Virus record (IMG/VR): IMGVR_UViG_3300013099_000017
Span: 1 to 64,000 of that record
Reading direction: 5' to 3' (one strand)
Source of the DNA: a virus
Length of the DNA: 64,000 bases
Shown: positions 1-64,000 of the stretch, one piece after another
Layout of the letters: each line of letters begins with the position of its first letter
How positions within the stretch are numbered: position 1 is the stretch's first letter
Program-made: the position numbers and the translations under genes
The notes under the pieces: generated by a model
Databases searched by the model: none
Told to the model about the DNA's origin: nothing
Seen by the model: only the letters and a program-made list of their open reading frames with translations

Positions 1-1
1 A

Positions 2-1015
2 TCTAATATAATTGATGGTGGAATAGGTAAGGCATTATCTTTTGATGGTACAACAGAATATATTAATATTCCACATAATGCATTATTTGATTCTGTTGAT
101 GGTTATCTTATAGAAACTACTTATAAACCATTAACAACATGGAACCCTGCTAATCAAGATTACATTACAATTATATCAAAAAATGCGGTTTGGGGTACTG
201 CTGGTTTTTCACAAAATTTATATTTAAGAAATACATCAAATGATGTTAGATTAGAACATTATATGAGGGATGGTGGTAGATTAGTTAATATTTTGGGGAC
301 AGGTATAGTAGATTATACTGCTGATTTCAAATCACATTCATTTGTTTGTACTGCATTAACTGCTATTGATTCATATACAGATTCTTCTATTGATACACAA
401 GATGTTCAAACTCTTGTAACATCATATAATATGGGGTCAGATGATGTTCATATTGGATTAGGATATAGTGCTGATCCAAATGATGTTGGTTTCAATGGTA
501 TCATCCAAGAAGTTAGAATTGGAACATCAAGTAAACCTGTTGAATGGATAACAGCAAATGATCAAAGTATAAAAGATACTTTGATTATATATGAAAATAC
601 ACAATTTAGAACAATTTCCGGAACCATAACAGAAAGTTTTGATGTTGTGAATTGGTTGGCAAGAGCATGGTTAATGAGTGATGGTTCATTGTCTGCCGAA
701 GAAATTACATCAAGTGGCACATTTGATTTAACTATTCCATTTGAAAGATCTGATACACATATGGTAACCGTATCGCCTATAATTGGGGACAGTTGGATAG
801 AATCAAATATCACATTATTGGACGATTTGGTTTTTCCAACTAATCCAACAACAATACCATATTATTATAAATGTATTATTGCAGGTATAACCGGAACAAG
901 TGAACCAACATGGACAGTTGGAAATGGTGATCAAATTACAGATAGTGGTGTAACATGGGAATTAGTAGAAGGAATGATACAACCAATAACTCAATTTCCA
1001 GTAATTCCTAGCTAA
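2..1015 (+). CDS. LamG/concanavalin A-like virion protein, 5'-truncated
   Basis: The reading frame is open from the window edge, so the N-terminus is missing; the first ATG (263) is internal. The visible start (GKALSFDGTTEYINIP) is typical of LamG/concanavalin A-like jelly-roll domains, which bind sugars or proteins. The C-terminus has a pattern (AGITGTSEPTW, then DSGVTWELV) common in phage receptor-binding and fibre proteins. It ends TAATG, overlapping the next start by one base, so it heads a translationally coupled virion operon. Probable tail or baseplate-associated adhesin; the exact role is inferred from context. Confidence 0.7.
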   Translation, partial: SNIIDGGIGKALSFDGTTEYINIPHNALFDSVDGYLIETTYKPLTTWNPANQDYITIISKNAVWGTAGFSQNLYLRNTSNDVRLEHYMRDGGRLVNILGTGIVDYTADFKSHSFVCTALTAIDSYTDSSIDTQDVQTLVTSYNMGSDDVHIGLGYSADPNDVGFNGIIQEVRIGTSSKPVEWITANDQSIKDTLIIYENTQFRTISGTITESFDVVNWLARAWLMSDGSLSAEEITSSGTFDLTIPFERSDTHMVTVSPIIGDSWIESNITLLDDLVFPTNPTTIPYYYKCIIAGITGTSEPTWTVGNGDQITDSGVTWELVEGMIQPITQFPVIPS

Positions 1016-4000
1016 TGGCATATACACCAAATAACTCATATCAATTCAGTGAATATAATTCACCATCATCATCATTTAATTTTGATTTTGAAATTGAATT
1101 ATATCCTACTGTCTTATATTCAGGTGAAGAAAGTGTATTAGATGATTTAAAAATATTTCCATTTTCACCAGAATTACCATTTAATTTTGGTTTATGTGAT
1201 AAAGAATTAAATTGGGAATACAATAATGTGTGTACTCACAATAATTCATATACAGGTGAAAATACCTTTATTGAATTCACACAAGATAAAAATTATGAAT
1301 ATAATTTCGCTATATGTGATTTATGGGATTATGGTGATGATATTGAATTATCTGAAACATGTGGTATGTTTATTAATACTGGACAAAGTTGTGAATTTGA
1401 TATTATCACTTTCAAAAATCAAGAATTTAATTTTGATATTTGTGGTGATGGTAATATTAATGTAAGAAATAAAAATTTAACCAATATTCAACTTGATTAT
1501 TTAGAACCATGTGAAATCATATATAGAATGGAGCCTATTTATTCAGGTGAATCCATTTCAACTGCATTACATATTTCTGGAAAAAATTACCAATTTGATA
1601 TCACTTTATGTGATAGTGAAACAAATCCTCAACCAATTGATATAATACCTCACGTATTTTCTTTTAATAGACCGTGGAATTATATATGTTCATCAATAAC
1701 ACTTGATGCTTCTACTGGTGAAAGTGCGTCTGCTACTATTCTTGGTAGTTTAAAATTACCATTAGATCCTACTTATACAGGCGAAAGTGCCGATTTAACT
1801 AATTTAGGTTTAGATATTTCATTCACAAACATGAAGGGATATACAGGTGAAGAAGCTGATGTTGATTTCTTTACTAGACCATTTGTTACCTTTGATATTC
1901 AAAATCTTTCAGGTGAATATGGTGAAACCGATATATATCGTTCAATTTTTATTGGAACAGATATCACTTATACAGGTGAAGAAGTTGATGCTGATATGGA
2001 AACTATCGGACCAATTAATCCAATAACAGATAGTTATACAGGTGAAGAAGTTGATGCTGATTTTGCAATTACTGCAATATTAAACCCATTAATGTATTCC
2101 GGTCAAGAAGTTGATGCTGATTTAAAAGATGATCCATTAATTGAATTAGAAAATCCAACAATAGATACTGGTGAAGAAGTTGATACTGATTTGGAAATTT
2201 TCCAAGCACCAGCATTAACATTGGATTCTATGTATGGTGGTGAATTGGGGTCAAGTTATTTAAATGTAACTTATGCTTTGAGTTCTATTACTTATACAGG
2301 TGAATATGCCGAATTTAGTGTATTAAATTTAGATACTGTTTTTGCTGTTGATTATAATACAGGTGAAGAAGCTGATGCTGATATTAAAACAAATTCACCG
2401 GATGATTTGGAACCAAATGCTGATAGTGGTGAATATTCTGATGCATTTGTGGCAACATCATTAGTATTATTCCCTAGAACATATACAGGTGAATATAGTA
2501 ATGGTGCAATGAGTACAATACCTGCCATATATTTTGCTCCAAAATCATACGCTGGTGAACGTGCTGAAATTGATGAATTAATTGAAGAAACAGAATATTA
2601 TATTGCTATTGGTGGTGAATATTCTGATGCTGGATTATCAAGAGAAATTTCTTTTACACCATATAGTAATTGGACAGGTGAGGAAGTTAAAACAGAAGCA
2701 CTTAATTTAGAGTTCACTATATTTGAGGCTAATTCATTAATCAATGGTCAATCAATGAGTGTTGTATTCACAACCATTGCCGGACCTTCACTAGCATTTG
2801 ATTCTATGTGGACAGGTGAATATGCTGAATCTGAGACAGGAATTTTATATTATCCTATATTTATTTTAGATACAATTATCGGTTCACAGGTTATGTATGA
2901 TGGTTTGGGTGGTGCTGGTGGATTGAATTTCTGTACAGATTGTTGTCCAATACCAAATCAATTTGGTGAAAATGATGATCCATTAATTTTTGATGTTAGA
3001 CCACAAGACAGGGAAGTATGGGGTCGATGTGGTCCGGATGAAGATACACAATTCCATACAAGTCTAACGGCTGGAATTAGATTTGAACCTATTGCCTATC
3101 ATGGTGAATATGTTAAATCATACATAGACAAGCAATATATGGCTTTTGGTGAAATGGATGGGTCATGTGATGATGTTCTTGAATTTTGTGAACCATTAGT
3201 TTGTATTGATGGAAAAGATAGAGAGGGTGAGGATTGTGTTCACGATGATTTATATTGGTTATATAATAGAACACCAATTCCAACTAAATTACCAAGGGTT
3301 AATGAACTTGAACCTGTTATAACAACTGGCGAGAGAATTGTTTTATGGTGGGAACCTGTTGATGATTTTGTATCACGTATGGAACAAAAATTCACAGTTG
3401 ATTTAACACTTCCATCATTGGTGGATACTTTTTATACTGGTGAAGATTTTATTATTAGTTTATCGTATGATGAATCTGATTGGAAATATCCATTCAAATT
3501 AAATCGTGGTGGAGAACAAGGATACTTTACATTTGAAGCTAACGAGAATATGAGATTTTGTCCTGGATATTTAATTCCAAGAGGCGATAATGTTATATTT
3601 GATTTTGCTTCTGCAATATTCACAGAATGTTTTGGTTATTTTGCTAAAACAGGTGAAATGGTAAAACCTGTTGATTTATTAAGTGAAGCTGGAATGTCTG
3701 CGAGAAGTACAAAGAATGGTCAAGTTATGAAGTTCTTATTACGAGTGACTGGACCTTGGGAATTAAATTCTACTAATGGACAAAAATTTAGATTTGAGTT
3801 ATCAACTACTGTTCTTATAAAACCGAATAGAATTAAAAGTGGTCAATCTGCATTAGCACATTTATATCGTCCTCCTACATATTGGACTATGGCAAGTGGT
3901 GAAATGGCACGTTTAGCACAACTTGACGTATCATTGCCTGGAATTAGTTGGATAACCGAAGATGGTTGTATTGAAAATATATTCAACCCATTGACAGAAG

Positions 4001-4425
4001 ATGGTGATATTGATTTAGAGTATGAAAACTTTGAACGATGTGTTGAATTTATGCCTTACTTTGGTAAAGTTGAAGCGATATGTGATGATAGTGTTTATAT
4101 TTATCACGTTATAATAAGACCTGAAATGATGGGTAATAATTTTGTAGTTGATAAAATTTCATTTGCAACTGAAAAATTATTTAACTTAGAATGTAATTCA
4201 GGTGAAGATGTTTATATTCAAGAATATGTTGGTGAAGATGGAGCAGAAATTAATGTAGATTTAGAAACATTCCCTGTTATTCCATTAGATGATTTTAAAT
4301 TAATGGGTACTGGTGAGAATTCATTTTCTATACTAAATACTACAAATACATTTGAATTTGAATTATATAGTAGTGAAGAAGCTGATGCTATTGTTAATGG
4401 TGAATTAGTCTTGGAGTTTGGATAA
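1015..4425 (+). CDS. Large TGE-repeat virion protein (1136 aa)
   Basis: Family not recognised. Roughly residues 30-640 contain a degenerate repeat of about 25-35 residues built around Y-T/S-G-E, often followed by E-x-D-A-D (for example YTGEEVDADL), with a hydrophobic strand between copies. Further isolated TGE units occur up to the C-terminus. The N-terminal part has several FNFxxCD/LNWEYN blocks and many cysteines. Acidic and beta-rich in appearance. It overlaps both neighbours in TAATG junctions and sits just before the spike tip and baseplate genes, so a structural tail or adhesin role is inferred. Confidence 0.75.
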   Translation: MAYTPNNSYQFSEYNSPSSSFNFDFEIELYPTVLYSGEESVLDDLKIFPFSPELPFNFGLCDKELNWEYNNVCTHNNSYTGENTFIEFTQDKNYEYNFAICDLWDYGDDIELSETCGMFINTGQSCEFDIITFKNQEFNFDICGDGNINVRNKNLTNIQLDYLEPCEIIYRMEPIYSGESISTALHISGKNYQFDITLCDSETNPQPIDIIPHVFSFNRPWNYICSSITLDASTGESASATILGSLKLPLDPTYTGESADLTNLGLDISFTNMKGYTGEEADVDFFTRPFVTFDIQNLSGEYGETDIYRSIFIGTDITYTGEEVDADMETIGPINPITDSYTGEEVDADFAITAILNPLMYSGQEVDADLKDDPLIELENPTIDTGEEVDTDLEIFQAPALTLDSMYGGELGSSYLNVTYALSSITYTGEYAEFSVLNLDTVFAVDYNTGEEADADIKTNSPDDLEPNADSGEYSDAFVATSLVLFPRTYTGEYSNGAMSTIPAIYFAPKSYAGERAEIDELIEETEYYIAIGGEYSDAGLSREISFTPYSNWTGEEVKTEALNLEFTIFEANSLINGQSMSVVFTTIAGPSLAFDSMWTGEYAESETGILYYPIFILDTIIGSQVMYDGLGGAGGLNFCTDCCPIPNQFGENDDPLIFDVRPQDREVWGRCGPDEDTQFHTSLTAGIRFEPIAYHGEYVKSYIDKQYMAFGEMDGSCDDVLEFCEPLVCIDGKDREGEDCVHDDLYWLYNRTPIPTKLPRVNELEPVITTGERIVLWWEPVDDFVSRMEQKFTVDLTLPSLVDTFYTGEDFIISLSYDESDWKYPFKLNRGGEQGYFTFEANENMRFCPGYLIPRGDNVIFDFASAIFTECFGYFAKTGEMVKPVDLLSEAGMSARSTKNGQVMKFLLRVTGPWELNSTNGQKFRFELSTTVLIKPNRIKSGQSALAHLYRPPTYWTMASGEMARLAQLDVSLPGISWITEDGCIENIFNPLTEDGDIDLEYENFERCVEFMPYFGKVEAICDDSVYIYHVIIRPEMMGNNFVVDKISFATEKLFNLECNSGEDVYIQEYVGEDGAEINVDLETFPVIPLDDFKLMGTGENSFSILNTTNTFEFELYSSEEADAIVNGELVLEFG

Positions 4426-5510
4426 TGTCTTGTGAATTGAATGAAAATACAATACCCTTAGATGCTGATATAATATATGAGGGTCATTTGGATGGATTTG
4501 GTGATGTTGACACATATTCATTTGATATGATTGAGAATGAAACAATTACATTCAAGGTGAATATTGTTAATGATAGTGGTTCAGGTACATTACCAAATGC
4601 CACATTAAAATTATTTAAAATATTTGATGGTAATGTAATTGATTTAGGAACATCATATTTACAAAGTCAGGTTAATGTATTTAACTATGATGGTGTTGTT
4701 GGGGATTATTATTTCTGTTTAGAAAACCTATATTCTTGTAATTATAGTGTGTTGGTAGAATTCACAGATTATGATGGTATTGTATTCACAAGGATGTATT
4801 CTTATTCAGGTGAAGCTATGGATGGTGAGTGGCCGATTGTTGAAATTCCACCATGCAATCAACCCGTGGCATATGAAATAACAAACGGTAAATTACCATT
4901 AGATATATCAAATGAACCGGAAGATTTTACATTTGAATCTGCTGGAATTATATATGGAGTTCCTGGAGAACAAGATTGTGAAAGTGATGATGATGAAACA
5001 CCAAGTTGGAACTGGAAACGATATGATGATGAAACCGGAATACATCCACTTGGCAAAGAATATGATTTCATAGTCAGAGCATATTTTATTCAATATCCAT
5101 ACGTTTTTATTGAAAAAGCATTTAAAATTTGTGTGTTTAATAATTGGGATTATGATAAACCTGATTTATTAAATCTACAAAGAACCGAATATGATGTTTC
5201 ATATGTTGAAGTAGAATTACCGGATCAATCACCATTATGTCCACCATGTACGGAGACTAAGGAAATTATTACAGAACGTATTATTAATTGGAAAGAATAT
5301 GATATAGAAGGATTCCTGAAACGTATGGACAAACTTATGTATGAAAAACAATGTAAAGTTAGACATGAATTACCTGAACTTGATAACGTTTATCATGAGC
5401 CTGAAATTATCATAAAAGAAGAAAAACTATGTGATATTTGTCCAGAAGATGAAGAAGAAAAACCATTTGTGTCTGAACCAATTCAATCTTGTCCGGTATG
5501 TACAGAATGA
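4425..5510 (+). CDS. Virion protein with PPC-like and Ig-like domains and CxxC tail
   Basis: 361 residues. Residues about 14-115 (GDVDTYSFDM through a final YSVLVEF strand) resemble a bacterial pre-peptidase C-terminal (PPC) beta-sandwich. Residues about 150-215 (LPLDIS, GIIYGVPGE, YDFIVRA) resemble a He_PIG/Ig-like fold. The C-terminal third carries three CxxC pairs (CPPC, CDIC, CPVC), suggesting zinc binding or disulfides. A single YSGE motif echoes the repeats of the upstream gene. Start overlaps the previous stop (TAATG). Inferred tail-associated structural protein. Confidence 0.65.
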   Translation: MSCELNENTIPLDADIIYEGHLDGFGDVDTYSFDMIENETITFKVNIVNDSGSGTLPNATLKLFKIFDGNVIDLGTSYLQSQVNVFNYDGVVGDYYFCLENLYSCNYSVLVEFTDYDGIVFTRMYSYSGEAMDGEWPIVEIPPCNQPVAYEITNGKLPLDISNEPEDFTFESAGIIYGVPGEQDCESDDDETPSWNWKRYDDETGIHPLGKEYDFIVRAYFIQYPYVFIEKAFKICVFNNWDYDKPDLLNLQRTEYDVSYVEVELPDQSPLCPPCTETKEIITERIINWKEYDIEGFLKRMDKLMYEKQCKVRHELPELDNVYHEPEIIIKEEKLCDICPEDEEEKPFVSEPIQSCPVCTE

Positions 5511-5534
5511 TAAATAAGATAAAGGAGAATTACA

Positions 5535-5825
5535 TTGTCGGTTCCAATAGGTAGAATATCGGAAATATGTAGTGGACATCAATGTTATCCACCATCAATT
5601 GCTATTTCTGCAAGTTCTAACGTATTTGCGGAATTACTACCAGTTCACAGAGTTGGGGACAGTTACATACCACATTGCTGTTTAAGTTGTCATGGGATAA
5701 CAACAGCGAGGGGATCATCATCTGTTTATGTAAACGGTAGACCTTCTGCACATATCGGAGCTATGGCGAGTTGTAGTAGTGTAATGATAACCGGAGCATC
5801 AACCGTTTGGATTGAGGGATCTTAA
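5535..5825 (+). CDS. PAAR-domain spike tip protein
   Basis: 96 residues matching the PAAR family across their length: MSVPIGRISEICSGH, a central SVYVNGRPSAHIGA and the terminal VWIEGS. PAAR proteins form the sharp conical tip of the central baseplate spike (T4 gp5.4 counterpart) and usually hold a metal ion through His/Cys; conserved H and C residues (HCCLSCHG) are present. Start is TTG with a strong AAAGGAG site at 5521-5527 and good spacing. Ends TAATG, overlapping the gp25-like gene, which fits baseplate assembly. Confidence 0.88.
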   Translation: MSVPIGRISEICSGHQCYPPSIAISASSNVFAELLPVHRVGDSYIPHCCLSCHGITTARGSSSVYVNGRPSAHIGAMASCSSVMITGASTVWIEGS

Positions 5826-6217
5826 TGAGACAAACACAAGAAAATTTTTATTCAGATTTAGATTTAACATTTAATACACATCCACTAAACAGTGATATAT
5901 CCGTATTATTTGATGAAAATAGTATTGAACAAAATATGTATAATATATTAATGGCAAATAATGGTGATGCTAAATTTCATCCCGAAAAATGTCTTGGTAT
6001 TAGGGATATGTTATTTGAACCTATTAATATTATCACAGAAGAACAATTAAGAATAAAAATAACAAATATATTAGAATCGTGGATGCCGAGAATTGAGGTA
6101 ATACACATTGATGTTGAATCAATTAGGGATGAAGGTTATAGAATAACAATATCATACATAACGATAAATATTGTAAATGAACAACAAACTGTATTGTTTT
6201 TAGATAGGATAAGATAA
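5825..6217 (+). CDS. 25: Baseplate wedge subunit gp25-like
   Basis: 130 residues of the gp25/lysozyme-like baseplate family. The central WMPRIEV segment and the C-terminal strands are characteristic; T4 gp25 is 132 residues. gp25 joins the wedge to the sheath initiator and is structural despite its lysozyme-like family name. Position directly after the PAAR gene and before gp6 is the expected baseplate context. It overlaps the PAAR stop by one base. Confidence 0.9.
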   Translation: MRQTQENFYSDLDLTFNTHPLNSDISVLFDENSIEQNMYNILMANNGDAKFHPEKCLGIRDMLFEPINIITEEQLRIKITNILESWMPRIEVIHIDVESIRDEGYRITISYITINIVNEQQTVLFLDRIR

Positions 6218-6221
6218 CAAA

Positions 6222-8042
6222 ATGGGAAAAAATTTAAAAGTAAACAAACTTGATTTTGATGATATAAAAGAAAATTTAATTGAGTTTCTAAAAGGTCAAG
6301 AAAAATTTAAAGATTATAATTTTTATGGTTCTGGATTTGATGTTATATTAGATTCATTGGCATATAATGCATTTTATATGGGAACGTTTGCTCATTTGTT
6401 AGCCAACGAAGCATTTATTGATTCTGCTAATTTAAGAGAAAGTTTAACAAGTAAAGCCAAATTATTTAATTATATTCCAAAATCATCATTTTCTGCTATT
6501 GCTGATGTTAATGTCAAATTAGATATTAATGAAGATAATGAACCTGCTGATGAAAAGTTTTTAATTGAACGGGGTGAATTTGCGGAATCCGGTAATAATC
6601 TATCAGGTTTAATAAGAAAATTCATTTTAATTGATGATGTGTATGTTTATAACAAATCAATTGCAACAAGTGGTTTTCTTTATCAGACTGATACACTTGA
6701 AATATATGAAGGTGAATATATTACAGATCACTTCACAAAAGATATTTCACAAAATTCAACTTGGAACCAAGTATACAGATTAACAGCAAAAGATGTTGAT
6801 TATCGTACAATAAGAATTAAAGTATATGATAGTGATACAAGTAGCAATTATCATACATATAAATTAGCTTCTGATTTTATGTTAATTAATGGCGATAGTC
6901 AAGTATTTTTTATTACTACTGATGATAAAGGGTATTATGAGATATTATTCGGCAATGATGTTTACGGTAAAGCTCTTGAAGATGGAAATTACATTGAAAT
7001 AACATATGTCGAAAATAAAGGCGAATTGGGTAATGATGCATCATTATTTGATTATATTGGTAAAGATATAATTGGTAGAGATTTAATGCCTGTTGATGTA
7101 ACCATCAATACTGAAATGGATTCTGATGGTGGTCGTGGTGAAGAAACATTAGAAGAACTTAAATACAATGTACCACATCATTATAAACGTCAAAATCGTT
7201 TGGTAACTATTGAAGATTATAAGTCTGTTCTTTTAGCTGAATACAATAATATTCAATCTATTAATGTTTGGGGTGGTGAAGATAATTATCCTAAAGTTTA
7301 TGGTAGAGTATTTATTTCAATTAAACCAAAAATAGGTAATATTTTATCATCTAAGGCAAAAGAGAAAATACAAGAAACAATACTACACAAATATAACATT
7401 GTTACCATTGATACAACAATTGTTGATGTTGATTTCTTATACTTAAATTTAACAAATAATACCAAATTTAAACCATTAGATACGGATAAATCTGCTGGTG
7501 AAATTGCAAATTTGGTTAATGATACTATTCATGATTATGATGATTTTCAAGTATCACGTTTCGATGGTTATTATTCAGATGCTTCTTTATATGAGCAAAT
7601 ATTAAATGCAGATCCATCAATCATTAGTACATATAATAATATTACATTAGAAAAACAAACCAAACCATCATTGGAAACTTCACAATCTTATGTGATTGAT
7701 TTTAATGGTGCGATTTTTAAAAATACAATTCTAAGTAATGAATTTACATTTAGAGGATTACCAAGTTATTTTGATGATGATGGTGAGGGTAATATTATAA
7801 TCCATTATGAAAGTTTAATTGATGGTGCAAAATATACTTATCTTGATGAATATTTTGGTACAATTGATTATGATACTGGAATATTAAATACTTCCAATAT
7901 TATTATTGATAATATTACAGATGGTGATTTTTTAATTACAACCGCTACACCAATCGAACCTGATTTTTATCCTTTAAGAAATAACATTATTAAAATTAAT
8001 AAAGTATCAATCGAAGTGACCGAATATAATGACAATAAATAA
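6222..8042 (+). CDS. 6: Baseplate wedge subunit gp6-like (baseplate J family)
   Basis: 606 residues. The N-terminus (YGSGFDVILDSLAYNAFYMG) and the middle block (GRGEETLEELKYNVPHHYKRQNRLVT, IQSINVWGGED) are hallmarks of T4 gp6/baseplate J proteins, which form the inner wedge ring. T4 gp6 is about 660 residues, so length is normal. The last 14 bases overlap the next gene. The start has only a weak ribosome-binding site, suggesting coupling to gp25 four bases upstream. Confidence 0.92.
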   Translation: MGKNLKVNKLDFDDIKENLIEFLKGQEKFKDYNFYGSGFDVILDSLAYNAFYMGTFAHLLANEAFIDSANLRESLTSKAKLFNYIPKSSFSAIADVNVKLDINEDNEPADEKFLIERGEFAESGNNLSGLIRKFILIDDVYVYNKSIATSGFLYQTDTLEIYEGEYITDHFTKDISQNSTWNQVYRLTAKDVDYRTIRIKVYDSDTSSNYHTYKLASDFMLINGDSQVFFITTDDKGYYEILFGNDVYGKALEDGNYIEITYVENKGELGNDASLFDYIGKDIIGRDLMPVDVTINTEMDSDGGRGEETLEELKYNVPHHYKRQNRLVTIEDYKSVLLAEYNNIQSINVWGGEDNYPKVYGRVFISIKPKIGNILSSKAKEKIQETILHKYNIVTIDTTIVDVDFLYLNLTNNTKFKPLDTDKSAGEIANLVNDTIHDYDDFQVSRFDGYYSDASLYEQILNADPSIISTYNNITLEKQTKPSLETSQSYVIDFNGAIFKNTILSNEFTFRGLPSYFDDDGEGNIIIHYESLIDGAKYTYLDEYFGTIDYDTGILNTSNIIIDNITDGDFLITTATPIEPDFYPLRNNIIKINKVSIEVTEYNDNK

Positions 8043-9714
8043 ACTTGCCCCATTAATCAGAAGTCAACTACCTTCATATGCTCACGATAAATATCCAACG
8101 TTTGTTTCATTTATAACAACGTATTTTGAGTGGTTAGATGAAGAAAATAACTATTCATATTTCTTAAATGAATTTAAATCAAATATAGATATAGATCAAT
8201 CCAATGATAATTTTGTTGAACAATTTTTACAAGAATTTGTGGAAGGTATTCCAACATTTGATTTAAAGATACCAAAGAATGAATTAGTTAAATTAATTCG
8301 TGAATTTTACATATCAAAGGGTACAGAAGAATCATTTAAATTCATTTTCCGAGTATTATACAACAAAGACGTTGATATTTCATATCCAAGAGATTATGTT
8401 TTATCATCATCCGATAATACTTATGGTGGTGATTTTATAATGAATGTTAGTCGTGATATTAATAAAGAATATTTCATAACAGATGATAGCATTATATACA
8501 TATATGATAAGTTATCAGGATTAAGGGCATTTGTTGATCAACTACAAGAAAAAATTGATGTATTAGGAAATCATTATTTTCAGGCTTATCTATCATCTTT
8601 CGATAATGGTTTATATAATCAGGAAGATATGGAATTAAAACTTCAAATTGATGATATTATATACAATACAACTGTTATTAGAACAATTAATGGAATTGAC
8701 GTTATAGATCCAGGTATTGCATTTACAGTTGGTGATGATGTTTATATTGATACAGATTTGATTAATGGTAATAGTGATTTTTTTACAAAGATTACTGCTG
8801 TTACAAAAGGTAGAATTGAAACAGTTGATATTGATGATATTGGTGATAATTATGTGGTTGGTGATTTTATTGATGTTGTTAATAAACATTTGACTACTGG
8901 ATTTGGATTTTCTGCTACTGTTGCAAAAATTGGTGGTTCTGGTGGTGTATTGAGTATTGATATATCCAATGGTGGATTTGAATATGAAGATGAACAGAGT
9001 GGATATATTACATCTAATTTTTCTGGAATTGAACCACTTATTCCTGCATCTTTCACATTAAAGGGTGATGGATTAGGGTCAATTAAACGTTTTGAAATAC
9101 AAAATAGTGGTATCATTTATGATGAAGGAAGTGTTGTATTAAAAACAACTGGTGGGCGTGATGAAGATTTAATTCCCATATTCTCTAATATATTTGAAAC
9201 TCCTAAATCAACAGCAAATCAAAAGGGTTTTACAAGTTATAATAATGTATTGACAGATAGTTGGTATTATCAATATTTTAGTTATTTAGTGTCAAGTTAT
9301 GAGCAACCTAATCAATGGAAACATATTATTAAAAAAATATTACATCCTGCTGGATTAGCACAATTTAATAGATGGTTATATGAATCAGAATCAGCACCAG
9401 ATGATATTATTGGATTTAATAAAAATGTTGTTGATAGTATATTGACTAAAATATTTGAATTAATTTTAGAACAATCAAATAATCCATTTTTAATTGGTGT
9501 TGAAAGTAAAGTACAAGACACACATTATATATTCAATTCAGGTTATATAATGGTTGGACATAATTTAAGAGATTTAGATTCTGAGAAATGCTTACAAAAT
9601 TTCAATTGGTCTGCATCATTATGGTATGATGAATCCATTGAGAGCATTTTAAGTGGAAAATCAATTGAACTAAATACTATTAACGAAAGTTATATTACAC
9701 AAACAATTACATAG
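8029..9714 (+). CDS. Baseplate-associated virion protein, cyanophage type
   Basis: 561 residues. The N-terminus (LAPLIRSQLPSYAHDKYPTF, then YFEWLDEE) and SKGTEESFKFIFRVLYNKDV followed by YPRDYVL match a virion structural protein family found beside gp6 and gp8 in cyanophage-like T4 relatives. The middle is rich in GGFEY/DIDDIGDNY-type beta repeats. It sits where T4 has gp7, so a wedge role is likely, but homology to T4 gp7 itself is not evident. Overlaps gp6 by 14 bases. Confidence 0.75.
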   Translation: MTINKLAPLIRSQLPSYAHDKYPTFVSFITTYFEWLDEENNYSYFLNEFKSNIDIDQSNDNFVEQFLQEFVEGIPTFDLKIPKNELVKLIREFYISKGTEESFKFIFRVLYNKDVDISYPRDYVLSSSDNTYGGDFIMNVSRDINKEYFITDDSIIYIYDKLSGLRAFVDQLQEKIDVLGNHYFQAYLSSFDNGLYNQEDMELKLQIDDIIYNTTVIRTINGIDVIDPGIAFTVGDDVYIDTDLINGNSDFFTKITAVTKGRIETVDIDDIGDNYVVGDFIDVVNKHLTTGFGFSATVAKIGGSGGVLSIDISNGGFEYEDEQSGYITSNFSGIEPLIPASFTLKGDGLGSIKRFEIQNSGIIYDEGSVVLKTTGGRDEDLIPIFSNIFETPKSTANQKGFTSYNNVLTDSWYYQYFSYLVSSYEQPNQWKHIIKKILHPAGLAQFNRWLYESESAPDDIIGFNKNVVDSILTKIFELILEQSNNPFLIGVESKVQDTHYIFNSGYIMVGHNLRDLDSEKCLQNFNWSASLWYDESIESILSGKSIELNTINESYITQTIT

Positions 9715-9726
9715 GACATATAAACC

Positions 9727-11286
9727 GTGGCTTCAATTATTAAAGATAAAGCAAGAGTATTTAATGCGAACCAATTCTTGAATTTATTTTCAACTGGTTC
9801 AAATCAAACTTGGCAATCGGGTGCGATTTATTCAACGAATGATATTGTTATTAATAATTATCGTGAATATGTTGCTACAACTTCCGGTACTGCTGGAGCT
9901 ACTCCACCAACACACACAACGGGTGCTTTATCTGATGGTGGTGTTATTTGGCAACATGTTAAACCTGCCTTAGTTACAAATTATTACAATAATAATTTAT
10001 ATATGGTTCTTGGTAAAACTGATGCATGGGATGATGAACAAAATCCACCACAAGCAATGAATTATACAAAAGAAGATTATAATAATTTAAATGATGCATT
10101 GTTCTTTAAGAAACTGAGTTCTGCTAATGCTACTATGGGTATTAAAAGAAATCAATGGACAAGTGGTATAATTTACGATGCTTTCAGAACTGATTTAGAA
10201 TTAGATACAATTGAATACTATGTTACCAATAATTCAAATAGAATTTATATTTGTCTTGATAACAATGATGGAATACCATCAACATCTGAACCAACTGATA
10301 TTAATACAACATTTGATTCATTTAAAACTGGTGATGGTTATACTTGGAAGTTTGTTGGTGAAGTATCGGATGCTAATTTCATATCAACTGATTATATTCC
10401 TGTTATTAAGGTATTATCGGATAATGGTTCAAAACAATGGGAAATTCAACAAAATTCTAAATCACAAGCATTATTATATGTTAATGTGTTGGATGGTGGA
10501 GCCATATTTGTTGATGGTGTTCCATCCGTGGATGTTGATGGAACTGCAATAGGTATCGCTACTCTAACTGGTGGATTTTTAACTGAAATTACATTAACCG
10601 ATATTGGTTCTAATTATGATATAGCACCATATGTTGCTATTATACCATTAGGTGCTACTGATCTTGGCATACATCAACCAACAATGACAACCGATGTAAC
10701 TTTAGGTGAAGTAACAGGATTTACTATTTTAAATGGTGGTCAATATAATACAGCCAATGTAATTACTGCTACAATTAATTCAGGAACAGGTACAGGTTGT
10801 ACAATTGAACCAGAATTTACAGGATTTACATTAACCGGATTTACAATAACAAGTGTCGATGGTGGTTCAAATTATTCAGATACAGATACAATCACAATTG
10901 ATGATGGTGATGGAAATGTGGAAGCACATGATTTAGTTGTTAATTCACATCTTGGTACTGTTTTAGGATTAGGTTCAAATATACTCGAAGATTGTAATGC
11001 TAAATATATTATAATAAACGACAATATAATTGATGATGAATCAGGTTATATTGATACCGATGTTGATTTTAGACAAGTATCATTAGTTGTCGATCCAAAT
11101 GATATGGGTACAGATCTTGCAACTGCATTAAGATATTATGGTCCGGCAAGTTCAGGATATGCTGGTGCTAGTCTAAACCAAAAAATAAATCCAGTTTCAG
11201 GTAGTTTGATATACATTGATAACATTGAAGCAATTCAAAGAACATCAAACCAACAAGAAAACATAAAAATAATTTTGAAATTTTAA
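9727..11286 (+). CDS. 8: Baseplate wedge subunit gp8-like
   Basis: 519 residues, GTG start. The gp8 signature is seen in NNLYMVLGKTDAWDDEQNPP, the central IYICLDNNDG and DGYTWKFVGEV, and the terminal IYIDNIEAIQRTSNQQENIK, which parallels the end of T4 gp8 (334 residues). Two insertions explain the extra length: an N-terminal carbohydrate-binding-like motif (YREYVATTSGTAGATPP) and a glycine-rich beta repeat around residues 260-400. gp8 links wedge gp6/gp7 to the fibre network. Confidence 0.82.
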   Translation: MASIIKDKARVFNANQFLNLFSTGSNQTWQSGAIYSTNDIVINNYREYVATTSGTAGATPPTHTTGALSDGGVIWQHVKPALVTNYYNNNLYMVLGKTDAWDDEQNPPQAMNYTKEDYNNLNDALFFKKLSSANATMGIKRNQWTSGIIYDAFRTDLELDTIEYYVTNNSNRIYICLDNNDGIPSTSEPTDINTTFDSFKTGDGYTWKFVGEVSDANFISTDYIPVIKVLSDNGSKQWEIQQNSKSQALLYVNVLDGGAIFVDGVPSVDVDGTAIGIATLTGGFLTEITLTDIGSNYDIAPYVAIIPLGATDLGIHQPTMTTDVTLGEVTGFTILNGGQYNTANVITATINSGTGTGCTIEPEFTGFTLTGFTITSVDGGSNYSDTDTITIDDGDGNVEAHDLVVNSHLGTVLGLGSNILEDCNAKYIIINDNIIDDESGYIDTDVDFRQVSLVVDPNDMGTDLATALRYYGPASSGYAGASLNQKINPVSGSLIYIDNIEAIQRTSNQQENIKIILKF

Positions 11287-11296
11287 GAGAAGATAA

Positions 11297-14200
11297 ATGC
11301 CAAAGAAAACGTTTAATACAGATCCTTATTTTGATGATTTTGATGAAAGTAAGAATTTTCATCAAATATTATATAAACCAAGATTTCCTATTCAAACAAG
11401 GGAAATGAATCAGCAACAATCTATTATAAAAAATCAGATTGAAAGATTTGGTGATCATATATTTAAGCATGGTTCTATCGTGGAAGATACTATTCCAAAA
11501 TATATCAATGATATGAATTATGTTAGATTGAAAGATTTGGATACAAATAACGAAGCTGTTAAAACTGAATTAATATTGGGTAAAAAATTAATTGGTAAAA
11601 CTACTGGAATTACTGCCAAATGTCAATTAGCAACCGATATTACAGAAAATGATCCACCAACAATTTTCATTAATTATTTAACCAGTTCACTAGATGGATT
11701 ACATAAAGTATTTGAAAATGGTGAAGAATTGATTGTGTATGATGATCAGAATAATCCAGTTTATTCATGTTATGTAAGATGTCCAACATGTATTGGTTCT
11801 GTTGAACCTGCTACTGAAACTATTTATCCTACTGGAAAATCTGCAATATTTACTATTACACAAGGTATTTATTATGTGTTTGGTAGTTTTGTTTATACTC
11901 CAACTCAAACAATCATTTTAAAGAAGTATGATATTGATCCGAGCGTTACGGTTGGATTAAATATTATTCAAACTATTGTTACTGAACATGATGATCAAAG
12001 TTTATTAGATAATGCTTTAGGATATCCAAATTATACAAGTCCTGGTGCTGATCGTTATAAAATTCAATTAAGTTTAGAAAAAATACCAAATGATTCACCA
12101 GAACAAGATAATTGGATAAATATTGCAGTTATTGAATTTGGTATATTAAAAGAAATCAAAGATAAACCTGAATATGCTGACATTATGGATATGATGGCCA
12201 GACGTACATATGATGAATCTGGTGATTATACAGTAAAACCATTTTTAGTTAATTTCAAAAATTTATTAAAATCATCAAAAGATTCAACTGATGGTATTTA
12301 TTGGGCTGATGAAACTACACCACCTGAAACATTAGAAGATTATAAAAATAGATTTATTGCTACAATGAGTGATGGTAAAGCATATGTTAAAGGATATGAA
12401 ATTGAAAGATTATCCAATTCAAATATATCTATTGAACGTGCAAGGGATGAAGGTGTTATTGAAGATACAGCTATCCGTTATGTTCAAGGAAATTACATTT
12501 ATGTTGCGTTAAATCCTCAATCAAATACATATCCTTTATATGATACTGCTACTGAAAAATATGCGGTGGATTTTGAAAATGTTTCATTCTATGATGATTA
12601 TAATGTATGGGAAAATGGAGTGCCTGCATCAAGTTCTATTGGTGTGGCAAAAGTTAAATCACAATTAAATACTGGTAAAACCATAAAAGATTTTAGTGGT
12701 GCTGTTGATGTTCCTGTATTCAAATTATATTTATTTGAAATGAATATTACTTCACCAAGCACATTTAATGATGTTAAATCTGTATACAAATCTGGTATTA
12801 ATACATTTGCATGTAAAGTTTTAACTGATGATGAATGGACAGAAATTGATGCTGGTGCTGGAAATGGTTCAGGTTTAGAAGAACCTAAAATTTATGATCC
12901 TGATTCTAATATGATGTTAAGTAAATTAGCAGAACCTTGGACAAGTGGAATTAATAATGTTACAATGACAACCAGAAAGAAATTTACTGGTCAATCTAAT
13001 GCTGGTGGTGAATTTACCTTTTCTACTGGTACAAATGAATTATTTGAATCATTTAATCCTAATAAATGGGTATTCTCTGAAAAAGATGGTACAGGTAATT
13101 ACATATATGTACCCGTGGATTCAGGTCAAGTTTCAATAACATCAAATGCAACAAACCAAGATTGTGTTGTAACAGGCTTTGGAACAAATCAACAATGTTG
13201 TGTTATTGTGGATATTATATCAAATAATGTCCCTTCAAAAACTAAAAACTTAATTTCAACAAGTCTTAATATTGAATTAACTTCTGCTAATTTTAAAGAA
13301 TGGCATTTATTAAATCAAGTTGATGGTAGACGTATATTGTCAGTAACAAATATTACTGATCTTGATTCTGCTAATTGGTTTGATGTAACTTCTGATTTCA
13401 TATTCAATGATGGTGCAAAAGATAATACATATGATTTATGTAAAATACAAAGAACATTAAATTCAGAACCTACTTATGGTGGTGATAGTAAAGCAATCTA
13501 TGAGGTTGTTTTTGAATATTTTGAACATTTAAATACTAACAATGGATATATGTTTACAGCTTCATCATATCAGTCAATGATTGATGATGATAATCAAGAT
13601 TTCGATTATGAAGATATTCCTTTATATGTTTCTCAAAATGGCGAGGACTATGAATTAAGACGTTGTTTAGATTTCCGTGTTGATGAAGCTGATGATGGTC
13701 AAGGGGGTCAATTTGTTGAAACTGGCTATATACCTTCACACGATTCAAACATAATTCATGATATTACATTTTATTTACCAAGAATTGATAAAATTGTTAT
13801 TGATTCTATAAGTAAAAAATTTATTGCGGTTAAAGGAATACCATCTTTAAAACCTATTGAACCAAAAACACCAAAAGGTGCAATGGCTTTATATACAGTT
13901 AATATTGCTCCATATACACTTGATGTTAAAAGAGATGTGTATAAAAAGTATGTGAATAATCGTAGATTCACTATGAGAGATATTAGTAAGATTGAAAAAC
14001 GTGTTGATAATTTAGAATATTACACAACATTTACTATGCTTGAAAAAGATGCTGAATCAACATCCGTTAAAGATGCTAATGGTTTGGATAGATTTAAAAA
14101 TGGTTTAATCACAGATAATTTTGCTAATTTTACTGCTTCTGATACTAAACATCCAGAATTCAATGGTGCTATTGATATTAAAAATTATGAAATGCGTCCA

Positions 14201-17137
14201 ACTTTTTATACAAGAAAGATTCACTTATCTCTTAATGTCAATACATCTGAAAATTATCAAATAACTGGTAATATGATTACACAACCATATAGTAGTATTG
14301 TGTTTCAGAAACAATTATTATCAAGTAAAACATTATCTGTAAATCCATATTTCATTTTCAATTGGATAGGAACTCTTGAATTGATTCCATCTTATGATTC
14401 AGATAAACAAATTGATCGTAAACCTGATTTAGTTATTAATATTGATATTGGTATGGAAGGTGGTAATGATTTACCAGATGGTCAATTAAATGAAACATTA
14501 TTTGGAAATTGGGAACCAGTTGGTTTAAGAAATGTTGAAGATTCCGAAGTTGACGATCTTCTAACAGAAGGTTTAGACTTTGTTGGTAATGATAGTTTTT
14601 CAAGAGCATCCGTTGGTACACGCAGAGTAGTTGATGGTAGATTTGTACAAGCGGTTAATGTTGTTAAAGATGTTACTGATAGAAAATCATTGGGTGATAG
14701 AATTACTGATGTAAATATAATTCCATTTGTAAGAAAACAAGATATTCAATTTGTTGCTCAATCAATGCGTCCAAATACAGTTATATATCCATTTTTTGAT
14801 GATATAGATGTTTCTCAATATTGTAGACCATTAAACGGTTCAAATGGTGATGAATTAAAAACTACTGGTAATGGTGAATTTATTGGTGTATTTAGTGTAC
14901 CAAATACTGCTGATGTTAATTTCCATACTGGTGATAGAATATTTAAATTAACAGATGATTATATTAATTCTGATGATCCTGATACCACTACAACAACAGC
15001 AACAAGTAAATTTTGGTCTGGTGGATTAAAAACAGAAGTTCAAGAAACTATTTTAGATGTAGTTCATGAAGAAACTTTGGTGGTTGATGTTGTTGGTCCG
15101 GCTGTTCCACCACCACCTGCTCCACCATCACCACCAAGACTTGTATGCCCTTTAGGTTGGAGGACAGTACGGATGGCTGGTTTTCAACAATGTTTAGCAC
15201 CAAACCCACCTAGTGATCCAATTGCTCAATCATTTACAATTGAATTAGGTGATTCTACTGGTTGCTTCTTAACTGAAATTGATGTATATTTTTCATCTAA
15301 ATCTGATGAAGAACATGTTTGGGTAGAATTACGCCCAATGGTTAATGGATATCCTTCTGATAACAAAATATTACCATTTAGTCGTACTATTAAAGTGTCA
15401 AGTAGTGTTAATATTTCTGATGATGGTAGTTTACCTACACGTTTCACATTTGATTCACCTGTTTATGTTAGAAAAGACGAAGATTATTGTTTTGTTGTTG
15501 GTTCAAAAGATCAAGCATATCGTGTTCATGTTGCAAGATTAGGTGGTATGGGTAAAACTGGTGGTATGATTGCAACTCAACCATCAATGGGTTCATTGTT
15601 TAAGTCTCAAAATGGCAAAACATGGAACGCTGAACAAATGGAAGATATTAAATTCACTCTATATAAAGCAGATTTCAATCGTGATAACGATATGATTCTG
15701 AAATATATTGATAATGGATTTGCTGTTGATGATTTACCATATAATCCTATTGAAACAGAAATTAACTCAGATACTATTCGAGTTAAACATAGAAATCATG
15801 GATTTATTCCAGGCGATAAATTGTCTATGGATTTATTAACAAAAACACAATTTCAAATTGTTATTAAATCTGGTAATTTAATTGTCGGTCAAAAATTAAG
15901 TACAACTAGTACAGGTAGTTGTGTTGTCACATCATCAACATTTGTAGAAGATACGACAACTCCATCCGGTCATAGTGGTAAACGATATAATTGTACTGTT
16001 AAAGATATCATAGGTTATATTACTGCTGGTGAAGGAAATCTAGTTACCGCTAATCAATATATTGAAGAAGTTAAACAACCGTGGGTATTAGATAAATTAG
16101 ATATTGATCAAGTTCAGCTTACAAATTGGCAAAATGGATTATCTTCCTGTGTTGGTTATTTTGAAGAATCTATTAATGCTGATGTAAATGGTATACCATT
16201 AGATGCATTAACAAATCCTGTTCAACCCTTAATGGTATTGGATGTTGATTCATTAGATAGTTATACAATTGAAGTTGCTGGATATCCTGCTACTATTACT
16301 GGATTTACTGGTGGTGATGGGGGACAAGTTCAAGGACATGTTCAAGTTGATATGTTCAATCTTGGTATTGATTTCAAAAAGAATGATGCTACATTGAGAG
16401 GTGAATTAATAGGTACTACTCATGGTAGCACAAATTCAGTATTTGATAACTATAATCCTTCTCCATTAGTAGATTTTACAGATAACTCAAATCAAAATTT
16501 ATCACAACCAATAAAGGTTTCAAATCCACATAATAATGGTATTACTGGTGATAAATCTATGGATATTTCATTAATAGCAACTGCAATTAGTGGGGATGTT
16601 AATGTATCACCTGTATGTATGATTCCATCAATATCATTTACATCAATAACAAATCGTGTTGATTGGAATGATCAGGCACATTATGAGGTTGCTCCAAATC
16701 ATGATGCATTATGGGATTCAAATCCACAACCTGATAAAGCAAGATGGGTCGATGAAACAGATCCGGTAGATGGTAAAGAAACTGCTAAGTATATTCTTAA
16801 AAAAGTATCATTGTCAAATCCTGCTACTATGATAAAAATATATGCAGATATATTTAAACCAAATAATTCGGCTGTTGATTTTTATTATAAAACATTACCA
16901 GTGGATAAATCAACGGGTCTTGAAGAAGAATCGTGGATTTATGTACCATTTGATGATGAATTTGTATCATCAACTGCTGATGAATTTATTGAAGCATCAA
17001 TTACAATCGGTGATGAAGATTTAGGTCAAGCCCCAATTCCAGATTTTAAAGAATTTAGAATTAAAATGGTATTGAAAACTAAAAATACTGCTACACCACC
17101 GAGAGTTAAGAAATTCAGAGCAATTGCACTAACATAA
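11297..17137 (+). CDS. Giant DUF4815-type baseplate/tail structural protein
   Basis: 1946 residues, the largest gene here. The N-terminus (NFHQILYKPRFPIQTREMNQ, then IERFGDHIFKHGSIV) is the DUF4815 family signature found in virion proteins of cyanophage-like and other large myoviruses. A short proline-rich linker (PPPPAPPSPP) lies near residue 1270. It is followed by a beta-rich region (SFTIELGDSTGCFLTEIDVY, RPMVNGYPS) typical of receptor-facing wedge or fibre proteins. Position after gp8 suggests a gp10-like peripheral wedge role, which is inference. Confidence 0.8.
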   Translation: MPKKTFNTDPYFDDFDESKNFHQILYKPRFPIQTREMNQQQSIIKNQIERFGDHIFKHGSIVEDTIPKYINDMNYVRLKDLDTNNEAVKTELILGKKLIGKTTGITAKCQLATDITENDPPTIFINYLTSSLDGLHKVFENGEELIVYDDQNNPVYSCYVRCPTCIGSVEPATETIYPTGKSAIFTITQGIYYVFGSFVYTPTQTIILKKYDIDPSVTVGLNIIQTIVTEHDDQSLLDNALGYPNYTSPGADRYKIQLSLEKIPNDSPEQDNWINIAVIEFGILKEIKDKPEYADIMDMMARRTYDESGDYTVKPFLVNFKNLLKSSKDSTDGIYWADETTPPETLEDYKNRFIATMSDGKAYVKGYEIERLSNSNISIERARDEGVIEDTAIRYVQGNYIYVALNPQSNTYPLYDTATEKYAVDFENVSFYDDYNVWENGVPASSSIGVAKVKSQLNTGKTIKDFSGAVDVPVFKLYLFEMNITSPSTFNDVKSVYKSGINTFACKVLTDDEWTEIDAGAGNGSGLEEPKIYDPDSNMMLSKLAEPWTSGINNVTMTTRKKFTGQSNAGGEFTFSTGTNELFESFNPNKWVFSEKDGTGNYIYVPVDSGQVSITSNATNQDCVVTGFGTNQQCCVIVDIISNNVPSKTKNLISTSLNIELTSANFKEWHLLNQVDGRRILSVTNITDLDSANWFDVTSDFIFNDGAKDNTYDLCKIQRTLNSEPTYGGDSKAIYEVVFEYFEHLNTNNGYMFTASSYQSMIDDDNQDFDYEDIPLYVSQNGEDYELRRCLDFRVDEADDGQGGQFVETGYIPSHDSNIIHDITFYLPRIDKIVIDSISKKFIAVKGIPSLKPIEPKTPKGAMALYTVNIAPYTLDVKRDVYKKYVNNRRFTMRDISKIEKRVDNLEYYTTFTMLEKDAESTSVKDANGLDRFKNGLITDNFANFTASDTKHPEFNGAIDIKNYEMRPTFYTRKIHLSLNVNTSENYQITGNMITQPYSSIVFQKQLLSSKTLSVNPYFIFNWIGTLELIPSYDSDKQIDRKPDLVINIDIGMEGGNDLPDGQLNETLFGNWEPVGLRNVEDSEVDDLLTEGLDFVGNDSFSRASVGTRRVVDGRFVQAVNVVKDVTDRKSLGDRITDVNIIPFVRKQDIQFVAQSMRPNTVIYPFFDDIDVSQYCRPLNGSNGDELKTTGNGEFIGVFSVPNTADVNFHTGDRIFKLTDDYINSDDPDTTTTTATSKFWSGGLKTEVQETILDVVHEETLVVDVVGPAVPPPPAPPSPPRLVCPLGWRTVRMAGFQQCLAPNPPSDPIAQSFTIELGDSTGCFLTEIDVYFSSKSDEEHVWVELRPMVNGYPSDNKILPFSRTIKVSSSVNISDDGSLPTRFTFDSPVYVRKDEDYCFVVGSKDQAYRVHVARLGGMGKTGGMIATQPSMGSLFKSQNGKTWNAEQMEDIKFTLYKADFNRDNDMILKYIDNGFAVDDLPYNPIETEINSDTIRVKHRNHGFIPGDKLSMDLLTKTQFQIVIKSGNLIVGQKLSTTSTGSCVVTSSTFVEDTTTPSGHSGKRYNCTVKDIIGYITAGEGNLVTANQYIEEVKQPWVLDKLDIDQVQLTNWQNGLSSCVGYFEESINADVNGIPLDALTNPVQPLMVLDVDSLDSYTIEVAGYPATITGFTGGDGGQVQGHVQVDMFNLGIDFKKNDATLRGELIGTTHGSTNSVFDNYNPSPLVDFTDNSNQNLSQPIKVSNPHNNGITGDKSMDISLIATAISGDVNVSPVCMIPSISFTSITNRVDWNDQAHYEVAPNHDALWDSNPQPDKARWVDETDPVDGKETAKYILKKVSLSNPATMIKIYADIFKPNNSAVDFYYKTLPVDKSTGLEEESWIYVPFDDEFVSSTADEFIEASITIGDEDLGQAPIPDFKEFRIKMVLKTKNTATPPRVKKFRAIALT

Positions 17138-17154
17138 ATAAGAATGAGGTAAAA

Positions 17155-17379
17155 ATGAGTCAATTAAAAATAGAAAATACTGATTATACCAAAGATGATA
17201 ATACCGGAATTATTGTTAATAATAATAAGTCCGAGTATTTAAACGCTAGGGCAAGACGTTCTAAACAAAAAAGAGATCAAGAAAAAATCAATAATCTTCA
17301 ATCAGAATTAACCGATGTTAAAAGCACTATGGCTGAATTAGTAAAATTAGTACAGGATTTGAATAATGGCAATAACTAA
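17155..17379 (+). CDS. Small coiled-coil protein
   Basis: 74 residues, not recognised. An N-terminal polar segment is followed by a basic stretch (NARARRSKQKRDQEK) and a predicted coiled coil (INNLQSELTDVKSTMAELVK). A GAGGT ribosome-binding site precedes the ATG. The end overlaps the next gene by 14 bases. Probably a fibre-attachment or assembly factor, by context only. Confidence 0.6.
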   Translation: MSQLKIENTDYTKDDNTGIIVNNNKSEYLNARARRSKQKRDQEKINNLQSELTDVKSTMAELVKLVQDLNNGNN

Positions 17380-18442
17380 AATAAATGACCAAACAAAATT
17401 TTTAGGTTGGAAAGAAATTATCAACTTAATTATTGATGCAATTGGTGATAATGGAAATTTAACAACTGATGAAAAAATTACATTGGTTGGTGCTATTAAT
17501 GAAGTTGATGGTAATACCGATGTAAACATTCTTGCTATTGCTGATATCATTAGTGATATTGGTGATATTAATAATCTTACAACAACTGTCACCAGTAATA
17601 TTGTACAAGCTCTTAATGGTTTACAAACTGAAACAACTGCTAATGCTGATGCAATTGGTATCAATCAAACTGCAATTGGTTCCAATTCAACAAACATTGG
17701 TACTATTGGTGATTTAGATACGGTTTCAACTGATTTGGTTGAAGCGATTAATGAAGTTAATGGTAAAATCGATCATACTGGATTAAATCCTTATTTTGAA
17801 AACTTTGATAATAGTAGATTTTCATTAGATACGGGTATCACAATTTCAGCATTTAATAAAGGTAATTTATTAAATTCATACAATTCATCAACTATTACTG
17901 TTGGTGATAAATTTATTAACGATAATTCGGATAATGGCGGTTCTGCTGGAAATATGGGTGGGGATGCTATTACATTATTAGCTAAATTGGTTGTTGAAGG
18001 TAGATCCGAAGTTAGATATGGTTATGAATTTTTTATTGGTCAAATTACTGCTGGTGGTGGTACTGCTGATGTAATCAATTTCAATGCTACTGATTATTAT
18101 CCACAAACAACATCAAATGATAAGTATCTTGGTTCTATTAATGAATATATTACATGGGCTGGATATGTTGAAAATACAGATGCAGTTAATGATATTTTAA
18201 TCGGTTCAACACATCCAAACTTAACAACTTATATTGATGGTGTTGAAGAAGCAAATCCATATGAATTATCAAATGCTACTGGTTGGATTCACGTTAGACA
18301 GAAATTGTTCTTAACTCAGGAATTTAAAACAATATTTCCTTTAATCTCAGCAACATCTGGAAATGCTTCTGTTATAAATATTGCCTTATCTTGTTTATAT
18401 CGTGCCGATGTTCTTGATACTCAATTAGGGGTAGTTCAATAA
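17366..18442 (+). CDS. Fibre/neck-like protein with VGAINEV repeats
   Basis: 358 residues. The N-terminal 140 residues carry repeated (L)V(G/E)AINEV motifs spaced by polar heptad-like segments, a pattern common in trimeric phage fibre and neck proteins. The C-terminal half is beta-rich (RSEVRYGYEFFIGQITAGGG, ATGWIHVRQK) and may be a sugar-binding tip. Overlaps both neighbours (14 bases upstream, TAATG downstream). Fibre role inferred from repeats and context. Confidence 0.65.
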   Translation: MAITKINDQTKFLGWKEIINLIIDAIGDNGNLTTDEKITLVGAINEVDGNTDVNILAIADIISDIGDINNLTTTVTSNIVQALNGLQTETTANADAIGINQTAIGSNSTNIGTIGDLDTVSTDLVEAINEVNGKIDHTGLNPYFENFDNSRFSLDTGITISAFNKGNLLNSYNSSTITVGDKFINDNSDNGGSAGNMGGDAITLLAKLVVEGRSEVRYGYEFFIGQITAGGGTADVINFNATDYYPQTTSNDKYLGSINEYITWAGYVENTDAVNDILIGSTHPNLTTYIDGVEEANPYELSNATGWIHVRQKLFLTQEFKTIFPLISATSGNASVINIALSCLYRADVLDTQLGVVQ

Positions 18443-18801
18443 TGGCCACAGTTATTAATTTTGTTGTGGATGCTGGATCGAAATTTGAAGGTATTGCGAG
18501 TATTGTCAATGAGGACGGATCATTATTTGATTTATCTGATTATGAACCATTTGCTCAAATGAGAAAAAGTTTTTTCAGTGATCGCAATGTTGTAGAAATT
18601 CAGGCAACTATTGAGGGTGATCCTATAAATGGTGAAATTTTGTTGGAACTTGACCCTGCTGTTACTGCTGATTTACCTACCTTAATTTCTAACAATTGGG
18701 TTTACGATATCGAAGCTCGAAATCCTTTGGATGTTACAGACGTAAAACGTGTTGCGGAAGGTGTAATAACCGTTAATCCGAACGCTACTAAAAGCCCATA
18801 A
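18442..18801 (+). CDS. Small virion-associated protein
   Basis: 119 residues, acidic and beta-rich (FVVDAGSKFEGIASIVNEDG, NWVYDIEARNP, VAEGVITVNP). The overall pattern resembles short Ig-like or BppU-N-like proteins found beside fibre genes in tailed phages. Coupled by TAATG to the fibre gene. It is the last gene before a 200-base regulatory gap, so it closes the first structural operon. Confidence 0.6.
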   Translation: MATVINFVVDAGSKFEGIASIVNEDGSLFDLSDYEPFAQMRKSFFSDRNVVEIQATIEGDPINGEILLELDPAVTADLPTLISNNWVYDIEARNPLDVTDVKRVAEGVITVNPNATKSP

Positions 18802-18906
18802 AATAATCATTAATAATCTGATTTTTTTGGTTCATATTTATATTAATGAATTGTTCGATTGTTAATTTTCTCATAATATATTCCCATAATAAAGTGTTTC
18901 TGCCTT

Positions 18907-18968
18907 TTATAAATAGATACAGGCATGATACCAAGTTTAGAAAAGTGGTATCCTATACCTATTTATAA
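18907..18968. repeat. Large imperfect inverted repeat containing late promoter elements
   Basis: Outer arms TTATAAATAG (18907-18916) and CTATTTATAA (18959-18968) are perfect complements. Inner arms GATACCA (18927-18933) and TGGTATC (18946-18952) pair too, around a 12-base loop. Each outer arm contains a T4 late element, TATAAATA, one per strand. The remainder of the 18802-19004 gap is AT-rich with no gene. Confidence 0.75.
18908..18915 (+). promoter_or_regulatory. T4-type late promoter TATAAATA
   Basis: Exact match to the T4 late promoter -10 element recognised by gp55-gp33-RNA polymerase. It lies 97 bases before the fibre gene at 19005 and after the close of the preceding operon. A mirror copy on the minus strand lies at 18960-18967. 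Confidence 0.65.
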
Positions 18969-18981
18969 CCGGAGAAAACAC

Positions 18982-19005
18982 TTGAAAAATGAGAAGTCTG
19001 TCTAA
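18982..19005 (+). CDS. Possible 7-residue leader peptide
   Basis: TTG start seven bases after GGAG (18971-18974), encoding MKNEKSV and ending TAATG, so its stop overlaps the ATG of the next gene. The main gene has no good ribosome-binding site of its own, so reinitiation is plausible. Could be chance. Confidence 0.3.
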   Translation: MKNEKSV

Positions 19006-19919
19006 TGCCATTGCAACCTCAGCGCAAAACTGCTACAATCACAGATAATTTAAATCTTAAAACAACTATCAAGACCAAGCACAATATTGGTGAAGCTGGA
19101 ATGGTTTCAGATAATGTTGAAGCGAGGGTTATAGGAATCCCTGGGCCAAAAGGTCAAGATGCTGGTGGTGAAATTGGTGATGTCAATTATACAAACTTTA
19201 CACCTGTTCCAGAAGATATTGGTGGGATCACGGCTGGCGAAACTTTTGATGATGTTCCAGTACAAACAATGTGGGATAAATTATTATATCCATATCAATA
19301 TCCAACTTTCACAAATTTTTATATGGGATCACAATCAACTGTAATTGAAGTTGGTTCTGCTGTTATTGGTGGCATAAGAACGTTTAATTGGTCAACATCA
19401 AATGATACCAATATTAAAACAAATACAATTAGAATATTACAAGATTCATCCCCAATTTATACCAATGGTGAAAATGATGGAACTCAGGATGTAAATATTG
19501 GTTCAGATATTATTAAGACTTCACCACAAACTCAATCATGGTTAATTGAATCGACAAATACAAAAGAAGAAATATTGACAAGAACATATTCTGTTAGGTG
19601 GCGTTGGTCAAATTACTTTGGAAATAATAATGAATTATCATTAGATGAAAGTGATGTTTTGGGATTATCCGATAGAAGTTTGGTAACATCATATTCCGGA
19701 ATATACAATTTTGTTGCTGGTGGTGGATATAAGTATATTTGTTATCCGGTATCATTTGGATTATATAATAAAGCTGTTGATGTTGATACCGGATTTGGAA
19801 TGGCTATGGAACCTGCTGAAATTTTAAACATTACTAATGGGGATGGTATAAGTGCAGATTATTATATTCACAGAACTACCAATTTTATTAATGGTGCTAT
19901 AAGGATACAATTATCATGA
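19005..19919 (+). CDS. Tail fibre-like protein
   Basis: 304 residues. Contains a short collagen-like GIPGPKGQDAGG segment near residue 50 and the block ITAGETFDDVPVQTMWDKLLYPYQ, a recurring phage fibre/structural motif. The C-terminal half is beta-rich and aromatic (YSGIYNFVAGGGYKYICYPV). Overlaps the next gene by four bases (ATGA). Likely a receptor-contacting fibre or its adaptor. Confidence 0.6.
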   Translation: MPLQPQRKTATITDNLNLKTTIKTKHNIGEAGMVSDNVEARVIGIPGPKGQDAGGEIGDVNYTNFTPVPEDIGGITAGETFDDVPVQTMWDKLLYPYQYPTFTNFYMGSQSTVIEVGSAVIGGIRTFNWSTSNDTNIKTNTIRILQDSSPIYTNGENDGTQDVNIGSDIIKTSPQTQSWLIESTNTKEEILTRTYSVRWRWSNYFGNNNELSLDESDVLGLSDRSLVTSYSGIYNFVAGGGYKYICYPVSFGLYNKAVDVDTGFGMAMEPAEILNITNGDGISADYYIHRTTNFINGAIRIQLS

Positions 19920-20362
19920 GTAAAATCCCAGGAACAGTTACATTATCGGGTATTATTGCTCCATCTGATGATCAGGATACTTATGCGGTTACGGAAGATA
20001 CCTATAATAAGGGTGGTCATAGAACAGTTGAAACAATTGCTGAACGAAACTTAATACCTTCTCTTAGACGAAAAGAGGGGATGTTGGTGTTTGTCCGTGG
20101 TGATGGTATCACATATCAGTTAATTAATGACCTATGGGAAATTTTCGCAGGTTCTAGTGGTGCTGGTGATAAACATGAAGTCTATACTCAGGGTGTGGCA
20201 AGTGCTATTTGGAACATCAATCACAATATGGGGAAATTTCCTTCTATTGATGTAATTGATACGGGTGGAACAAATGTGGAAGGTGATATATTGTATGTTG
20301 ATGCTGATAATATTATATTAACATTCTCAGCACCATTTACAGGTACAGCATATATGAACTAA
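19916..20362 (+). CDS. Tail fibre C-terminal-type protein
   Basis: 148 residues. The second half (AIWNINHNMGKFPSIDVIDTGG, then LTFSAPFTGTAYMN) is a widespread C-terminal domain of phage tail fibres. The first half holds an RNLIPSLRRKEGMLVFVRGDG motif also typical of fibre proteins. Coupled to the upstream fibre gene by ATGA. Its 3' end overlaps the convergent uvsY gene by four bases. Confidence 0.65.
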   Translation: MSKIPGTVTLSGIIAPSDDQDTYAVTEDTYNKGGHRTVETIAERNLIPSLRRKEGMLVFVRGDGITYQLINDLWEIFAGSSGAGDKHEVYTQGVASAIWNINHNMGKFPSIDVIDTGGTNVEGDILYVDADNIILTFSAPFTGTAYMN

Positions 20363-20787
20363 GCCATACCATTTTTAAATTTCAGATAATCAATTGCATT
20401 TTTTATTTGAAATCCTTTGGTGTGAATAGCTTTTAAAAATAGTTCAATTGCATCAATTTTTACTTTTTGTAATTCAACCTTTTCAATAATATCTAAAATT
20501 TCTTTATCACCACTTAATGCCCGTTCACGTTCAGCATTTGTATTATATTTAATTGGTGAAGTTTTACCATCTTTATAATCAGGATTTGAAACACCCTTAT
20601 AATAATCCATTTTCCATAAAACCATTTCATCCCGTTCACGTTTATATTTTATCATATACGCTTTTTCCATAGAATGTTGATTTATCCATTTTCCATAGAT
20701 ATATGGAATTCTTAATGCTTCATTATCCAATTCATCTGATATTTCTGAATCAACTTTAATTTCACCACTTATTTCTTGTAATCTCAT
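20359..20787 (-). CDS. uvsY: UvsY-like recombination mediator
   Basis: 142 residues from the chosen start; an ATG 33 bases upstream is in frame, but AAGGAA precedes 20787 and MRLQEISGEI aligns with the T4 UvsY N-terminus (MRLEDLQEEL). Also alignable: YGKWINQHS (T4 YSKWLNKHS), DYYKG, LSGDKEIL (LSADKDVL) and KGFQIKNAIDYLKFKNG. UvsY loads UvsX onto gp32-coated single-stranded DNA. It is on the minus strand, convergent with the fibre genes, unlike T4 where it is co-directional with gene 25. Confidence 0.88.
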   Translation of the reverse strand: MRLQEISGEIKVDSEISDELDNEALRIPYIYGKWINQHSMEKAYMIKYKRERDEMVLWKMDYYKGVSNPDYKDGKTSPIKYNTNAERERALSGDKEILDIIEKVELQKVKIDAIELFLKAIHTKGFQIKNAIDYLKFKNGMA

Positions 20788-20797
20788 AATAAATTCC

Positions 20798-21280
20798 TTA
20801 TAGTGGATCATCCCCATCAATTATAAAATAATCATATTCCAATGTAACCATCCCCATTTGAGATTCTGGTTCTTCTGAGCCACTATCAAAGGATAAATCA
20901 CCTAATAAATTTGGAGCACAATTAATAAATTTAATTGATGTTTTTGGTGTTAAATCACCATTTAGAATATGCAATACTGCATCTGATCTTAAACTTTTAA
21001 AAGATGCTTTATCGAAGGCAATTTTTAATAACCAATAATAAACTTCTTTATAATTTTTTAAATCATCATCAACAAGAAATGTAATTGTCAAAGGATCAAA
21101 AATAATTTTAGATCCAGGCAAAACTAAATCTCTATGTGGTGTAGCAAAAACTGGCTGATCTGTACTGACACTTGGTAATTGACAATCTCTGACATGATAT
21201 GTAACATTTGGAAACATATCAATATCAAATTTAAATTGGTAATTCTTTAAAATGTTTGTTTGTACTTCTGTATTTGGCAT
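20798..21280 (-). CDS. Tail-tube-fold protein, gp54/gp19-like
   Basis: 160 residues. HVRDCQLPSVSTDQPVF, LVLPGSKIIFDPLTITFLVD, DLKNYKEVYYWLLKI and a terminal MVTLEYDYFII resemble the tube-forming domain shared by T4 gp19 (tail tube) and the C-terminal part of gp54 (tube initiator). T4 gp54 is 320 residues, so this is a single-domain version. It sits with uvsY in a leftward operon, 10 bases from the uvsY start. Initiator, tube or completion protein cannot be decided from sequence alone. Confidence 0.55.
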   Translation of the reverse strand: MPNTEVQTNILKNYQFKFDIDMFPNVTYHVRDCQLPSVSTDQPVFATPHRDLVLPGSKIIFDPLTITFLVDDDLKNYKEVYYWLLKIAFDKASFKSLRSDAVLHILNGDLTPKTSIKFINCAPNLLGDLSFDSGSEEPESQMGMVTLEYDYFIIDGDDPL

Positions 21281-21484
21281 TTATATATAACCTAAATCAA
21301 ATCTCATTATTGTTTCAATAACACTTAAATCATTACGAGAGAAATTACTGGTAATTAAATTATCAGTTCTATTTTCGTAAACATCTTTAATGCTCATATT
21401 ATTATCGGACTGTTCAACTTGAACATCAATCATATGATCTTTATATTCAACATCTTCATATAATACTAATATATTATTACTCAT
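21281..21484 (-). CDS. Small protein of the uvsY operon
   Basis: 67 residues, not recognised. Acidic with a C-terminal hydrophobic tail (NDLSVIETIMRFDLGYI). AGGAA precedes the ATG, and the stop is immediately followed by the start of the tube-like gene, so the two are coupled. It is the first gene behind the leftward promoter at 21598-21625. Confidence 0.65.
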   Translation of the reverse strand: MSNNILVLYEDVEYKDHMIDVQVEQSDNNMSIKDVYENRTDNLITSNFSRNDLSVIETIMRFDLGYI

Positions 21485-21506
21485 TTTTATTCCTATTCAT
21501 TTCTTA

Positions 21507-21514
21507 TATTTATG
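21507..21514 (-). promoter_or_regulatory. Late promoter variant CATAAATA
   Basis: Reads CATAAATA on the minus strand, one base from the T4 late consensus, 23 bases before the 67-aa gene. It would let the uvsY operon be transcribed late as well as from the sigma-70 promoter upstream. Single motif, so weak evidence. Confidence 0.35.
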
Positions 21515-21636
21515 CCTTTGGCAATTGCCTACGGCAAGGATTATTGCTCTACATAATACCCTAAGTAGATCAATCCATATCATTATTAACAGTGGAATTA
21601 TAACACTAGTTGAAATGTTGTCAACCCCTGTCAAGC
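21513..21636 (-). promoter_or_regulatory. Leftward promoter-hairpin cassette, copy 1
   Basis: On the minus strand: TTGACA (21620-21625), 16-base spacer, TATAAT (21598-21603), a near-perfect sigma-70 promoter, with a second TTGACA at 21630-21635. Downstream in the transcript lie a conserved TCTACATAATA (in + orientation) and two tiny hairpins, TTGCCTACGGCAA (21525-21537) and TGCCTTTGGCA (21513-21523), just before the uvsY operon. Bases 21581-21636 are 53/56 identical to 24311-24366. Confidence 0.8.
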
Positions 21637-21712
21637 ATTTATTTTATAATATGAATATTTTGCATTGTTTATATGAATTTATTTCAATTATAATAAATAC
21701 CGAGACTTTTCA

Positions 21713-21767
21713 TAAGTCATTGATTTATAAGGATATTCTTATTATGCTCTAAGTCATTGATTTATAA
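21713..21767. repeat. 18-base direct repeat
   Basis: TAAGTCATTGATTTATAA occurs at 21713-21730 and again at 21750-21767, separated by 19 bases. It lies in a non-coding stretch (21637-21969) that otherwise holds only AT-rich sequence and the uvsW late promoter. Function unknown; could be a protein-binding site. Confidence 0.8.
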
Positions 21768-21932
21768 CGAAAATGTACTTTTATTTGACGTTTAAATGGC
21801 GTTTTAATATGTGAATTGGTGTGGTAGGTAGGGTAAGTTTATTAAATGGTCATTTAAAGTGCATTTAATTTCAAAATTCTTTATTATTCAATAAGTTATC
21901 TCAATTTATACGCAAAGTTCAAAAATACAACA

Positions 21933-21940
21933 TATAAATA
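21933..21940 (+). promoter_or_regulatory. Late promoter TATAAATA for uvsW
   Basis: Exact T4 late element 30 bases upstream of the uvsW ATG, followed by an AAAAGGAA ribosome-binding site. T4 uvsW is also driven by a late promoter, because the helicase acts late to remove R-loops and switch off origin replication. Confidence 0.8.
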
Positions 21941-21969
21941 GTATTATACAATGAAAAGGAAATTATATC

Positions 21970-23415
21970 ATGGTAGATGAATACACAATATACATAAGAT
22001 GGAAAAACTATACACATTTAATAGTTGAATGTGAATATGGGATAGCACAAGAATTTAATGATTTATTCTCATTTTATGCTAAAAATTATCGGTATATGCC
22101 CGATTTTAAAAATCATATATGGGATGGTAAGATCAGGCTATTTAATGTTAATAAACGTTTATTGCCTATTGGATTATTAAAAAGGTTGGTAACATATTGT
22201 AAAAATGATGGTTTAGAAATTATCATTGATGATGAAGTTAAAGAAAAATTAAAGGGTGATGATGTATCTATACCCGATTATAATTTACCATTTGAACCTT
22301 ATGAACATCAAGTAAGTGCTGTTGAACATATGTTATCAAAAAAACGTGGTTTAATTTTATCGCCTACATCTAGTGGAAAAAGTTTAAATTTATATTGTGC
22401 TTCCCGTTATAATGCTGAAAGAGGAAATAAAACTTTAATCATTGTTCCTACTGTTCAATTGGTCGAGCAATTAGCAAGTGATTTTGAGGATTATGGTTGG
22501 GATAGTGAAAAGTATGTTCATAAAATTTATGCAGGTAAAGATAAAACAACTGACAAGCCTGTAACTATATCAACATGGCAGAGTTTGGCTAAAATTCAAC
22601 AAAGTATTTTACATCAATATAATATGGTTATTGTTGATGAAGTTCATCTTGCTACTGCTGTTACCATTAAGGGTATTATGGAAAAATGTACCAAAGCTGA
22701 TTATAAATTGGGATTAACGGGTACTTTGGATGATACTAAGGCAAATAAGGAAACATTAATATCATTGTTTGGTGAAATATTTGTAGCCACTACAACAAAG
22801 GAATTAATGGATCAGGGTTTAGTAAGTGAATTGAAAATTAAAGCAATTCAGTTATCCTATCCGGAAGAAGTTTCAAAAATTGTTTCTAAGATGAATTATC
22901 AGGCAGAAGTTAAGTTCATGAAATCATATGAACCAAGAAATGCATTTATTGTTAATCTTACTAAAAAAATGCCAAATAATACATTAGTTTTGTTTCAACA
23001 TAAAGCACATGGTAAGGCATTGTATGAATCAATGAAAGATCACTCTGAACATGTTTATTATATTGATGGTGATACGGATGTCGATTTACGAACTGCTTAT
23101 ACTGATAAATTTGAACAACATGATGATGTTATTATAGTTGCAAGTTATGGTGTATTTTCAACAGGTATCAATAGTAAGAATCTACATTATATTATTTTTG
23201 CATCAAGTTATAAATCAAAAATTAAAGTTCTGCAATCTATTGGGCGTGGATTAAGATTACATGTTAATAAAAATGGAATCACATTATTCGATCTTGGTGA
23301 TAGACATAAATACTTAAAATACACAAATACAATTTTTAAACATTTCATTGAAAGAATAAAATTGTATGAAAAAGAAAAATTTAATTATAAAATTATGAAG
23401 GTAAATTTAAAATAA
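21970..23415 (+). CDS. uvsW: UvsW-like DNA/RNA helicase
   Basis: 481 residues, close to T4 UvsW (503). Superfamily 2 motifs are in order: Walker A SPTSSGKS (131-138), DEVH box (223-226), TGTL motif III (250-253), then GVFSTGIN and QSIGRGLR in the second RecA lobe. The N-terminal 100 residues match the UvsW DNA-binding domain (MPDFKNHIWDGKIRLF). UvsW unwinds branched DNA and R-loops, supporting the switch to recombination-dependent replication. Its 3' end overlaps a convergent gene by 23 bases. Confidence 0.95.
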   Translation: MVDEYTIYIRWKNYTHLIVECEYGIAQEFNDLFSFYAKNYRYMPDFKNHIWDGKIRLFNVNKRLLPIGLLKRLVTYCKNDGLEIIIDDEVKEKLKGDDVSIPDYNLPFEPYEHQVSAVEHMLSKKRGLILSPTSSGKSLNLYCASRYNAERGNKTLIIVPTVQLVEQLASDFEDYGWDSEKYVHKIYAGKDKTTDKPVTISTWQSLAKIQQSILHQYNMVIVDEVHLATAVTIKGIMEKCTKADYKLGLTGTLDDTKANKETLISLFGEIFVATTTKELMDQGLVSELKIKAIQLSYPEEVSKIVSKMNYQAEVKFMKSYEPRNAFIVNLTKKMPNNTLVLFQHKAHGKALYESMKDHSEHVYYIDGDTDVDLRTAYTDKFEQHDDVIIVASYGVFSTGINSKNLHYIIFASSYKSKIKVLQSIGRGLRLHVNKNGITLFDLGDRHKYLKYTNTIFKHFIERIKLYEKEKFNYKIMKVNLK

Positions 23416-23653
23416 AACCAAATCCCAAATCTTTAAATGTTTTTCCTAATGGTGACTCATTTAAAGATTGAAGATATTTTGATTTTCCTAAAGTGGTTTT
23501 ATGTATTACTTTATTTGAATTCTTACACCACCGATTAATAGTACCAAATCCTATTAAATCATTCATTAATTTTTTAGCACTATTGATATTTAATGCTTTT
23601 CCTTTTGGGGTGATATAATATCCTTTAAATGATGGGTGATTTTTTCCACTCAT
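23393..23653 (-). CDS. Homing-endonuclease-type DNA-binding protein (NUMOD-like), no nuclease domain
   Basis: 86 residues. GKNHPSFKGYYITPKGK followed by a helix-turn-helix-like INRWCKNSNKV and the ending GKTFKDLGFGF resemble the modular DNA-binding tails of phage HNH/GIY-YIG homing endonucleases. No nuclease catalytic motif is present, so it may be a remnant or a stand-alone DNA-binding protein. It is alone on the minus strand, convergent with uvsW, as expected for an inserted mobile gene. Family assignment is moderate. Confidence 0.5.
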   Translation of the reverse strand: MSGKNHPSFKGYYITPKGKALNINSAKKLMNDLIGFGTINRWCKNSNKVIHKTTLGKSKYLQSLNESPLGKTFKDLGFGFILNLPS

Positions 23654-23686
23654 TTTTAATTTTGTTATTGATTATTTTATAGACGG

Positions 23687-23694
23687 TATAAATA
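23687..23694 (+). promoter_or_regulatory. Late promoter element TATAAATA
   Basis: Exact TATAAATA on the plus strand in the 23654-23855 gap, pointing at the gene at 23856 but about 160 bases away. A second rightward element lies closer (23809-23816). Confidence 0.45.
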
Positions 23695-23775
23695 TTAATA
23701 AGCATAGTAGCAATTCCGTTTAATTGTTATAGTGATTAGGGTGGTTAGATACTTCAATATCTTTCCATCTGTTAA

Positions 23776-23783
23776 TATTTATA
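23776..23783 (-). promoter_or_regulatory. Leftward late promoter TATAAATA
   Basis: Minus-strand exact match to the late element, 123 bases before the start of the small DNA-binding gene at 23653. It is the only visible promoter close to that gene apart from the cassette at 24248-24366. Confidence 0.5.
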
Positions 23784-23792
23784 CAGTGAGAA

Positions 23793-23814
23793 TTTATAAG
23801 TATATACTTATAAA
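23793..23814. repeat. Perfect 22-base palindrome overlapping a late promoter
   Basis: The core TATAAGTATATACTTATA extends two more bases each side as a perfect palindrome. It overlaps the TATAAATA at 23809-23816, so a dimeric protein bound here could control that promoter. AT-rich palindromes can occur by chance, but 22 bases is long. Confidence 0.7.
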
Positions 23815-23816
23815 TA
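23809..23816 (+). promoter_or_regulatory. Late promoter TATAAATA
   Basis: Exact late element 40 bases upstream of the ATG at 23856, with AAAAGGAT as the ribosome-binding site between. Probable promoter for the Sm-like gene. Confidence 0.65.
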
Positions 23817-23855
23817 TATTGAACTACAAATAATGGATTTTAAAAGGATGATAGA

Positions 23856-24152
23856 ATGGTAAAATATATAAAAATGAGTAATGGGGAATTGGTATTGGGT
23901 AATGTTGTCAATCGAAGTGAATTTAATATTATTATTGAACATCCTATGTTGATAATTATTGATAGACATGCCAATAATGGAAGTTATTATATTGGTGAAT
24001 ATATGGCAATGGTAAAGGATGATCAAATTCCCTTATTTTACAAAGATATAATTTGTGTTGTTGAACCGGATGATGTTTTGTTAGGTCAATATAATGAAAT
24101 GTTCAGTCGAACCGAAGGGAATAAAAAAGAAACGAATCACAAGTATCATTAA
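23856..24152 (+). CDS. Small beta-barrel (Sm-like) phage protein
   Basis: 98 residues. MVKYIKMSNGELVLGNVVN followed by a strand and EHPMLIIID resembles small SH3/Sm-like beta-barrel proteins common in cyanophage-like T4 relatives, where K-x-x-(N/T)-G-E-x-(V/I)-(L/I)-G opens the fold. A second protein of this type may be at 36078-36398. It has its own late promoter and no operon partner except a tiny hydrophobic frame. Function unknown; RNA binding would be speculation. Confidence 0.6.
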   Translation: MVKYIKMSNGELVLGNVVNRSEFNIIIEHPMLIIIDRHANNGSYYIGEYMAMVKDDQIPLFYKDIICVVEPDDVLLGQYNEMFSRTEGNKKETNHKYH

Positions 24153-24230
24153 ATGTTTATTAATATTGTGTTTATCATACAGATAATATTCCTTATTTGT
24201 ATGATATATATATTTTATGGGAAGGGTTAA
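24153..24230 (+). CDS. Tiny hydrophobic protein (25 aa)
   Basis: ATG directly follows the previous stop. It encodes MFINIVFIIQIIFLICMIYI then FYGKG: one membrane-spanning segment with a short basic tail. An 8-bp inverted repeat (ATCATACA/TGTATGAT) lies inside. No separate ribosome-binding site; coupling would be required. The rest of 24231-24484 is non-coding and regulatory. Confidence 0.35.
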   Translation: MFINIVFIIQIIFLICMIYIFYGKG

Positions 24231-24247
24231 TTGAATTACTAAAATGA

Positions 24248-24366
24248 TGCCTACGGCAACGGCAAAGCCGAATTCTTTCTTCTACATAATATATTATAGA
24301 TCCCTAACATTCATTATTAACAGTGGAATTATAGCACTAGTTGAAACCTTGTCAACCCCTGTCAAG
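24248..24366 (-). promoter_or_regulatory. Leftward promoter-hairpin cassette, copy 2
   Basis: Minus-strand TTGACA (24350-24355), 16-base spacer and TATAAT (24328-24333), 53/56 identical to copy 1, plus the conserved TCTACATAATA and tandem hairpins CGGCAAAGCCG (24260-24270) and TGCCTACGGCA (24248-24258). Unlike copy 1, no leftward gene follows at once; the nearest is the small DNA-binding gene at 23653. The transcript would be antisense to the Sm-like gene or end as a small RNA of roughly 75 bases. Confidence 0.75.
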
Positions 24367-24425
24367 TAAAATAATTGGATTAATTAATAAAACATTGACA
24401 TATGTCAATGAAATGACGATATATC

Positions 24426-24454
24426 TTGACAATATATCCCATTCGTGGTATATT
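24426..24454 (+). promoter_or_regulatory. Sigma-70 promoter of gene 55 with overlapping palindrome
   Basis: TTGACA (24426-24431), 17-base spacer, TATATT (24449-24454), followed by AAGGAA and the gp55 ATG at 24485. The spacer and -10 (24432-24454) are an imperfect copy of the CCCATTGTGGG palindrome family found at other promoters. Here it overlaps the polymerase-binding region, which would suit repression. Confidence 0.75.
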
Positions 24455-24484
24455 GGTTAATGCCATTATATAAGGAAATATAAT

Positions 24485-24967
24485 ATGAGTGAAAAACGGA
24501 AAACGAATATGTATGTCGATAATAAGACATTTTATGTGGAAATTTGTAAATATAAAGAAGAACAGGCAAAAGATCCTGATACAGAATTGCGATTATATCC
24601 TATATTGGGTGAGGCAATTATATTAATTGGTACACGATTATTAAATCACCGATATTTTAGGAATTACAATTCTCAGGTAAAGGATGAAATGTTAGGGGAT
24701 GGTATTGAAAATTGTCTAAGGTATTTTAATAATTTTGATACTGAGTATAAAAACCCAAATCCATTTGCTTATTTTACACAAATAACATGGTGGGCTTTTA
24801 TTAGGCGTATAAAAAAAGAATATGCAGAACAAAATGGAAAAACCAAATTTGCTGATTATATGGATAATGATGATAGTTTTTGTATAGAAAAGCATGATAA
24901 TGGTCTGCATTTTAATAATAGTATGTTAGAATTTGAAAAAAATAAAGATCAGGAGCGTTTCTATTAA
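24485..24967 (+). CDS. 55: Late-transcription sigma factor gp55
   Basis: 160 residues (T4 gp55 is 185). The N-terminus (YVDNKTFYVEICKYKEEQAK), the middle (DEMLGDGIENCLRYFNNFD, YKNPNPFAYFTQ) and WAFIRRIKKEYAE all align with T4 gp55. It directs host RNA polymerase to TATAAATA late promoters together with the clamp gp45 and co-activator gp33. Several such elements occur in this window. Driven by a consensus sigma-70 promoter, consistent with early or middle expression. Confidence 0.93.
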   Translation: MSEKRKTNMYVDNKTFYVEICKYKEEQAKDPDTELRLYPILGEAIILIGTRLLNHRYFRNYNSQVKDEMLGDGIENCLRYFNNFDTEYKNPNPFAYFTQITWWAFIRRIKKEYAEQNGKTKFADYMDNDDSFCIEKHDNGLHFNNSMLEFEKNKDQERFY

Positions 24968-25073
24968 ATTTCTTATTCCTTTATTTGGATTTTTTCTTAT
25001 ATTTTTGGCTTCCCTTGTAATTATTGGGGGAAGTATGTTAATTATATCTCTTTTGGGATATATTAATTCATAA
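24963..25073 (+). CDS. Possible small membrane peptide with non-canonical start
   Basis: A frame after AGGAG (24953-24957), with ATT as the only start candidate, encodes about 36 residues with a strongly hydrophobic core (LIPLFGFFLIFLASLVIIGG, then SMLIISLLGYINS). It overlaps the gp55 stop. The hydrophobic pattern looks protein-like, but no ATG/GTG/TTG exists in frame upstream. Low confidence. Confidence 0.22.
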   Translation: MKFLIPLFGFFLIFLASLVIIGGSMLIISLLGYINS

Positions 25074-25120
25074 TTGCTCATGATATAGTTGTTTGAATAA
25101 TTTTAAGGTATATTTTTGTT

Positions 25121-26191
25121 ATGGGAAAAAAAGTAGTTTTAATTAACGATGTTCATATTGGTGTTAGAAATGACAGCCAATATTATATGGATAGTCAATT
25201 GTTATTTTTTAAAGAACAATTCCTTCCATATTTTGATGATAATGGTATTAAAGATTGTTTTATTTTGGGTGATTTATTTGATCGCAGGAAATTTATAAAT
25301 TTTAATACGCTATATAAATTTAAAAGGGAGTTATTTGATGTTTTTGAAAGCAAAGGTGTTGCTGTTCATATCTTGGTTGGCAATCACGACACAACATATA
25401 AGAATACAAATGAAGTCAATTCACCAGAATTATTATTATCGGAATATGAAAACATAACGATATATACAGATCCACAAACAGTATCCTTATTGGGTATTCC
25501 TGTTGCGGTAGTGCCGTGGATCAATTCAGAAAATTATCAAGGGTTTCTAAAATATTCAAAAGATACAACCGCTAAAATTATGTTTGGTCATTTTGAAATA
25601 AAAGATTTCTATATGTACGCCAATTCAATTAAATGTGATAATGGATTTGAACATTCATTTTTCGACAAATATGATATGGTATTATCCGGACATTTCCATG
25701 AACAATCATCAAATGATAATATTCGTTATCTTGGAGCACCATCTGAATACAATTGGAATGATGCTGAGTGTAGTCGTGGATTTCACATACTTGATTTAGA
25801 AACAAAAGAGTTGACATTTGAAAAAAATAATGTTACCATTCATCATCGAGTTTATTATCAAGATGATTTTGATTTAATTAATTTTGATTTCAGTGTATAT
25901 CGTTCACAAGTTATTAAATTAATTGTTAATGAAAAAACAGATAATGATCATTATGATTTATTTGTTAATGCTATTAATAGTGTTAATCCTGAATCATTTG
26001 ATATTGTTGATAATACAGAATTTCAATTTATTGATGAAGATGATATTGATGAAGAAGCGTTAAAGTCGGAAAATTTAACAAGTATCGTACATAGTTATAT
26101 TGATGTACTTGATACAAATTTAGACAAAAAGAAAATTAAAAAAATGTTCAATGCATTATATGATGTTGTAGAGAATAATCAAGATGATTAA
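25121..26191 (+). CDS. 47: Recombination endonuclease subunit gp47 (Mre11/SbcD-like)
   Basis: 356 residues (T4 gp47 is 339). Calcineurin-like phosphoesterase motifs are in order: DVHIG (10-14), GDLFDRR, GNHD, GHFE and GHFHE. With gp46 it forms the Mre11-Rad50-type complex that resects DNA ends for recombination-dependent replication and host DNA breakdown. Gene order 55-47-46-45 matches T4. The end overlaps the next small gene by eight bases. Confidence 0.95.
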   Translation: MGKKVVLINDVHIGVRNDSQYYMDSQLLFFKEQFLPYFDDNGIKDCFILGDLFDRRKFINFNTLYKFKRELFDVFESKGVAVHILVGNHDTTYKNTNEVNSPELLLSEYENITIYTDPQTVSLLGIPVAVVPWINSENYQGFLKYSKDTTAKIMFGHFEIKDFYMYANSIKCDNGFEHSFFDKYDMVLSGHFHEQSSNDNIRYLGAPSEYNWNDAECSRGFHILDLETKELTFEKNNVTIHHRVYYQDDFDLINFDFSVYRSQVIKLIVNEKTDNDHYDLFVNAINSVNPESFDIVDNTEFQFIDEDDIDEEALKSENLTSIVHSYIDVLDTNLDKKKIKKMFNALYDVVENNQDD

Positions 26192-26417
26192 ATTTCAACG
26201 TAAACGATTACCCATATGGTTTTTTATTTGTGATGATGTTCCAGATAATTTTACAGAATATCCATTGATGGAATTTGAAAGCAGATATGAATTAATAGAA
26301 TGGTTAAAATCTGTATTTGGTTCCGGTGATACTTATCAAATTACAGATGATGATTTTATTTTGCGGTATGGTGTGACATGTGGTTGGATTGTAAATAATG
26401 ATGGGGTTAATAAATGA
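26184..26417 (+). CDS. Small protein between gp47 and gp46
   Basis: 77 residues, not recognised. Basic start (MIKFQRKRLPIWFF) followed by an acidic middle. It overlaps gp47 by eight bases and the next small gene by ATGA, so it is translated with the recombination genes. Confidence 0.65.
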   Translation: MIKFQRKRLPIWFFICDDVPDNFTEYPLMEFESRYELIEWLKSVFGSGDTYQITDDDFILRYGVTCGWIVNNDGVNK

Positions 26418-26587
26418 ATAAATTTTACGAAATATATATTAATAGTATTTATGTTGGTTGTGTTGTCGAGGAAGCAAGATTTACATATATTGATGATTTA
26501 CGTGGTGTTGTAATTGAAGGTCTTACTGATCAATTTGCCAAATTACCGGAAAGTGTTGATATTCGATTTAAATTGGTGGTTAGATAA
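26414..26587 (+). CDS. Small protein preceding gp46
   Basis: 57 residues (MNKFYEIYINSIYVGCVVEE start), not recognised. ATGA overlap with the gene before and TAATG overlap with gp46 after it make an unbroken coupled series, as in T4 where small genes separate 47 and 46. Confidence 0.65.
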   Translation: MNKFYEIYINSIYVGCVVEEARFTYIDDLRGVVIEGLTDQFAKLPESVDIRFKLVVR

Positions 26588-28314
26588 TGATATTATTTGA
26601 TACTGTACGTTGGAAAAATTTCTTATCGTATGGTGATGAATGGACAGAATTAAACCTTGCTGAATATTCAACTAATTTAGTTATTGGTGAAAATGGTGTT
26701 GGTAAGTCTGTACTAACGGAAGTAATGAGTTTTGTGTTATATGGAAAACCATTTAGAAAAATTAATAAACCCCAATTAATTAACTCAATTAATAATAGTA
26801 ATTTGGATGTGGAATTAACGTTTGCTGTTAATAACCATAAGTATAAAATTGTACGTGGAATGAAACCAAATAAATTTGAAGTTTGGGAAGATGGTGAATT
26901 ATTAAATCAAGATGCCAAAAGTAATGATTATCAGGTTTATCTTGAAAATGATGTATTGAGTATGAATTATATAACCTTTACACAATTGATTGTACTTGGG
27001 AAAGCTACTCATACTCCATTTATGCAATTGCCTGTTATGAAACGCAGGGAAATGATTGAACATCTTTTAGGTATATCAGTATTTTATGATATTAAAAGTT
27101 TACTTAAAGAAAAATTAAAGACAATTATATATGATAGACAAGTTGCCAATGATAAACTTGAATTGCAAAATGAAAAATTGACAATGAATGAGCGATACAA
27201 AAAGAATACAAGTGAAGATAAACAAAAGATTATCAATGAGTATTTAAATAGTATTAGCAATAAAGAAGATGAAATTCGTTTATTGGTGTCGGAAAATAAA
27301 GATTTAACCGATTATACAGCTCAATTAAAAACACAATTTGATGATGGTTTAGATGGTGAAATTGATAAACATAAAAATAGACAGAGGGATATACTAAATA
27401 AAATAAAGGGCATTGAAAAGAATAGTTATTTTTTTCAAGTTAATGATGAATGTCCAACGTGTACTCAAACAATTAATGATGATATAAAACACGAATGTAT
27501 TGAAAATAATAATACGCTATTGAAAAAATTAAAGATTGGAGAGACTATTAACGATGCCAAACTTATACAATTGTCAGAAATGCTTGATACGAATGTTGGA
27601 ATTCGGGATACTATTAGTGTCACTTGGAATACTATCAATAGTAATAATTCAATTCATAATCGCTTAAAATTAGATATAAAAGAATTGGAATTATCAATTA
27701 AAAAATATGATTCTGATGATATTGATGCAGGTGATATATTGGCTGATATTGAAAAAAATAAAAAAGATATTGTGAAATTTAAATCTCGTATTAAAAAATA
27801 TGATGAAGCAATTGAATATTATAAAATCATGGCTGTTATTTTAAATGATGATGGTGTAAAGTCATTAATTATCAAAAAATACTTGCCTTTATTTAATAGA
27901 GATATTAATAATTATTTACATACATTTGGACTTAATGTTAAATTTATTTTAGATGAACAATTTAATGAAATTATATTATCAAGAGGTAGAGATAACTTTT
28001 CTTATAATAGTTTTTCCGAAGGACAAAAATTAAGAATTGATTTGGCATTAATGATGTCATTTAGAAATTTATGTAAAATTAAAAATAGTGTGGATAGTAA
28101 TTTATTAATAATGGATGAAATTTTTGATAGTTCATTAAACCAACAGGGAGTTGATGCCTTTGTTGATATGTTGACTGAGCAAAAAGATATCAATACTTTT
28201 ATTATTACTCATACACCAGAAAAAATACAAGATCGGTTTGAGAATACAATTGAAGTTGTATTGTTAAATAATTTTAGTGAACTAAAAAAGGAAATACATG
28301 ATGAAAGATATTGA
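26587..28314 (+). CDS. 46: Recombination endonuclease subunit gp46 (Rad50/SbcC-like)
   Basis: 575 residues (T4 gp46 is 560). Walker A GENGVGKS near residue 36, a coiled-coil middle with a CPTC zinc hook near residue 288, the ABC signature FSEGQKLRIDLALMMSF near residue 478 and Walker B LLIMDEIFD. It is the ATPase partner of gp47. The last 17 bases overlap the next gene. Confidence 0.95.
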   Translation: MILFDTVRWKNFLSYGDEWTELNLAEYSTNLVIGENGVGKSVLTEVMSFVLYGKPFRKINKPQLINSINNSNLDVELTFAVNNHKYKIVRGMKPNKFEVWEDGELLNQDAKSNDYQVYLENDVLSMNYITFTQLIVLGKATHTPFMQLPVMKRREMIEHLLGISVFYDIKSLLKEKLKTIIYDRQVANDKLELQNEKLTMNERYKKNTSEDKQKIINEYLNSISNKEDEIRLLVSENKDLTDYTAQLKTQFDDGLDGEIDKHKNRQRDILNKIKGIEKNSYFFQVNDECPTCTQTINDDIKHECIENNNTLLKKLKIGETINDAKLIQLSEMLDTNVGIRDTISVTWNTINSNNSIHNRLKLDIKELELSIKKYDSDDIDAGDILADIEKNKKDIVKFKSRIKKYDEAIEYYKIMAVILNDDGVKSLIIKKYLPLFNRDINNYLHTFGLNVKFILDEQFNEIILSRGRDNFSYNSFSEGQKLRIDLALMMSFRNLCKIKNSVDSNLLIMDEIFDSSLNQQGVDAFVDMLTEQKDINTFIITHTPEKIQDRFENTIEVVLLNNFSELKKEIHDERY

Positions 28315-28621
28315 AGTAATTGATTGGAAAAAATATGATGAAAAGGAACATGTTATTGCATGGTTTTTACTTGAAGCTATGTCGAAACTTGGTATTGAAA
28401 AATTCATAGATATTGCTGAAACTGATGATGGTTTAACGAGTTTTGATAGTTCTAAAATTACCGTTGATCTGAAAGTTAATGGTATTCGTATATCTTTTGT
28501 GGATACAATGGAATTTCTTAATAGTCAAATGAATCAAATTCAAGAAGATGGTAAAGAGGAAGGTCAAGAAGAATTACGATCACTAATCATTAAAAATCTC
28601 GATATGATTATTGGTCGATAA
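28298..28621 (+). CDS. Small acidic protein after gp46
   Basis: 107 residues, not recognised; starts with two ATGs (28298 or 28301) after AAAAAGGAA. Helical and acidic, with EEGQEELRSLIIKNLDMIIG at the end. Overlaps gp46 by 17 bases. Confidence 0.65.
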   Translation: MMKDIEVIDWKKYDEKEHVIAWFLLEAMSKLGIEKFIDIAETDDGLTSFDSSKITVDLKVNGIRISFVDTMEFLNSQMNQIQEDGKEEGQEELRSLIIKNLDMIIGR

Positions 28622-28624
28622 TGT

Positions 28625-28822
28625 ATGAAAAATCAAGAAACTTGTACTCATACCCGTCATATTTTTGGACGGTGGGAAAAATCTCTTTACTATAGTGACA
28701 GTGAAGGTAGATTTGTCTATGGTGAAGAAGAATGGGTGGATGCTTATGAGTTGGATACCGTTGTTGATATTAATTTAAATCAATATAAATGTACTCAATG
28801 TGGAAAAATATTCAATTATTAA
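28625..28822 (+). CDS. Small zinc-ribbon-like protein
   Basis: 65 residues. CTHTRHIFGRW near the start and CTQCGKIF at the end could provide C/H and CxxC zinc ligands. Function unknown. Last gene of the 55-47-46 operon before the clamp promoter. Confidence 0.6.
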   Translation: MKNQETCTHTRHIFGRWEKSLYYSDSEGRFVYGEEEWVDAYELDTVVDINLNQYKCTQCGKIFNY

Positions 28823-28830
28823 AATATTAC

Positions 28831-28859
28831 TTGACAGTAATGTATTATTATGCTACACT
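28831..28859 (+). promoter_or_regulatory. Sigma-70 promoter of the sliding clamp gene
   Basis: TTGACA (28831-28836), 17-base spacer, TACACT (28854-28859), 45 bases before the gp45 ATG. Close to consensus, giving the clamp gene its own strong early/middle promoter. Confidence 0.8.
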
Positions 28860-28904
28860 GGTCGAAATGGAAGTAAACTTAAACTAAAAAATGGAAAATA
28901 AATT

Positions 28905-29561
28905 ATGAAATTAACAAGTGCAACACTTAATGTGTTAAAGAATTTTGCTACAATCAATCAAGGTATTGTAGTAAATAAAGATAAACCCGTTTATACGAAA
29001 ACTGTTAGTAATACATTATTAGCAAAATGTGTATTCAGTGATTTGAATGAAACATTTGCAATGTATGATATTAGCACCTATTTACAAACGTTGTCATTAT
29101 TCGATGATCCGGATATTCAATTCAACGATGATAATATGCTGATTTCTGATGGTATTCAAAAAACAATCCGTCATTACAGTTCGATTGATGTTGTTGATTA
29201 TCCAGAAGATGAACAAATTGAAAGTATTGAAAGTTTAACAAAAGATTCAATTACAGATTTTGTCCTTTCTGGTGAACAATTATCAAAAATCTTAAAAGCA
29301 AGTGCTGTTATGAGATTTGATACTTTAGAATTTACATCAAATGGTAAAACAATTGAAGTGAAATTGTCTGATAGTTCAAATTGTACAGCCGATACATATG
29401 AAATGGATTTGGGTTTATGTGAGCGTGAATTTGAAGTAAAACTATTCGTTGATAATGTTAAAGTTTTACCTGCATCTTATAACGTATCTGTTTATGATAA
29501 TCTGGTTTGTTTCAAAAATGAAACACTATCTCTAACGTATTGGTTAGCCAAAGCTGATTAA
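28905..29561 (+). CDS. 45: Sliding clamp gp45
   Basis: 218 residues (T4 gp45 is 228). N-terminal MKLTSATLNVLKNFATINQGIV aligns with T4 MKLSKDTTALLKNFATINSGI; the length and two-domain clamp pattern fit. gp45 trimers tether polymerase gp43 and are also the moving enhancer for gp55-dependent late transcription. Followed by a strong hairpin. Confidence 0.93.
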   Translation: MKLTSATLNVLKNFATINQGIVVNKDKPVYTKTVSNTLLAKCVFSDLNETFAMYDISTYLQTLSLFDDPDIQFNDDNMLISDGIQKTIRHYSSIDVVDYPEDEQIESIESLTKDSITDFVLSGEQLSKILKASAVMRFDTLEFTSNGKTIEVKLSDSSNCTADTYEMDLGLCEREFEVKLFVDNVKVLPASYNVSVYDNLVCFKNETLSLTYWLAKAD

Positions 29562-29586
29562 TGGATTATATATAATCATTTTAAAT

Positions 29587-29615
29587 GCACGATAACACAT
29601 TTAATGTTATCGTGC
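29587..29615. terminator. Perfect 11-bp hairpin after the clamp gene
   Basis: Arms GCACGATAACA (29587-29597) and TGTTATCGTGC (29605-29615) with a 7-base loop, 25 bases after the gp45 stop. No T-run follows, so it may be a weak terminator, an RNA-end protector or a processing site. Confidence 0.6.
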
Positions 29616-29630
29616 TAAATTGGAGTTAAT

Positions 29631-29840
29631 GTGAAAGAAACAAAAGTATGTACATGTTTGTGTCATGTTGATGGACAGAGTGTAACGCATATGTTTGATT
29701 GTTGTGAGTTATGTTATTCAAAATATATTGATAAAGATGGAAATATTGATATTGATCGCTGGGCAAAAGCATTTATATCTATTCACAAACATATACCATC
29801 ATTTAGAAAGAGTGGGAATGATGTATTGGTACATTTATAA
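29631..29840 (+). CDS. Small Cys-rich zinc-binding protein
   Basis: 69 residues from a GTG start with TGGAG upstream. CTCLCH and, 14 residues on, CCELC are likely zinc ligands; the arrangement resembles short bacterial CTC(P/L)CH...CC..C proteins. First gene of an inserted group between clamp and clamp loader. Function unknown. Confidence 0.6.
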   Translation: MKETKVCTCLCHVDGQSVTHMFDCCELCYSKYIDKDGNIDIDRWAKAFISIHKHIPSFRKSGNDVLVHL

Positions 29841-29852
29841 TAAGGAGATAAT

Positions 29853-30305
29853 GTGGAAATCATATTTAAAGATATAACAACTATTGAAAAAGGTTTTATT
29901 GCACATGGCGTTAATAGGCGTGTGAAAATGGGATCTGGTGTTGCTAAATCATTATATACCAAATGGGAGCAAGTTAAGATTCAATATATGAGTCGTAAAA
30001 ATCCTGTTCCAGCGTTAGGTAGTATTGATGAAGTTATTATCAATAAAGATTTATCGGTATTCAATTGCTATACACAAGAATTTTATGGGTTTGCAGGTGT
30101 TTATGCTAACATAACTGCTATTGTTGACTCTCTTGAAAAGGTGTGTAATGTAGCAAAAAATAATCTTATTACCACAATTTATATACCTAAAATTGGTTGT
30201 GATCGTGGTGGTTTAAGATGGGAAGATGTTGAACCGAAATTAAAGAAACTTGAAGATAAACACAATATTGAATTTGTTGTTTGTCGATATTTTGATAAAG
30301 GGTAA
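29853..30305 (+). CDS. Macro domain protein (ADP-ribose processing)
   Basis: 150 residues, a full single macro domain. HGVNRRVKMGSGVAKSLY is the conserved ADP-ribose-binding loop, ALGS and IYIPKIGCDRGGLRWEDVE are the later signature regions of the Poa1p/ADP-ribose-1''-phosphatase type. Such enzymes remove or bind ADP-ribose products, including those left by RNA ligation with 2'-phosphates. GTG start with AAGGAG (29842-29847). It precedes Thg1-like and radical SAM genes. Confidence 0.85.
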   Translation: MEIIFKDITTIEKGFIAHGVNRRVKMGSGVAKSLYTKWEQVKIQYMSRKNPVPALGSIDEVIINKDLSVFNCYTQEFYGFAGVYANITAIVDSLEKVCNVAKNNLITTIYIPKIGCDRGGLRWEDVEPKLKKLEDKHNIEFVVCRYFDKG

Positions 30306-30310
30306 TTATT

Positions 30311-31162
30311 ATGAGCAGTAAAGATAACTTAGGTGATCGTATTAAAAGTTATGAACGTTTGGAAACAGATAAATTTTTGATTCCAATGTTACCAACAATC
30401 GTTCGTTTAGATGGTCGGTCATTTAGTAAATTCACAAAATCATTTGAACCATTTGATGAAGATATGTCAAAAGCTATGGTGGAAACAACTAAATTTTTGG
30501 TTAAAGAATCTAATGCTTTAATTGGTTATACACAATCGGATGAAATCACATTAATTCTATATACAGATAATGTTGATTCACAAATATTTTTCAATGGTAA
30601 GAAACACAAATTGTTAAGTAATTTAGCATCATTAGCATCTGTAAAATTTTACGATGAATTGATTCATTTAAAACAAGTTAAAGATTTACCTGATTTATAT
30701 CCAAGTTTTGATTGTAGACTTTTTCAAGTTCCTACCAAAATGGAAGCATGGAACGCATTATTGTGGCGTGTACAGGATTCAATTAAAAACAGTATTCAAA
30801 TGCTGGCACAATCACATATTAGTCATACAGCACTACAAGGTAAAAACCAGAAACACCAACTTCAAATGTTAGATGATCTTGGTGTTCATTGGGAAGAATT
30901 ACCAAATCGTTTTAAGGAAGGTACATTTGTTCGTAAAGTGGTTTATGATAAATTGATTTATGAAGATGATCTTGAACGTGAAACCATCAAAGTAAAACGC
31001 AGTAAAGTTGATGTTGTTGATAATGGTTGTGATTTTAATAAAATTGAAAACCGAATTGAATACATTTTTGGTGATGATACAAATGCTGTTTATATTGATG
31101 TAAAAAATAAATCAGAAGGATTTATAAAAAATATTAAGAAAATATTTGCAAAAGCGGTCTGA
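30311..31162 (+). CDS. Thg1-like 3'-5' RNA polymerase (tRNA-His guanylyltransferase family)
   Basis: 283 residues. LDGRSFSKFT (metal-binding Asp), GYTQSDEITL (second catalytic Asp-Glu pair), FDCRLFQVP, WRVQDSIKNSI and FKEGTFVRK are the conserved Thg1 series. Eukaryotic Thg1 adds G-1 to tRNA-His; bacterial and phage-type relatives (TLPs) repair 5'-truncated tRNAs by templated 3'-5' addition. The second role is the more likely one here, by family knowledge. Its last codons contain the promoter of the next gene. Confidence 0.9.
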   Translation: MSSKDNLGDRIKSYERLETDKFLIPMLPTIVRLDGRSFSKFTKSFEPFDEDMSKAMVETTKFLVKESNALIGYTQSDEITLILYTDNVDSQIFFNGKKHKLLSNLASLASVKFYDELIHLKQVKDLPDLYPSFDCRLFQVPTKMEAWNALLWRVQDSIKNSIQMLAQSHISHTALQGKNQKHQLQMLDDLGVHWEELPNRFKEGTFVRKVVYDKLIYEDDLERETIKVKRSKVDVVDNGCDFNKIENRIEYIFGDDTNAVYIDVKNKSEGFIKNIKKIFAKAV

Positions 31163-31174
31163 GTGTGCTATACT
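31146..31174 (+). promoter_or_regulatory. Extended -10 sigma-70 promoter of the radical SAM gene
   Basis: TTGCAA (31146-31151), 17-base spacer ending TGC, TATACT (31169-31174). It overlaps the 3' end of the Thg1-like gene. A TCTGAG/CTCAGA inverted repeat surrounds the -10. Same TTGCAA-17-TGC design as the promoter at 36457. Confidence 0.75.
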
Positions 31175-31212
31175 GCTCAGATCATAAATAAATTAATGTT
31201 AAGGAGTTTAAC

Positions 31213-32202
31213 ATGAATAAAATAAAATTACCAACGGGCTTTCTTTTTACAGATACTTATTCAAAGGGTGAACTTGAAACTTTATCCATTGGGGATTATG
31301 GTAAATCGAAAAATATTAAAGCGGATTTTCTTGGATATACAAGGGAATTAAATGGTGTTCCGAGTGGCGAGATACAGCCATTACAGGAAAAATGGGTTAT
31401 TACTTTATCAACCCAATATGGTTGTCCAATGAAATGTACATTTTGTGATGTACCGGAAGTTGAATTTCGAGGCAATGCAACATTTCAAGATTTAAAAGAT
31501 CAATTATATAATGCATTTAAATGTTTCCCTGATGTAAAATATACAGATCGTTTAAATATACATTTTGCGAGAATGGGAGAACCAACATTTAATTCTGAGG
31601 TAATATCATTTAGCAATTGGTTATCTATTGCTAAACCTCAAATTCAAGAAGAATTGGGTATTAGAATTGAAGTTATACACCCTGTATTTACTACAATGTT
31701 GCCAAAGAGTGAGAAATCATTAGATCGTATTGCTCAGTTTGCAATTATTAAAAACCGAATATTTACTGGACAAGCAGGATTACAATTCAGTATTAATTCA
31801 ACATGTGATAAACAACGTGATGAAATGTTTAAGGGACAAGCATTGTCATTAGAACAAATTTCTAAATTCGCCAAAAAATTACCACCACCAATAGGCAGAA
31901 AATATTGTTTGAATTTTGCATATGCTTCTGGTAATGAATGTAATGGTGAAAAATTAGCAAAGTTATTTAATCCGGATAATTGGATGGTTAAGATTACACC
32001 AATTCATAATAATAATGCTTGTCGTGAAAATGGTATTGTAACTATTGATGGATATAGTAATTTTTATCCATATAAACAACCGGAACAAAGTTTTAAAAAT
32101 GCTGGGTTTGATGTATTAATTTTCATCCCTTCACAGGATGAAGAAGATGGATTGATTACATGTGGAAATGCTATTCTTGGGGGTAGCAAATTAAAGATTT
32201 AA
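31213..32202 (+). CDS. RlmN-like radical SAM RNA methyltransferase
   Basis: 329 residues. CPMKCTFC gives the CxxxCxxC cluster site near residue 75; RMGEPTFN matches the RlmN GEP motif; FSINSTCDKQRDEMF parallels the RlmN catalytic region; and EDGLITCGNAIL supplies a C-terminal Cys at the position of the RlmN methyl-carrying Cys (Cys355 in E. coli). RlmN makes m2A at 23S rRNA 2503 and tRNA position 37. AAGGAG precedes the ATG. Substrate of the phage version unknown. Confidence 0.8.
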   Translation: MNKIKLPTGFLFTDTYSKGELETLSIGDYGKSKNIKADFLGYTRELNGVPSGEIQPLQEKWVITLSTQYGCPMKCTFCDVPEVEFRGNATFQDLKDQLYNAFKCFPDVKYTDRLNIHFARMGEPTFNSEVISFSNWLSIAKPQIQEELGIRIEVIHPVFTTMLPKSEKSLDRIAQFAIIKNRIFTGQAGLQFSINSTCDKQRDEMFKGQALSLEQISKFAKKLPPPIGRKYCLNFAYASGNECNGEKLAKLFNPDNWMVKITPIHNNNACRENGIVTIDGYSNFYPYKQPEQSFKNAGFDVLIFIPSQDEEDGLITCGNAILGGSKLKI

Positions 32203-32226
32203 AATAAATTATGGAGATTTAAAAAT

Positions 32227-33174
32227 ATGGATGTTGTAGAAAACCAATTTTTGTTTGTGGAAAAATATCGTCCACAAACAATTAAAGATGTAATTTTACC
32301 AAAAAGATATAAATCAATTTTTAATGAAATTGTAAAGAAAGGCGATCACCAACATTTATTGTTATCGGGTGGAGCAGGTATTGGAAAAACGACAATCGCA
32401 AAAGCATTATGTAATGAATTAAAATCTGATGTACTTGTAATTAATGCTTCTGAAAATGGAAATATTGATACATTAAGAATACCTATCAGGAATTTTGCTT
32501 CAAGTGTATCAATAACAGCACGAAGAAAAGTTGTTATTTTGGATGAAGCTGATTATTTAAATGCACAATCTACACAACCTGCACTAAGAAGTTTCATGGA
32601 AGAATTCGCAAGAAATTGCCGTTTTATATTAACATGCAATTATGTTAATCGTATCATAGAACCATTAAGATCAAGATGTTCTGTTATTGAATTCAATTTA
32701 ACCAAACCAGAAAAATTAACTGTTGCCAAAGAATTTTTACATCGTACCGAAGAAATATTGAAATTGGAAGGTGTTGAATTTGATCGTCATGTAATTGGTA
32801 ATATAATTAAACAACATAATCCCGATTTCAGAAAAATATTAAATGAAATCCAAAGTAATATTGTTGATGGAAAATTAAATCAAAAATTAACTAATACATT
32901 ATCTGTTAATGATGTTGAAGATTTAACAGGTTGGTTAAAAAATAAAGAATTTAAATTATTGAGAGAATGGGTTGCTTTAAATAGTGATATTAGTTTGGTT
33001 GAATTAAATCACATGGTTTATAATAAACTTGATGTTATGTTGAAACCTCAATCAATTCCGGAAGCAATTATGATTATGAATGAATATCAATATAAGGTTG
33101 GGTTTGTTGCTGATCAGGAAATTAATACAATTGCGTTCTTTACAGAATTAATGATGTCGGTGGAATTTAAGTAA
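32227..33174 (+). CDS. 44: Clamp loader large subunit gp44
   Basis: 315 residues (T4 gp44 is 319). AAA+ motifs: EKYRPQTIKDVILP, Walker A GGAGIGKTT, Walker B VVILDEAD and the SRC motif (LRSRCSVIEF). With gp62 it loads clamp gp45. In T4 gene 62 follows at once; here two small genes intervene. TAATG overlap with the next gene. Confidence 0.95.
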   Translation: MDVVENQFLFVEKYRPQTIKDVILPKRYKSIFNEIVKKGDHQHLLLSGGAGIGKTTIAKALCNELKSDVLVINASENGNIDTLRIPIRNFASSVSITARRKVVILDEADYLNAQSTQPALRSFMEEFARNCRFILTCNYVNRIIEPLRSRCSVIEFNLTKPEKLTVAKEFLHRTEEILKLEGVEFDRHVIGNIIKQHNPDFRKILNEIQSNIVDGKLNQKLTNTLSVNDVEDLTGWLKNKEFKLLREWVALNSDISLVELNHMVYNKLDVMLKPQSIPEAIMIMNEYQYKVGFVADQEINTIAFFTELMMSVEFK

Positions 33175-33476
33175 TGGATAGATTGAATCTAAATGTTCAC
33201 ATGGATATTATTGATAAACTTGTTCTTAACTTAGTGTCATGTAAGTTGAATGATGAACATACCAGAATAATGACAAGTTTTATGATTGAAAATTATTTGG
33301 ATCATAATGATATTTATGATTATATAGTTGTTTGTGATGAACGGAATAATTCACATATTGATAGTGGAATGTTAATATATGAGGTTATTATATATAATGA
33401 TGATACTAATCTGTATATATTCAGGCGTAAAGTTTATGATAAAAATGGTAAAGTTATAGTGGAGGTTATTGTATGA
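33174..33476 (+). CDS. Tail-sheath C-terminal-domain-like small protein 1
   Basis: 100 residues. KLNDEHTRIMTSFMIENYL, then YDYIVVCDERNN, then a paired-strand ending (IYEVIIYNDDTNLYIFRRKV) resembles the C-terminal domain of contractile tail sheath proteins (ND..TR...VCDE.NNTP..ID). The NTP step is altered (NNSHID). It is a paralog of the next gene and sits between gp44 and gp62. No sheath body is present, so it is a stand-alone domain. Confidence 0.55.
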   Translation: MDRLNLNVHMDIIDKLVLNLVSCKLNDEHTRIMTSFMIENYLDHNDIYDYIVVCDERNNSHIDSGMLIYEVIIYNDDTNLYIFRRKVYDKNGKVIVEVIV

Positions 33477-33772
33477 GTGATAATAGTAGATTTAGTAAAT
33501 TGTTGAAAATAGTTGATGATTGTCTTTATCATTATTATACTATACTGAATGATACCACCACCAGAACAGGTTTAAAATTGATATTAAATGAAAGTCTGGA
33601 AAAATTTATTCAAGGTGATGAATTTATTATAATATGTGATGAACGTATTAATACACCAGATGTAATTGATAATCATGAATTAAGATGTTTGGTGCATGTT
33701 TATGATCAAGGTGTAGAATATTTAATCCAACGTAAATTAACATCTATGGGGTGTTCTTATTATGAAGAATGA
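33473..33772 (+). CDS. Tail-sheath C-terminal-domain-like small protein 2
   Basis: 99 residues, paralog of the upstream gene. NDTTTRTGLKLILNESLEKF, FIIICDERINTPDVIDNHEL and YLIQRKLTS match the sheath C-terminal domain pattern better than copy 1 (intact NTPxVID). ATGA overlap with copy 1 and an 11-base overlap with gp62, so it is made with the clamp loader. A structural role cannot be assumed from this location. Confidence 0.6.
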   Translation: MSDNSRFSKLLKIVDDCLYHYYTILNDTTTRTGLKLILNESLEKFIQGDEFIIICDERINTPDVIDNHELRCLVHVYDQGVEYLIQRKLTSMGCSYYEE

Positions 33773-34163
33773 TGCATTTTATTATATTGGTTTAATTAAT
33801 ACAAAATCTGAAATGCCCGAAGATTCTGAAATTAAATTAAATTATCTTCCATTTTTAAGTAATCGTAATTTTAGTTATACTATTGATACTGTATTAATGG
33901 CTAATGAAATGAATCGTTTTCCAGATTGTAGCAAAGTGCTACAATTTAAATATTTGTTTCATGCAATTAAAAAACGAAAACGTTTTGCTAAGTGGACAAA
34001 ACCACAAAAACCTTCAATAGATTTTTTGATTGTTAAAAAGTATTATGGTTATAATAACAAAAATACAGAAATAGCAATGAAACTTTTAACCAAAGCACAA
34101 TTAAAAATCATTAAATCAAAAATGAATATTGGTGGTGATAAAAAAAGGAATTATGACGTATGA
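33762..34163 (+). CDS. 62: Clamp loader small subunit gp62
   Basis: 133 residues, shorter than T4 gp62 (187). Shared landmarks: AFYYIGLINTKSEM (T4 FFEIIGAINNKTK), ANEMNRFPDC (ENALSQFPEC) and KRKRFAKWTK (RGKRYGKWAK). It forms the clamp loader with gp44. ATGA overlap with the next gene. Confidence 0.8.
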   Translation: MKNDAFYYIGLINTKSEMPEDSEIKLNYLPFLSNRNFSYTIDTVLMANEMNRFPDCSKVLQFKYLFHAIKKRKRFAKWTKPQKPSIDFLIVKKYYGYNNKNTEIAMKLLTKAQLKIIKSKMNIGGDKKRNYDV

Positions 34164-34420
34164 AATTATTCTCAAATAATGACTATTATATTTATTGTTC
34201 TTCCCCTACTTTATGGGATACTAAAGAAGCAGGGGTAACGGGAAAATGGCGTATTGGTAATGATGGTGATTTTTTTCAAATTGAAATTTGGTATACATCA
34301 ACAAGACAAAAATGGATCTTTTTTAAAGAAAAATATCGATCTACTATATGGGTTGATGAAGGTGATATTCGAGTAAAAGAATATAACTATTATCAGGTAT
34401 TTGATTGTAAAAACACATAA
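34160..34420 (+). CDS. Small protein between gp62 and RegA
   Basis: 86 residues, not recognised. Rich in aromatic residues (WRIGNDGDFFQIEIWYTSTR), probably a small beta protein. Translationally coupled to gp62. Confidence 0.6.
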   Translation: MKLFSNNDYYIYCSSPTLWDTKEAGVTGKWRIGNDGDFFQIEIWYTSTRQKWIFFKEKYRSTIWVDEGDIRVKEYNYYQVFDCKNT

Positions 34421-34427
34421 TTTAATT

Positions 34428-34462
34428 ATCCTAAATATGAATATAATAATAATATTTAGGAT
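34428..34462. promoter_or_regulatory. RBS-sequestering hairpin in front of regA
   Basis: Perfect 11-bp inverted repeat, ATCCTAAATAT (34428-34438) and ATATTTAGGAT (34452-34462). The right arm contains the AGGA ribosome-binding site of regA (ATG at 34468). Pairing would hide that site, consistent with the translational self-control known for T4 RegA. Confidence 0.7.
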
Positions 34463-34467
34463 AAATT

Positions 34468-34920
34468 ATGAGGCAATCAAAAGAAGTTGATCCATTTTTG
34501 GATATGGGATTATTAATTAAATTAAAAGAACATGATGATTTTTTAAAAATTAAAGAAACCTTAACAAGAATTGGATATGAAGAATCAAACGAAAGCAGTA
34601 TATCAACATTACACCAAGTTTGTTATATATTACACAAACGGGGTCAATATGCAATAATTCACCAAAATGAATTGTTGGTATTGGATGGTAAAGAAAATAA
34701 AATAACGGAAGATGATTTAGAATGTAGAAATACAATAGTTAAATTGTTAAATGAATGGAATTTATTGAAAGTTGATAATCCGGAACTATTGAACTATCTA
34801 AAATTCAAACCAACACATGAAATAAAATTTGTGTCTTTTAAAGATAAAAGCAATTGGAATCTTGAAAGCCACTATAACATTGGAACTAAAAAAGGAAGTG
34901 ATCGTAATGGAAATAGGTAA
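34468..34920 (+). CDS. regA: RegA translational repressor
   Basis: 150 residues (T4 RegA is 122). After a 14-residue N-terminal extension, LIKLKEHDDFLKIKETLTRIG aligns with T4 ITLKKPEDFLKVKETLTRMG; VCYILHKRGQYAIIHQNELL, VKLLNEWNLL and ISFK-like VSFKDKSNW also correspond. RegA binds AU-rich start regions of early mRNAs and blocks translation. The gene order 62-regA-43 is kept. Overlaps the dUTPase gene by 14 bases. Confidence 0.9.
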   Translation: MRQSKEVDPFLDMGLLIKLKEHDDFLKIKETLTRIGYEESNESSISTLHQVCYILHKRGQYAIIHQNELLVLDGKENKITEDDLECRNTIVKLLNEWNLLKVDNPELLNYLKFKPTHEIKFVSFKDKSNWNLESHYNIGTKKGSDRNGNR

Positions 34921-35539
34921 TTTAACAGAAGGTACAACAAAAAGTAATAGCAAGAAACAGAGTAGAGTTTCCAGACCAAAATCAGCACCACCATCCCCCA
35001 CTCCCATAGAAAAATTACCTTCATTGGGTATCTTTGAAATGTTTGAAGATGTTAAATCTATGGAACGTGCTACCAAAAATTCAGCATGTTATGACATATC
35101 ATCATATTTACCCAAAGGTAAAGCAATTAATGTATGGAATTTGAATAATCGTAAACGTGATGTATATTGTAAAAATGTATCACATCTTGAAACGGAATGT
35201 ATTGTTCTTGAACCACAAGATCGTGCATTAATTCCAACTGGTGTTCAATTGGATATTCCATTAAATTATTCTTTTAGATTACATCCGAGAAGTGGATTAT
35301 CTTTAAAAGAAGGAATTAAACTTAACAATTCCGAAGGTATTATTGATAGTGATTATTATCAGCAAGTATATGTAAGTGTGTTTAATTCTTCCGGTGCAAG
35401 AGTTTATATTGAAAATGGTGATCGTATCGCTCAGGGTGAATTACAATTAAGTGTTGTACATACAACCCGAAAAATGCGTAAACCCCCACAACAAAAAACA
35501 GATCGTGTTGGTGGAATTGGTTCAACTGGTAAAAAATAA
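34907..35539 (+). CDS. Trimeric dUTPase
   Basis: 210 residues from ATG 34907 (AAGGAAG upstream); longer in-frame starts lie within regA and are less likely. Motifs I-V: SACYDISS, PRSGLSLKEG, NNSEGIIDSDY, GDRIAQGEL and DRVGGIGSTG. A 40-residue Ser/Pro-rich N-terminal extension and a short insertion (NVWNLNNRKRDVYCK) are unusual. It hydrolyses dUTP to dUMP, feeding ThyX and keeping uracil out of phage DNA. Confidence 0.9.
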   Translation: MEIGNLTEGTTKSNSKKQSRVSRPKSAPPSPTPIEKLPSLGIFEMFEDVKSMERATKNSACYDISSYLPKGKAINVWNLNNRKRDVYCKNVSHLETECIVLEPQDRALIPTGVQLDIPLNYSFRLHPRSGLSLKEGIKLNNSEGIIDSDYYQQVYVSVFNSSGARVYIENGDRIAQGELQLSVVHTTRKMRKPPQQKTDRVGGIGSTGKK

Positions 35540-35586
35540 TATACCCACAATGGGATATATACAATATTATGTGTGTCTGCTATAAT
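35539..35586 (+). promoter_or_regulatory. Promoter with CCCACAATGGG palindrome (element A)
   Basis: TATACCCACAATGGGATATA (from 35540) is a palindrome of the shared family, in the reverse reading of CCCATTGTGGG. A TATAAT lies at 35581-35586, putting the palindrome centre about -44. No good -35 hexamer is present, as expected for an activator-dependent promoter. A TATTAT at 35565 is an alternative -10. Confidence 0.6.
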
Positions 35587-35593
35587 GACGGAA

Positions 35594-35767
35594 ATGATGA
35601 ATGAAAAACGAAAATGTGTTGTATGTTTGAAAGAAATTAAAAATTTTCATTCAGATTCATATCATATAACAATGGTTTTAAATGGTAAATTTATTAATGA
35701 TGCACATTTATGTTGTTCATGTTATTTAGAAAGTTTAAGATGTAAAAAAATTCCAATGATGGAATGA
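35594..35767 (+). CDS. Small zinc-finger-like protein
   Basis: 57 residues from ATG 35594 (GGAA just upstream); GTG 35573 and ATG 35585 in the same frame would overlap the promoter. CVVCLKEI and LCCSCYLESLRC provide two CxxC-type knuckles. Ends ATGA with the next frame. Function unknown. Confidence 0.55.
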   Translation: MMNEKRKCVVCLKEIKNFHSDSYHITMVLNGKFINDAHLCCSCYLESLRCKKIPMME

Positions 35768-35790
35768 TCAATAAAATAAAGGATTATATA

Positions 35791-36078
35791 ATGAGTAATG
35801 AAGCTATTACACTTTCACCAAATGATTTGGTGAAAATTAATGCGTTGATTCGTGATGTTAGTGAAACTAAAACTAAAGTTGAACTTTTCAATGAAAGTAT
35901 GAAAAGTTCAAAAAAAGCAATGGTTGATACTATGAAAGAATCCGGTTTAACGGCAAGTCGTTTAAATATAATGATTGGGTTATATCATAATAACACACAG
36001 GAAGAATATTTTAACGAACAATCAGACATTGAAACATTAATGGAAAATACTTTTCCAGACAAACAAGGAAGTGAATAA
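35791..36078 (+). CDS. dsbA: Double-stranded DNA-binding protein DsbA-like
   Basis: 95 residues from ATG 35791 (TAAAGGA upstream), close to T4 DsbA (89). LIRDVSETKTKVELFNESMK, SRLNIMIGLYHNNTQEEYF and IETLMENTF align with T4 IKEASDHKLKISGYNELIK, FNRLLALYHKDNRDVF and VELYDTVF. T4 DsbA binds double-stranded DNA and modulates late transcription. TAATG overlap with the next gene. Confidence 0.8.
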   Translation: MSNEAITLSPNDLVKINALIRDVSETKTKVELFNESMKSSKKAMVDTMKESGLTASRLNIMIGLYHNNTQEEYFNEQSDIETLMENTFPDKQGSE

Positions 36079-36398
36079 TGCAAGACAAGATAGAAACAAA
36101 TAAGTTATATTTGTTGGTATTAAAAACGGGTGAAAATTTATTAGCAACAATTACAGAAACAGATGGTGAATACATTTTTTGTGAAAATTTAGTTGCGTTT
36201 ATGCCTGATCAACAAGGTAAATTACTTACAATTCCATATTTACCATTCAGCTTAGAAGATAACTGCGAATTTAATGCAACTGATGATATTCGTCATATGT
36301 TGACTCCAAATGCAAAATTAACTGAATATTACAATACAACATTCAGTAAAATTATCATGCCTGATAATAATTTAATGAAACCAACGTTATTGCCTTAA
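36078..36398 (+). CDS. Small beta-rich protein, possibly Sm-like
   Basis: 106 residues. LYLLVLKTGENLLATITET followed by a strand and CENLVAFMP resembles the small-barrel pattern of the protein at 23856. Coupled to dsbA. Position next to dsbA could suggest a transcription-linked role, which is speculation. Followed by a strong hairpin terminator. Confidence 0.55.
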   Translation: MQDKIETNKLYLLVLKTGENLLATITETDGEYIFCENLVAFMPDQQGKLLTIPYLPFSLEDNCEFNATDDIRHMLTPNAKLTEYYNTTFSKIIMPDNNLMKPTLLP

Positions 36399-36404
36399 TA
36401 ATTG

Positions 36405-36437
36405 GATATACTCAGTTTTGTTGTAACTGAGTATATC
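36405..36437. terminator. Perfect 13-bp hairpin terminator
   Basis: Arms GATATACTCAGTT (36405-36417) and AACTGAGTATATC (36425-36437), 7-base loop, directly after the operon end and before a new promoter. Short T-runs on both sides allow bidirectional termination. Confidence 0.7.
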
Positions 36438-36456
36438 ATTATAACGTAATTTGAGC

Positions 36457-36485
36457 TTGCAATTTACCCAATTGTTTGCTATAAT
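36457..36485 (+). promoter_or_regulatory. Extended -10 sigma-70 promoter upstream of polymerase
   Basis: TTGCAA (36457-36462), 17-base spacer ending TGC, TATAAT (36480-36485). The next genes are the 118-aa coiled-coil protein and gp43. Same architecture as the promoter at 31146. Confidence 0.8.
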
Positions 36486-36511
36486 GTTTGAAATTTAAGG
36501 AAAAATATATC

Positions 36512-36868
36512 ATGAGTAAAAAGCAAAGTATAACTGAACGGATTCGAGATTATTATTGTTCATGGGATAATAAAAATGAATGGTTGGTTGAAAAGGGAAA
36601 GGTTAAAGAAGGACGTTTATTAAAAGAAGCATGTCTTGAAATTGAACGTCTTGAAGAATCTTATAATAAATTGAACGTAATTTATTATGACTTATACAGT
36701 AAAGATAGGTTTGATCGTGATAAACTAATTCAACCATATCAAGATAAGATTTATAAATTACATCATAAACTTCAAAACATATCTGAATATATTAAAAGTA
36801 TAGAATTTAAAAACAAAGATACTGCAAACATTATTCAATCAATGAAAAATACAATTGAGAAAAAATAA
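36512..36868 (+). CDS. Coiled-coil protein preceding DNA polymerase
   Basis: 118 residues from ATG 36512 with AAGGA upstream. Predominantly helical and charged (KEGRLLKEACLEIERLEESY, then KIYKLHHKLQNISEYIKSIE). Not recognised. Shares the polymerase promoter, 27 bases before gene 43. Confidence 0.6.
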   Translation: MSKKQSITERIRDYYCSWDNKNEWLVEKGKVKEGRLLKEACLEIERLEESYNKLNVIYYDLYSKDRFDRDKLIQPYQDKIYKLHHKLQNISEYIKSIEFKNKDTANIIQSMKNTIEKK

Positions 36869-36895
36869 AATTAATTAATAATTTAAGGATAAATT

Positions 36896-39457
36896 ATGTT
36901 TTATACAAACATTTCTCAAATGGGAAATAAATTTCTACATAGATATGTAGATGGAAGCGGTCATAAATATTCAAGATTTATAGATCATACTCCAAGTGTT
37001 TTTGTTCCATCAAATGAAGTTTCGGAATTTCAGGGCGTTAAGGGTGAAAACCTCAAAGAAGTATCGTTTGATAAAGTTGTAGATGCCAAAGAATATATAA
37101 AAACATATAAAAGTGTTTTGGAAATTCATGGACAATTACAATGGCGTTTATCATGTATTCAAAATCTATATCCAAATGATGTCAGTTTTGATATTAATAA
37201 AATTATAATTGCTACTATTGATATTGAAAATTTAATTGGTGATGAAGGATTTACAAAACCAGAAGAAGCGTTACAACCAATAACATCTATCACGGTTGGC
37301 GTTAGACATAATGGAACTAAACATTATTATGCTTTTTCTTGTATTGATTATATTGTTAAAGATGATGATGTTACCCATAAACAATGTGAAGATGAAGAAG
37401 ATTTGTTATTGAAGTTTCTTGATTTTTGGAAACGATTAGAACCTGATGTATTATCAGGTTGGAATTGTGCAGGATATGATGTACCATATATAATTAATCG
37501 TATATCAAACGTTTTAGGTGAACAATTTATTGGACTTATGGCTCCAAGTGCTTATAAACATAATAAAAGATATGCCGTATCATCAAGAACAACACCAGAG
37601 GGTGAAGTTATTTGGTCATTGGCAGGTATATCTATTATGGATTATATGTTGATGTATAAAAAATTCACATTTAAAACAAGAGAAAGATATTCTTTAGATT
37701 ATATTGCTTATATTGAATTAGGTGATAAAAAAATTGATTATTCTGAGCATGGAAATCTTGATGATTTGTTAAGAAATGATCCACAAACATATGTATCATA
37801 TAACATCAAGGACGTTAAATTAATTGATCGTCTTGATGATAAACTTAATATGTTTATGCTTACAACAAGTTTGGCATATATGACACACATTAATTATGAT
37901 GATGTATTTTCACAAGTACGATTATGGGATCAATTTATCTATGTTGAAATGATGAAAGATAAAATTGTTGTACAACCAAAAAAGGATTTTTCAAAGTCTG
38001 AAAAATATGAAGGTGCTGTTGTATTTGAACCTAAAATTGGAATGTTTGATTGGATTGTAAGTTTTGATTTAGATGGACTATATCCACATATCATGATGCA
38101 AAATAATATCAGTATTGAAAAATTAGTTGAATTTGATGATATTTCTCATGATCTGGATATTACACAATATTGGGATGAATATAGTGGCAAAATTGAATTG
38201 GGTATGAGTGTTGATGATTTTGTATCTGCTAAAGAGATACCAATAAAAAAATCATTATTATATCATAATTTAGCATTATCTGCTAATGGTTCGATGTATA
38301 AAAAAGATGAAGATGGTGTTATTCCAATAATGCTTAAACAATTATATCTTAAACGAAAAGTATTCAAAAAAGCCATGTTGGAAGCGGAACAAAAATCATT
38401 AGATTGTGATGATCCAGAAGAAAAAGCCTACTGGAAAAATGAACAATCAAAAAATAAAGTTATGCAAATGGCAATTAAGGTTTGTCTTAATTCATGTTAT
38501 GGAATGATAGGTAATGAGTATTCAAGATTTTATGATGTACGAATTGCAGAAGGTATTACAATGTTTGGACAGTTGGCTATTCGATGGGTATCGGAACGTG
38601 TCAACAATGAATTAAATAGAATTCTAAAAACAGATAATGTTGATTTTATTATTGCAGGTGATACAGATTCATTTTATTTCACATTAAAACCATTAGTTGA
38701 TAAACACTTTCCAGATAAAACACTTGATGAAAAAGTTGAATTGATTGATAAATTTGCTGAAAGATATGTTCAACCAATTATTCATAAAGCATATGATGAT
38801 TTGAAAGAATATATGAATTCATATGAACAAAAAATGAATATGTCAAGAGAAATTATTGCAAGCCGTGGATTTTGGAGAGCAAAGAAAAACTATGCATTAT
38901 TAATTCATAACTCAGAAGGTGTTGCTTATGATACACCAAAATTGAAAATTATGGGTTTAGAATCAGTTAGATCATCAACACCGGAAATATGCCGTAATGC
39001 TATTGAAGAAAGTGTTAAAATTATTTTAACTAAAAATGAAGCTGAATTGCAAACATATGTAAAAGATTTTGAAACCAAATTTAAAGGTTCCCCCATTATT
39101 GATATATCATTTCCAAGAGGTATTAATGATATTAAAAAGTGGACATGTCCATCTGGTTTTTTTAGTAGAACACCAATACATGTTAAGGGATCATTGACAT
39201 ACAATCGTATCATTGAAAGTCGTGATTTAAAAATGACTCCGATTAGAAATGGTAATAAAATTAAATTTATGTATTTAAAAGATCCAAATCCTGCTCATTG
39301 TAATGTAATATCATATCCAGATTACTTACCTGATGAATTTGGTTTAAATGAATATGTTGATTATCATACTCAATATATTAAAGCATATAAAAATCCAATT
39401 GATTCAATTTGTGATTGTATTGGATGGGAATCAACTAAAATAAGGAAATTATTCTAA
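36896..39457 (+). CDS. 43: DNA polymerase gp43 (family B)
   Basis: 853 residues (T4 gp43 is 896). Exonuclease motifs: IATIDIENL near residue 107 and a later YNIKDVKLIDRL. Polymerase motif A is SFDLDGLYPHIM near residue 391, where most relatives have SLYPS; motif B is KVMQMAIKVCLNSCYGMIGN; motif C is AGDTDSFYF near residue 588. It ends with a short C-terminal tail of the clamp-binding type (TKIRKLF). Intact and uninterrupted by introns. TAATG overlap with the next gene. Confidence 0.95.
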   Translation: MFYTNISQMGNKFLHRYVDGSGHKYSRFIDHTPSVFVPSNEVSEFQGVKGENLKEVSFDKVVDAKEYIKTYKSVLEIHGQLQWRLSCIQNLYPNDVSFDINKIIIATIDIENLIGDEGFTKPEEALQPITSITVGVRHNGTKHYYAFSCIDYIVKDDDVTHKQCEDEEDLLLKFLDFWKRLEPDVLSGWNCAGYDVPYIINRISNVLGEQFIGLMAPSAYKHNKRYAVSSRTTPEGEVIWSLAGISIMDYMLMYKKFTFKTRERYSLDYIAYIELGDKKIDYSEHGNLDDLLRNDPQTYVSYNIKDVKLIDRLDDKLNMFMLTTSLAYMTHINYDDVFSQVRLWDQFIYVEMMKDKIVVQPKKDFSKSEKYEGAVVFEPKIGMFDWIVSFDLDGLYPHIMMQNNISIEKLVEFDDISHDLDITQYWDEYSGKIELGMSVDDFVSAKEIPIKKSLLYHNLALSANGSMYKKDEDGVIPIMLKQLYLKRKVFKKAMLEAEQKSLDCDDPEEKAYWKNEQSKNKVMQMAIKVCLNSCYGMIGNEYSRFYDVRIAEGITMFGQLAIRWVSERVNNELNRILKTDNVDFIIAGDTDSFYFTLKPLVDKHFPDKTLDEKVELIDKFAERYVQPIIHKAYDDLKEYMNSYEQKMNMSREIIASRGFWRAKKNYALLIHNSEGVAYDTPKLKIMGLESVRSSTPEICRNAIEESVKIILTKNEAELQTYVKDFETKFKGSPIIDISFPRGINDIKKWTCPSGFFSRTPIHVKGSLTYNRIIESRDLKMTPIRNGNKIKFMYLKDPNPAHCNVISYPDYLPDEFGLNEYVDYHTQYIKAYKNPIDSICDCIGWESTKIRKLF

Positions 39458-39744
39458 TGAATATGAGTATAAGTAATGTGGATGATCCATATTTAAGAAA
39501 ATATGAAGTTGAAGTTGGTAGGGTTTATTTTGTAAGATTACCGGAAGATAAACCAAATGGTAAATTAACTAAAGTTAGAGTTAATGATATAACTGATACT
39601 TCAATTGTATTGAATAAGAATTGGGATGGTAAAGCAAGATGGAATATAATTGAAAATTATGAATATTCAAAAATTGATGTATTGGAAAAAATAAAAGATT
39701 TTTCAGATATAGCAAAGGATATACAACTTATGATGGGTAGGTAA
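39457..39744 (+). CDS. Small protein after polymerase
   Basis: 95 residues, not recognised. Central beta-rich segment (VGRVYFVRLPEDKPNGKLTK) suggests a small barrel. TAATG junctions on both sides link it to gp43 and the next gene. Confidence 0.6.
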   Translation: MNMSISNVDDPYLRKYEVEVGRVYFVRLPEDKPNGKLTKVRVNDITDTSIVLNKNWDGKARWNIIENYEYSKIDVLEKIKDFSDIAKDIQLMMGR

Positions 39745-40007
39745 TGAATAAATTACTCAAAAAAGAATATGATAAAGTTCCTGATTTTGTAAAAGAGAAT
39801 TTAGCAGAGGCTATTAATTGGGCTATGTTGGCACTTACCATACATGAAGGTGCTGGACACAATATTAATGTAACCGGAAATTCTGATAATCAGGTATGTT
39901 GTTGTTTTGATAAATCATCATGGAAAGCAGATCATTGTGGTGATTATATGGATACTGCAAGTGAAGCAGTCGTTTTAGCAGTATGTGAATATTTAATTGG
40001 AGAATAA
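39744..40007 (+). CDS. Small protein, unknown function
   Basis: 87 residues, not recognised. Helical N-terminus (VPDFVKENLAEAINWAMLAL) and a Cys cluster (QVCCCF). Coupled to the preceding gene by TAATG. Confidence 0.6.
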   Translation: MNKLLKKEYDKVPDFVKENLAEAINWAMLALTIHEGAGHNINVTGNSDNQVCCCFDKSSWKADHCGDYMDTASEAVVLAVCEYLIGE

Positions 40008-40010
40008 ATA

Positions 40011-40238
40011 ATGAAAAGTGAAAAACAGTGGTTACTTGAAAAACAAGAAGAATGGAATATAAAGAAAGATCTAAAAATTTCAGAACTTGAACAAGAAATA
40101 TTAGAATTAAAAAAGAATTTAAAACAACATGAATGTGCTACTGATGCAATAACTCCGTGGTTGACATCTTCAATGAACGATATTTATTCTACATATCGAG
40201 AAGCGTATTTTGATTGTTTTGATGGGGATAAATTATGA
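40011..40238 (+). CDS. Small coiled-coil protein
   Basis: 75 residues, not recognised. Heptad-like KISELEQEILELKKNLKQ in the first half. Overlaps the next gene by four bases (ATGA). Confidence 0.6.
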   Translation: MKSEKQWLLEKQEEWNIKKDLKISELEQEILELKKNLKQHECATDAITPWLTSSMNDIYSTYREAYFDCFDGDKL

Positions 40239-40456
40239 AAGTTGAAGATTGTTTGATTGAAGATTTAGAAAATCTTATTGATGTTGTCGAAATTATAAAA
40301 CAGGAAGGATCGTTGGCATTTGTTGTTAATTCAATATCGTTGGTCGATGGTGCTCCCGTTGAAAGGAAATTAACAGGATATGATTTATTAACTGAATACC
40401 ATGCCTCTATAATGGATAGAGTTGGCATTGTATTAAGTAATAATGGTTGTGTTTGA
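40235..40456 (+). CDS. Small acidic protein before UvsX
   Basis: 73 residues, not recognised. Acidic helical start (EDCLIEDLENLIDVVEIIKQ). Last member of the polymerase operon's small genes, 24 bases before uvsX. Confidence 0.6.
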   Translation: MKVEDCLIEDLENLIDVVEIIKQEGSLAFVVNSISLVDGAPVERKLTGYDLLTEYHASIMDRVGIVLSNNGCV

Positions 40457-40479
40457 TAAAAAATTAAAAAGGAATTTAA

Positions 40480-41481
40480 ATGAATGAGTTAATGAAAAAA
40501 GTATTTAAAAATACATCAAATCCATATGTTGATACATTGGAAAAGTCTGAATTATTGGATAAAAGTGATCCGATTGTAACAGAAATACCTGCATTAAATT
40601 TAATTTTATCAGGTGAAGTTGATGGTGGATTTAATTGTGGTATCACTACAATTGCAGGGGAATCTAAAAACTTTAAAACATTGTTTGGTTTGAATATGTG
40701 TAAAGCATTTTTAGATAAAAATCCAAAAGGCATTTTAGTCTTTTTTGATTCTGAATTTGGATCACCAAGATCATATTTTAATTTCTTTGGTAAAAGTGGT
40801 ACGGAACGTGTTATACATTTCCCTGTTGCAACTGTTGAAGAATTAAGAACCGAAATGTTAAATCAAATAGAAGGGTTTGATCGTGATGATAAAGTTATGT
40901 TCATGGTGGATTCTATTGGTAATCTTGCTTCAATTAAAGAAACTGAGGATAGTTTAGATGGTAAAACTACTGTTGATATGACAAGAGCTAAAATGATTAA
41001 ATCCCTGTTTAGATTGATTACTGCACGATTAATAATTAAAGATATTCCATTGGTTGTAGTTGGACACACATATCAAACGTTAGAAATGTTTTCTAAACAA
41101 GTTCTTGGTGGTGGTACTGGTACAATTTATGCAAGTGATACTATTATATTTGTTGGTAAGCAACAAGATAAAGATGGTAAAGAATTGCTTGGTTATAACT
41201 TTATATTAAAGTCTGAAAAATCCCGTTTTGTTCGTGAAAAAATGGCTATTCCTGTTAATGTTAAATATGTTGGTGGTATATATAAATATTCCGGTATGTT
41301 TGAACTTGCTGTTAAATATGAGATAATTTTAAATCCTACTAAGGGTTGGTATGAGTATAACGGCAAAAAATTAAGACGTAAAGAAGTTGAAGCTGATGAT
41401 GAAATGATGAAAGAAATTGTATCTAATGAAAAATTTAGACAATTGGTTCAAAGTGAATATCAATTGGATGATGTGTTATAA
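40480..41481 (+). CDS. uvsX: UvsX recombinase (RecA-like)
   Basis: 333 residues (T4 UvsX is 391, so the C-terminus is shorter). Walker A GESKNFKT near residue 60, ALNLILSGEVDGGF before it, Walker B VMFMVDSIG, DMTRAKMIKSLFR, and GGGTGTIYASDTIIFV. It forms filaments on single-stranded DNA and starts recombination-dependent replication with UvsY and UvsW, both encoded upstream. AAAAAGGAA precedes the ATG. Confidence 0.94.
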   Translation: MNELMKKVFKNTSNPYVDTLEKSELLDKSDPIVTEIPALNLILSGEVDGGFNCGITTIAGESKNFKTLFGLNMCKAFLDKNPKGILVFFDSEFGSPRSYFNFFGKSGTERVIHFPVATVEELRTEMLNQIEGFDRDDKVMFMVDSIGNLASIKETEDSLDGKTTVDMTRAKMIKSLFRLITARLIIKDIPLVVVGHTYQTLEMFSKQVLGGGTGTIYASDTIIFVGKQQDKDGKELLGYNFILKSEKSRFVREKMAIPVNVKYVGGIYKYSGMFELAVKYEIILNPTKGWYEYNGKKLRRKEVEADDEMMKEIVSNEKFRQLVQSEYQLDDVL

Positions 41482-41487
41482 TATTAC

Positions 41488-41516
41488 TTGACATGATATC
41501 AAATTCATGTTAATAT
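41488..41516 (+). promoter_or_regulatory. Sigma-70 promoter after uvsX
   Basis: TTGACA (41488-41493), 17-base spacer, TAATAT (41511-41516), immediately after the uvsX stop. Drives the paralog pair that follows and probably the small-gene operon up to 45.6 kb. Confidence 0.8.
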
Positions 41517-41545
41517 GGTTAAAATCAAAAATCAAGGTGAATGAT

Positions 41546-41989
41546 GTGAATAAAGATTGGATAGAATTTGATGGTAATAATTGGGCTGATGTTTTGCGTT
41601 TTCTTGTCAGTCATAATGAATATGGAGAATATATAAAACAGTTAGATGGTGATGAAATTATATCTTTTATTTCTAAATTATCGGCTGATATTAATGCTGT
41701 TGCAGGTGATGTGATTTCAATGAAAGATGGTGAAATGGAAATATTTTCTGCCGAAGAATGGAAACTGTACAGCAAACCAACAGATGTAAGTGAAGTTGAA
41801 CGATTATTGAATATTTTACGTGGTAATGTTCTTCCCGATGCTTATATCTTTGAAATGATTACAGCTATTTCAGATGATACTTTGTTTATTGAGCCAGTAA
41901 AATTTACAGATTGGCATAAAATTAATGGCATTTTTTGCAAAATTACAACAAATGAAACAACTAACAGCTATGAGGTAAATACAGTATGA
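41546..41989 (+). CDS. Tandem paralog pair, member 1
   Basis: 147 residues from GTG 41546, chosen because AAGG lies 9 bases upstream and an earlier frame start would overlap the promoter. Not recognised. DGNNWADVLRFL, IFSAEEWKLYSKP and VERLLNIL correspond to segments of the next protein, so the two arose by duplication. Acidic. Confidence 0.6.
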   Translation: MNKDWIEFDGNNWADVLRFLVSHNEYGEYIKQLDGDEIISFISKLSADINAVAGDVISMKDGEMEIFSAEEWKLYSKPTDVSEVERLLNILRGNVLPDAYIFEMITAISDDTLFIEPVKFTDWHKINGIFCKITTNETTNSYEVNTV

Positions 41990-42399
41990 TGGTTAAATCA
42001 ATGAAATATAATGGTGAAAATTGGGAAGATATTCTATACTTCTTAAAAGGTGTCGGTGAATATCGAACTGTATTAGAATCGGATGGTGATACATTTGAAT
42101 CTTCTATGTATGTATATTTATCGGATGGTGAAGCAACAATACTTAATGTTAATGATTATGTTGCATATGTTGATGATGATATTGTAATATTTAGTGAACG
42201 TGATTGGATACGTTTCAATAGACCATCATATCTTATTGAATATGAACGGGTATTGAATCTTGTTTTTCCTGCAAGCGAAATTGGAACTAATGTTTTTGAA
42301 CTTGTTGGAGAAATAACAGGTTATGACGTTAAACCATATGGTAATCGTTGTGTTTGGATTTTAGGTGATCGAGTATTTGAGGTAAAAGCCAATGACTAA
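41986..42399 (+). CDS. Tandem paralog pair, member 2
   Basis: 137 residues, not recognised. NGENWEDILYFLKGVGEY, IFSERDWIRFNRP and EYERVLNLVF match the upstream paralog in the same order. ATGA overlap with member 1 and an eight-base overlap with the next gene. Confidence 0.65.
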   Translation: MMVKSMKYNGENWEDILYFLKGVGEYRTVLESDGDTFESSMYVYLSDGEATILNVNDYVAYVDDDIVIFSERDWIRFNRPSYLIEYERVLNLVFPASEIGTNVFELVGEITGYDVKPYGNRCVWILGDRVFEVKAND

Positions 42400-42655
42400 T
42401 CATGAATATGCTATGAAATTGATATCCTTGTACACGGCATTATATGAAATCGAACAACACAAATATGATAATATTTGGAAATCATTTCATGAATGTTTGG
42501 ATGATAATGACATTGAATTTTCTGTTGTTAAATATGAATATGATGGAAATCATCAAAAAGGTCGATATGTAATTATATTTAATGATGATTTTTTTGTTAT
42601 CACTGTTGAATCAAAACATCATGGATACATAAAGTGGAGTATTGAAAATGAATAA
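42392..42655 (+). CDS. Small protein, unknown function
   Basis: 87 residues, not recognised. A helical start (EYAMKLISLYTALYEIEQHK) and a beta-rich second half (GRYVIIFNDDFFVITVES). Overlaps both neighbours by eight bases. Confidence 0.6.
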   Translation: MTNHEYAMKLISLYTALYEIEQHKYDNIWKSFHECLDDNDIEFSVVKYEYDGNHQKGRYVIIFNDDFFVITVESKHHGYIKWSIENE

Positions 42656-43730
42656 AGGGGTTAAATATGACAATGATAAACCAAGATGGGGATTGTTGCC
42701 ATATAAACAAGTAGAACAAATTGTTGATGTTTTAACCTTTGGTTCAAAAAAATATTCTGATGATAATTGGAAGAAAGTACCAAATGCAGAAGAACGTTAT
42801 TTTGATGCCATGTTAAGACATATCACAGAATATCGTTATGGTGATAAATCAGATACAGAAACAACTAAATCACATTTGGCTCATGCTATGTGTTGTGCTT
42901 TATTTTTAATGTGGTTTGATGATAATCCTGATGCTGAACGATTTTTTGATGATGATGTTGAAAAAGATGATATCTCTTTTGATTTGAAACCCGATGATAT
43001 TGAAAATTATTATTTTATGGGTGTGGATGCATCATTGAAGTTGATTTCTGATAATATTAAAAAAGGTGTTGTTGATCTTAAAACATGGGTTCAAGTAAAT
43101 ATAAAACGTGATGAAAATGGAACATATTATGAATATGTTGGTAAAAATTCACCACATTTTAAATTCAAAGAACATGATGGTGAATTAGAATTTTATATTC
43201 CCCCTGCCGATATAGTACCACAATTATCCGTTGAAGATATGTTTAATTTAATAAAACCATTAAAAGAGAATGATGGTATTTATCCAACAAGAATGAATCC
43301 ACTTAATAATTTAATTGGTCGTGGTGTTGCAAGTTTAACAACTGAACCAAATCCAATGCAAGATATAATAAAATCACTTGATGAAACTATATTAGATATT
43401 GAAAATGGTAATACAACTTGTCCTAGTGTTGATACAATACCAAAAAGTAATGCAAGTTTAACAACTGAACCGAATCAAGAACCATCTTGCTGTTATAGTA
43501 ATATGGGTAATGTTAAAACAAAATTATGTACACCAGAAGAAATATTGCGGTGTTTGCAAAAGTCTTGTGATGATGCAGGTCATGTTGGTAATAGTTGGTT
43601 TAAGCCAAATACAATGAAGTGTATGCATGGTGCTAACCAATATGCCTATATCGGTAAAAATTCTACCGCAAATTTTTTCTTTTTTGAATTGGTTGATAAT
43701 AAATTTAAACGGATATATAATAATGATTGA
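42648..43730 (+). CDS. MazZ-like dATP/dGTP diphosphohydrolase with C-terminal extension
   Basis: 360 residues from ATG 42648. Residues about 5-95 (GVKYDNDKPRWGLLPYKQVE, VLTFGSKKYSDDNW, YFDAMLRHITEYRYG, HLAHAMCCALFLMWF) match the all-alpha MazG-like family named dATP/dGTP diphosphohydrolase, which includes MazZ of 2-aminoadenine phages. The rest is unusual: two copies of an ASLTTEPN linker and two YxYVGKNS/YAYIGKNS modules of unknown fold. No PurZ or DatZ is visible in this window, so an aminoadenine pathway cannot be claimed. Confidence 0.7.
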   Translation: MNKGVKYDNDKPRWGLLPYKQVEQIVDVLTFGSKKYSDDNWKKVPNAEERYFDAMLRHITEYRYGDKSDTETTKSHLAHAMCCALFLMWFDDNPDAERFFDDDVEKDDISFDLKPDDIENYYFMGVDASLKLISDNIKKGVVDLKTWVQVNIKRDENGTYYEYVGKNSPHFKFKEHDGELEFYIPPADIVPQLSVEDMFNLIKPLKENDGIYPTRMNPLNNLIGRGVASLTTEPNPMQDIIKSLDETILDIENGNTTCPSVDTIPKSNASLTTEPNQEPSCCYSNMGNVKTKLCTPEEILRCLQKSCDDAGHVGNSWFKPNTMKCMHGANQYAYIGKNSTANFFFFELVDNKFKRIYNND

Positions 43731-44190
43731 TCGTTTTTTTAAATTTATTGTTTTATGGTATACACGATTATTACCTTATAAATTAACCAAGTTTAATCAT
43801 TTTTTCATGAATGTTGCTTTACAATGTGCGAAATTATCACATTGTAAACGAAAACAAGTTGGTTGTGTTATAGTCAAGGGTGGAAATATTATTTCTATTG
43901 GTTATAATGGTACACCAGCAGGGGAAGATAATTGTTGTGAAGATGAAACAGGTGAATTAACAAAATACAATGTTATTCATGCAGAAGATAATGCATTAAG
44001 AAAATTAATGGTTAGCCATGAATCAAGTGTTGGTGCTGATGTTTATTGTACTTTGATGCCATGTGAACGATGTGCAAGTCTATTATTGTCTGCTAAAATT
44101 AAAAGACTTTTTTATCATCAAATTTATAGTTGTAAAAGTGGTATTCAAAAACTAGAAGAACATGGTGTAAAATGCGTAAAACTTTCATAA
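43723..44190 (+). CDS. dCMP deaminase
   Basis: 155 residues from ATG 43723. Zinc-site motifs HAE (86-88) and PCERC (113-117) with the preceding QVGCVIVKGGNIISIGYNGTP are typical of the deoxycytidylate deaminase family. It makes dUMP for thymidylate synthesis, matching dUTPase and ThyX in the same genome. A 25-residue hydrophobic/basic N-terminal extension precedes the core. Overlaps its neighbours by 8 and 19 bases. Confidence 0.88.
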   Translation: MIDRFFKFIVLWYTRLLPYKLTKFNHFFMNVALQCAKLSHCKRKQVGCVIVKGGNIISIGYNGTPAGEDNCCEDETGELTKYNVIHAEDNALRKLMVSHESSVGADVYCTLMPCERCASLLLSAKIKRLFYHQIYSCKSGIQKLEEHGVKCVKLS

Positions 44191-44453
44191 AATTTGAAGA
44201 TATCCTTGCAGGTACTATATTCCCAAATCATACTATTTCATTTGGAAGATTGTATGATTTTGGTCGAAAATTTTCTGGTATTTATTTGAAAATTGTGTTA
44301 CCATCTATTAGAACAAAAGAAGTTTTGGATTTTTCAAATTATAATATGAAAAATGCTCCATGTAAAAAACATATTATGTTTAGATGGTTCTTTGACTTTA
44401 AAATTAAATCTAACTTTGAAACAAATAAAGCATGGATCGAATATGAAAAATGA
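44172..44453 (+). CDS. Small basic protein, unknown function
   Basis: 93 residues, not recognised. Basic with aromatic residues (KKHIMFRWFFDFKIKSNF). Overlaps dCMP deaminase by 19 bases and the next gene by 11. Confidence 0.55.
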   Translation: MRKTFIKFEDILAGTIFPNHTISFGRLYDFGRKFSGIYLKIVLPSIRTKEVLDFSNYNMKNAPCKKHIMFRWFFDFKIKSNFETNKAWIEYEK

Positions 44454-44694
44454 TGAAACTGTTATAGATTCAATTGAGCAATATAAACGTGTTTTAGAGC
44501 AAACAGTAAAAGGTAAAGATGTTCGATTGTCAGTTGAATATTTTGCATTTTATGGTGCTCTTGATGCATTAATTAAGGTATATAAATCAATTACTTATTT
44601 AATTGATATTGATCATTTTGAAACGAATAAATCCGAAGCTGAGTTTATTCTTAATGAAATTGACATTTTATATAAAAAATACAATATAGGATAA
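44443..44694 (+). CDS. Small helical protein, unknown function
   Basis: 83 residues from ATG 44443, not recognised. Mostly helical (DSIEQYKRVLEQTVKGKD; KSEAEFILNEIDILYKKYNI). Overlaps the preceding gene by 11 bases. Confidence 0.55.
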   Translation: MKNDETVIDSIEQYKRVLEQTVKGKDVRLSVEYFAFYGALDALIKVYKSITYLIDIDHFETNKSEAEFILNEIDILYKKYNIG

Positions 44695-44697
44695 ATT

Positions 44698-45198
44698 ATG
44701 AAATATGTTAAATTTACAGGCAGTTTTAATAAATTAGAAGAACTTGGTTATGGTTATAAAACTTCCCATGGTGAAAAAGTTTTATGGGAAAAGGATAATT
44801 ATTCGATTTGGGTAAGTGGTTCATATTTACTGAATTCCGATCTTGATGATTATTTTCCTTTTATTGTGGAAAAGTTATTTACATTGGATATGGGTGATTT
44901 ACCATTTAGTAATATTAAAACTATTATAAATCCAAAAAAGATTATAGATAGTTTTTATCTGAATATTTATATACATTTAAAAACAAAAGAATGTAGTTTT
45001 AATAATCTTGATTTTGAGATTGGTCGTAAACTTGAACTTCAATCTTATCATGATGATAATAAATATTTTAATGAATGGGTTAAAGCATCCATTGATCCTA
45101 ATTCACTACAACCTTTAATTGAATTATATAATAAGGGTTGGGTTGAAATTGTAGAAGTTGATGTTGATGAAGAACTTGATTGGTTGTTAATAGACTAA
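44698..45198 (+). CDS. MKYVKFTG paralog pair, member 1
   Basis: 166 residues, not recognised. MKYVKFTGSFNKLEELGYGY, FPFIVEKLFTLDMGDLPF and LQPLIELYNKGWVEI recur in the next protein, so it is a tandem duplication. AGGAT ribosome-binding site precedes the ATG. Confidence 0.7.
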   Translation: MKYVKFTGSFNKLEELGYGYKTSHGEKVLWEKDNYSIWVSGSYLLNSDLDDYFPFIVEKLFTLDMGDLPFSNIKTIINPKKIIDSFYLNIYIHLKTKECSFNNLDFEIGRKLELQSYHDDNKYFNEWVKASIDPNSLQPLIELYNKGWVEIVEVDVDEELDWLLID

Positions 45199-45210
45199 TG
45201 GAACGTGATG

Positions 45211-45666
45211 ATGAAATATGTTAAATTTACCGGAAAATATGCAGAGTTAAATAAACTTGGATATAAATTTCAAAAACTGTATGCCAATAATTATCAACAA
45301 TGGAATAAAAAAGATTATCGTATTTGGCGAAAGGGTTCAGAAGTAACTCATGATGGTTTAGGTCAAATGTTCCCGTCTATTGTGGAAAAATTATTTACAT
45401 TGGATATAAGTAATCTTCCATTTACAGAATCAGAATATATTATAGATTATTTTTTTATGTTCATTTATGTTCATAGAAAAACCAATACATGTATGTTTGA
45501 TAAAACAGATTGGTTTATTGGAATGAAGCGTGAAGTTGAATCTTATCAAGGTGAAGATGAAACCCTGTATTATGATAATCCTTGGAAAAAAGTAATATTA
45601 TCGGAAAGTTCATTAAAACCTTTAATCGAATTATACAATAAGGGTTGGATTGAAATAACTGAGTAA
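45211..45666 (+). CDS. MKYVKFTG paralog pair, member 2
   Basis: 151 residues from ATG 45211 (GTG 45205 and ATG 45208 are also in frame). MKYVKFTGKYAELNKLGYKF, FPSIVEKLFTLDISNLPF and LKPLIELYNKGWIEI match member 1. Unknown function. Ends where a new promoter region begins. Confidence 0.7.
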   Translation: MKYVKFTGKYAELNKLGYKFQKLYANNYQQWNKKDYRIWRKGSEVTHDGLGQMFPSIVEKLFTLDISNLPFTESEYIIDYFFMFIYVHRKTNTCMFDKTDWFIGMKREVESYQGEDETLYYDNPWKKVILSESSLKPLIELYNKGWIEITE

Positions 45667-45715
45667 TATATCCCATTGTGGGTATATAAATATATAATTA
45701 ATTATGTAATACTAT
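45666..45715 (+). promoter_or_regulatory. Promoter with CCCATTGTGGG palindrome (element B)
   Basis: TATCCCATTGTGGGTATA within 45666-45688 is a near-perfect palindrome. The -10 TACTAT is at 45710-45715, exactly 28 bases after the GGG, identical spacing to elements C and E. No -35 consensus is present. Confidence 0.7.
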
Positions 45716-45734
45716 GTGTGTTGATTAAGAAAAA

Positions 45735-45747
45735 CTTCCAAAAGGAA
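45735..45747 (+). promoter_or_regulatory. Shared leader hairpin CTTCCAAAAGGAA
   Basis: TTCC-AAAA-GGAA hairpin containing the GGAA ribosome-binding site of the gene at 45754. The same AACTTCCAAAAGGAAA leader is found before five other early genes (46955, 48615, 50186, 50631, 58037). Confidence 0.7.
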
Positions 45748-45753
45748 AAACAA

Positions 45754-46161
45754 ATGTCGATTTATGTATATTCAGCAACATCAAAAACTTTGCCATTATC
45801 AATTAATGGTGAAATTGTTCAAGCGACATATTACAAATATACCCACAATCAATCATTAGAAAATGATTATAATTGGTTTGGTGAAAAATCTAAGGGGATT
45901 TTTAGTAAAATAAAATATTGGGCTGATCGTGCATTATCAAAGGCAAAAAGAGATAATGTTAAATATGTTATTGTTGGTGATGATGAATATCCTGATTTTC
46001 CACGTTCCGTATTTAAAGTAAGTTATGTTGATGATTTATCTTCCTTTATTTGGGATCATGATCCTAATCATTTACATACCCGTCTTGGTAGTTATCAAAA
46101 ATCGAAAATTGGTAAACGTGTTGTATATTTACCTTTACCTTCATCGAAAGGAAATCATTAA
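45754..46161 (+). CDS. Early protein, unknown function (135 aa)
   Basis: Start ATG 45754 is set by the leader ribosome-binding site. Not recognised. Lysine-rich middle (FSKIKYWADRALSKAKRDNV) and GKRVVYLPLPSSKG near the end. First gene behind palindromic promoter B; overlaps the next start by one base (TAATG). Confidence 0.6.
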   Translation: MSIYVYSATSKTLPLSINGEIVQATYYKYTHNQSLENDYNWFGEKSKGIFSKIKYWADRALSKAKRDNVKYVIVGDDEYPDFPRSVFKVSYVDDLSSFIWDHDPNHLHTRLGSYQKSKIGKRVVYLPLPSSKGNH

Positions 46162-46307
46162 TGAACGTTAGAATTATAAAAATTGGTCAAAATGAATTCA
46201 ATGTGAATATCAAAGATGGTCAAGTTTCAACTGTCTCTACTGATTTGGTAGAGAATCTTACAACTGTTAATGTTAATGCAATTAAAGCTATTGTTGGTTC
46301 AAAATAA
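46161..46307 (+). CDS. Small protein (48 aa)
   Basis: MNVRIIKIGQNEFNVNIKDG start, not recognised. TAATG junctions on both sides, so it belongs to a coupled series. Confidence 0.55.
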   Translation: MNVRIIKIGQNEFNVNIKDGQVSTVSTDLVENLTTVNVNAIKAIVGSK

Positions 46308-46477
46308 TGAAAAAATTTAATGTATCATTCACTTATAGAGAAGAAGATTTTGATGATGTCTATGAAGGTGAAAGTGAAGATGATGTTATTGCTGTTATTG
46401 AGTGGAATTATGAAACGGATTCTTTTTATGATAATCACTATATAAGTAATTTAGAAATTGAGGAAATTGTAGAATGA
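46307..46477 (+). CDS. Small acidic protein (56 aa)
   Basis: Very acidic (REEDFDDVYEGESEDDVIAV), not recognised. TAATG overlap before and ATGA overlap after it. The charge pattern would suit binding to a basic partner, but nothing more can be said. Confidence 0.55.
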   Translation: MKKFNVSFTYREEDFDDVYEGESEDDVIAVIEWNYETDSFYDNHYISNLEIEEIVE

Positions 46478-46893
46478 ATTATTATTCTTTTGTTGTGGAT
46501 ACAGATTCTTATGCTGGAAATTTTGAACGTGAAATGACAGCATATGTTACGGGTGTTCTTGGTGATTGTGAAGTTGGATTAGATGAATCGGTGTTGTTTC
46601 ATGATGAAATGGATTTAGATTTAGATGAATTGATGTATCAAAAACCAAATGAACAAGGTACTCTTAGACCATGTGCGATTGAAAATACAGGGATAGAAAT
46701 ATATGGTGGTGTTGCTATATATTTCTATGAAGATCCATGTGCATATCTTGATATGTTAAAAGAGCGTTCATTGGAATATGCTAAAAAGAATAACATTCAA
46801 ATATTTAGTTTTAGAGTTCAATATATTGAGGAAAGTATCAAAATTACAGAAATTGAATATGAATCATGTAAGGATAAATCATGGAACATTTAA
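46474..46893 (+). CDS. Acidic early protein (139 aa)
   Basis: Not recognised. MNYYSFVVDTDSYAGNFERE start, acidic DEMDLDLDELMYQ in the middle, and YEDPCAYLDMLKERSLEYAK. Similar proteins with an FERE..AYVTG start occur in other T4-like phages, from memory of the family. Ends just before FNR-like box 1. Confidence 0.55.
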   Translation: MNYYSFVVDTDSYAGNFEREMTAYVTGVLGDCEVGLDESVLFHDEMDLDLDELMYQKPNEQGTLRPCAIENTGIEIYGGVAIYFYEDPCAYLDMLKERSLEYAKKNNIQIFSFRVQYIEESIKITEIEYESCKDKSWNI

Positions 46894-46934
46894 TTGATTT
46901 AGATCAATGAAATTATATTCCAATGTGATATAGT
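46894..46934 (+). promoter_or_regulatory. Promoter with FNR-like box 1
   Basis: TTGATTTAGATCAA (46894-46907) fits the FNR/ANR consensus TTGATnnnnATCAA. The -10 TATAGT is at 46929-46934, 21 bases after the box, so the box centre is near -41, the class II activator position. No -35 hexamer. Followed by the shared leader hairpin at 46955-46967. Confidence 0.65.
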
Positions 46935-46973
46935 ATATCTGTAATTAAGAGAAACTTCCAAAAGGAAAATACA

Positions 46974-47339
46974 ATGAGAATGACAGAACAAGTTATTGAT
47001 GATCTGATTGAAAAAATGCCAAGTGGTTCCGGTATTGATTGTGATTATAGTTGGACAAAATCAAATGGTAAATTAATCCTTCATAACTCATTTCATAATA
47101 TGAATGATGATGGTTATTATGATGGTTATTCCGAGTTTAAAGTTCATTTAATTTTGAAAGATGATGGGGAATGGATTTTAGATAAAATTCGTTTTGCCAA
47201 AAGTATTACAGATCCCTCCACTTACAGAAAATATTCAAATTATATATTACTTGATTATCTTTACGATACTTATATATGGAATATTGAAGAACGTAATTTG
47301 AAAGTTGGGGATTTTAATAATGCAATGGTAGATTTCTAA
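46974..47339 (+). CDS. Early protein, unknown function (121 aa)
   Basis: Not recognised. Start set by the shared leader; ATG 46974 is followed by a second ATG two codons on. Contains GYSEFKVHLILKDDGEWILD, a beta pattern, and an aromatic C-terminal half. TAATG overlap with the next gene. Confidence 0.6.
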   Translation: MRMTEQVIDDLIEKMPSGSGIDCDYSWTKSNGKLILHNSFHNMNDDGYYDGYSEFKVHLILKDDGEWILDKIRFAKSITDPSTYRKYSNYILLDYLYDTYIWNIEERNLKVGDFNNAMVDF

Positions 47340-47635
47340 TGATTTTAGATGCTGATTATAATTATGGTGGTTTATTTGATTTTGTTTCTACTGCATTTCC
47401 TGAATATAAGAAAAATTCAAAATGGGGAAAACATAAAAGACGTTATGTTGAAATTTTGGAAATGAAATTCAAACATGATATGAATTTTGAAGAAATTGGT
47501 AATGAATTAATGAATTATCAAACTGGTAAAGTTGGTGTTTCATCAACAGCAGTAAGGGATTTATATAACAAAGCATTACGTTTATTAAAATCAAAAGGCA
47601 CAATACAAGAATTAAACATTGATAATTATATTTAA
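47339..47635 (+). CDS. Small sigma-region-4-like helix-turn-helix protein
   Basis: 98 residues. RYVEILEMKFKHDMNFEEIG, then GVSSTAVRDLYNKALRLLKS, matches the pattern of sigma-70 region 4.2 (R.ILELRF...MTLEEIG....GVS...VR.I...AL..L). The insert between helices is longer than usual. It could bind promoter DNA or RNA polymerase. It is the best visible candidate in this window for a phage transcription regulator besides gp55. Confidence 0.5.
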   Translation: MILDADYNYGGLFDFVSTAFPEYKKNSKWGKHKRRYVEILEMKFKHDMNFEEIGNELMNYQTGKVGVSSTAVRDLYNKALRLLKSKGTIQELNIDNYI

Positions 47636-47647
47636 TTCTGTTATTAT
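47619..47647 (+). promoter_or_regulatory. Sigma-70 promoter
   Basis: TTGATA (47619-47624), 17-base spacer, TATTAT (47642-47647), overlapping the end of the HTH gene. Next gene starts at 47679 after AAAGGAAA. Confidence 0.5.
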
Positions 47648-47678
47648 ATAATCTAACTTATCCATTAAAGGAAACAAA

Positions 47679-48086
47679 ATGTCAAACTTTAAAAAATCTG
47701 ATGCAGTTCAATCATTAAAAAATTTAAAACCATTTGTTCCAGCTTTTCAGTTATCTATTTTAGCAGGACTTATTGATGGTGAAGAAGGTCAATATTTTAT
47801 TGATACTGTTGTTGAATTGGATTATTTAATTCAACAAATGCCAAAAACTTATGAACAGGATGGAAAGGGTGATCAAGCTGTTGCTTATTTACATTATTTC
47901 ATGGGTGGTATGGATTGGTACATTACTGAAAAAGATATGGAAGATGAACAGTTTCAAGCCTTTGGTTTAGCTAATCTTGGTTATGGTGCTGAACTTGGTT
48001 ATATTTCTATTGAAGAACTAAAAGCAAATAATATTGAAATTGATTTACATTTTACACCAACAATGGTTGGCAATTTAAAGAAATAG
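47679..48086 (+). CDS. DUF2958-like protein
   Basis: 135 residues. MPKTYEQDGKGDQAVAYLHY, DWYITEKDME, FQAFGLANLGYGAELGYISI and the following acidic end match the widespread phage/plasmid family of DUF2958 type. Function unknown; the family often sits in antirestriction or conjugation-associated regions. Overlaps the next promoter region. Confidence 0.6.
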   Translation: MSNFKKSDAVQSLKNLKPFVPAFQLSILAGLIDGEEGQYFIDTVVELDYLIQQMPKTYEQDGKGDQAVAYLHYFMGGMDWYITEKDMEDEQFQAFGLANLGYGAELGYISIEELKANNIEIDLHFTPTMVGNLKK

Positions 48087-48095
48087 TGTTATACT
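48067..48095 (+). promoter_or_regulatory. Extended -10 sigma-70 promoter
   Basis: TTGGCA (48067-48072), 17-base spacer ending TGT, TATACT (48090-48095). It overlaps the end of the DUF2958-like gene and lies 33 bases before the gene at 48128. Confidence 0.6.
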
Positions 48096-48127
48096 TGTAT
48101 TTTATCACTTCACAGAAGGAAAACAAA

Positions 48128-48391
48128 ATGTCCGATACTTATGACCAAGCTGAAAAAGCTATGAGAGATTTATTAGATGCTTCTAATGTTATGGGGTCTA
48201 ATGATGATATTGCTCAGGCTATTTCAAACGTGCTATTGAGAGAGCATAGAACGCTACAACAAGCATTTTTTCGTTCCTTTAAACAAGCTATGGATGGTTA
48301 TTCTAAAGGTGGCTCAGATGGTCGGAATGAGGGTGCTATTCAATTAGCAAAAGAAATCCATAACTCTGATGTTTATTTACCATTTGTTTAG
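48128..48391 (+). CDS. Small helical protein (87 aa)
   Basis: Start ATG 48128 after AGAAGGAAAAC. Not recognised. Helical (YDQAEKAMRDLLDASNVMGS) with a central AFFRSFKQAMDGYSKGG and a terminal DVYLPFV. Confidence 0.55.
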   Translation: MSDTYDQAEKAMRDLLDASNVMGSNDDIAQAISNVLLREHRTLQQAFFRSFKQAMDGYSKGGSDGRNEGAIQLAKEIHNSDVYLPFV

Positions 48392-48402
48392 GGAATATGA
48401 TT

Positions 48403-48556
48403 ATGTATATTGTTCGTGATTTGGAAACGGGTCGTTATTTGATTAACCTATGATACAGTTGATGAAATTGAGAAAATTATCTTATCGTGGGATCATACTT
48501 GGCATGATTTTGAAGTTGTTAAATTAATTGTACATTCAAGAACAAACAGATCTTGA
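48403..48556 (+). pseudogene. Frameshifted small gene (YIVRDLETGRY type)
   Basis: Frame 1 gives MYIVRDLETGRYLINL then a stop. One base later a second frame continues YDTVDEIEKIILSWDHTWHD and ends in SRTNRS. Read together they look like one protein of about 50 residues interrupted by a single extra base near 48450. A gene with a similar start and a frameshift at the same point is at 54588. Sequencing error or programmed frameshift are alternatives. Confidence 0.5.
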
Positions 48557-48599
48557 TCTAGATCAATGTAATTTTGGATAAATTTTAATATAATATAAT
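48553..48599 (+). promoter_or_regulatory. Promoter with FNR-like box 2
   Basis: TTGATCTAGATCAA (48553-48566), a perfect palindrome, with TATAAT at 48589-48594 (22 bases after the box, centre about -41.5) and a second TATAAT at 48594-48599. The shared leader hairpin follows at 48615-48627. Confidence 0.7.
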
Positions 48600-48632
48600 C
48601 TGAATTGAGAAAAACTTCCAAAAGGAAATCCA

Positions 48633-48785
48633 ATGAACTTATTTGAATTAGACCAAATCATCAATCAACTGATTGAAGAAAATGATCCAAGTAATAATGA
48701 ATTAATTTCGTTTTATTACAGAAAACGTGATGAACTTGTTGTTGTCCTTTCTAAAAAAATTAATGAGATAATTAAAAATGCCTAA
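48633..48785 (+). CDS. Small protein (50 aa)
   Basis: Helical MNLFELDQIINQLIEEND start, not recognised. The ATG sits behind the shared leader hairpin. Overlaps the next gene by eight bases. Confidence 0.55.
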   Translation: MNLFELDQIINQLIEENDPSNNELISFYYRKRDELVVVLSKKINEIIKNA

Positions 48786-49170
48786 TGTTAATATTACCGT
48801 GTATCATGTGATTGTTGGTGAACTTAATGTTGCCAATTGGAAATTAATTCGTGAATTGGCTTATAAAGCTGAGGACAATAAAAAAAGATTAACTGATATG
48901 TTTATCAATGGTGATTATTTTACTGCCGTTGCAGATATTACTAATTCTACATTAGATGATGCTTATCGTTTAACCAATAGCATCGAAGAAGGTTGGTGGA
49001 AAAATGAAGAAGTTACCCCACTATTTAAAGCAAGTGGTGCAAAGTCAACTGATATCGGTGATATAATGATGGTTGAAATTCCACTTGAAGCAAAAACAGA
49101 AAATGATGCAATCGCTCACTATGAATTATATGTAGTTGCTCCGATTGGTTTTGTTAAAATTGATGGATAA
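48778..49170 (+). CDS. Early protein, unknown function (130 aa)
   Basis: Not recognised. ITVYHVIVGELNVANWKLIR and GDIMMVEIPLEAKTENDAIA suggest an alpha/beta fold; a Trp-rich EEGWWKNEE lies in the middle. Overlaps the 50-aa gene. Confidence 0.55.
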   Translation: MPNVNITVYHVIVGELNVANWKLIRELAYKAEDNKKRLTDMFINGDYFTAVADITNSTLDDAYRLTNSIEEGWWKNEEVTPLFKASGAKSTDIGDIMMVEIPLEAKTENDAIAHYELYVVAPIGFVKIDG

Positions 49171-49175
49171 TAATT

Positions 49176-49352
49176 ATGTTAAGATTAAAAGTTAAAGCAG
49201 AGGGCGATACTGAACAAGATTTGGTTAATGCTCTCGAAGAAGTAATTCGTTTAGTTGAAATTGGCAACCGTGAAGGATTTGATATGAATACTTCCGGTGA
49301 GTTCAATTTTGAACTTGAAGAAGATGATCTATTATATTTTCCGGAAGCATAA
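49176..49352 (+). CDS. Small acidic protein (58 aa)
   Basis: MLRLKVKAEGDTEQDLVNAL start and FNFELEEDDLLYFPEA end; not recognised. No strong ribosome-binding site; four bases after the previous stop. Confidence 0.5.
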   Translation: MLRLKVKAEGDTEQDLVNALEEVIRLVEIGNREGFDMNTSGEFNFELEEDDLLYFPEA

Positions 49353-49359
49353 TGAAAGA

Positions 49360-49390
49360 TTGGTAATTTTATTTAATTGTGTTATACTAT
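49360..49390 (+). promoter_or_regulatory. Weak promoter with TGT-TATACT
   Basis: Extended -10 TGTTATACT (TATACT at 49385-49390) after the 58-aa gene. The best -35, TTGGTA at 49360, has a 19-base spacer. Resembles the promoter at 48067. Confidence 0.35.
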
Positions 49391-49444
49391 GTACATATTA
49401 AGAACGGAAATTAATAAAACATGAAAAGGCTAAAGTTGAATCCT

Positions 49445-49576
49445 ATGAAAAATCCAAGAAACCCATATTACAATCATCCTTTGATGTCTAAGTCTCATGC
49501 TCATGTAAAATCTGAGAAAGCTAAAAGACGTAAAAACAAGGTTGATTTAAATAAATCTGTTGAGCTGGAGAAATAA
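49445..49576 (+). CDS. Small basic protein (about 43 aa)
   Basis: Very basic: MKNPRNPYYNHPLMSKSHAH followed by a KAKRRKNK stretch. An alternative start slightly upstream would add about eight residues; the true N-terminus is uncertain. Resembles short basic phage peptides seen elsewhere in T4-like genomes and the 47-aa protein at 63597. Possible nucleic-acid binder. Confidence 0.5.
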   Translation: MKNPRNPYYNHPLMSKSHAHVKSEKAKRRKNKVDLNKSVELEK

Positions 49577-49577
49577 A

Positions 49578-49907
49578 ATGTTAGAATATGGTGATAGATA
49601 TATCTTAATTGAACATGGTGATGTATTTGCAGGTGGTTGGGATCAATTAATTGATTGTTTTGGAATTGATTCTGAAACACTTGAAGAATTTTGTCGTTTC
49701 CATGATTACACATATACACTCAGTTTATATAATTCTGCCGATAAACTTAATAACGAATTACATAAGTTGTACAAGTATTTGAGCCAACCAAATGAAATTG
49801 TTGATTCCAGCAACAAAGATTATGATGATGGAATTGATACCGGATTTGAACATATTGCTGAAAAACTAAAAGTGATTATTGAAAGTTTTGAAAAGGATAC
49901 TTATTAA
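49578..49907 (+). CDS. Early protein, unknown function (109 aa)
   Basis: Start ATG 49578 with GGAG upstream. Not recognised. GDRYILIEHGDVFAGGWDQL start and DDGIDTGFEHIAEKLKVII near the end; a similar D.GxDxGRE.xAxxL ending is in the 62-aa protein at 51558. Confidence 0.6.
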   Translation: MLEYGDRYILIEHGDVFAGGWDQLIDCFGIDSETLEEFCRFHDYTYTLSLYNSADKLNNELHKLYKYLSQPNEIVDSSNKDYDDGIDTGFEHIAEKLKVIIESFEKDTY

Positions 49908-50099
49908 ATGAATATTGGATCAAAGGTTTTAATTATTGGTGGTAATCATACAGGTGAATTTGGTACATATCTTTATCATAGTCATGATAGTGGTTATTAT
50001 GTGCCATTTGTTCTCTTGCCTGATGATCCTATTGATAAGTATTGTGGTGAACGTTTAAATATGAACTATCGTTGTGTATATGGTCGAGCAAGAAAATGA
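49908..50099 (+). CDS. KOW/SH3-like small protein
   Basis: 63 residues. GSKVLIIGGNHTGEFGTYL has the KOW-type start (G-x-x-V-x-I-x-x-G-x-x-x-G). Such barrels bind RNA, ribosomes or RNA polymerase; this is suggestive only. The next promoter region begins at its stop. Confidence 0.5.
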   Translation: MNIGSKVLIIGGNHTGEFGTYLYHSHDSGYYVPFVLLPDDPIDKYCGERLNMNYRCVYGRARK

Positions 50100-50148
50100 T
50101 ATATCCCATTGTGGGTATATACTCCATTGTTAAATTATGAGATACTAT
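50099..50148 (+). promoter_or_regulatory. Promoter with CCCATTGTGGG palindrome (element C)
   Basis: TATCCCATTGTGGGTATA within 50099-50121; TACTAT at 50143-50148, 28 bases after GGG, the same as B and E. A GC-rich hairpin GGGGAA-AGG-TTCCCC (50160-50174) near the transcript 5' end and the shared leader (50186-50198) follow. Confidence 0.7.
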
Positions 50149-50205
50149 ACTTGTGGTGAGGGGAAAGGTTCCCCAATTAGATAAACTTCCAAAAGGAAAT
50201 TCAAA

Positions 50206-50562
50206 ATGGCTTATATTAGCAACGAAGATGTTAAAGAAATCAGAAACAATATTAAGAAAGCATTTCCAATTAAAGAAGGTTGGAAATTTTCAATCAGAAG
50301 GCTTAATCACAGTGAAGTAAATGTAGCCATTATGCAATCACCAAAATCACACGGCTTTGAAGGTGATGAACAAGTTAATCAATATTATATTGATGAACAT
50401 TATAAAGATTTGCCATTACAAAGAGAAATGTTGTCTAAACTTAATGACATCATTAAAGAAAAATGGTGGGATGAATCAGATTCTCAGAGTGATTATTTCC
50501 ATTGTGCTTATTACTATACAATCCATATCGGTAAATGGAATAAGGATTGTGTTTCTGTTTAA
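50206..50562 (+). CDS. Early protein resembling polyvalent-protein-associated small domains
   Basis: 118 residues. SNEDVKEIRNNIKKAFPIKE, then WKFSIRRLNHSEVNVAIMQS, and a late YYYTIHIGKWNKD resemble a small domain widespread in bacteria and mobile elements (a VxxIRxxLKxxFPxxKFSVR start). Its function is unknown. Expressed from palindromic promoter C. Confidence 0.55.
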   Translation: MAYISNEDVKEIRNNIKKAFPIKEGWKFSIRRLNHSEVNVAIMQSPKSHGFEGDEQVNQYYIDEHYKDLPLQREMLSKLNDIIKEKWWDESDSQSDYFHCAYYYTIHIGKWNKDCVSV

Positions 50563-50603
50563 TTGATCTAGATCAATGTATTTTTTCTCAATCCTGATAT
50601 ACT
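50563..50603 (+). promoter_or_regulatory. Promoter with FNR-like box 3
   Basis: TTGATCTAGATCAA (50563-50576) with TATACT at 50598-50603, 21 bases after the box. Same arrangement as boxes 1 and 2. Shared leader hairpin at 50631-50643. Confidence 0.7.
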
Positions 50604-50649
50604 GTATTTGTGATTGAGAAATAAGATAAACTTCCAAAAGGAAATCAAA

Positions 50650-50919
50650 ATGAGTAATTTTAATTCTTCCGTTATAAAAGAAATCGCTAATTGTACCGAA
50701 TATAATGATCATTGTCGGGCATTGATATTAGCATCCAAAATGTTGGGATATAGCAAACTTGAACAAGTTTTTACAAAAGTTGGCGAAATAGCAAACATTG
50801 AAGGTGGTTATGATTCAAAATTGATGGAATATCGTTATTCCCGATATCAAGAGTTAATGCTTCTTGCAGAAAATGACTTAACTGGTTTACAATTTCAAAA
50901 TCTTTATGGAGCATTTTAA
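50650..50919 (+). CDS. Early helical protein (89 aa)
   Basis: Start ATG 50650 set by the leader. Not recognised. MSNFNSSVIKEIANCTEYND start; helical throughout (GYSKLEQVFTKVGEIANIEG). The next gene follows directly. Confidence 0.55.
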   Translation: MSNFNSSVIKEIANCTEYNDHCRALILASKMLGYSKLEQVFTKVGEIANIEGGYDSKLMEYRYSRYQELMLLAENDLTGLQFQNLYGAF

Positions 50920-51207
50920 ATGTATCAATCCACTATAACCAACACAAGAGATTTGAAAGTTACAATTTCAAAAGATAACGATATTCGGTTTAAAGTTCCG
51001 GAAGATAAACAGGATTTATATGATCTTGATTTAATCGCTGATAAATTGATGGAATATCCTGTTATTGTCGAATCAACATTAACACTCAGGGGTAAATTGG
51101 ACAAACATAAAAAAGTGTCATTAACTACTCAAAATGGTAGTAAAGCAAACAGAAAACGCAATCGTGTTTATACTGTTTTCTTTGAAGATGATGAAATTTA
51201 TGTCTGA
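50920..51207 (+). CDS. Early protein, unknown function (95 aa)
   Basis: Not recognised. Beta-rich first half (TRDLKVTISKDNDIRFKVPE), basic patch SKANRKRNRVYTVFF near the end. Abuts the preceding gene. Confidence 0.55.
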   Translation: MYQSTITNTRDLKVTISKDNDIRFKVPEDKQDLYDLDLIADKLMEYPVIVESTLTLRGKLDKHKKVSLTTQNGSKANRKRNRVYTVFFEDDEIYV

Positions 51208-51222
51208 TAATTTTTTTTAGAT

Positions 51223-51297
51223 ATTGCAATATTAATAACAAAAATTTTACTTGCTTGTACCATTGGTCTAATTGTTATATTATTAGGAGCAAAATAA
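51223..51297 (+). CDS. Possible tiny membrane peptide without canonical start
   Basis: Frame giving IAILITKILLACTIGLIVIL then LGAK, ending TAATG so that its stop overlaps the next start. The only start candidate is ATT 51223. The coupling and the hydrophobic pattern are suggestive, but the missing start makes it doubtful. Confidence 0.22.
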   Translation: MAILITKILLACTIGLIVILLGAK

Positions 51298-51557
51298 TGG
51301 ATTCATATGATAAGTTTTTAAATGATATTGGTTCTTATGATGTTGTTTATCGTGATGTTAAAGTGGAAGATCAAAAGGGTGTTAATGATTACATCAACAT
51401 GATTTTGTTTTTTGAAGAATATGTTAATAGCATAGAAGTTTATACGGATATGTGGTTATCAACTGTCAATGAATGTCTTTATAGCCCAATTTGTGCATAT
51501 GAAGCATGTATTGTTAATGGAAATAAATATTATATAATTATTGGTATTGGAGATTAA
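51297..51557 (+). CDS. Acidic early protein (86 aa)
   Basis: Start ATG 51297 with AGGAG upstream. Not recognised. MDSYDKFLNDIGSYDVVYRD start and a hydrophobic end (YYIIIGIGD). Abuts the next gene. Confidence 0.55.
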   Translation: MDSYDKFLNDIGSYDVVYRDVKVEDQKGVNDYINMILFFEEYVNSIEVYTDMWLSTVNECLYSPICAYEACIVNGNKYYIIIGIGD

Positions 51558-51746
51558 ATGTTAAAACGTGAAGAAAAAGTATTATATGATTTAATGGATA
51601 AGTGGAATACTCCAGGTGCAATGTCATATTCAGCAACAGCAGATTTTGATGAAGGGGTTGATATTGGTCGTGAAAATTGTGCAGATGAATTATTGTATGA
51701 ACTTGAAAAATTAATGAGGATTACTGAAAATGGTAAACTTAAATAG
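51558..51746 (+). CDS. Small acidic protein (62 aa)
   Basis: Not recognised. FDEGVDIGRENCADELLYEL resembles the ending of the protein at 49578 (D-x-G-x-D-x-G), a motif typical of small phage proteins. Overlaps the next gene by 17 bases. Confidence 0.55.
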   Translation: MLKREEKVLYDLMDKWNTPGAMSYSATADFDEGVDIGRENCADELLYELEKLMRITENGKLK

Positions 51747-52281
51747 AAATTTAATAAAATCTCAAAATCTTACAGATACAGATATATTGGAATTAGAACA
51801 ATTACATGAAACCCGTGAAGCTCTATTTCAATTAATGGCAGATTTGGATATTGATGATGATTTGCCATTACTTAGAACATATGTTGTTTTACTTGAATCA
51901 CTTGAATATAACATGCAACGTGTCTGGAAATTTGAACAAAATAAAGACTATCATACATGGTGGTTTAGATCTCCACATTGTACATGTGGTTGTGGAAATC
52001 AATGTAAATTACATTCAGGGTTCGTGAATTCTGAACAAAATTCTGGTCTTATTTCAGCATTAAAAACTTTTCGCAATGAATTTACAAATTTATACAAATT
52101 GGGATTAAGTATTGTTGGTGGTAAACAGATTGAAGATGGATTATATACATCCGAGAAAACCGATCCAGAAAAAAGTTTAGCATTATATAATTCATATTTT
52201 AATGTGGAAGATGGTAAAATTGTTTCCGTTGGTGAAGAACGTGTGCGTGATGGTGGAATATTTTGGATAGCTAATAAATGA
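51730..52281 (+). CDS. Cys-rich early protein (183 aa)
   Basis: Not recognised as a known enzyme. WWFRSPHCTCGCGNQCKLHS at about residues 77-96 is a likely metal-binding cluster. The N-terminal half is helical, and GGIFWIANK closes the protein. ATGA overlap with the next gene. Confidence 0.6.
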   Translation: MVNLNRNLIKSQNLTDTDILELEQLHETREALFQLMADLDIDDDLPLLRTYVVLLESLEYNMQRVWKFEQNKDYHTWWFRSPHCTCGCGNQCKLHSGFVNSEQNSGLISALKTFRNEFTNLYKLGLSIVGGKQIEDGLYTSEKTDPEKSLALYNSYFNVEDGKIVSVGEERVRDGGIFWIANK

Positions 52282-52478
52282 GTTGTGAATTAAATGAAGG
52301 TGTTCCTTGTGAAGATTGTACCCGTGATTATTGTCCGGATATGGTTAATGATGCATTAAGGGTGTGGTATGAGATTCATTCATCAATTGCATATCATGAA
52401 CAAAAAATTGAAAAACTTGAATATGAAAAAGTTGAATGGCTAAAAGAACATAAAGTTTTATTAACTTCATCAATATAG
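52278..52478 (+). CDS. Small Cys-rich protein (66 aa)
   Basis: CEDCTRDYC gives a possible zinc knuckle; a helical charged second half (HEQKIEKLEYEKVEWLKEHK) follows. Unknown function. Coupled to the preceding gene by ATGA. Confidence 0.55.
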   Translation: MSCELNEGVPCEDCTRDYCPDMVNDALRVWYEIHSSIAYHEQKIEKLEYEKVEWLKEHKVLLTSSI

Positions 52479-52487
52479 GAAATTAAA

Positions 52488-52808
52488 ATGAAAAAATTAT
52501 TATTAGTATCGCTTTTATTAATGAGTGGATGTTCGAGTTTACAACCATCCACATATACCAATTATAATACACCATATGGCAACGTGGTAAAGGCTACAGG
52601 TACGGCCGCAAATAACTCAGCCTTGGCTAACACAAGTTATAATTGTCCATCATGTGCCATTTCTGGTGGCAATGGTGGGGGTTCGAGAGGTATAACCAAT
52701 TATAATGGTCAAATGGATACGATGGGTAAAATTACCCATGATGCTATTCGTAGTTTATCATTTTCAATTTCAGACAAAATCAATGAATCAATTCGTGATT
52801 CATTTTAA
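52488..52808 (+). CDS. Phage-encoded lipoprotein
   Basis: 106 residues. MKKLLLVSLLLMSGC is a Sec signal with a lipobox (LMSGC, Cys15), so the mature protein would be lipidated in the cell envelope. The mature part is Asn/Gly/Ser-rich (ISGGNGGGSRGITNYNG) with an amphipathic helix at the end. Candidates are a superinfection-exclusion lipoprotein or an outer spanin; no spanin partner is adjacent, so exclusion is slightly favoured (inference). Confidence 0.7.
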   Translation: MKKLLLVSLLLMSGCSSLQPSTYTNYNTPYGNVVKATGTAANNSALANTSYNCPSCAISGGNGGGSRGITNYNGQMDTMGKITHDAIRSLSFSISDKINESIRDSF

Positions 52809-52823
52809 ATAAGGAAATATATA

Positions 52824-53096
52824 ATGTTAGAAAAATATAAAGAAGGGGAATTAGAAAATGTAAGAAATCGCTTGTATTTTCTTCAAGATTTAAAAAATGT
52901 TTTAGAAAAACATAATGCTAATTTTGAAATTGAAACATTCCAAACCAGTGTGAAATTTACATATGATTTGAATAATGATGGTCGTAATAGTCAAGTTAGA
53001 AATTTATTAGCTGATTATTCAGGTGAAATTTGGGATGATGATATTCAACGTCTTATTGAAAATGAAGAAAAAGAACTTATATATTTAGGGAATTAA
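52824..53096 (+). CDS. Small protein (90 aa), distant paralog of 53586
   Basis: RNRLYFLQDLKNVLEKHNAN followed by an FTYDLN strand parallels RRKIEFLCDLNNVLIKHDAE and MYFDLN in the protein at 53586. Similar LLxKHxAxI proteins are common in phages. Function unknown. Confidence 0.55.
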   Translation: MLEKYKEGELENVRNRLYFLQDLKNVLEKHNANFEIETFQTSVKFTYDLNNDGRNSQVRNLLADYSGEIWDDDIQRLIENEEKELIYLGN

Positions 53097-53099
53097 ATA

Positions 53100-53402
53100 A
53101 TGCTGAATAGTTTAATTATTGATAAAAATCGTTTAATTTCTTTACAATCTACATTTTTAAGGGATGATCAATTTAATTATAATAAATTCGATAGTAATTG
53201 TGAATTAAGTGATTTAGATTTTCAAGATATTTATTTACTTAATAAAAATTTACTGATGAATTTGGATTTGTTTATTGTTACTGATAAAGATCAGTATGTG
53301 GTATTTAAAAATCGTGTTGATGGTAATACGGGAACAATCAAACAACTGAAAACATTAAAAAGTTATATTGCTTATTTGGAAAGTCATTATGATGAAAATT
53401 AA
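53100..53402 (+). CDS. Small protein (100 aa), unknown function
   Basis: Not recognised. Helical, with QDIYLLNKNLLMNLDLFIVT in the middle and TLKSYIAYLESHYDEN at the end. Overlaps the next gene by about 11 bases. Confidence 0.55.
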   Translation: MLNSLIIDKNRLISLQSTFLRDDQFNYNKFDSNCELSDLDFQDIYLLNKNLLMNLDLFIVTDKDQYVVFKNRVDGNTGTIKQLKTLKSYIAYLESHYDEN

Positions 53403-53589
53403 AAAAGTTTTGATGGATGTAAATGGTTTATATTATTGTGGTACACATGATAATAAAATTATATGGGATGATCATCCTGATTCTGCTACCGATATTAGAA
53501 ATTCCAATTGGGATTTTTATGGATGGGAAGTTGATATATTGGATAAAATGGTTTTAGAAGTTAAAGAATATGTGGAGTATTTTTCATGA
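53392..53589 (+). CDS. Small protein (65 aa), unknown function
   Basis: Start at one of two adjacent ATGs (53389/53392). Not recognised. Trp-rich middle (NWDFYGWEVDILDK). ATGA overlap with the next gene. Confidence 0.5.
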   Translation: MKIKKVLMDVNGLYYCGTHDNKIIWDDHPDSATDIRNSNWDFYGWEVDILDKMVLEVKEYVEYFS

Positions 53590-53843
53590 GTAAGTTCAAT
53601 GAACGTAAAAGGCGTAAAATTGAATTTTTATGTGATTTAAATAATGTATTAATAAAACATGATGCAGAAATCATTGCAGATATTCAATCAACAAATGGTG
53701 GTATGGATGATGGGATGTTTATGTATTTCGATTTAAATCAGGGGGATTATTGTCAATTTGATCAAGAATTGGATCATGGGAATGTTGAATGTCGCATTGA
53801 TTCTAATACAATTTACAATATATTAAATAGATTAAATAATTAA
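53586..53843 (+). CDS. Small protein (85 aa), distant paralog of 52824
   Basis: Basic N-terminus (MSKFNERKRRKIEFLCDLNN), then acidic DLNQGDYCQFDQELDHGNVE. See the paralog at 52824. Its stop lies at the edge of palindromic element D. Confidence 0.55.
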   Translation: MSKFNERKRRKIEFLCDLNNVLIKHDAEIIADIQSTNGGMDDGMFMYFDLNQGDYCQFDQELDHGNVECRIDSNTIYNILNRLNN

Positions 53844-53882
53844 TATATACCCACAATGGGATATATACGAAAATGATATAAT
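53843..53882 (+). promoter_or_regulatory. Promoter with CCCACAATGGG palindrome (element D)
   Basis: TATACCCACAATGGGATATA within 53843-53867; TATAAT at 53877-53882, only 17 bases after GGG. That is 11 bases (one helical turn) closer than in B, C and E, so the element would face the same side of the DNA. Confidence 0.65.
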
Positions 53883-53921
53883 GTGTTAAGATCATGATTA
53901 AACTAAAAAAAGGTAAATAAT

Positions 53922-54188
53922 ATGATAAGTTCTAAACAGGTGATCGATTTACATCAAGCACTAAACAATGGAAAAACCATTATGGTTGAATTCCTTAAAG
54001 CAGATGGTTCAAGTCGTGAAATGACATGTGTTAATAGTCCGGAAGTTGCTGGAATTACTGATTGGGATTATAAAGGTGGTAAAAGTCCGTCAAGTGGCGA
54101 AAATCATCAAGTTGTGTTTGATGTTGATAAGAACGAATTCCGTTCATTCTTATATTCAACTGTTCAGAAATGGGCTATTACAAAATAA
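53922..54188 (+). CDS. WYL_2 (DUF2693)-like small barrel protein
   Basis: 88 residues. TIMVEFLKADGSSREMTCV matches the F-x-K-x-D-G-S-x-R core of the WYL_2/DUF2693 family, an Sm-like SH3 barrel common in phages. NHQVVFDVDKNEFRSFLYST closes the domain. Function of the family is unknown. Expressed from element D. Confidence 0.6.
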   Translation: MISSKQVIDLHQALNNGKTIMVEFLKADGSSREMTCVNSPEVAGITDWDYKGGKSPSSGENHQVVFDVDKNEFRSFLYSTVQKWAITK

Positions 54189-54204
54189 TCACTTGGGGTA
54201 TTAA

Positions 54205-54381
54205 ATGACAAGTTGTAATGAGTGTAAAAAAACAGAAGAATGTCGTTATATAAATCTTGAAGAAACATGTTTAAGTTGTAAATTCGATACTATGTTTTTT
54301 AATTTTACTGATGTAGATCCATGCAATACATGTTTCCAAGGTTCAAATTATGTTGCATTTGTGGATTATTTCAATGATTAA
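54205..54381 (+). CDS. Small Cys-rich protein (58 aa)
   Basis: Four CxxC-like pairs (CNEC, CLSC, CNTC and isolated Cys) suggest two zinc knuckles. Overlaps the next gene by eight bases. Function unknown. Confidence 0.55.
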   Translation: MTSCNECKKTEECRYINLEETCLSCKFDTMFFNFTDVDPCNTCFQGSNYVAFVDYFND

Positions 54382-54580
54382 ATCTTCAATAATTAAACCA
54401 CTAATAATTGTAATTCTTGTTGCAATTTTATGTGGTTTAATATATGCTATGGTTGAAAGTAAGAAAAATACTTTCACATTCTTAGATTATCAGGCACGTT
54501 GTAATGATGCAGGTGGTGTAGTTGTTTTTACATTACCGGATTATACTTGTTATGAAAATCAAATAATAATTGAACGGTGA
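54374..54580 (+). CDS. Small membrane-anchored protein, C..CYxNQI family
   Basis: 68 residues. One N-terminal membrane segment (PLIIVILVAILCGLIYAMVE) is followed by a short outer domain with two conserved Cys (ARCNDAGG, TCYENQIII). The protein at 54811 has the same plan, so they are paralogs. A disulfide in the periplasm is plausible. Confidence 0.6.
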   Translation: MIKSSIIKPLIIVILVAILCGLIYAMVESKKNTFTFLDYQARCNDAGGVVVFTLPDYTCYENQIIIER

Positions 54581-54587
54581 ATCAATA

Positions 54588-54811
54588 ATGACAATGAATA
54601 GATTTATATTAAAAAATATAAAAACGGGACAATATCTTTGGATGTTGATCCTGAATCAGATCAAAAAATAAAACTTAATTTTACTGATGATATTAATGAT
54701 GCGTATTATTTTGATGATGAACAAATTTCATATCATCGTGAATATTATTTTGGTAATACAGATTATAAAAAATATAATCTTGAAATTGTTTATATTATGG
54801 GCGATAAATAA
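54588..54811 (+). pseudogene. Frameshifted small gene (FILKNIKTGQY type)
   Basis: Frame 1 gives MTMNRFILKNIKTGQYLWML and stops soon after. An overlapping frame (-1 relative to the first) continues SLDVDPESDQKIKLNFTDDI and NDAYYFDDEQISYHREYYFG to IMGDK. Joined, they form one plausible protein of about 73 residues. The breakpoint follows TGQY, matching TGRY in the broken gene at 48403. A TTG start for the second part is an alternative. Confidence 0.5.
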
Positions 54812-55053
54812 TGAAAAACGATATGTCAAAACTTGATTGGATTGTTGCTGGAACTATAACGTTTTTAATTGGTCTTGTGTTTATGGTTGCTATGATTAAA
54901 GGAGAGGCAAATAAAGAAATTTATGAAGATTTTAGTTCAGCCTGTTTAAAAGAAAATGGTATTGTTGTAAACAATAAAAACAAGATGGGGTTTGAGTGTT
55001 ATCAAAATCAAATTCTTGTTGATTATTATGATACATATAATAATCATGAGTAA
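54811..55053 (+). CDS. Small membrane-anchored protein, paralog of 54374
   Basis: 80 residues. Membrane segment WIVAGTITFLIGLVFMVAMI, then SACLKENGIVV and ECYQNQILVDY, the same spaced Cys pair and C-Y-x-N-Q-I motif as at 54374. The two flank the broken gene. Overlaps the next gene by eight bases. Confidence 0.6.
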   Translation: MKNDMSKLDWIVAGTITFLIGLVFMVAMIKGEANKEIYEDFSSACLKENGIVVNNKNKMGFECYQNQILVDYYDTYNNHE

Positions 55054-55180
55054 TTGGTATAAAGTCAAATATCTATTTTATAATGTATCTTTTGAAAGTA
55101 CATTAATTGCTGATAGCATTGAACAAGCTAAAACAAGATTAGGCAATAATATAACAATTATTGAATGGGAAATATTATGA
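55046..55180 (+). CDS. Small protein (44 aa)
   Basis: MSNWYKVKYLFYNVSFESTL start and AKTRLGNNITIIEWEIL end; not recognised. The VKYLF...S....A.SIEQAK pattern resembles small phage proteins with a beta-alpha-beta unit. Overlaps both neighbours. Confidence 0.5.
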   Translation: MSNWYKVKYLFYNVSFESTLIADSIEQAKTRLGNNITIIEWEIL

Positions 55181-55356
55181 TTAGAATTATCGTTGATACA
55201 GAAAAAGAAAAAGAAAGATTATTAGAAGAATCTTTGTTTATTCATAAACAGAGACATATTGATATTAATTTTTGCAATACATTGGCTCATATATACACAT
55301 ATCCTGATATTATTGAAGTTACAAAAAAAGAGAAAACTGGTAGGTTTGTGTCATGA
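55177..55356 (+). CDS. Small protein (59 aa)
   Basis: Start ATG 55177 (GGGA upstream; ATG 55165 in the same frame is possible). Charged helix DTEKEKERLLEESLFIHKQR, then a mixed end. Not recognised. Confidence 0.5.
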   Translation: MIRIIVDTEKEKERLLEESLFIHKQRHIDINFCNTLAHIYTYPDIIEVTKKEKTGRFVS

Positions 55357-55532
55357 TTACAGATAAAGCAATTGATACTGTAATGTGTGCGTTAGGATTG
55401 GAAAATTTTCTTAGGCGAAATATATTCAAACGTTGGTCAAATTATCAAGGTATCGTTAAATTTGAAGAAATTTGTGAACATGAAATTCAATGGTTTTTCC
55501 AAAGCCATTTATCAAAAAATATACATACATAA
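55353..55532 (+). CDS. Small protein (59 aa)
   Basis: MITDKAIDTVMCALGLENFL start and CEHEIQWFFQSHLSKNIHT end; not recognised. ATGA overlap with the gene before it. Confidence 0.5.
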   Translation: MITDKAIDTVMCALGLENFLRRNIFKRWSNYQGIVKFEEICEHEIQWFFQSHLSKNIHT

Positions 55533-55542
55533 GGAACAAATA

Positions 55543-55755
55543 ATGTTAATAAGAAGTGATATGTTATGTATGACTAATGTACAATGGAATAAATTTGAAT
55601 CCATTTTTGGTAAAGGTGATATTGTTGATTTATCAATAAAAAAATTATATGATGAAGTTGGTTTGATTTCATTTAAGACAGTATTAACAAATGAAGATGA
55701 AAATTTATTTATTCATTATTTATATCGGTACGATAAATTAAAAAGGAACACATGA
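55543..55755 (+). CDS. Small protein (70 aa)
   Basis: Start ATG 55543 after AAGGAAC. Not recognised; DIVDLSIKKLYDEVGLISFK suggests a mixed alpha/beta fold. The end is close to the next start. Confidence 0.5.
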   Translation: MLIRSDMLCMTNVQWNKFESIFGKGDIVDLSIKKLYDEVGLISFKTVLTNEDENLFIHYLYRYDKLKRNT

Positions 55756-55756
55756 A

Positions 55757-55921
55757 ATGATTGAATGTTATTTTAGGTGGTGTGAACATCATTACAAAGA
55801 TGAACCATTTTGTAAATTAGATAAATGTGTTGCTACAAAAGAACAAATGATGAAATTTACGGAATTGAGAAAAGATGATTTAACCATCTTAGTAAAAAAA
55901 GATACCGAAGGGGTATTATGA
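55757..55921 (+). CDS. Small Cys-rich protein (54 aa)
   Basis: CYFRWCEHHYKDEPFCKLDK followed by C gives four Cys and two His in 22 residues, a probable zinc site. ATGA overlap with the next gene. Confidence 0.5.
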   Translation: MIECYFRWCEHHYKDEPFCKLDKCVATKEQMMKFTELRKDDLTILVKKDTEGVL

Positions 55922-56082
55922 AAGATCGAATGGAATATAATAAACGTGGTAAGAAATGGGTAATTACAAAACCCAATGGTGTGAATATTGCTTATACGTT
56001 TGATGAAATGGTTGAAATGAAAAACATTTTAAAACATTTAATTAAAATAGAACAACTTAACGAAATTAACAAAAAAGGGTAA
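55918..56082 (+). CDS. Small basic protein (54 aa)
   Basis: MKDRMEYNKRGKKWVITKPN start, basic; FDEMVEMKNILKHLIKIEQL helix. Not recognised. Immediately precedes thyX. Confidence 0.5.
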   Translation: MKDRMEYNKRGKKWVITKPNGVNIAYTFDEMVEMKNILKHLIKIEQLNEINKKG

Positions 56083-56089
56083 ATTTATT

Positions 56090-57076
56090 ATGATAAAAGT
56101 GGAAGGTAAAAAAGGTATTTATGCAGAAATAGTTGCTGATTCTGTAAGTGAAAATGGTGATCGATTAACAACATTCCGATTACATTATCCAAGAATAATT
56201 CATGCAGAAGTAATGACACATCGAATGTTTTCCCGAAATGCATCAAGTTCAAGAGCAATTCCAGTTAAAACAATTTTAGAACAGGTTAATGAAAATCCTG
56301 CAATGCCCGTTCAATTTGGTAAAAATAAATCAGGTATGCAAGATGATGGTGAACATGCTGAACTAATTCAACTTGATTATGTTGATGAATGTGGTGATCA
56401 GCAACTTCAATTTATTACTCCGGAAGAATTTTGGGAATTGAGTGCGGTTTCTGCCAGTGAATTTGCTGAAACATTTGCTGATGCTGGTTATCATAAACAA
56501 GTTTGTAATCGTTTATTAGAACCATATCAATATATGAATGTTATCGTTAGTATGACCGATATTGATAATTTTTGGCATTTGCGTTTACACAAAGATGCTG
56601 ATCCAACATTTGTTAATTTATCTGAATGTATGAAAGATGCTTATGATGAATCAATTCCAGAAAAAATAGTAGATGAAGATTATCATCTACCATTCATTGA
56701 TAAAATACATCCTATTGTCGGACTGACTAAATATTTTGCCGATGATATTGAAATTACATTGGAAGAAGCAATTAAAATTTCAATATCATTATGCTGTCAA
56801 GTAAGTTATCGTAAATCGGATTTCTCAATTGAAAAAGCAATTAAAATTTGGGATATGTTAGTAACAATGAATCCGGTACATGCTTCACCATTAGAACATG
56901 TTGCTAAACCATTTTCTGATGGTGAATACATTAAACGGGCAATCATTCAGGAAAAAATTGTTGAAGCTAAATTGCTTGGTATTGATGCAATGTATTGTGG
57001 TAATTTCAGGGGTTGGATACAATATAGAAAAGGTGTTAAGAATGAAAATATTTCCATTTTTAATAACTGGAAATAA
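56090..57076 (+). CDS. thyX: Flavin-dependent thymidylate synthase ThyX
   Basis: 328 residues, longer than the usual 220-270. THRMFSRNASSSR (43-55) is the ThyX motif (R/T-H-R-x-x-S-x-N-x-x-S-x-R), preceded by LHYPRIIHAEVM. NRLLEPYQYMNVIVSMTDID and FWHLRLHKDADP follow as in the phage/bacterial long form. It methylates dUMP to dTMP using folate and FADH2, the end of the dCMP deaminase/dUTPase path here. T4 itself uses the unrelated ThyA-type Td. Confidence 0.92.
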   Translation: MIKVEGKKGIYAEIVADSVSENGDRLTTFRLHYPRIIHAEVMTHRMFSRNASSSRAIPVKTILEQVNENPAMPVQFGKNKSGMQDDGEHAELIQLDYVDECGDQQLQFITPEEFWELSAVSASEFAETFADAGYHKQVCNRLLEPYQYMNVIVSMTDIDNFWHLRLHKDADPTFVNLSECMKDAYDESIPEKIVDEDYHLPFIDKIHPIVGLTKYFADDIEITLEEAIKISISLCCQVSYRKSDFSIEKAIKIWDMLVTMNPVHASPLEHVAKPFSDGEYIKRAIIQEKIVEAKLLGIDAMYCGNFRGWIQYRKGVKNENISIFNNWK

Positions 57077-57089
57077 ATATGTATATGTG

Positions 57090-57097
57090 TATAAATA
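57090..57097 (+). promoter_or_regulatory. Possible late promoter TATAAATA
   Basis: Exact late element between thyX and the next gene, with CCAAAAGGAAA as ribosome-binding region and ATG at 57116. The leader would be about 12 bases. The location among early genes makes it uncertain. Confidence 0.4.
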
Positions 57098-57115
57098 ATC
57101 CAAAAGGAAAATATT

Positions 57116-57391
57116 ATGAAAGTTGTACCAATGTTAAATGAAGTGGGGAATGTAGTAAAGAACCAATACACTTATTATTTTGAAGGTTGTTATATACTTC
57201 AATCATATGATCGATGGACGGTAAAAATTGAAGGGGATGGTCAAATTTATCTTGATGAAAAATCATGGGATGCTTCAAAAACTACTGCAAAATACAGAAA
57301 TCAATTTTTGAATATGGGTACAAATGAAATTCATGAAAAAATTAAAACTGGTGAAATTAAAGTGATTAATCTTAATGGGGATTCATCATGA
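57116..57391 (+). CDS. DUF8033-like small protein (91 aa)
   Basis: YYFEGCYILQSYDRWTVKIE, YLDEKSWDASKTTAKYRNQF and FLNMGTNEIHEKIKTGE match a small protein family common in phages (Y-F-x-S-Y...WDYSKTT-x-KYRNxF). Function unknown. ATGA overlap with the next gene. Confidence 0.6.
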   Translation: MKVVPMLNEVGNVVKNQYTYYFEGCYILQSYDRWTVKIEGDGQIYLDEKSWDASKTTAKYRNQFLNMGTNEIHEKIKTGEIKVINLNGDSS

Positions 57392-57582
57392 GTTCATTTT
57401 CATTTGGTAATAAAGTAAGAACTATGCAACGGGCAGATCTTGAACAATTGGTTTTTAAAATGGAAGATCAATTATTAAATGTAATTGATGATGAAGCTCG
57501 TCTTAATCAAGAGGGGGAGATTTTACCTGCTGACAGACAACCTGATCATGTTGCTGAAATTATGAGGTTAATTGAATTTTAA
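57388..57582 (+). CDS. Small protein (64 aa)
   Basis: Not recognised. Helical and acidic (RADLEQLVFKMEDQLLNVID). TAATG overlap with the next gene. Confidence 0.5.
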   Translation: MSSFSFGNKVRTMQRADLEQLVFKMEDQLLNVIDDEARLNQEGEILPADRQPDHVAEIMRLIEF

Positions 57583-57854
57583 TGGATACTCATACATATT
57601 TTGGTTTATGTGCAGATCATGATTGGGAATTTTTCAGAAACTATTTTAATTCTGATAATAAAGAACAATCTTTGAATGGTGAAGAAGAATCAAATACACT
57701 ACTTTATCATTATCGAAAATGTAGTGTATGTCGTGATATTTATGATGCTTGGTATACCTTTAAAATTATTAATAAAGGTGAAGGCATAAAACCAAATTTT
57801 GATGATTTTATAGGGGATGTTTATGAAGGAGTGGAAAACTCAAACGGATGCTAA
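57582..57854 (+). CDS. Small protein with CxxC (90 aa)
   Basis: LCADHDWEFF near the start and HYRKCSVCRDIYDAWYTF in the middle; a mixed Cys/His zinc site is possible. Not recognised. Overlaps the next gene by 32 bases. Confidence 0.5.
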   Translation: MDTHTYFGLCADHDWEFFRNYFNSDNKEQSLNGEEESNTLLYHYRKCSVCRDIYDAWYTFKIINKGEGIKPNFDDFIGDVYEGVENSNGC

Positions 57855-57996
57855 TAGCAACAAAAGCTGGAACAATAAATGCACTAATTATGATTGTCCG
57901 GAACATGTAAATAATTATCAAGTTGGTAATTGTAGACTTGGTATAAATTTCAGGGGATGTAAGATAGCTAAAAAAGCTAAAAAATATTTTAAATAA
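57823..57996 (+). CDS. Small basic Cys-containing protein (57 aa)
   Basis: Starts inside the preceding gene behind AGGGGATG. CTNYDCPEHV and CRLGINFRGCKIAKK contain spaced Cys; lysine-rich end. Not recognised. Confidence 0.5.
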   Translation: MKEWKTQTDANSNKSWNNKCTNYDCPEHVNNYQVGNCRLGINFRGCKIAKKAKKYFK

Positions 57997-57999
57997 TAT

Positions 58000-58049
58000 C
58001 CCATTGTGTAATAATATAATCTGAATTGAGAGAAAACTTCCAAAAGGAA
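58000..58049 (+). promoter_or_regulatory. Promoter with partial palindrome half-site and shared leader
   Basis: CCCATTGTG (58000-58008) followed by TATAAT (58015-58020) and a TCTGAATTGAG start region almost identical to that at 48599. The leader hairpin CTTCCAAAAGGAA is at 58037-58049. The palindrome is incomplete and close to the -10, so its role may differ from elements A-E. Confidence 0.55.
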
Positions 58050-58054
58050 ATGAA

Positions 58055-58270
58055 ATGAGTTTTGAAGCAAAAATTGCAGTCTTATATGATTTTGATGGAT
58101 TTCGGGCTAATGTTGTAGAAATCATTACCCGTAAAATTCAAACTATAGGACGGGGTTCAAAAGAAAAACGTTTTATTTCTTATAAGGGTAAACGTCAAGA
58201 TGTGTTTACTTTACCTAATTGTTATCTTGATACTACTCCATTTTGTATTTCAGTAAGGAATTATAGTTAA
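58055..58270 (+). CDS. Early protein (71 aa), small barrel-like
   Basis: Not recognised. MSFEAKIAVLYDFDGFRANV start and a basic middle (IGRGSKEKRFISYKGKRQ). TAATG overlap with the first member of the following paralog pair. Confidence 0.55.
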   Translation: MSFEAKIAVLYDFDGFRANVVEIITRKIQTIGRGSKEKRFISYKGKRQDVFTLPNCYLDTTPFCISVRNYS

Positions 58271-58482
58271 TGTCTAAACTTAATAAATTCAAAAAAGTTG
58301 CTCAATTTTTATATTCTATGGATTATTATTCGTTTGTGGAAATAACCCAATTTGATAATAATGATTCTATATATTGTGCTTGTAAATGGGATGAATTTAG
58401 ACGTAATCCACTTGGTGAATTCTTGGAGTATGATGAAGAACTTCAACAGCAATTTGTGGATTATATTAATAATGCAGTATGA
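58270..58482 (+). CDS. Tandem paralog pair KLNxFK, member 1
   Basis: 70 residues. KLNKFKKVAQFLYSMDYYSF and EFLEYDEELQQQFVDYINN recur in the next protein. Not recognised. Overlaps member 2 by 11 bases. Confidence 0.6.
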   Translation: MSKLNKFKKVAQFLYSMDYYSFVEITQFDNNDSIYCACKWDEFRRNPLGEFLEYDEELQQQFVDYINNAV

Positions 58483-58735
58483 TAATGGTGTTGAAATTAT
58501 CCAAGATTGGCAGAGCATAAATAGTAATGAATCTAATAAACTTAATATTTTCAAGTCAATTGCACAATCATTATATTCAATGAGTTATGAAACGTATACA
58601 CATATAACGAATTTTAATGATGTTCATTATAATTGGATTCAATGGGAAGCATTTAGTCGAGATAGAATTGTTGAATTCTTGAATTATGATGAAGAACTTC
58701 AACAAAGATTTGTTGATTTTATTAATAATAAATAG
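58472..58735 (+). CDS. Tandem paralog pair KLNxFK, member 2
   Basis: 87 residues with an extra 17-residue N-terminus. KLNIFKSIAQSLYSMSYETY and EFLNYDEELQQRFVDFINNK match member 1. This is the third tandem duplication in the early region. Confidence 0.6.
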   Translation: MQYDNGVEIIQDWQSINSNESNKLNIFKSIAQSLYSMSYETYTHITNFNDVHYNWIQWEAFSRDRIVEFLNYDEELQQRFVDFINNK

Positions 58736-58744
58736 GTTGTAATA

Positions 58745-58846
58745 ATGAATGAATATGTAGGAATTTTGGGTTATATTGAATTGTGGGCTATTGTCCCATA
58801 TACTCATATGGTTGTGTTTCAAATATCAGAATGGATTAAATTATAA
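58745..58846 (+). CDS. Tiny hydrophobic protein (33 aa)
   Basis: MNEYVGILGYIELWAIVPYT then HMVVFQISEWIKL, largely hydrophobic. TAATG overlap with the next gene supports translation. Unknown function. Confidence 0.4.
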   Translation: MNEYVGILGYIELWAIVPYTHMVVFQISEWIKL

Positions 58847-59169
58847 TGGGAGTTTTTGGGGGACGTTATTCAAGTTCATGTAATCGACAATATGATCGTA
58901 ATGATAATACCGCACCAAATCCAAATAAATTTAAATTCAGTATTTTACGTGTAATTCAAGGTAAAAATGATTTAGTGTTTTTAGAAGTTCATTATCCGGA
59001 TTGTATAACATATGATGGTATTAAATATATTGTTATGAATTCATCTTTAATTGAATGGTCTAATTTTCACGAACTTGATCCACATTTTATTGAAGGAAAT
59101 AATGTTATAGCAAGATTTGCACCAACACAAGATGGTTATGGATATGCTATGAATATGATAGGAATGTAA
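58846..59169 (+). CDS. Early protein (107 aa), unknown function
   Basis: Not recognised. KFKFSILRVIQGKNDLVFLE and HYPDCITYDGIKYIVM are beta-rich. Coupled to the 33-aa frame upstream. Confidence 0.55.
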   Translation: MGVFGGRYSSSCNRQYDRNDNTAPNPNKFKFSILRVIQGKNDLVFLEVHYPDCITYDGIKYIVMNSSLIEWSNFHELDPHFIEGNNVIARFAPTQDGYGYAMNMIGM

Positions 59170-59171
59170 TT

Positions 59172-59321
59172 ATGAATGGTTTACAATGGGAACTTGATTG
59201 GGTTTGGAAAAATCGTGATCAATATTGTTGTGATTTACATGCATTGTCTGTTATTGAAAATATTAAAAAACGGTATCAGATTAACAAATTAAAAGATGAA
59301 ATTGAAAAATTGAAAAAATAA
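59172..59321 (+). CDS. Small coiled-coil protein (49 aa)
   Basis: MNGLQWELDWVWKNRDQYCC start and a lysine/glutamate helix (NKLKDEIEKLKK) at the end. Ends one base before the tRNA gene. Confidence 0.5.
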   Translation: MNGLQWELDWVWKNRDQYCCDLHALSVIENIKKRYQINKLKDEIEKLKK

Positions 59322-59322
59322 T

Positions 59323-59402
59323 ACGCTTGTAGCTCAGTCCGGAATTAGAGCAGGGTGCTTCTAACGCCCGTGTCGAGGGTTCAAATCCCCCCTAGCGTAC
59401 CA
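59323..59402 (+). tRNA. tRNA-Arg (UCU)
   Basis: 80 bases with encoded CCA. Acceptor arms ACGCTTG and CTAGCGT (one mismatch), D-arm GCTC/GAGC, anticodon stem GGGTG/CGCCC with loop CTTCTAA (anticodon TCT), T-arm around TTCAAAT. It decodes AGA, an abundant codon in this AT-rich genome, which fits the usual reason for phage tRNAs. One A-C mismatch in the T-stem. Confidence 0.9.
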
Positions 59403-59404
59403 AA

Positions 59405-59629
59405 TTAATGTTTGTGTTGATGATCATCTTTATGTAAATGATCACCATCAACATGAAGATAACCATCAAAATCATCAAAGAAATCATCGTGATGAAGATA
59501 ATAATCTTCCAATAAATTATCATTTAACATACAATCACATTCACTATAATAAGTATATTTTGCATTTGTTGTTATATGATATCCTATAAAAAAGACTGCA
59601 ATAAGAAATAATATATATGTAATTTTCAT
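59405..59629 (-). CDS. Membrane/secreted protein with His-Asp-rich tail
   Basis: About 74 residues from MKITYILF (an ATG 15 bases upstream is possible). The hydrophobic segment ITYILFLIAVFFIGYHI would anchor or export it. Two Cys (ECDC) and a tail rich in His and Asp (LHVDGDHLHKDDHQHKH) look like a metal-binding segment. It is the only minus-strand gene in the last 35 kb and lies directly after the tRNA, suggesting insertion of a cargo gene. Confidence 0.6.
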   Translation of the reverse strand: MKITYILFLIAVFFIGYHITTNAKYTYYSECDCMLNDNLLEDYYLHHDDFFDDFDGYLHVDGDHLHKDDHQHKH

Positions 59630-59659
59630 AATTGTAATATTCATGTTTATATTTATTAA

Positions 59660-59687
59660 TTTACAAAAGTAGGAATTTACCTATACA
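59660..59687 (+). promoter_or_regulatory. Weak promoter upstream of 59750
   Basis: TTTACA (59660-59665), 16-base spacer, TATACA (59682-59687). The CRP-like palindrome TGTGAGACAATTCACA (59702-59717) lies just downstream, in the leader. Confidence 0.4.
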
Positions 59688-59749
59688 CAAATATGTTAAA
59701 GTGTGAGACAATTCACATATTGAAATAAAAAAAGAAAGGAAAATAAATC

Positions 59750-60001
59750 ATGGCAAATTTTAAAGCTCGTTTTGATAATGATACTTTTTTGAATTTTGGA
59801 ACAGTTAATGAAATTGTGAAATCCAAATCAACCGCAGGTGTTTTTATTGAAAGTATTGAAATCAATCCCATTGAATGTGGGGTTTTAACTCCAATAACTT
59901 TTAAATTTCTGGCTTTATTTGAAACTTTAACTTTGGATATAATTAACCGTTTGGAACACGGTGAATTTGATACACTCTTAAATGAAATGGATAGTGTATA
60001 A
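59750..60001 (+). CDS. Small early protein (83 aa)
   Basis: ATG 59750 after AAAGGAAAA. Not recognised. MANFKARFDNDTFLNFGTVN start; alpha/beta pattern with ITFKFLALFETLTLDIINRL. Single gene between regulatory gaps. Confidence 0.6.
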   Translation: MANFKARFDNDTFLNFGTVNEIVKSKSTAGVFIESIEINPIECGVLTPITFKFLALFETLTLDIINRLEHGEFDTLLNEMDSV

Positions 60002-60032
60002 CGAATATGATGGTCAGTATATAATGACATCA

Positions 60033-60094
60033 TGTAAAATCATTTACACTAATGTAGATGGTTTAAGGGACTAACTTATAGGGTATGGATACCC
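60033..60094. repeat. Two inverted repeats upstream of the Gly-rich exported protein
   Basis: TGTAAA-ATCA-TTTACA (60033-60048) and GGGTAT-GG-ATACCC (60081-60094) lie in the 60002-60122 gap. A TATAAT occurs at 60020-60025 without a clear -35. They may be operators for the exported-protein operon. Confidence 0.55.
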
Positions 60095-60122
60095 ACAAAC
60101 TTTAATATTAAGGAAATATAAA

Positions 60123-61205
60123 ATGAAAAATGTAATTTTAAGTGCAATTGTTGCACTAACGCTTGCCTCTGGTGTTGCGTTTGCTACTGGTTATGATTAT
60201 AGTGGTGGTGTTGTAGCTGGATCTCAGGGTTCAGGTGAAGCATCTTCGGGTGGTAATGGTCGAACAGGTGGAACGGTAACTCAATCCTCAACTTCTCAGG
60301 CGTATAATGAAACGGGTGCAACCGCTTCAAGTGTGAAAAACGGTGATAAAGTTGATGTGACTGCTACTACACGTTCTGCTGGTTTTACTGTACAATCTTC
60401 ACAAACTACTCAGCGTGGAAATGCTCAGGGGTCAACGGGATCGTTAGCTGTTCAAGGTGGTTCTGCTAATGCTAACGCTGATGGTAGTGTTCGTGATCGT
60501 GATGGTACTATTAGCTGGGATGGTAATTGGGGAACTGCTAACGCTTCGGGTGATGCTAGTGTATCGTCTAAGTCTGCTCAGGGTTCCGGTGGTTTAACAT
60601 TTTCTTCTGGAAATGGAAAATCTACATATGGTACTGATAGTTATGCAGGAAATGCATCTTATGCAGGTGTTGAAGTTGATGCTGATGCTTCTCGTAATGT
60701 GACAGGTGTGCAATTATCATCTTATGGTGAATCTTTTGGTGGTAATGGACAAATTGTTAATGGTACTCAGCGTGGTAATGCGTTTGGTGTAGCAGGGGCA
60801 ATTGGTGGTCAAGAAGGTTCTGCTCAGGGTAATGCTGGTGGTGGAATTGTATTTGGACAAGCTACTGGTTGGACAAGTGGTGTAGCAGGGGCAGGTCAAG
60901 CATCTAATGCTTCAAATGCTGATGTTAAATCTGGTGGTGTTGTATTTGGTGTTAATGGTGGTGATGCTCGCTCTATTACAAATACAGGCTCATGGAATGG
61001 TTCAAATTCCGGTGTAGTTGGTACTACAACTCCTGATAATAGCTTAACATCTGTTAATACATGGGGCAATGAAGGTGGCGGATCAAATTCCAACACTGTA
61101 AATCGTGATCGTGGCTTTGCAGGTGCAATTGGTGGTGGTAATGCTACTAATAGTGGTTATGGTAATGGTGTAGGTGGTTTCTCTACTTATGGTAATCCTC
61201 AGTAA
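60123..61205 (+). CDS. Exported Gly/Ser/Asn-rich low-complexity protein
   Basis: 360 residues. MKNVILSAIVALTLASGVAF then AT is a Sec signal peptide with an A-x-A-type cleavage region. The mature protein is almost entirely Gly/Ser/Asn/Ala/Thr with repeated TQRGNAxG and GGVVFG/GGIVFG units and very few hydrophobic or Lys residues. It resembles secreted repeat adhesins or beta-helix/fibrous surface proteins rather than an enzyme. GC content is higher than its neighbours. Followed by a strong hairpin. Confidence 0.75.
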   Translation: MKNVILSAIVALTLASGVAFATGYDYSGGVVAGSQGSGEASSGGNGRTGGTVTQSSTSQAYNETGATASSVKNGDKVDVTATTRSAGFTVQSSQTTQRGNAQGSTGSLAVQGGSANANADGSVRDRDGTISWDGNWGTANASGDASVSSKSAQGSGGLTFSSGNGKSTYGTDSYAGNASYAGVEVDADASRNVTGVQLSSYGESFGGNGQIVNGTQRGNAFGVAGAIGGQEGSAQGNAGGGIVFGQATGWTSGVAGAGQASNASNADVKSGGVVFGVNGGDARSITNTGSWNGSNSGVVGTTTPDNSLTSVNTWGNEGGGSNSNTVNRDRGFAGAIGGGNATNSGYGNGVGGFSTYGNPQ

Positions 61206-61213
61206 AGGAAACT

Positions 61214-61253
61214 AATTTATTACACATCATTTAATCATGATGTGTAATAAATT
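61214..61253. terminator. Perfect 17-bp hairpin terminator
   Basis: Arms AATTTATTACACATCAT (61214-61230) and its exact complement (61237-61253) with a 6-base loop, directly after the Gly-rich gene. It separates that gene from the next two exported proteins, perhaps giving different expression levels. Confidence 0.75.
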
Positions 61254-61276
61254 TTAAACAACAAAGGAAATAAATT

Positions 61277-61900
61277 ATGAAAAAAATTATAGTGTTAATG
61301 ATATTAAGTATGTTCTTATTATCATCTAATGTTTTTGCAGATAATAACGGAAATCTTAATCGTGTCTCCGGTGAAACAACTTCTGCTAATGTACAGGGTG
61401 TTCAATCAGGATCATTATCAGGATCATATTTAGGTTTAGATCAATCTGATCATTCTACTACAACTATTGATGCAAGTGATTTAAGTAGAAGTGTACCAAG
61501 TGTATTTTCGGCAGGTGTTACGGCAGGTGGTTCAAATCCATGTATCGTTTCAGTTGGTGGTGGTGCTGGGTGGCAAGGTGCTGGATTTAACTTTGCAAGG
61601 GCTTATAATGATGGTGAATGTCAAGTTCGTGAAAGTTTACGTTTGATTGTTGCTATTTTGCCTAACACAAGTGATGTTGGTTCACAAATGTTAATTCGTG
61701 AAACAGCGTGTCAATCTGATATTTTTTGGCAGTCAATGGAGCGTGTTTATATTGCTACAAAAGATACCCGTTTTTTATGTACAACACCAAGACCAGAAAA
61801 TAAACCAATTGCTATTCGTGATCGTGTTCAGGAAGAAATTATCAGAACACAGGCTCCAAAAAGATCATTTGAATCTCAAAAAATCAACGATGTGTTTTAA
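61277..61900 (+). CDS. Exported protein with four-Cys domain
   Basis: 207 residues. MKKIIVLMILSMFLLSSNVF then AD is a Sec signal peptide. A Ser/Gly-rich linker is followed by a compact domain with Cys at NPCIVS, GECQVR, ETACQS and FLCTTP, probably two disulfides, and GAGFNFARAYND. The charged C-terminus ends KRSFESQKINDVF. Family not recognised. Twelve bases separate its stop from the next exported gene. Confidence 0.7.
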   Translation: MKKIIVLMILSMFLLSSNVFADNNGNLNRVSGETTSANVQGVQSGSLSGSYLGLDQSDHSTTTIDASDLSRSVPSVFSAGVTAGGSNPCIVSVGGGAGWQGAGFNFARAYNDGECQVRESLRLIVAILPNTSDVGSQMLIRETACQSDIFWQSMERVYIATKDTRFLCTTPRPENKPIAIRDRVQEEIIRTQAPKRSFESQKINDVF

Positions 61901-61912
61901 GGGGAAAATGAT

Positions 61913-62149
61913 ATGAAAAAAATATTAATAGCTTTATTTTTAATGTTCAGTTTCAATATTGTTAGTGCTTTGGAAGTTGAACCAGTTGATGAAAATCTTC
62001 CTGATACTGATACATCTGTATTAAAATCAAATGATATGGATGATCCGGTGTTTGGGTTAGGTGATAATTTACAGGGACCGAACTCCCATTTACAATATAA
62101 CACGATACCTGTTTCACAGGGTATGAAGGTTCAACAACCAAAGTTGTAA
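61913..62149 (+). CDS. Small exported acidic protein
   Basis: 78 residues. MKKILIALFLMFSFNIVSAL is a Sec signal; the mature 58 residues are acidic and probably disordered (VEPVDENLPDTDTSVLKSND). It is the third exported product in a row. Followed by a Rho-independent terminator. Confidence 0.65.
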   Translation: MKKILIALFLMFSFNIVSALEVEPVDENLPDTDTSVLKSNDMDDPVFGLGDNLQGPNSHLQYNTIPVSQGMKVQQPKL

Positions 62150-62173
62150 GCGTGTTTGAAATTGTACGATAAT

Positions 62174-62203
62174 AAAAAACATCAAGTGATTGGTGTTTTT
62201 TTG
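62174..62203 (+). terminator. Rho-independent terminator
   Basis: ACATCAA-GTGA-TTGGTGT stem followed by seven T bases, 25 bases after the last exported gene. Classic intrinsic terminator closing the exported-protein operon before element E. Confidence 0.85.
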
Positions 62204-62205
62204 TT

Positions 62206-62254
62206 AATATCCCATTGTGAGTATATACATTTATTAACTAATAAACGATACTAT
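62206..62254 (+). promoter_or_regulatory. Promoter with CCCATTGTGAG palindrome (element E)
   Basis: TATCCCATTGTGAGTATA within 62206-62227, one base off the palindrome, with TACTAT at 62249-62254, 28 bases after it, as in B and C. The -10 overlaps a hairpin AAACGATA/TATCGTTT (62243-62265). The leader TTTTCAAAAGGAAA is a degenerate copy of the shared hairpin. Confidence 0.65.
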
Positions 62255-62294
62255 GCTTATCGTTTAAAGATAAATTTTCAAAAGGAAATAAATA

Positions 62295-62870
62295 ATGAAT
62301 ATTGTTAATGTTGCATTTAAAAATGCAGTTGTTGAAGTATTAGCTCAATATGGTTTTCGTTTAGGTTTAAATAATCTTGATCGCAAATACAATGTGATTT
62401 ATCATGATAATATTGATCGTTTCACATTAGAATATCGTGAATTTCATGGTAGAATCTCACTCCGTTTAGATGGTACAACAATCACAAACTCTCGTAAAAT
62501 TGATTATTATGAAGATGATGAAAAAGCATTAGTCAATCTTACTTCACGGTTGAAACGTATTCTAAAAAATGAACGTGAATATAATGAATTGCGTGTCAAA
62601 CGTGATAATGCAAATCGTGATAATAAAGCGAAAATTGCAGAAAAGATTGATGGTTTCAATAATCGCAAAGGTGGTCATAGTATTGTTGTTGATCCGGATT
62701 CATTGGAAGATGAATATTCTCAATTAACTGTTTTTTATCGTTCATACGAATTTATTGCAAAAGTTGATGAAGAAGGTCTTTTATTTACAAGACAAAATTT
62801 ATTAAATAAACCAACTGAGGATTTACCATTAGATAAGTTGACAGGTATTGTTGATATTTTGGTAGATTAA
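62295..62870 (+). CDS. Early protein (191 aa), unknown function
   Basis: Not recognised. Beta-rich start (FTLEYREFHGRISLRLDGTT), then a charged coiled region (RLKRILKNEREYNELRVKRD) and a C-terminal FYRSYEFIAKVDEEGLLFTR. First gene behind promoter element E, just before the ArdA-like gene. Confidence 0.6.
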   Translation: MNIVNVAFKNAVVEVLAQYGFRLGLNNLDRKYNVIYHDNIDRFTLEYREFHGRISLRLDGTTITNSRKIDYYEDDEKALVNLTSRLKRILKNEREYNELRVKRDNANRDNKAKIAEKIDGFNNRKGGHSIVVDPDSLEDEYSQLTVFYRSYEFIAKVDEEGLLFTRQNLLNKPTEDLPLDKLTGIVDILVD

Positions 62871-62945
62871 TATCTCTTTATGGGTATTCATTATTACATA
62901 ATTAAATGTAATAATGATTTCAAGATTAATTAATAGGAAATAAAA

Positions 62946-63494
62946 ATGACTAAATTATTTACTGCTAAATATGAAAGTGATGAAGATGTTGAATCATTCA
63001 CATTAGAGTTTGATGAAATTGATGAATTATTGGCAATTGTTGAACCAATTGAAGATGATTATTTCATTGATCGGGATGATATTAAAATCACTTGGAATTC
63101 CAATGCTGATGAAGGTGATGAAATTGTCAAGTTTTTGTATAAGTTGAACGATCTTACAATGGATGAAATGGTAAACACTTATGATGGTGATTATGATGAT
63201 TATCTGGAAAATGGTGATCTCTTTTATCAATTCATGTATTTAACTGAATATAATTCATATGATGCTGAAACCGCTATGGAAAAGGCTGATGATGTTTCAA
63301 TTTATCAGGGTGATGCAGAAGATTATGTGGAGCAATTCACAAAAGATTGTAATGGTGAAATTCCACAATTTTTAGAGTTTTATATTAATTGGGAACAAAT
63401 GGCAAGTGATTTTGTTCGTGATGGTGAATTGCTTGAACTTGATGATATTGTCGGTGGTGATAACGTTTGGGTTACTAATGGTAATTCAATGTAA
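62946..63494 (+). CDS. ArdA-like acidic antirestriction protein (putative)
   Basis: 182 residues, extremely acidic. AEDYVEQFTKDCNGEIPQFL then FYINWEQMASDFVRDGEL resembles the C-terminal ArdA domain (YIDYE..ARDL..DG), and an earlier helical DAETAMEKADDVSIYQGD fits the middle domain. ArdA mimics DNA and blocks type I restriction enzymes. The N-terminal third does not clearly match. The charge and tail argue for the call; an unrelated acidic protein is the alternative. Confidence 0.5.
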   Translation: MTKLFTAKYESDEDVESFTLEFDEIDELLAIVEPIEDDYFIDRDDIKITWNSNADEGDEIVKFLYKLNDLTMDEMVNTYDGDYDDYLENGDLFYQFMYLTEYNSYDAETAMEKADDVSIYQGDAEDYVEQFTKDCNGEIPQFLEFYINWEQMASDFVRDGELLELDDIVGGDNVWVTNGNSM

Positions 63495-63504
63495 TATTAA
63501 ATTT

Positions 63505-63579
63505 GGGTCTGTAGTTCAACTGGTCAAACGTGCCACTCATAATGGCTTATTTCAGGTTCGAGTCCTGACAGACCTACCA
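63505..63579 (+). tRNA. tRNA with CAU anticodon (Met or Ile2)
   Basis: 75 bases with encoded CCA. Acceptor GGGTCTG/CAGACCT (G-U closing pair), anticodon loop CTCATAA (CAT), T-arm CAGG-TTCGAGT-CCTG. The CAU anticodon could serve initiator Met, elongator Met or, if modified to lysidine, Ile AUA, which is common in AT-rich genes. Identity elements cannot be resolved here. Confidence 0.88.
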
Positions 63580-63596
63580 AATTGAAGGATTGTATT

Positions 63597-63740
63597 ATGA
63601 AAAAGAATAAAACAAAACAACGTAAATTGCGTAAATGTGAACAGGGTATTAAAACAAAATCTCATAATCGGGGATGTAAATATACACTTGGTGCTAATGG
63701 ATTTGTTCCTTCATTTATAGCTGATTCCTTCCGATTATAA
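63597..63740 (+). CDS. Small basic protein (47 aa)
   Basis: MKKNKTKQRKLRKCEQGIKT start, strongly basic, with two Cys (KCEQG, RGCKY) and a hydrophobic end (FVPSFIADSFRL). GAAGG lies upstream, between it and the tRNA. Possible RNA- or DNA-binding peptide. Confidence 0.5.
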   Translation: MKKNKTKQRKLRKCEQGIKTKSHNRGCKYTLGANGFVPSFIADSFRL

Positions 63741-63743
63741 ATA
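63736..63743 (+). promoter_or_regulatory. Late promoter TATAAATA
   Basis: Exact late element overlapping the end of the basic protein gene, 28 bases before the ATG at 63771, with AAAGGAAAC between. Suggests the secreted protein that follows is made late. Confidence 0.6.
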
Positions 63744-63770
63744 CAAGCATTATATAATAAAGGAAACGTA

Positions 63771-64000
63771 ATGAAAAATGTTTTAATAGCAATAGTATTT
63801 TTTGCAATAATGATTACTATTGGTCAAGTTCGTGCAGAGAGATCACCATTTAATGAAAATTATTATAATCGGATATGGTGTGCAGAAAAAGGTGGGGTTC
63901 CAGAATTCAGATTGGATGATGGTAAACGTGTTGATTGTTTGTTACCGGATTATGCAGTCGAAGCAGATTGGGCTAATTATAAAGCCTATGAATCAATTGG
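63771..64000 (+). CDS. Secreted nuclease-like protein, cut by window end
   Basis: First 76 residues only. MKNVLIAIVFFAIMITIGQV then RAE is a Sec signal peptide. The mature start (WCAEKGGVPEFRLDDGKRVD, CLLPDYAVEADWANY, YESIG) resembles a family with E-x-x-L-x-D-G-x-x-V-D-C-L...A-(I/V)-E-x-D, a likely PD-(D/E)xK nuclease-type fold. The D and E-x-D could be catalytic. The C-terminal Lys region lies beyond the window. Confidence 0.55.
   Translation, partial: MKNVLIAIVFFAIMITIGQVRAERSPFNENYYNRIWCAEKGGVPEFRLDDGKRVDCLLPDYAVEADWANYKAYESI

What the first reader, a model, noticed from the sequence alone, without database searches (positions are those of the whole stretch)
46894..50603. Three phage promoters carry FNR/ANR-type boxes at the class II position
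TTGATTTAGATCAA (46894), TTGATCTAGATCAA (48553) and TTGATCTAGATCAA (50563) match TTGATnnnnATCAA and are placed 21-22 bases before a -10, centring near -41.5, where FNR-family activators bind in class II promoters. Repeated use at three promoters makes chance unlikely. The phage may tie early transcription to host oxygen or redox state, or encode its own regulator for this site.
Basis: partly seen in the sequence, partly recalled or inferred. Interest (0 to 1): 0.85.

Follow-up and report, generated by a model that had tools for sequence, protein, structure and literature searches.

The report
FNR-type activator boxes in phage promoters
A T4-like phage whose genome recurs in deep-sea hydrothermal sediment carries six promoters with the DNA site that bacterial oxygen-sensing activators (FNR family) recognise, at the activating distance, so part of its gene expression is probably gated by the host's oxygen or redox state; unrelated phages show the same layout, including in front of genes for oxygen-free DNA-precursor synthesis.

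Summary
TTGATNNNNATCAA occurs at 46894, 48553 and 50563, and at three more promoters in the 144-kb record (77281, 93723, 98981). All six share strand and TAG core, lie at a gene end or in a gap, and sit 21-22 bp before a -10 (five TGA-extended) without a -35. Among 1,024 palindrome arms TTGAT scores six such placements, no other more than one. About 25 other promoters share the -10 and leader but carry a different, lineage-private palindrome in the same slot, so the -35 slot is a swappable activator site. The phage has no detectable CRP/FNR-family gene; a host FNR/ANR-type protein is the likely binder. Unrelated phages support this: the box lies 22-23 bp before the -10 of the anaerobic ribonucleotide reductase gene nrdD in enterobacterial jumbo phages (Munch, fENko-Kae01, K64-1, Hallingskeid, EJP2, BF17), whose hosts carry FNR; an IMG/VR scan finds box plus spacing far more often than a spacing control. 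Not shown: the host, its FNR, transcription, oxygen dependence. "Early" is unlikely; separate consensus sigma-70 promoters exist.

The parts
46894..46907 (+). FNR-type box 1, TTGATTTAGATCAA, begins right after the stop codon of gene 46474-46893
46926..46934 (+). extended -10 (TGA-TATAGT; hexamer 46929-46934), gap 21
46955..46967 (+). shared leader CTTCCAAAAGGAA carrying the Shine-Dalgarno
46974..47635 (+). operon behind box 1: 121-aa (or 119-aa) protein of unknown function, then 98-aa protein with weak Sigma70_r4 match
48553..48566 (+). FNR-type box 2, TTGATCTAGATCAA
48589..48594 (+). -10 TATAAT, gap 22 (TAA instead of TGA in front)
48615..48627 (+). shared leader CTTCCAAAAGGAA
48633..49352 (+). 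operon behind box 2: small proteins of unknown function
50563..50576 (+). FNR-type box 3, TTGATCTAGATCAA, begins right after the stop codon of gene 50206-50562
50595..50603 (+). extended -10 (TGA-TATACT; hexamer 50598-50603), gap 21
50631..50643 (+). shared leader CTTCCAAAAGGAA
50650..51207 (+). operon behind box 3: 89-aa and 95-aa proteins of unknown function
45667..45688 (+). second class of -35-slot palindrome (CCC box, TATATCCCATTGTGGGTATATA), promoter of gene 45754
50100..50121 (+). CCC box, 19 bp before GATACT; from the -10 on this promoter is about 89% identical to the FNR-type promoter at record 93723
62206..62227 (+). CCC box, 19 bp before GATACT
53844..53865 (-). CCC box in reverse orientation, after gene 53586-53843
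35538..35559 (-). CCC box in reverse orientation, 21 bp before TATAAT

Best explanation
The boxes are activator sites of class II promoters. A host-encoded FNR/ANR-type protein of the CRP/FNR superfamily binds TTGATNTAGATCAA as a dimer centred near -41, in the place of the missing -35 element, and recruits the host sigma-70 RNA polymerase to an extended -10. The phage thus puts six operons of small, mostly unknown genes under the host's oxygen (or NO/redox) sensor. About 25 other promoters with the same -10 and leader have a private palindrome in the same slot, presumably for a phage-made factor. Shown: boxes, spacing, missing -35, six copies, swappable slot, no CRP/FNR gene in the record, recurrence in unrelated phages and at phage nrdD. 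Inferred: that FNR is the binder, that binding activates, and that oxygen is the signal.
For: Six of eight exact boxes in 144 kb lie 21-22 bp before a -10, all same strand, all with core NTAG. TTGAT is the only palindrome arm so placed. No hexamer near TTGACA at spacers 15-19 in the three window promoters (read). CCC-box promoters share the -10 and leader, with a mostly fixed 19-bp gap, and the downstream halves of the two classes are about 89% identical. No PF13545 or PF00027 match in G000, while the control genomes ring. Unrelated phage G001 has five such box promoters. IMG/VR: 106 stretches at gap 20-23 against 16 at gap 30-33, gaps 21-22 dominating the noncoding cases. In jumbo phages of E. 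coli, Salmonella, Klebsiella and Erwinia the box is a conserved island 22-23 bp before TATAAT of nrdD; in 92.9 kb sampled, 8 of 9 TTGATNNNNRTCAA sites lie just upstream of nrdD. nrdDG of Salmonella itself has marked FNR boxes (PMC2892513). The phage recurs at more than 99.9% identity in IMG 3300013103, a Guaymas Basin sediment metagenome.
Against: The host is unidentified, so no FNR-family protein has been shown for it. G000 has no nrdD, and genes behind the boxes have no known link to anaerobiosis. One lineage with the box is related to Pelagibacter phages, whose hosts are aerobic, so an FNR relative with another signal, or another binder, is possible. No transcript data.
Confidence: 0.66

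Rival explanations
1. A phage-encoded DNA-binding protein, unrelated to CRP/FNR, binds the TTGATCTAGATCAA palindrome and activates these promoters; the likeness to the FNR box is convergent.
For: The phage already has a private palindrome class in the same slot. The operon behind box 1 encodes a small protein with a weak sigma region-4 match. Many small genes are of unknown function.
Against: The same 14-mer at the same spacing occurs in phages with no detectable nucleotide kinship, among them enterobacterial phages with the box at nrdD, a gene the host itself controls through FNR (PMC2892513). No HTH regulator at E 1e-4 in 261 scanned proteins.
Confidence: 0.17
2. The boxes bind another host regulator of the CRP/FNR superfamily (DNR/NnrR, FixK or an aerobic relative), so the signal is NO, a redox relay or something else rather than oxygen.
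For: These families share the TTGATNNNNATCAA site (own knowledge). One box-bearing lineage is related to Pelagibacter phages.
Against: The best-supported outside cases (nrdD promoters) are in hosts where FNR is the known reader of the site. Nothing in the window singles out NO genes.
Confidence: 0.12
3. The palindromes are repressor operators or RNA hairpins at gene ends, not activator sites.
For: Several start right at the stop codon of the preceding gene; some CCC-class variants form strong RNA hairpins.
Against: The box folds only weakly as RNA (-2.8 kcal/mol, z -1.0). The distance to the -10 is fixed to 1 bp and no -35 is present, so a repressor would have little promoter to repress.
Confidence: 0.04
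4. Chance matches in an AT-rich genome.
For: Three boxes in the window alone are seen in 2 of 100 shuffles.
Against: Placement test: 6 against at most 1 for any other arm, 0 in simulations.
Confidence: 0.01

Closest known systems
FNR-dependent class II promoters of bacteria (E. coli FNR, Pseudomonas ANR)
   Same: TTGATNNNNATCAA centred near -41, 21-22 bp before the -10, no -35 hexamer, sigma-70-type -10
   Different: Here in a phage, six copies, in front of phage genes of unknown function; binder and oxygen response not shown
T4 middle promoters (MotA box plus extended -10)
   Same: T4-like phage; class of promoters lacking a -35 and carrying an activator box plus an extended -10
   Different: Box centred near -41 instead of -30, palindromic, FNR consensus; no MotA or AsiA family seen among Pfam hits
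FNR control of bacterial nrdDG (class III ribonucleotide reductase)
   Same: Same box and class II spacing found here in nrdD promoters of enterobacterial jumbo phages
   Different: The window's phage has the boxes but no nrdD

Membership tests
FNR-type class II promoter | site matching TTGATNNNNATCAA | tested here: met
   three exact in the window, six at promoters in the record
FNR-type class II promoter | site centred at about -41.5 | tested here: met
   gap to the -10 is 21-22 bp in all six; transcription start itself not mapped
FNR-type class II promoter | poor or no -35, so activator dependent | tested here: met
   no TTGACA-like hexamer at spacers 15-19 in the three window promoters (read)
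FNR-type class II promoter | FNR/ANR-family protein present in the cell | not testable with these tools
   host unidentified; no CRP/FNR gene in the phage record
FNR-type class II promoter | activation under low oxygen, lost without fnr | not testable with these tools
   needs experiment
T4 MotA-type middle promoter | MotA box centred at -30 and MotA/AsiA genes | tested here: not met
   box is at about -41; no MotA/AsiA family among the listed Pfam hits

The most novel reading that the evidence does not exclude
Phages widely use the host's oxygen sensor as a transcription activator. In this phage, six operons are gated by host FNR and about 25 by a private phage factor through interchangeable boxes in the -35 slot, and many phages with anaerobic ribonucleotide reductase place it under a host-FNR class II promoter.
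Probability: 0.5. Interest if true: 0.82.

Novelty: new variant of a known kind. Interest (0 to 1): 0.7.

Why it matters
Phage promoters are usually thought to answer to phage factors or simply to host sigma-70 polymerase. A phage regulon wired to the host's oxygen sensor would let infection adapt to anoxia, would explain why some phage genes look silent in aerated cultures, and is directly testable in laboratory E. coli with the nrdD promoters of jumbo phages. Four full-text searches found no paper reporting FNR-dependent phage promoters, though the library holds only open-licence papers.

Tried and rejected
Near relatives in named phages: none by megablast; DNA polymerase at most 41% identity. 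Host by the private 23-mer palindrome or by DNA polymerase in GTDB genomes: nothing. IMG sample ids in papers: only 3300013103 informative. More relatives by the leader sequence: only the same phage and the already known contig L037; the rest are coding or unrelated coincidences. AlphaFold of the 98-aa protein without an alignment: pLDDT 48, not usable, so no fold search was made; PDB sequence search gave nothing credible. The T4 region fetched does not contain nrdD and was not used as evidence. No clear box was found upstream of nrdD in nimi, Ah1, chee24 or Vibrio phage 1.150.O, and only a weak or poorly placed one in Riker, Ro111lw and vB_VmeM-32, so the nrdD link is frequent, not universal.

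Full report
What the window is. The window is the first 64 kb of a 144,243-base virus record of 29% GC with nearly all genes on one strand. It is a distant T4-like myovirus: DNA polymerase at 41% to cyanophages, UvsX, and UvsY, a RegA-type translational regulator, a late sigma factor (gp55 type) and a late-transcription coactivator. Pieces at more than 99.9% identity are in IMG 3300014914 and 3300013103; 3300013103 is a Guaymas Basin sediment metagenome (PMC6478937, PMC8065059). The host is unknown.

The observation. The record holds three more (77281, 93723, 98981), all with core NTAG, on the same strand and at a gene end or in a gap. In five of six the -10 is preceded by TGA, an extended -10. 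I read the sequence at spacers of 15-19 bp in the three window promoters and found nothing like TTGACA. Number alone is weak evidence (2 of 100 shuffles reach three in the window); placement is decisive. For every five-base arm W I counted W-N4-W' with a -10 at gap 21 or 22: TTGAT 6, no other arm above 1, and 0 in 20 Markov genomes.

A swappable slot. The genome has a second, larger class of promoters with the same -10 and, mostly, the same leader (AACTTCCAAAAGGAAA) but with the near-palindrome TATATCCCATTGTGGGTATATA in the same slot. It stands a fixed 19 bp before GATAMT in most copies, or 20-21 bp when reversed. From the -10 on, members of the two classes are close copies: about 89% over 71 bp between 50138-50208 and 93756-93825. 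The 23-mer of this second box was not found in GTDB genomes, which suits a phage-made factor. A third class, four near-identical consensus promoters (TTGACA N16 TATAAT), needs no activator and is the natural candidate for earliest transcription. So the FNR-type boxes look like a module exchanged for the phage's own activator site.

Who binds. The record has no HTH_Crp_2 or cNMP-binding match at E up to 1, while controls ring, and Pfam scans of 261 proteins list no HTH regulator at E 1e-4. The record may lack an end, so this is not absolute. The simplest binder is a host FNR/ANR-type protein.

Other phages. An IMG/VR scan for the box plus extended -10 found a different phage (36% GC, 48.7 kb, G001) with five boxes, each 21-22 bp from a -10. 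A scan for TTGATCNAGATCAA with TATAMT gave 106 stretches at gap 20-23 and 16 at gap 30-33. Of 81 cases read, 48 lie outside long open frames, 34 of them at gap 22 and 13 at gap 21; the control has eight such, in about four contexts. About 30 of the 81 are coding sequence, mostly of one gene family, and say nothing. The noncoding ones fall into roughly eight lineages, one large one related to Pelagibacter phages. The refined pattern was chosen after seeing the first results, so the spacing control carries the weight.

The strongest outside case. One hit (L183) is related to the Salmonella jumbo phage Munch, and the box lies in the promoter of nrdD, the oxygen-free ribonucleotide reductase. Aligned nrdD promoters of Munch, fENko-Kae01, Hallingskeid, EJP2 and BF17 keep TTGATNTAGRTCAA and TATAAT 22-23 bp apart while the spacer diverges. 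Klebsiella phage K64-1 has TTGATTTAAATCAA N22 TATAAT; ETEC-TG and ICP1 have weaker sites at the same gap. In 92.9 kb around sampled genes, 8 of 9 TTGATNNNNRTCAA sites are just upstream of nrdD. Hosts of these phages have FNR (established knowledge), and Salmonella nrdDG carries FNR boxes (PMC2892513). It is hard to explain this without FNR reading phage DNA. The window's phage itself has no nrdD.

What remains open. Host, its FNR protein, transcription start, direction of the effect and the signal are untested. The genes behind the boxes are unknown; one encodes a 98-aa protein with a weak sigma region-4 match (E 5e-4, below Pfam's cut-off).

Noticed in passing
window 21624 (-) and 24355 (-); record 87448 (+), 134704 (+): Four near-identical consensus sigma-70 promoters (CTTGACAGNNNTTGACAANNTTTCAACTAGTGNTATAATTCCACTG), likely early promoters; two also present in a 93-96% identical relative (L040).
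   Followed up: partly
window 24426-24454: The promoter of the late sigma factor gene (24485-24967) has a CCC-like palindrome in its spacer between -35 and -10, where a bound protein would repress; kept in L040.
   Followed up: partly
window 47339-47635: 98-aa protein with weak sigma-70 region 4 match, second gene behind FNR-type box 1.
   Followed up: partly
window 25043-25064; record 71378-71399, 88209-88230: Variants TATATCTCTTTTGGGATATAT of the CCC box; the one at 71378 forms a very strong RNA hairpin (-17.8 kcal/mol), so the element may double as an RNA structure.
   Followed up: no
record about 80-110 kb (alignment A3): The record encodes a Dam-type adenine methyltransferase (PF05869 hit), and the full box TTGATCTAGATCAA contains two GATC sites; methylation could modulate binding.
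   Followed up: no
L228, L073, L172 and relatives: Large marine phage family related to Pelagibacter phage HTVC023P with TTGATCTAGATCAA 22 bp before TATAAT in a gap near ferrochelatase and 2OG-Fe(II) oxygenase genes.
   Followed up: partly
L271 4132-4285 (Salmonella phage Munch), L315 1103-1201 (Klebsiella K64-1): FNR class II boxes in front of phage nrdD.
   Followed up: yes
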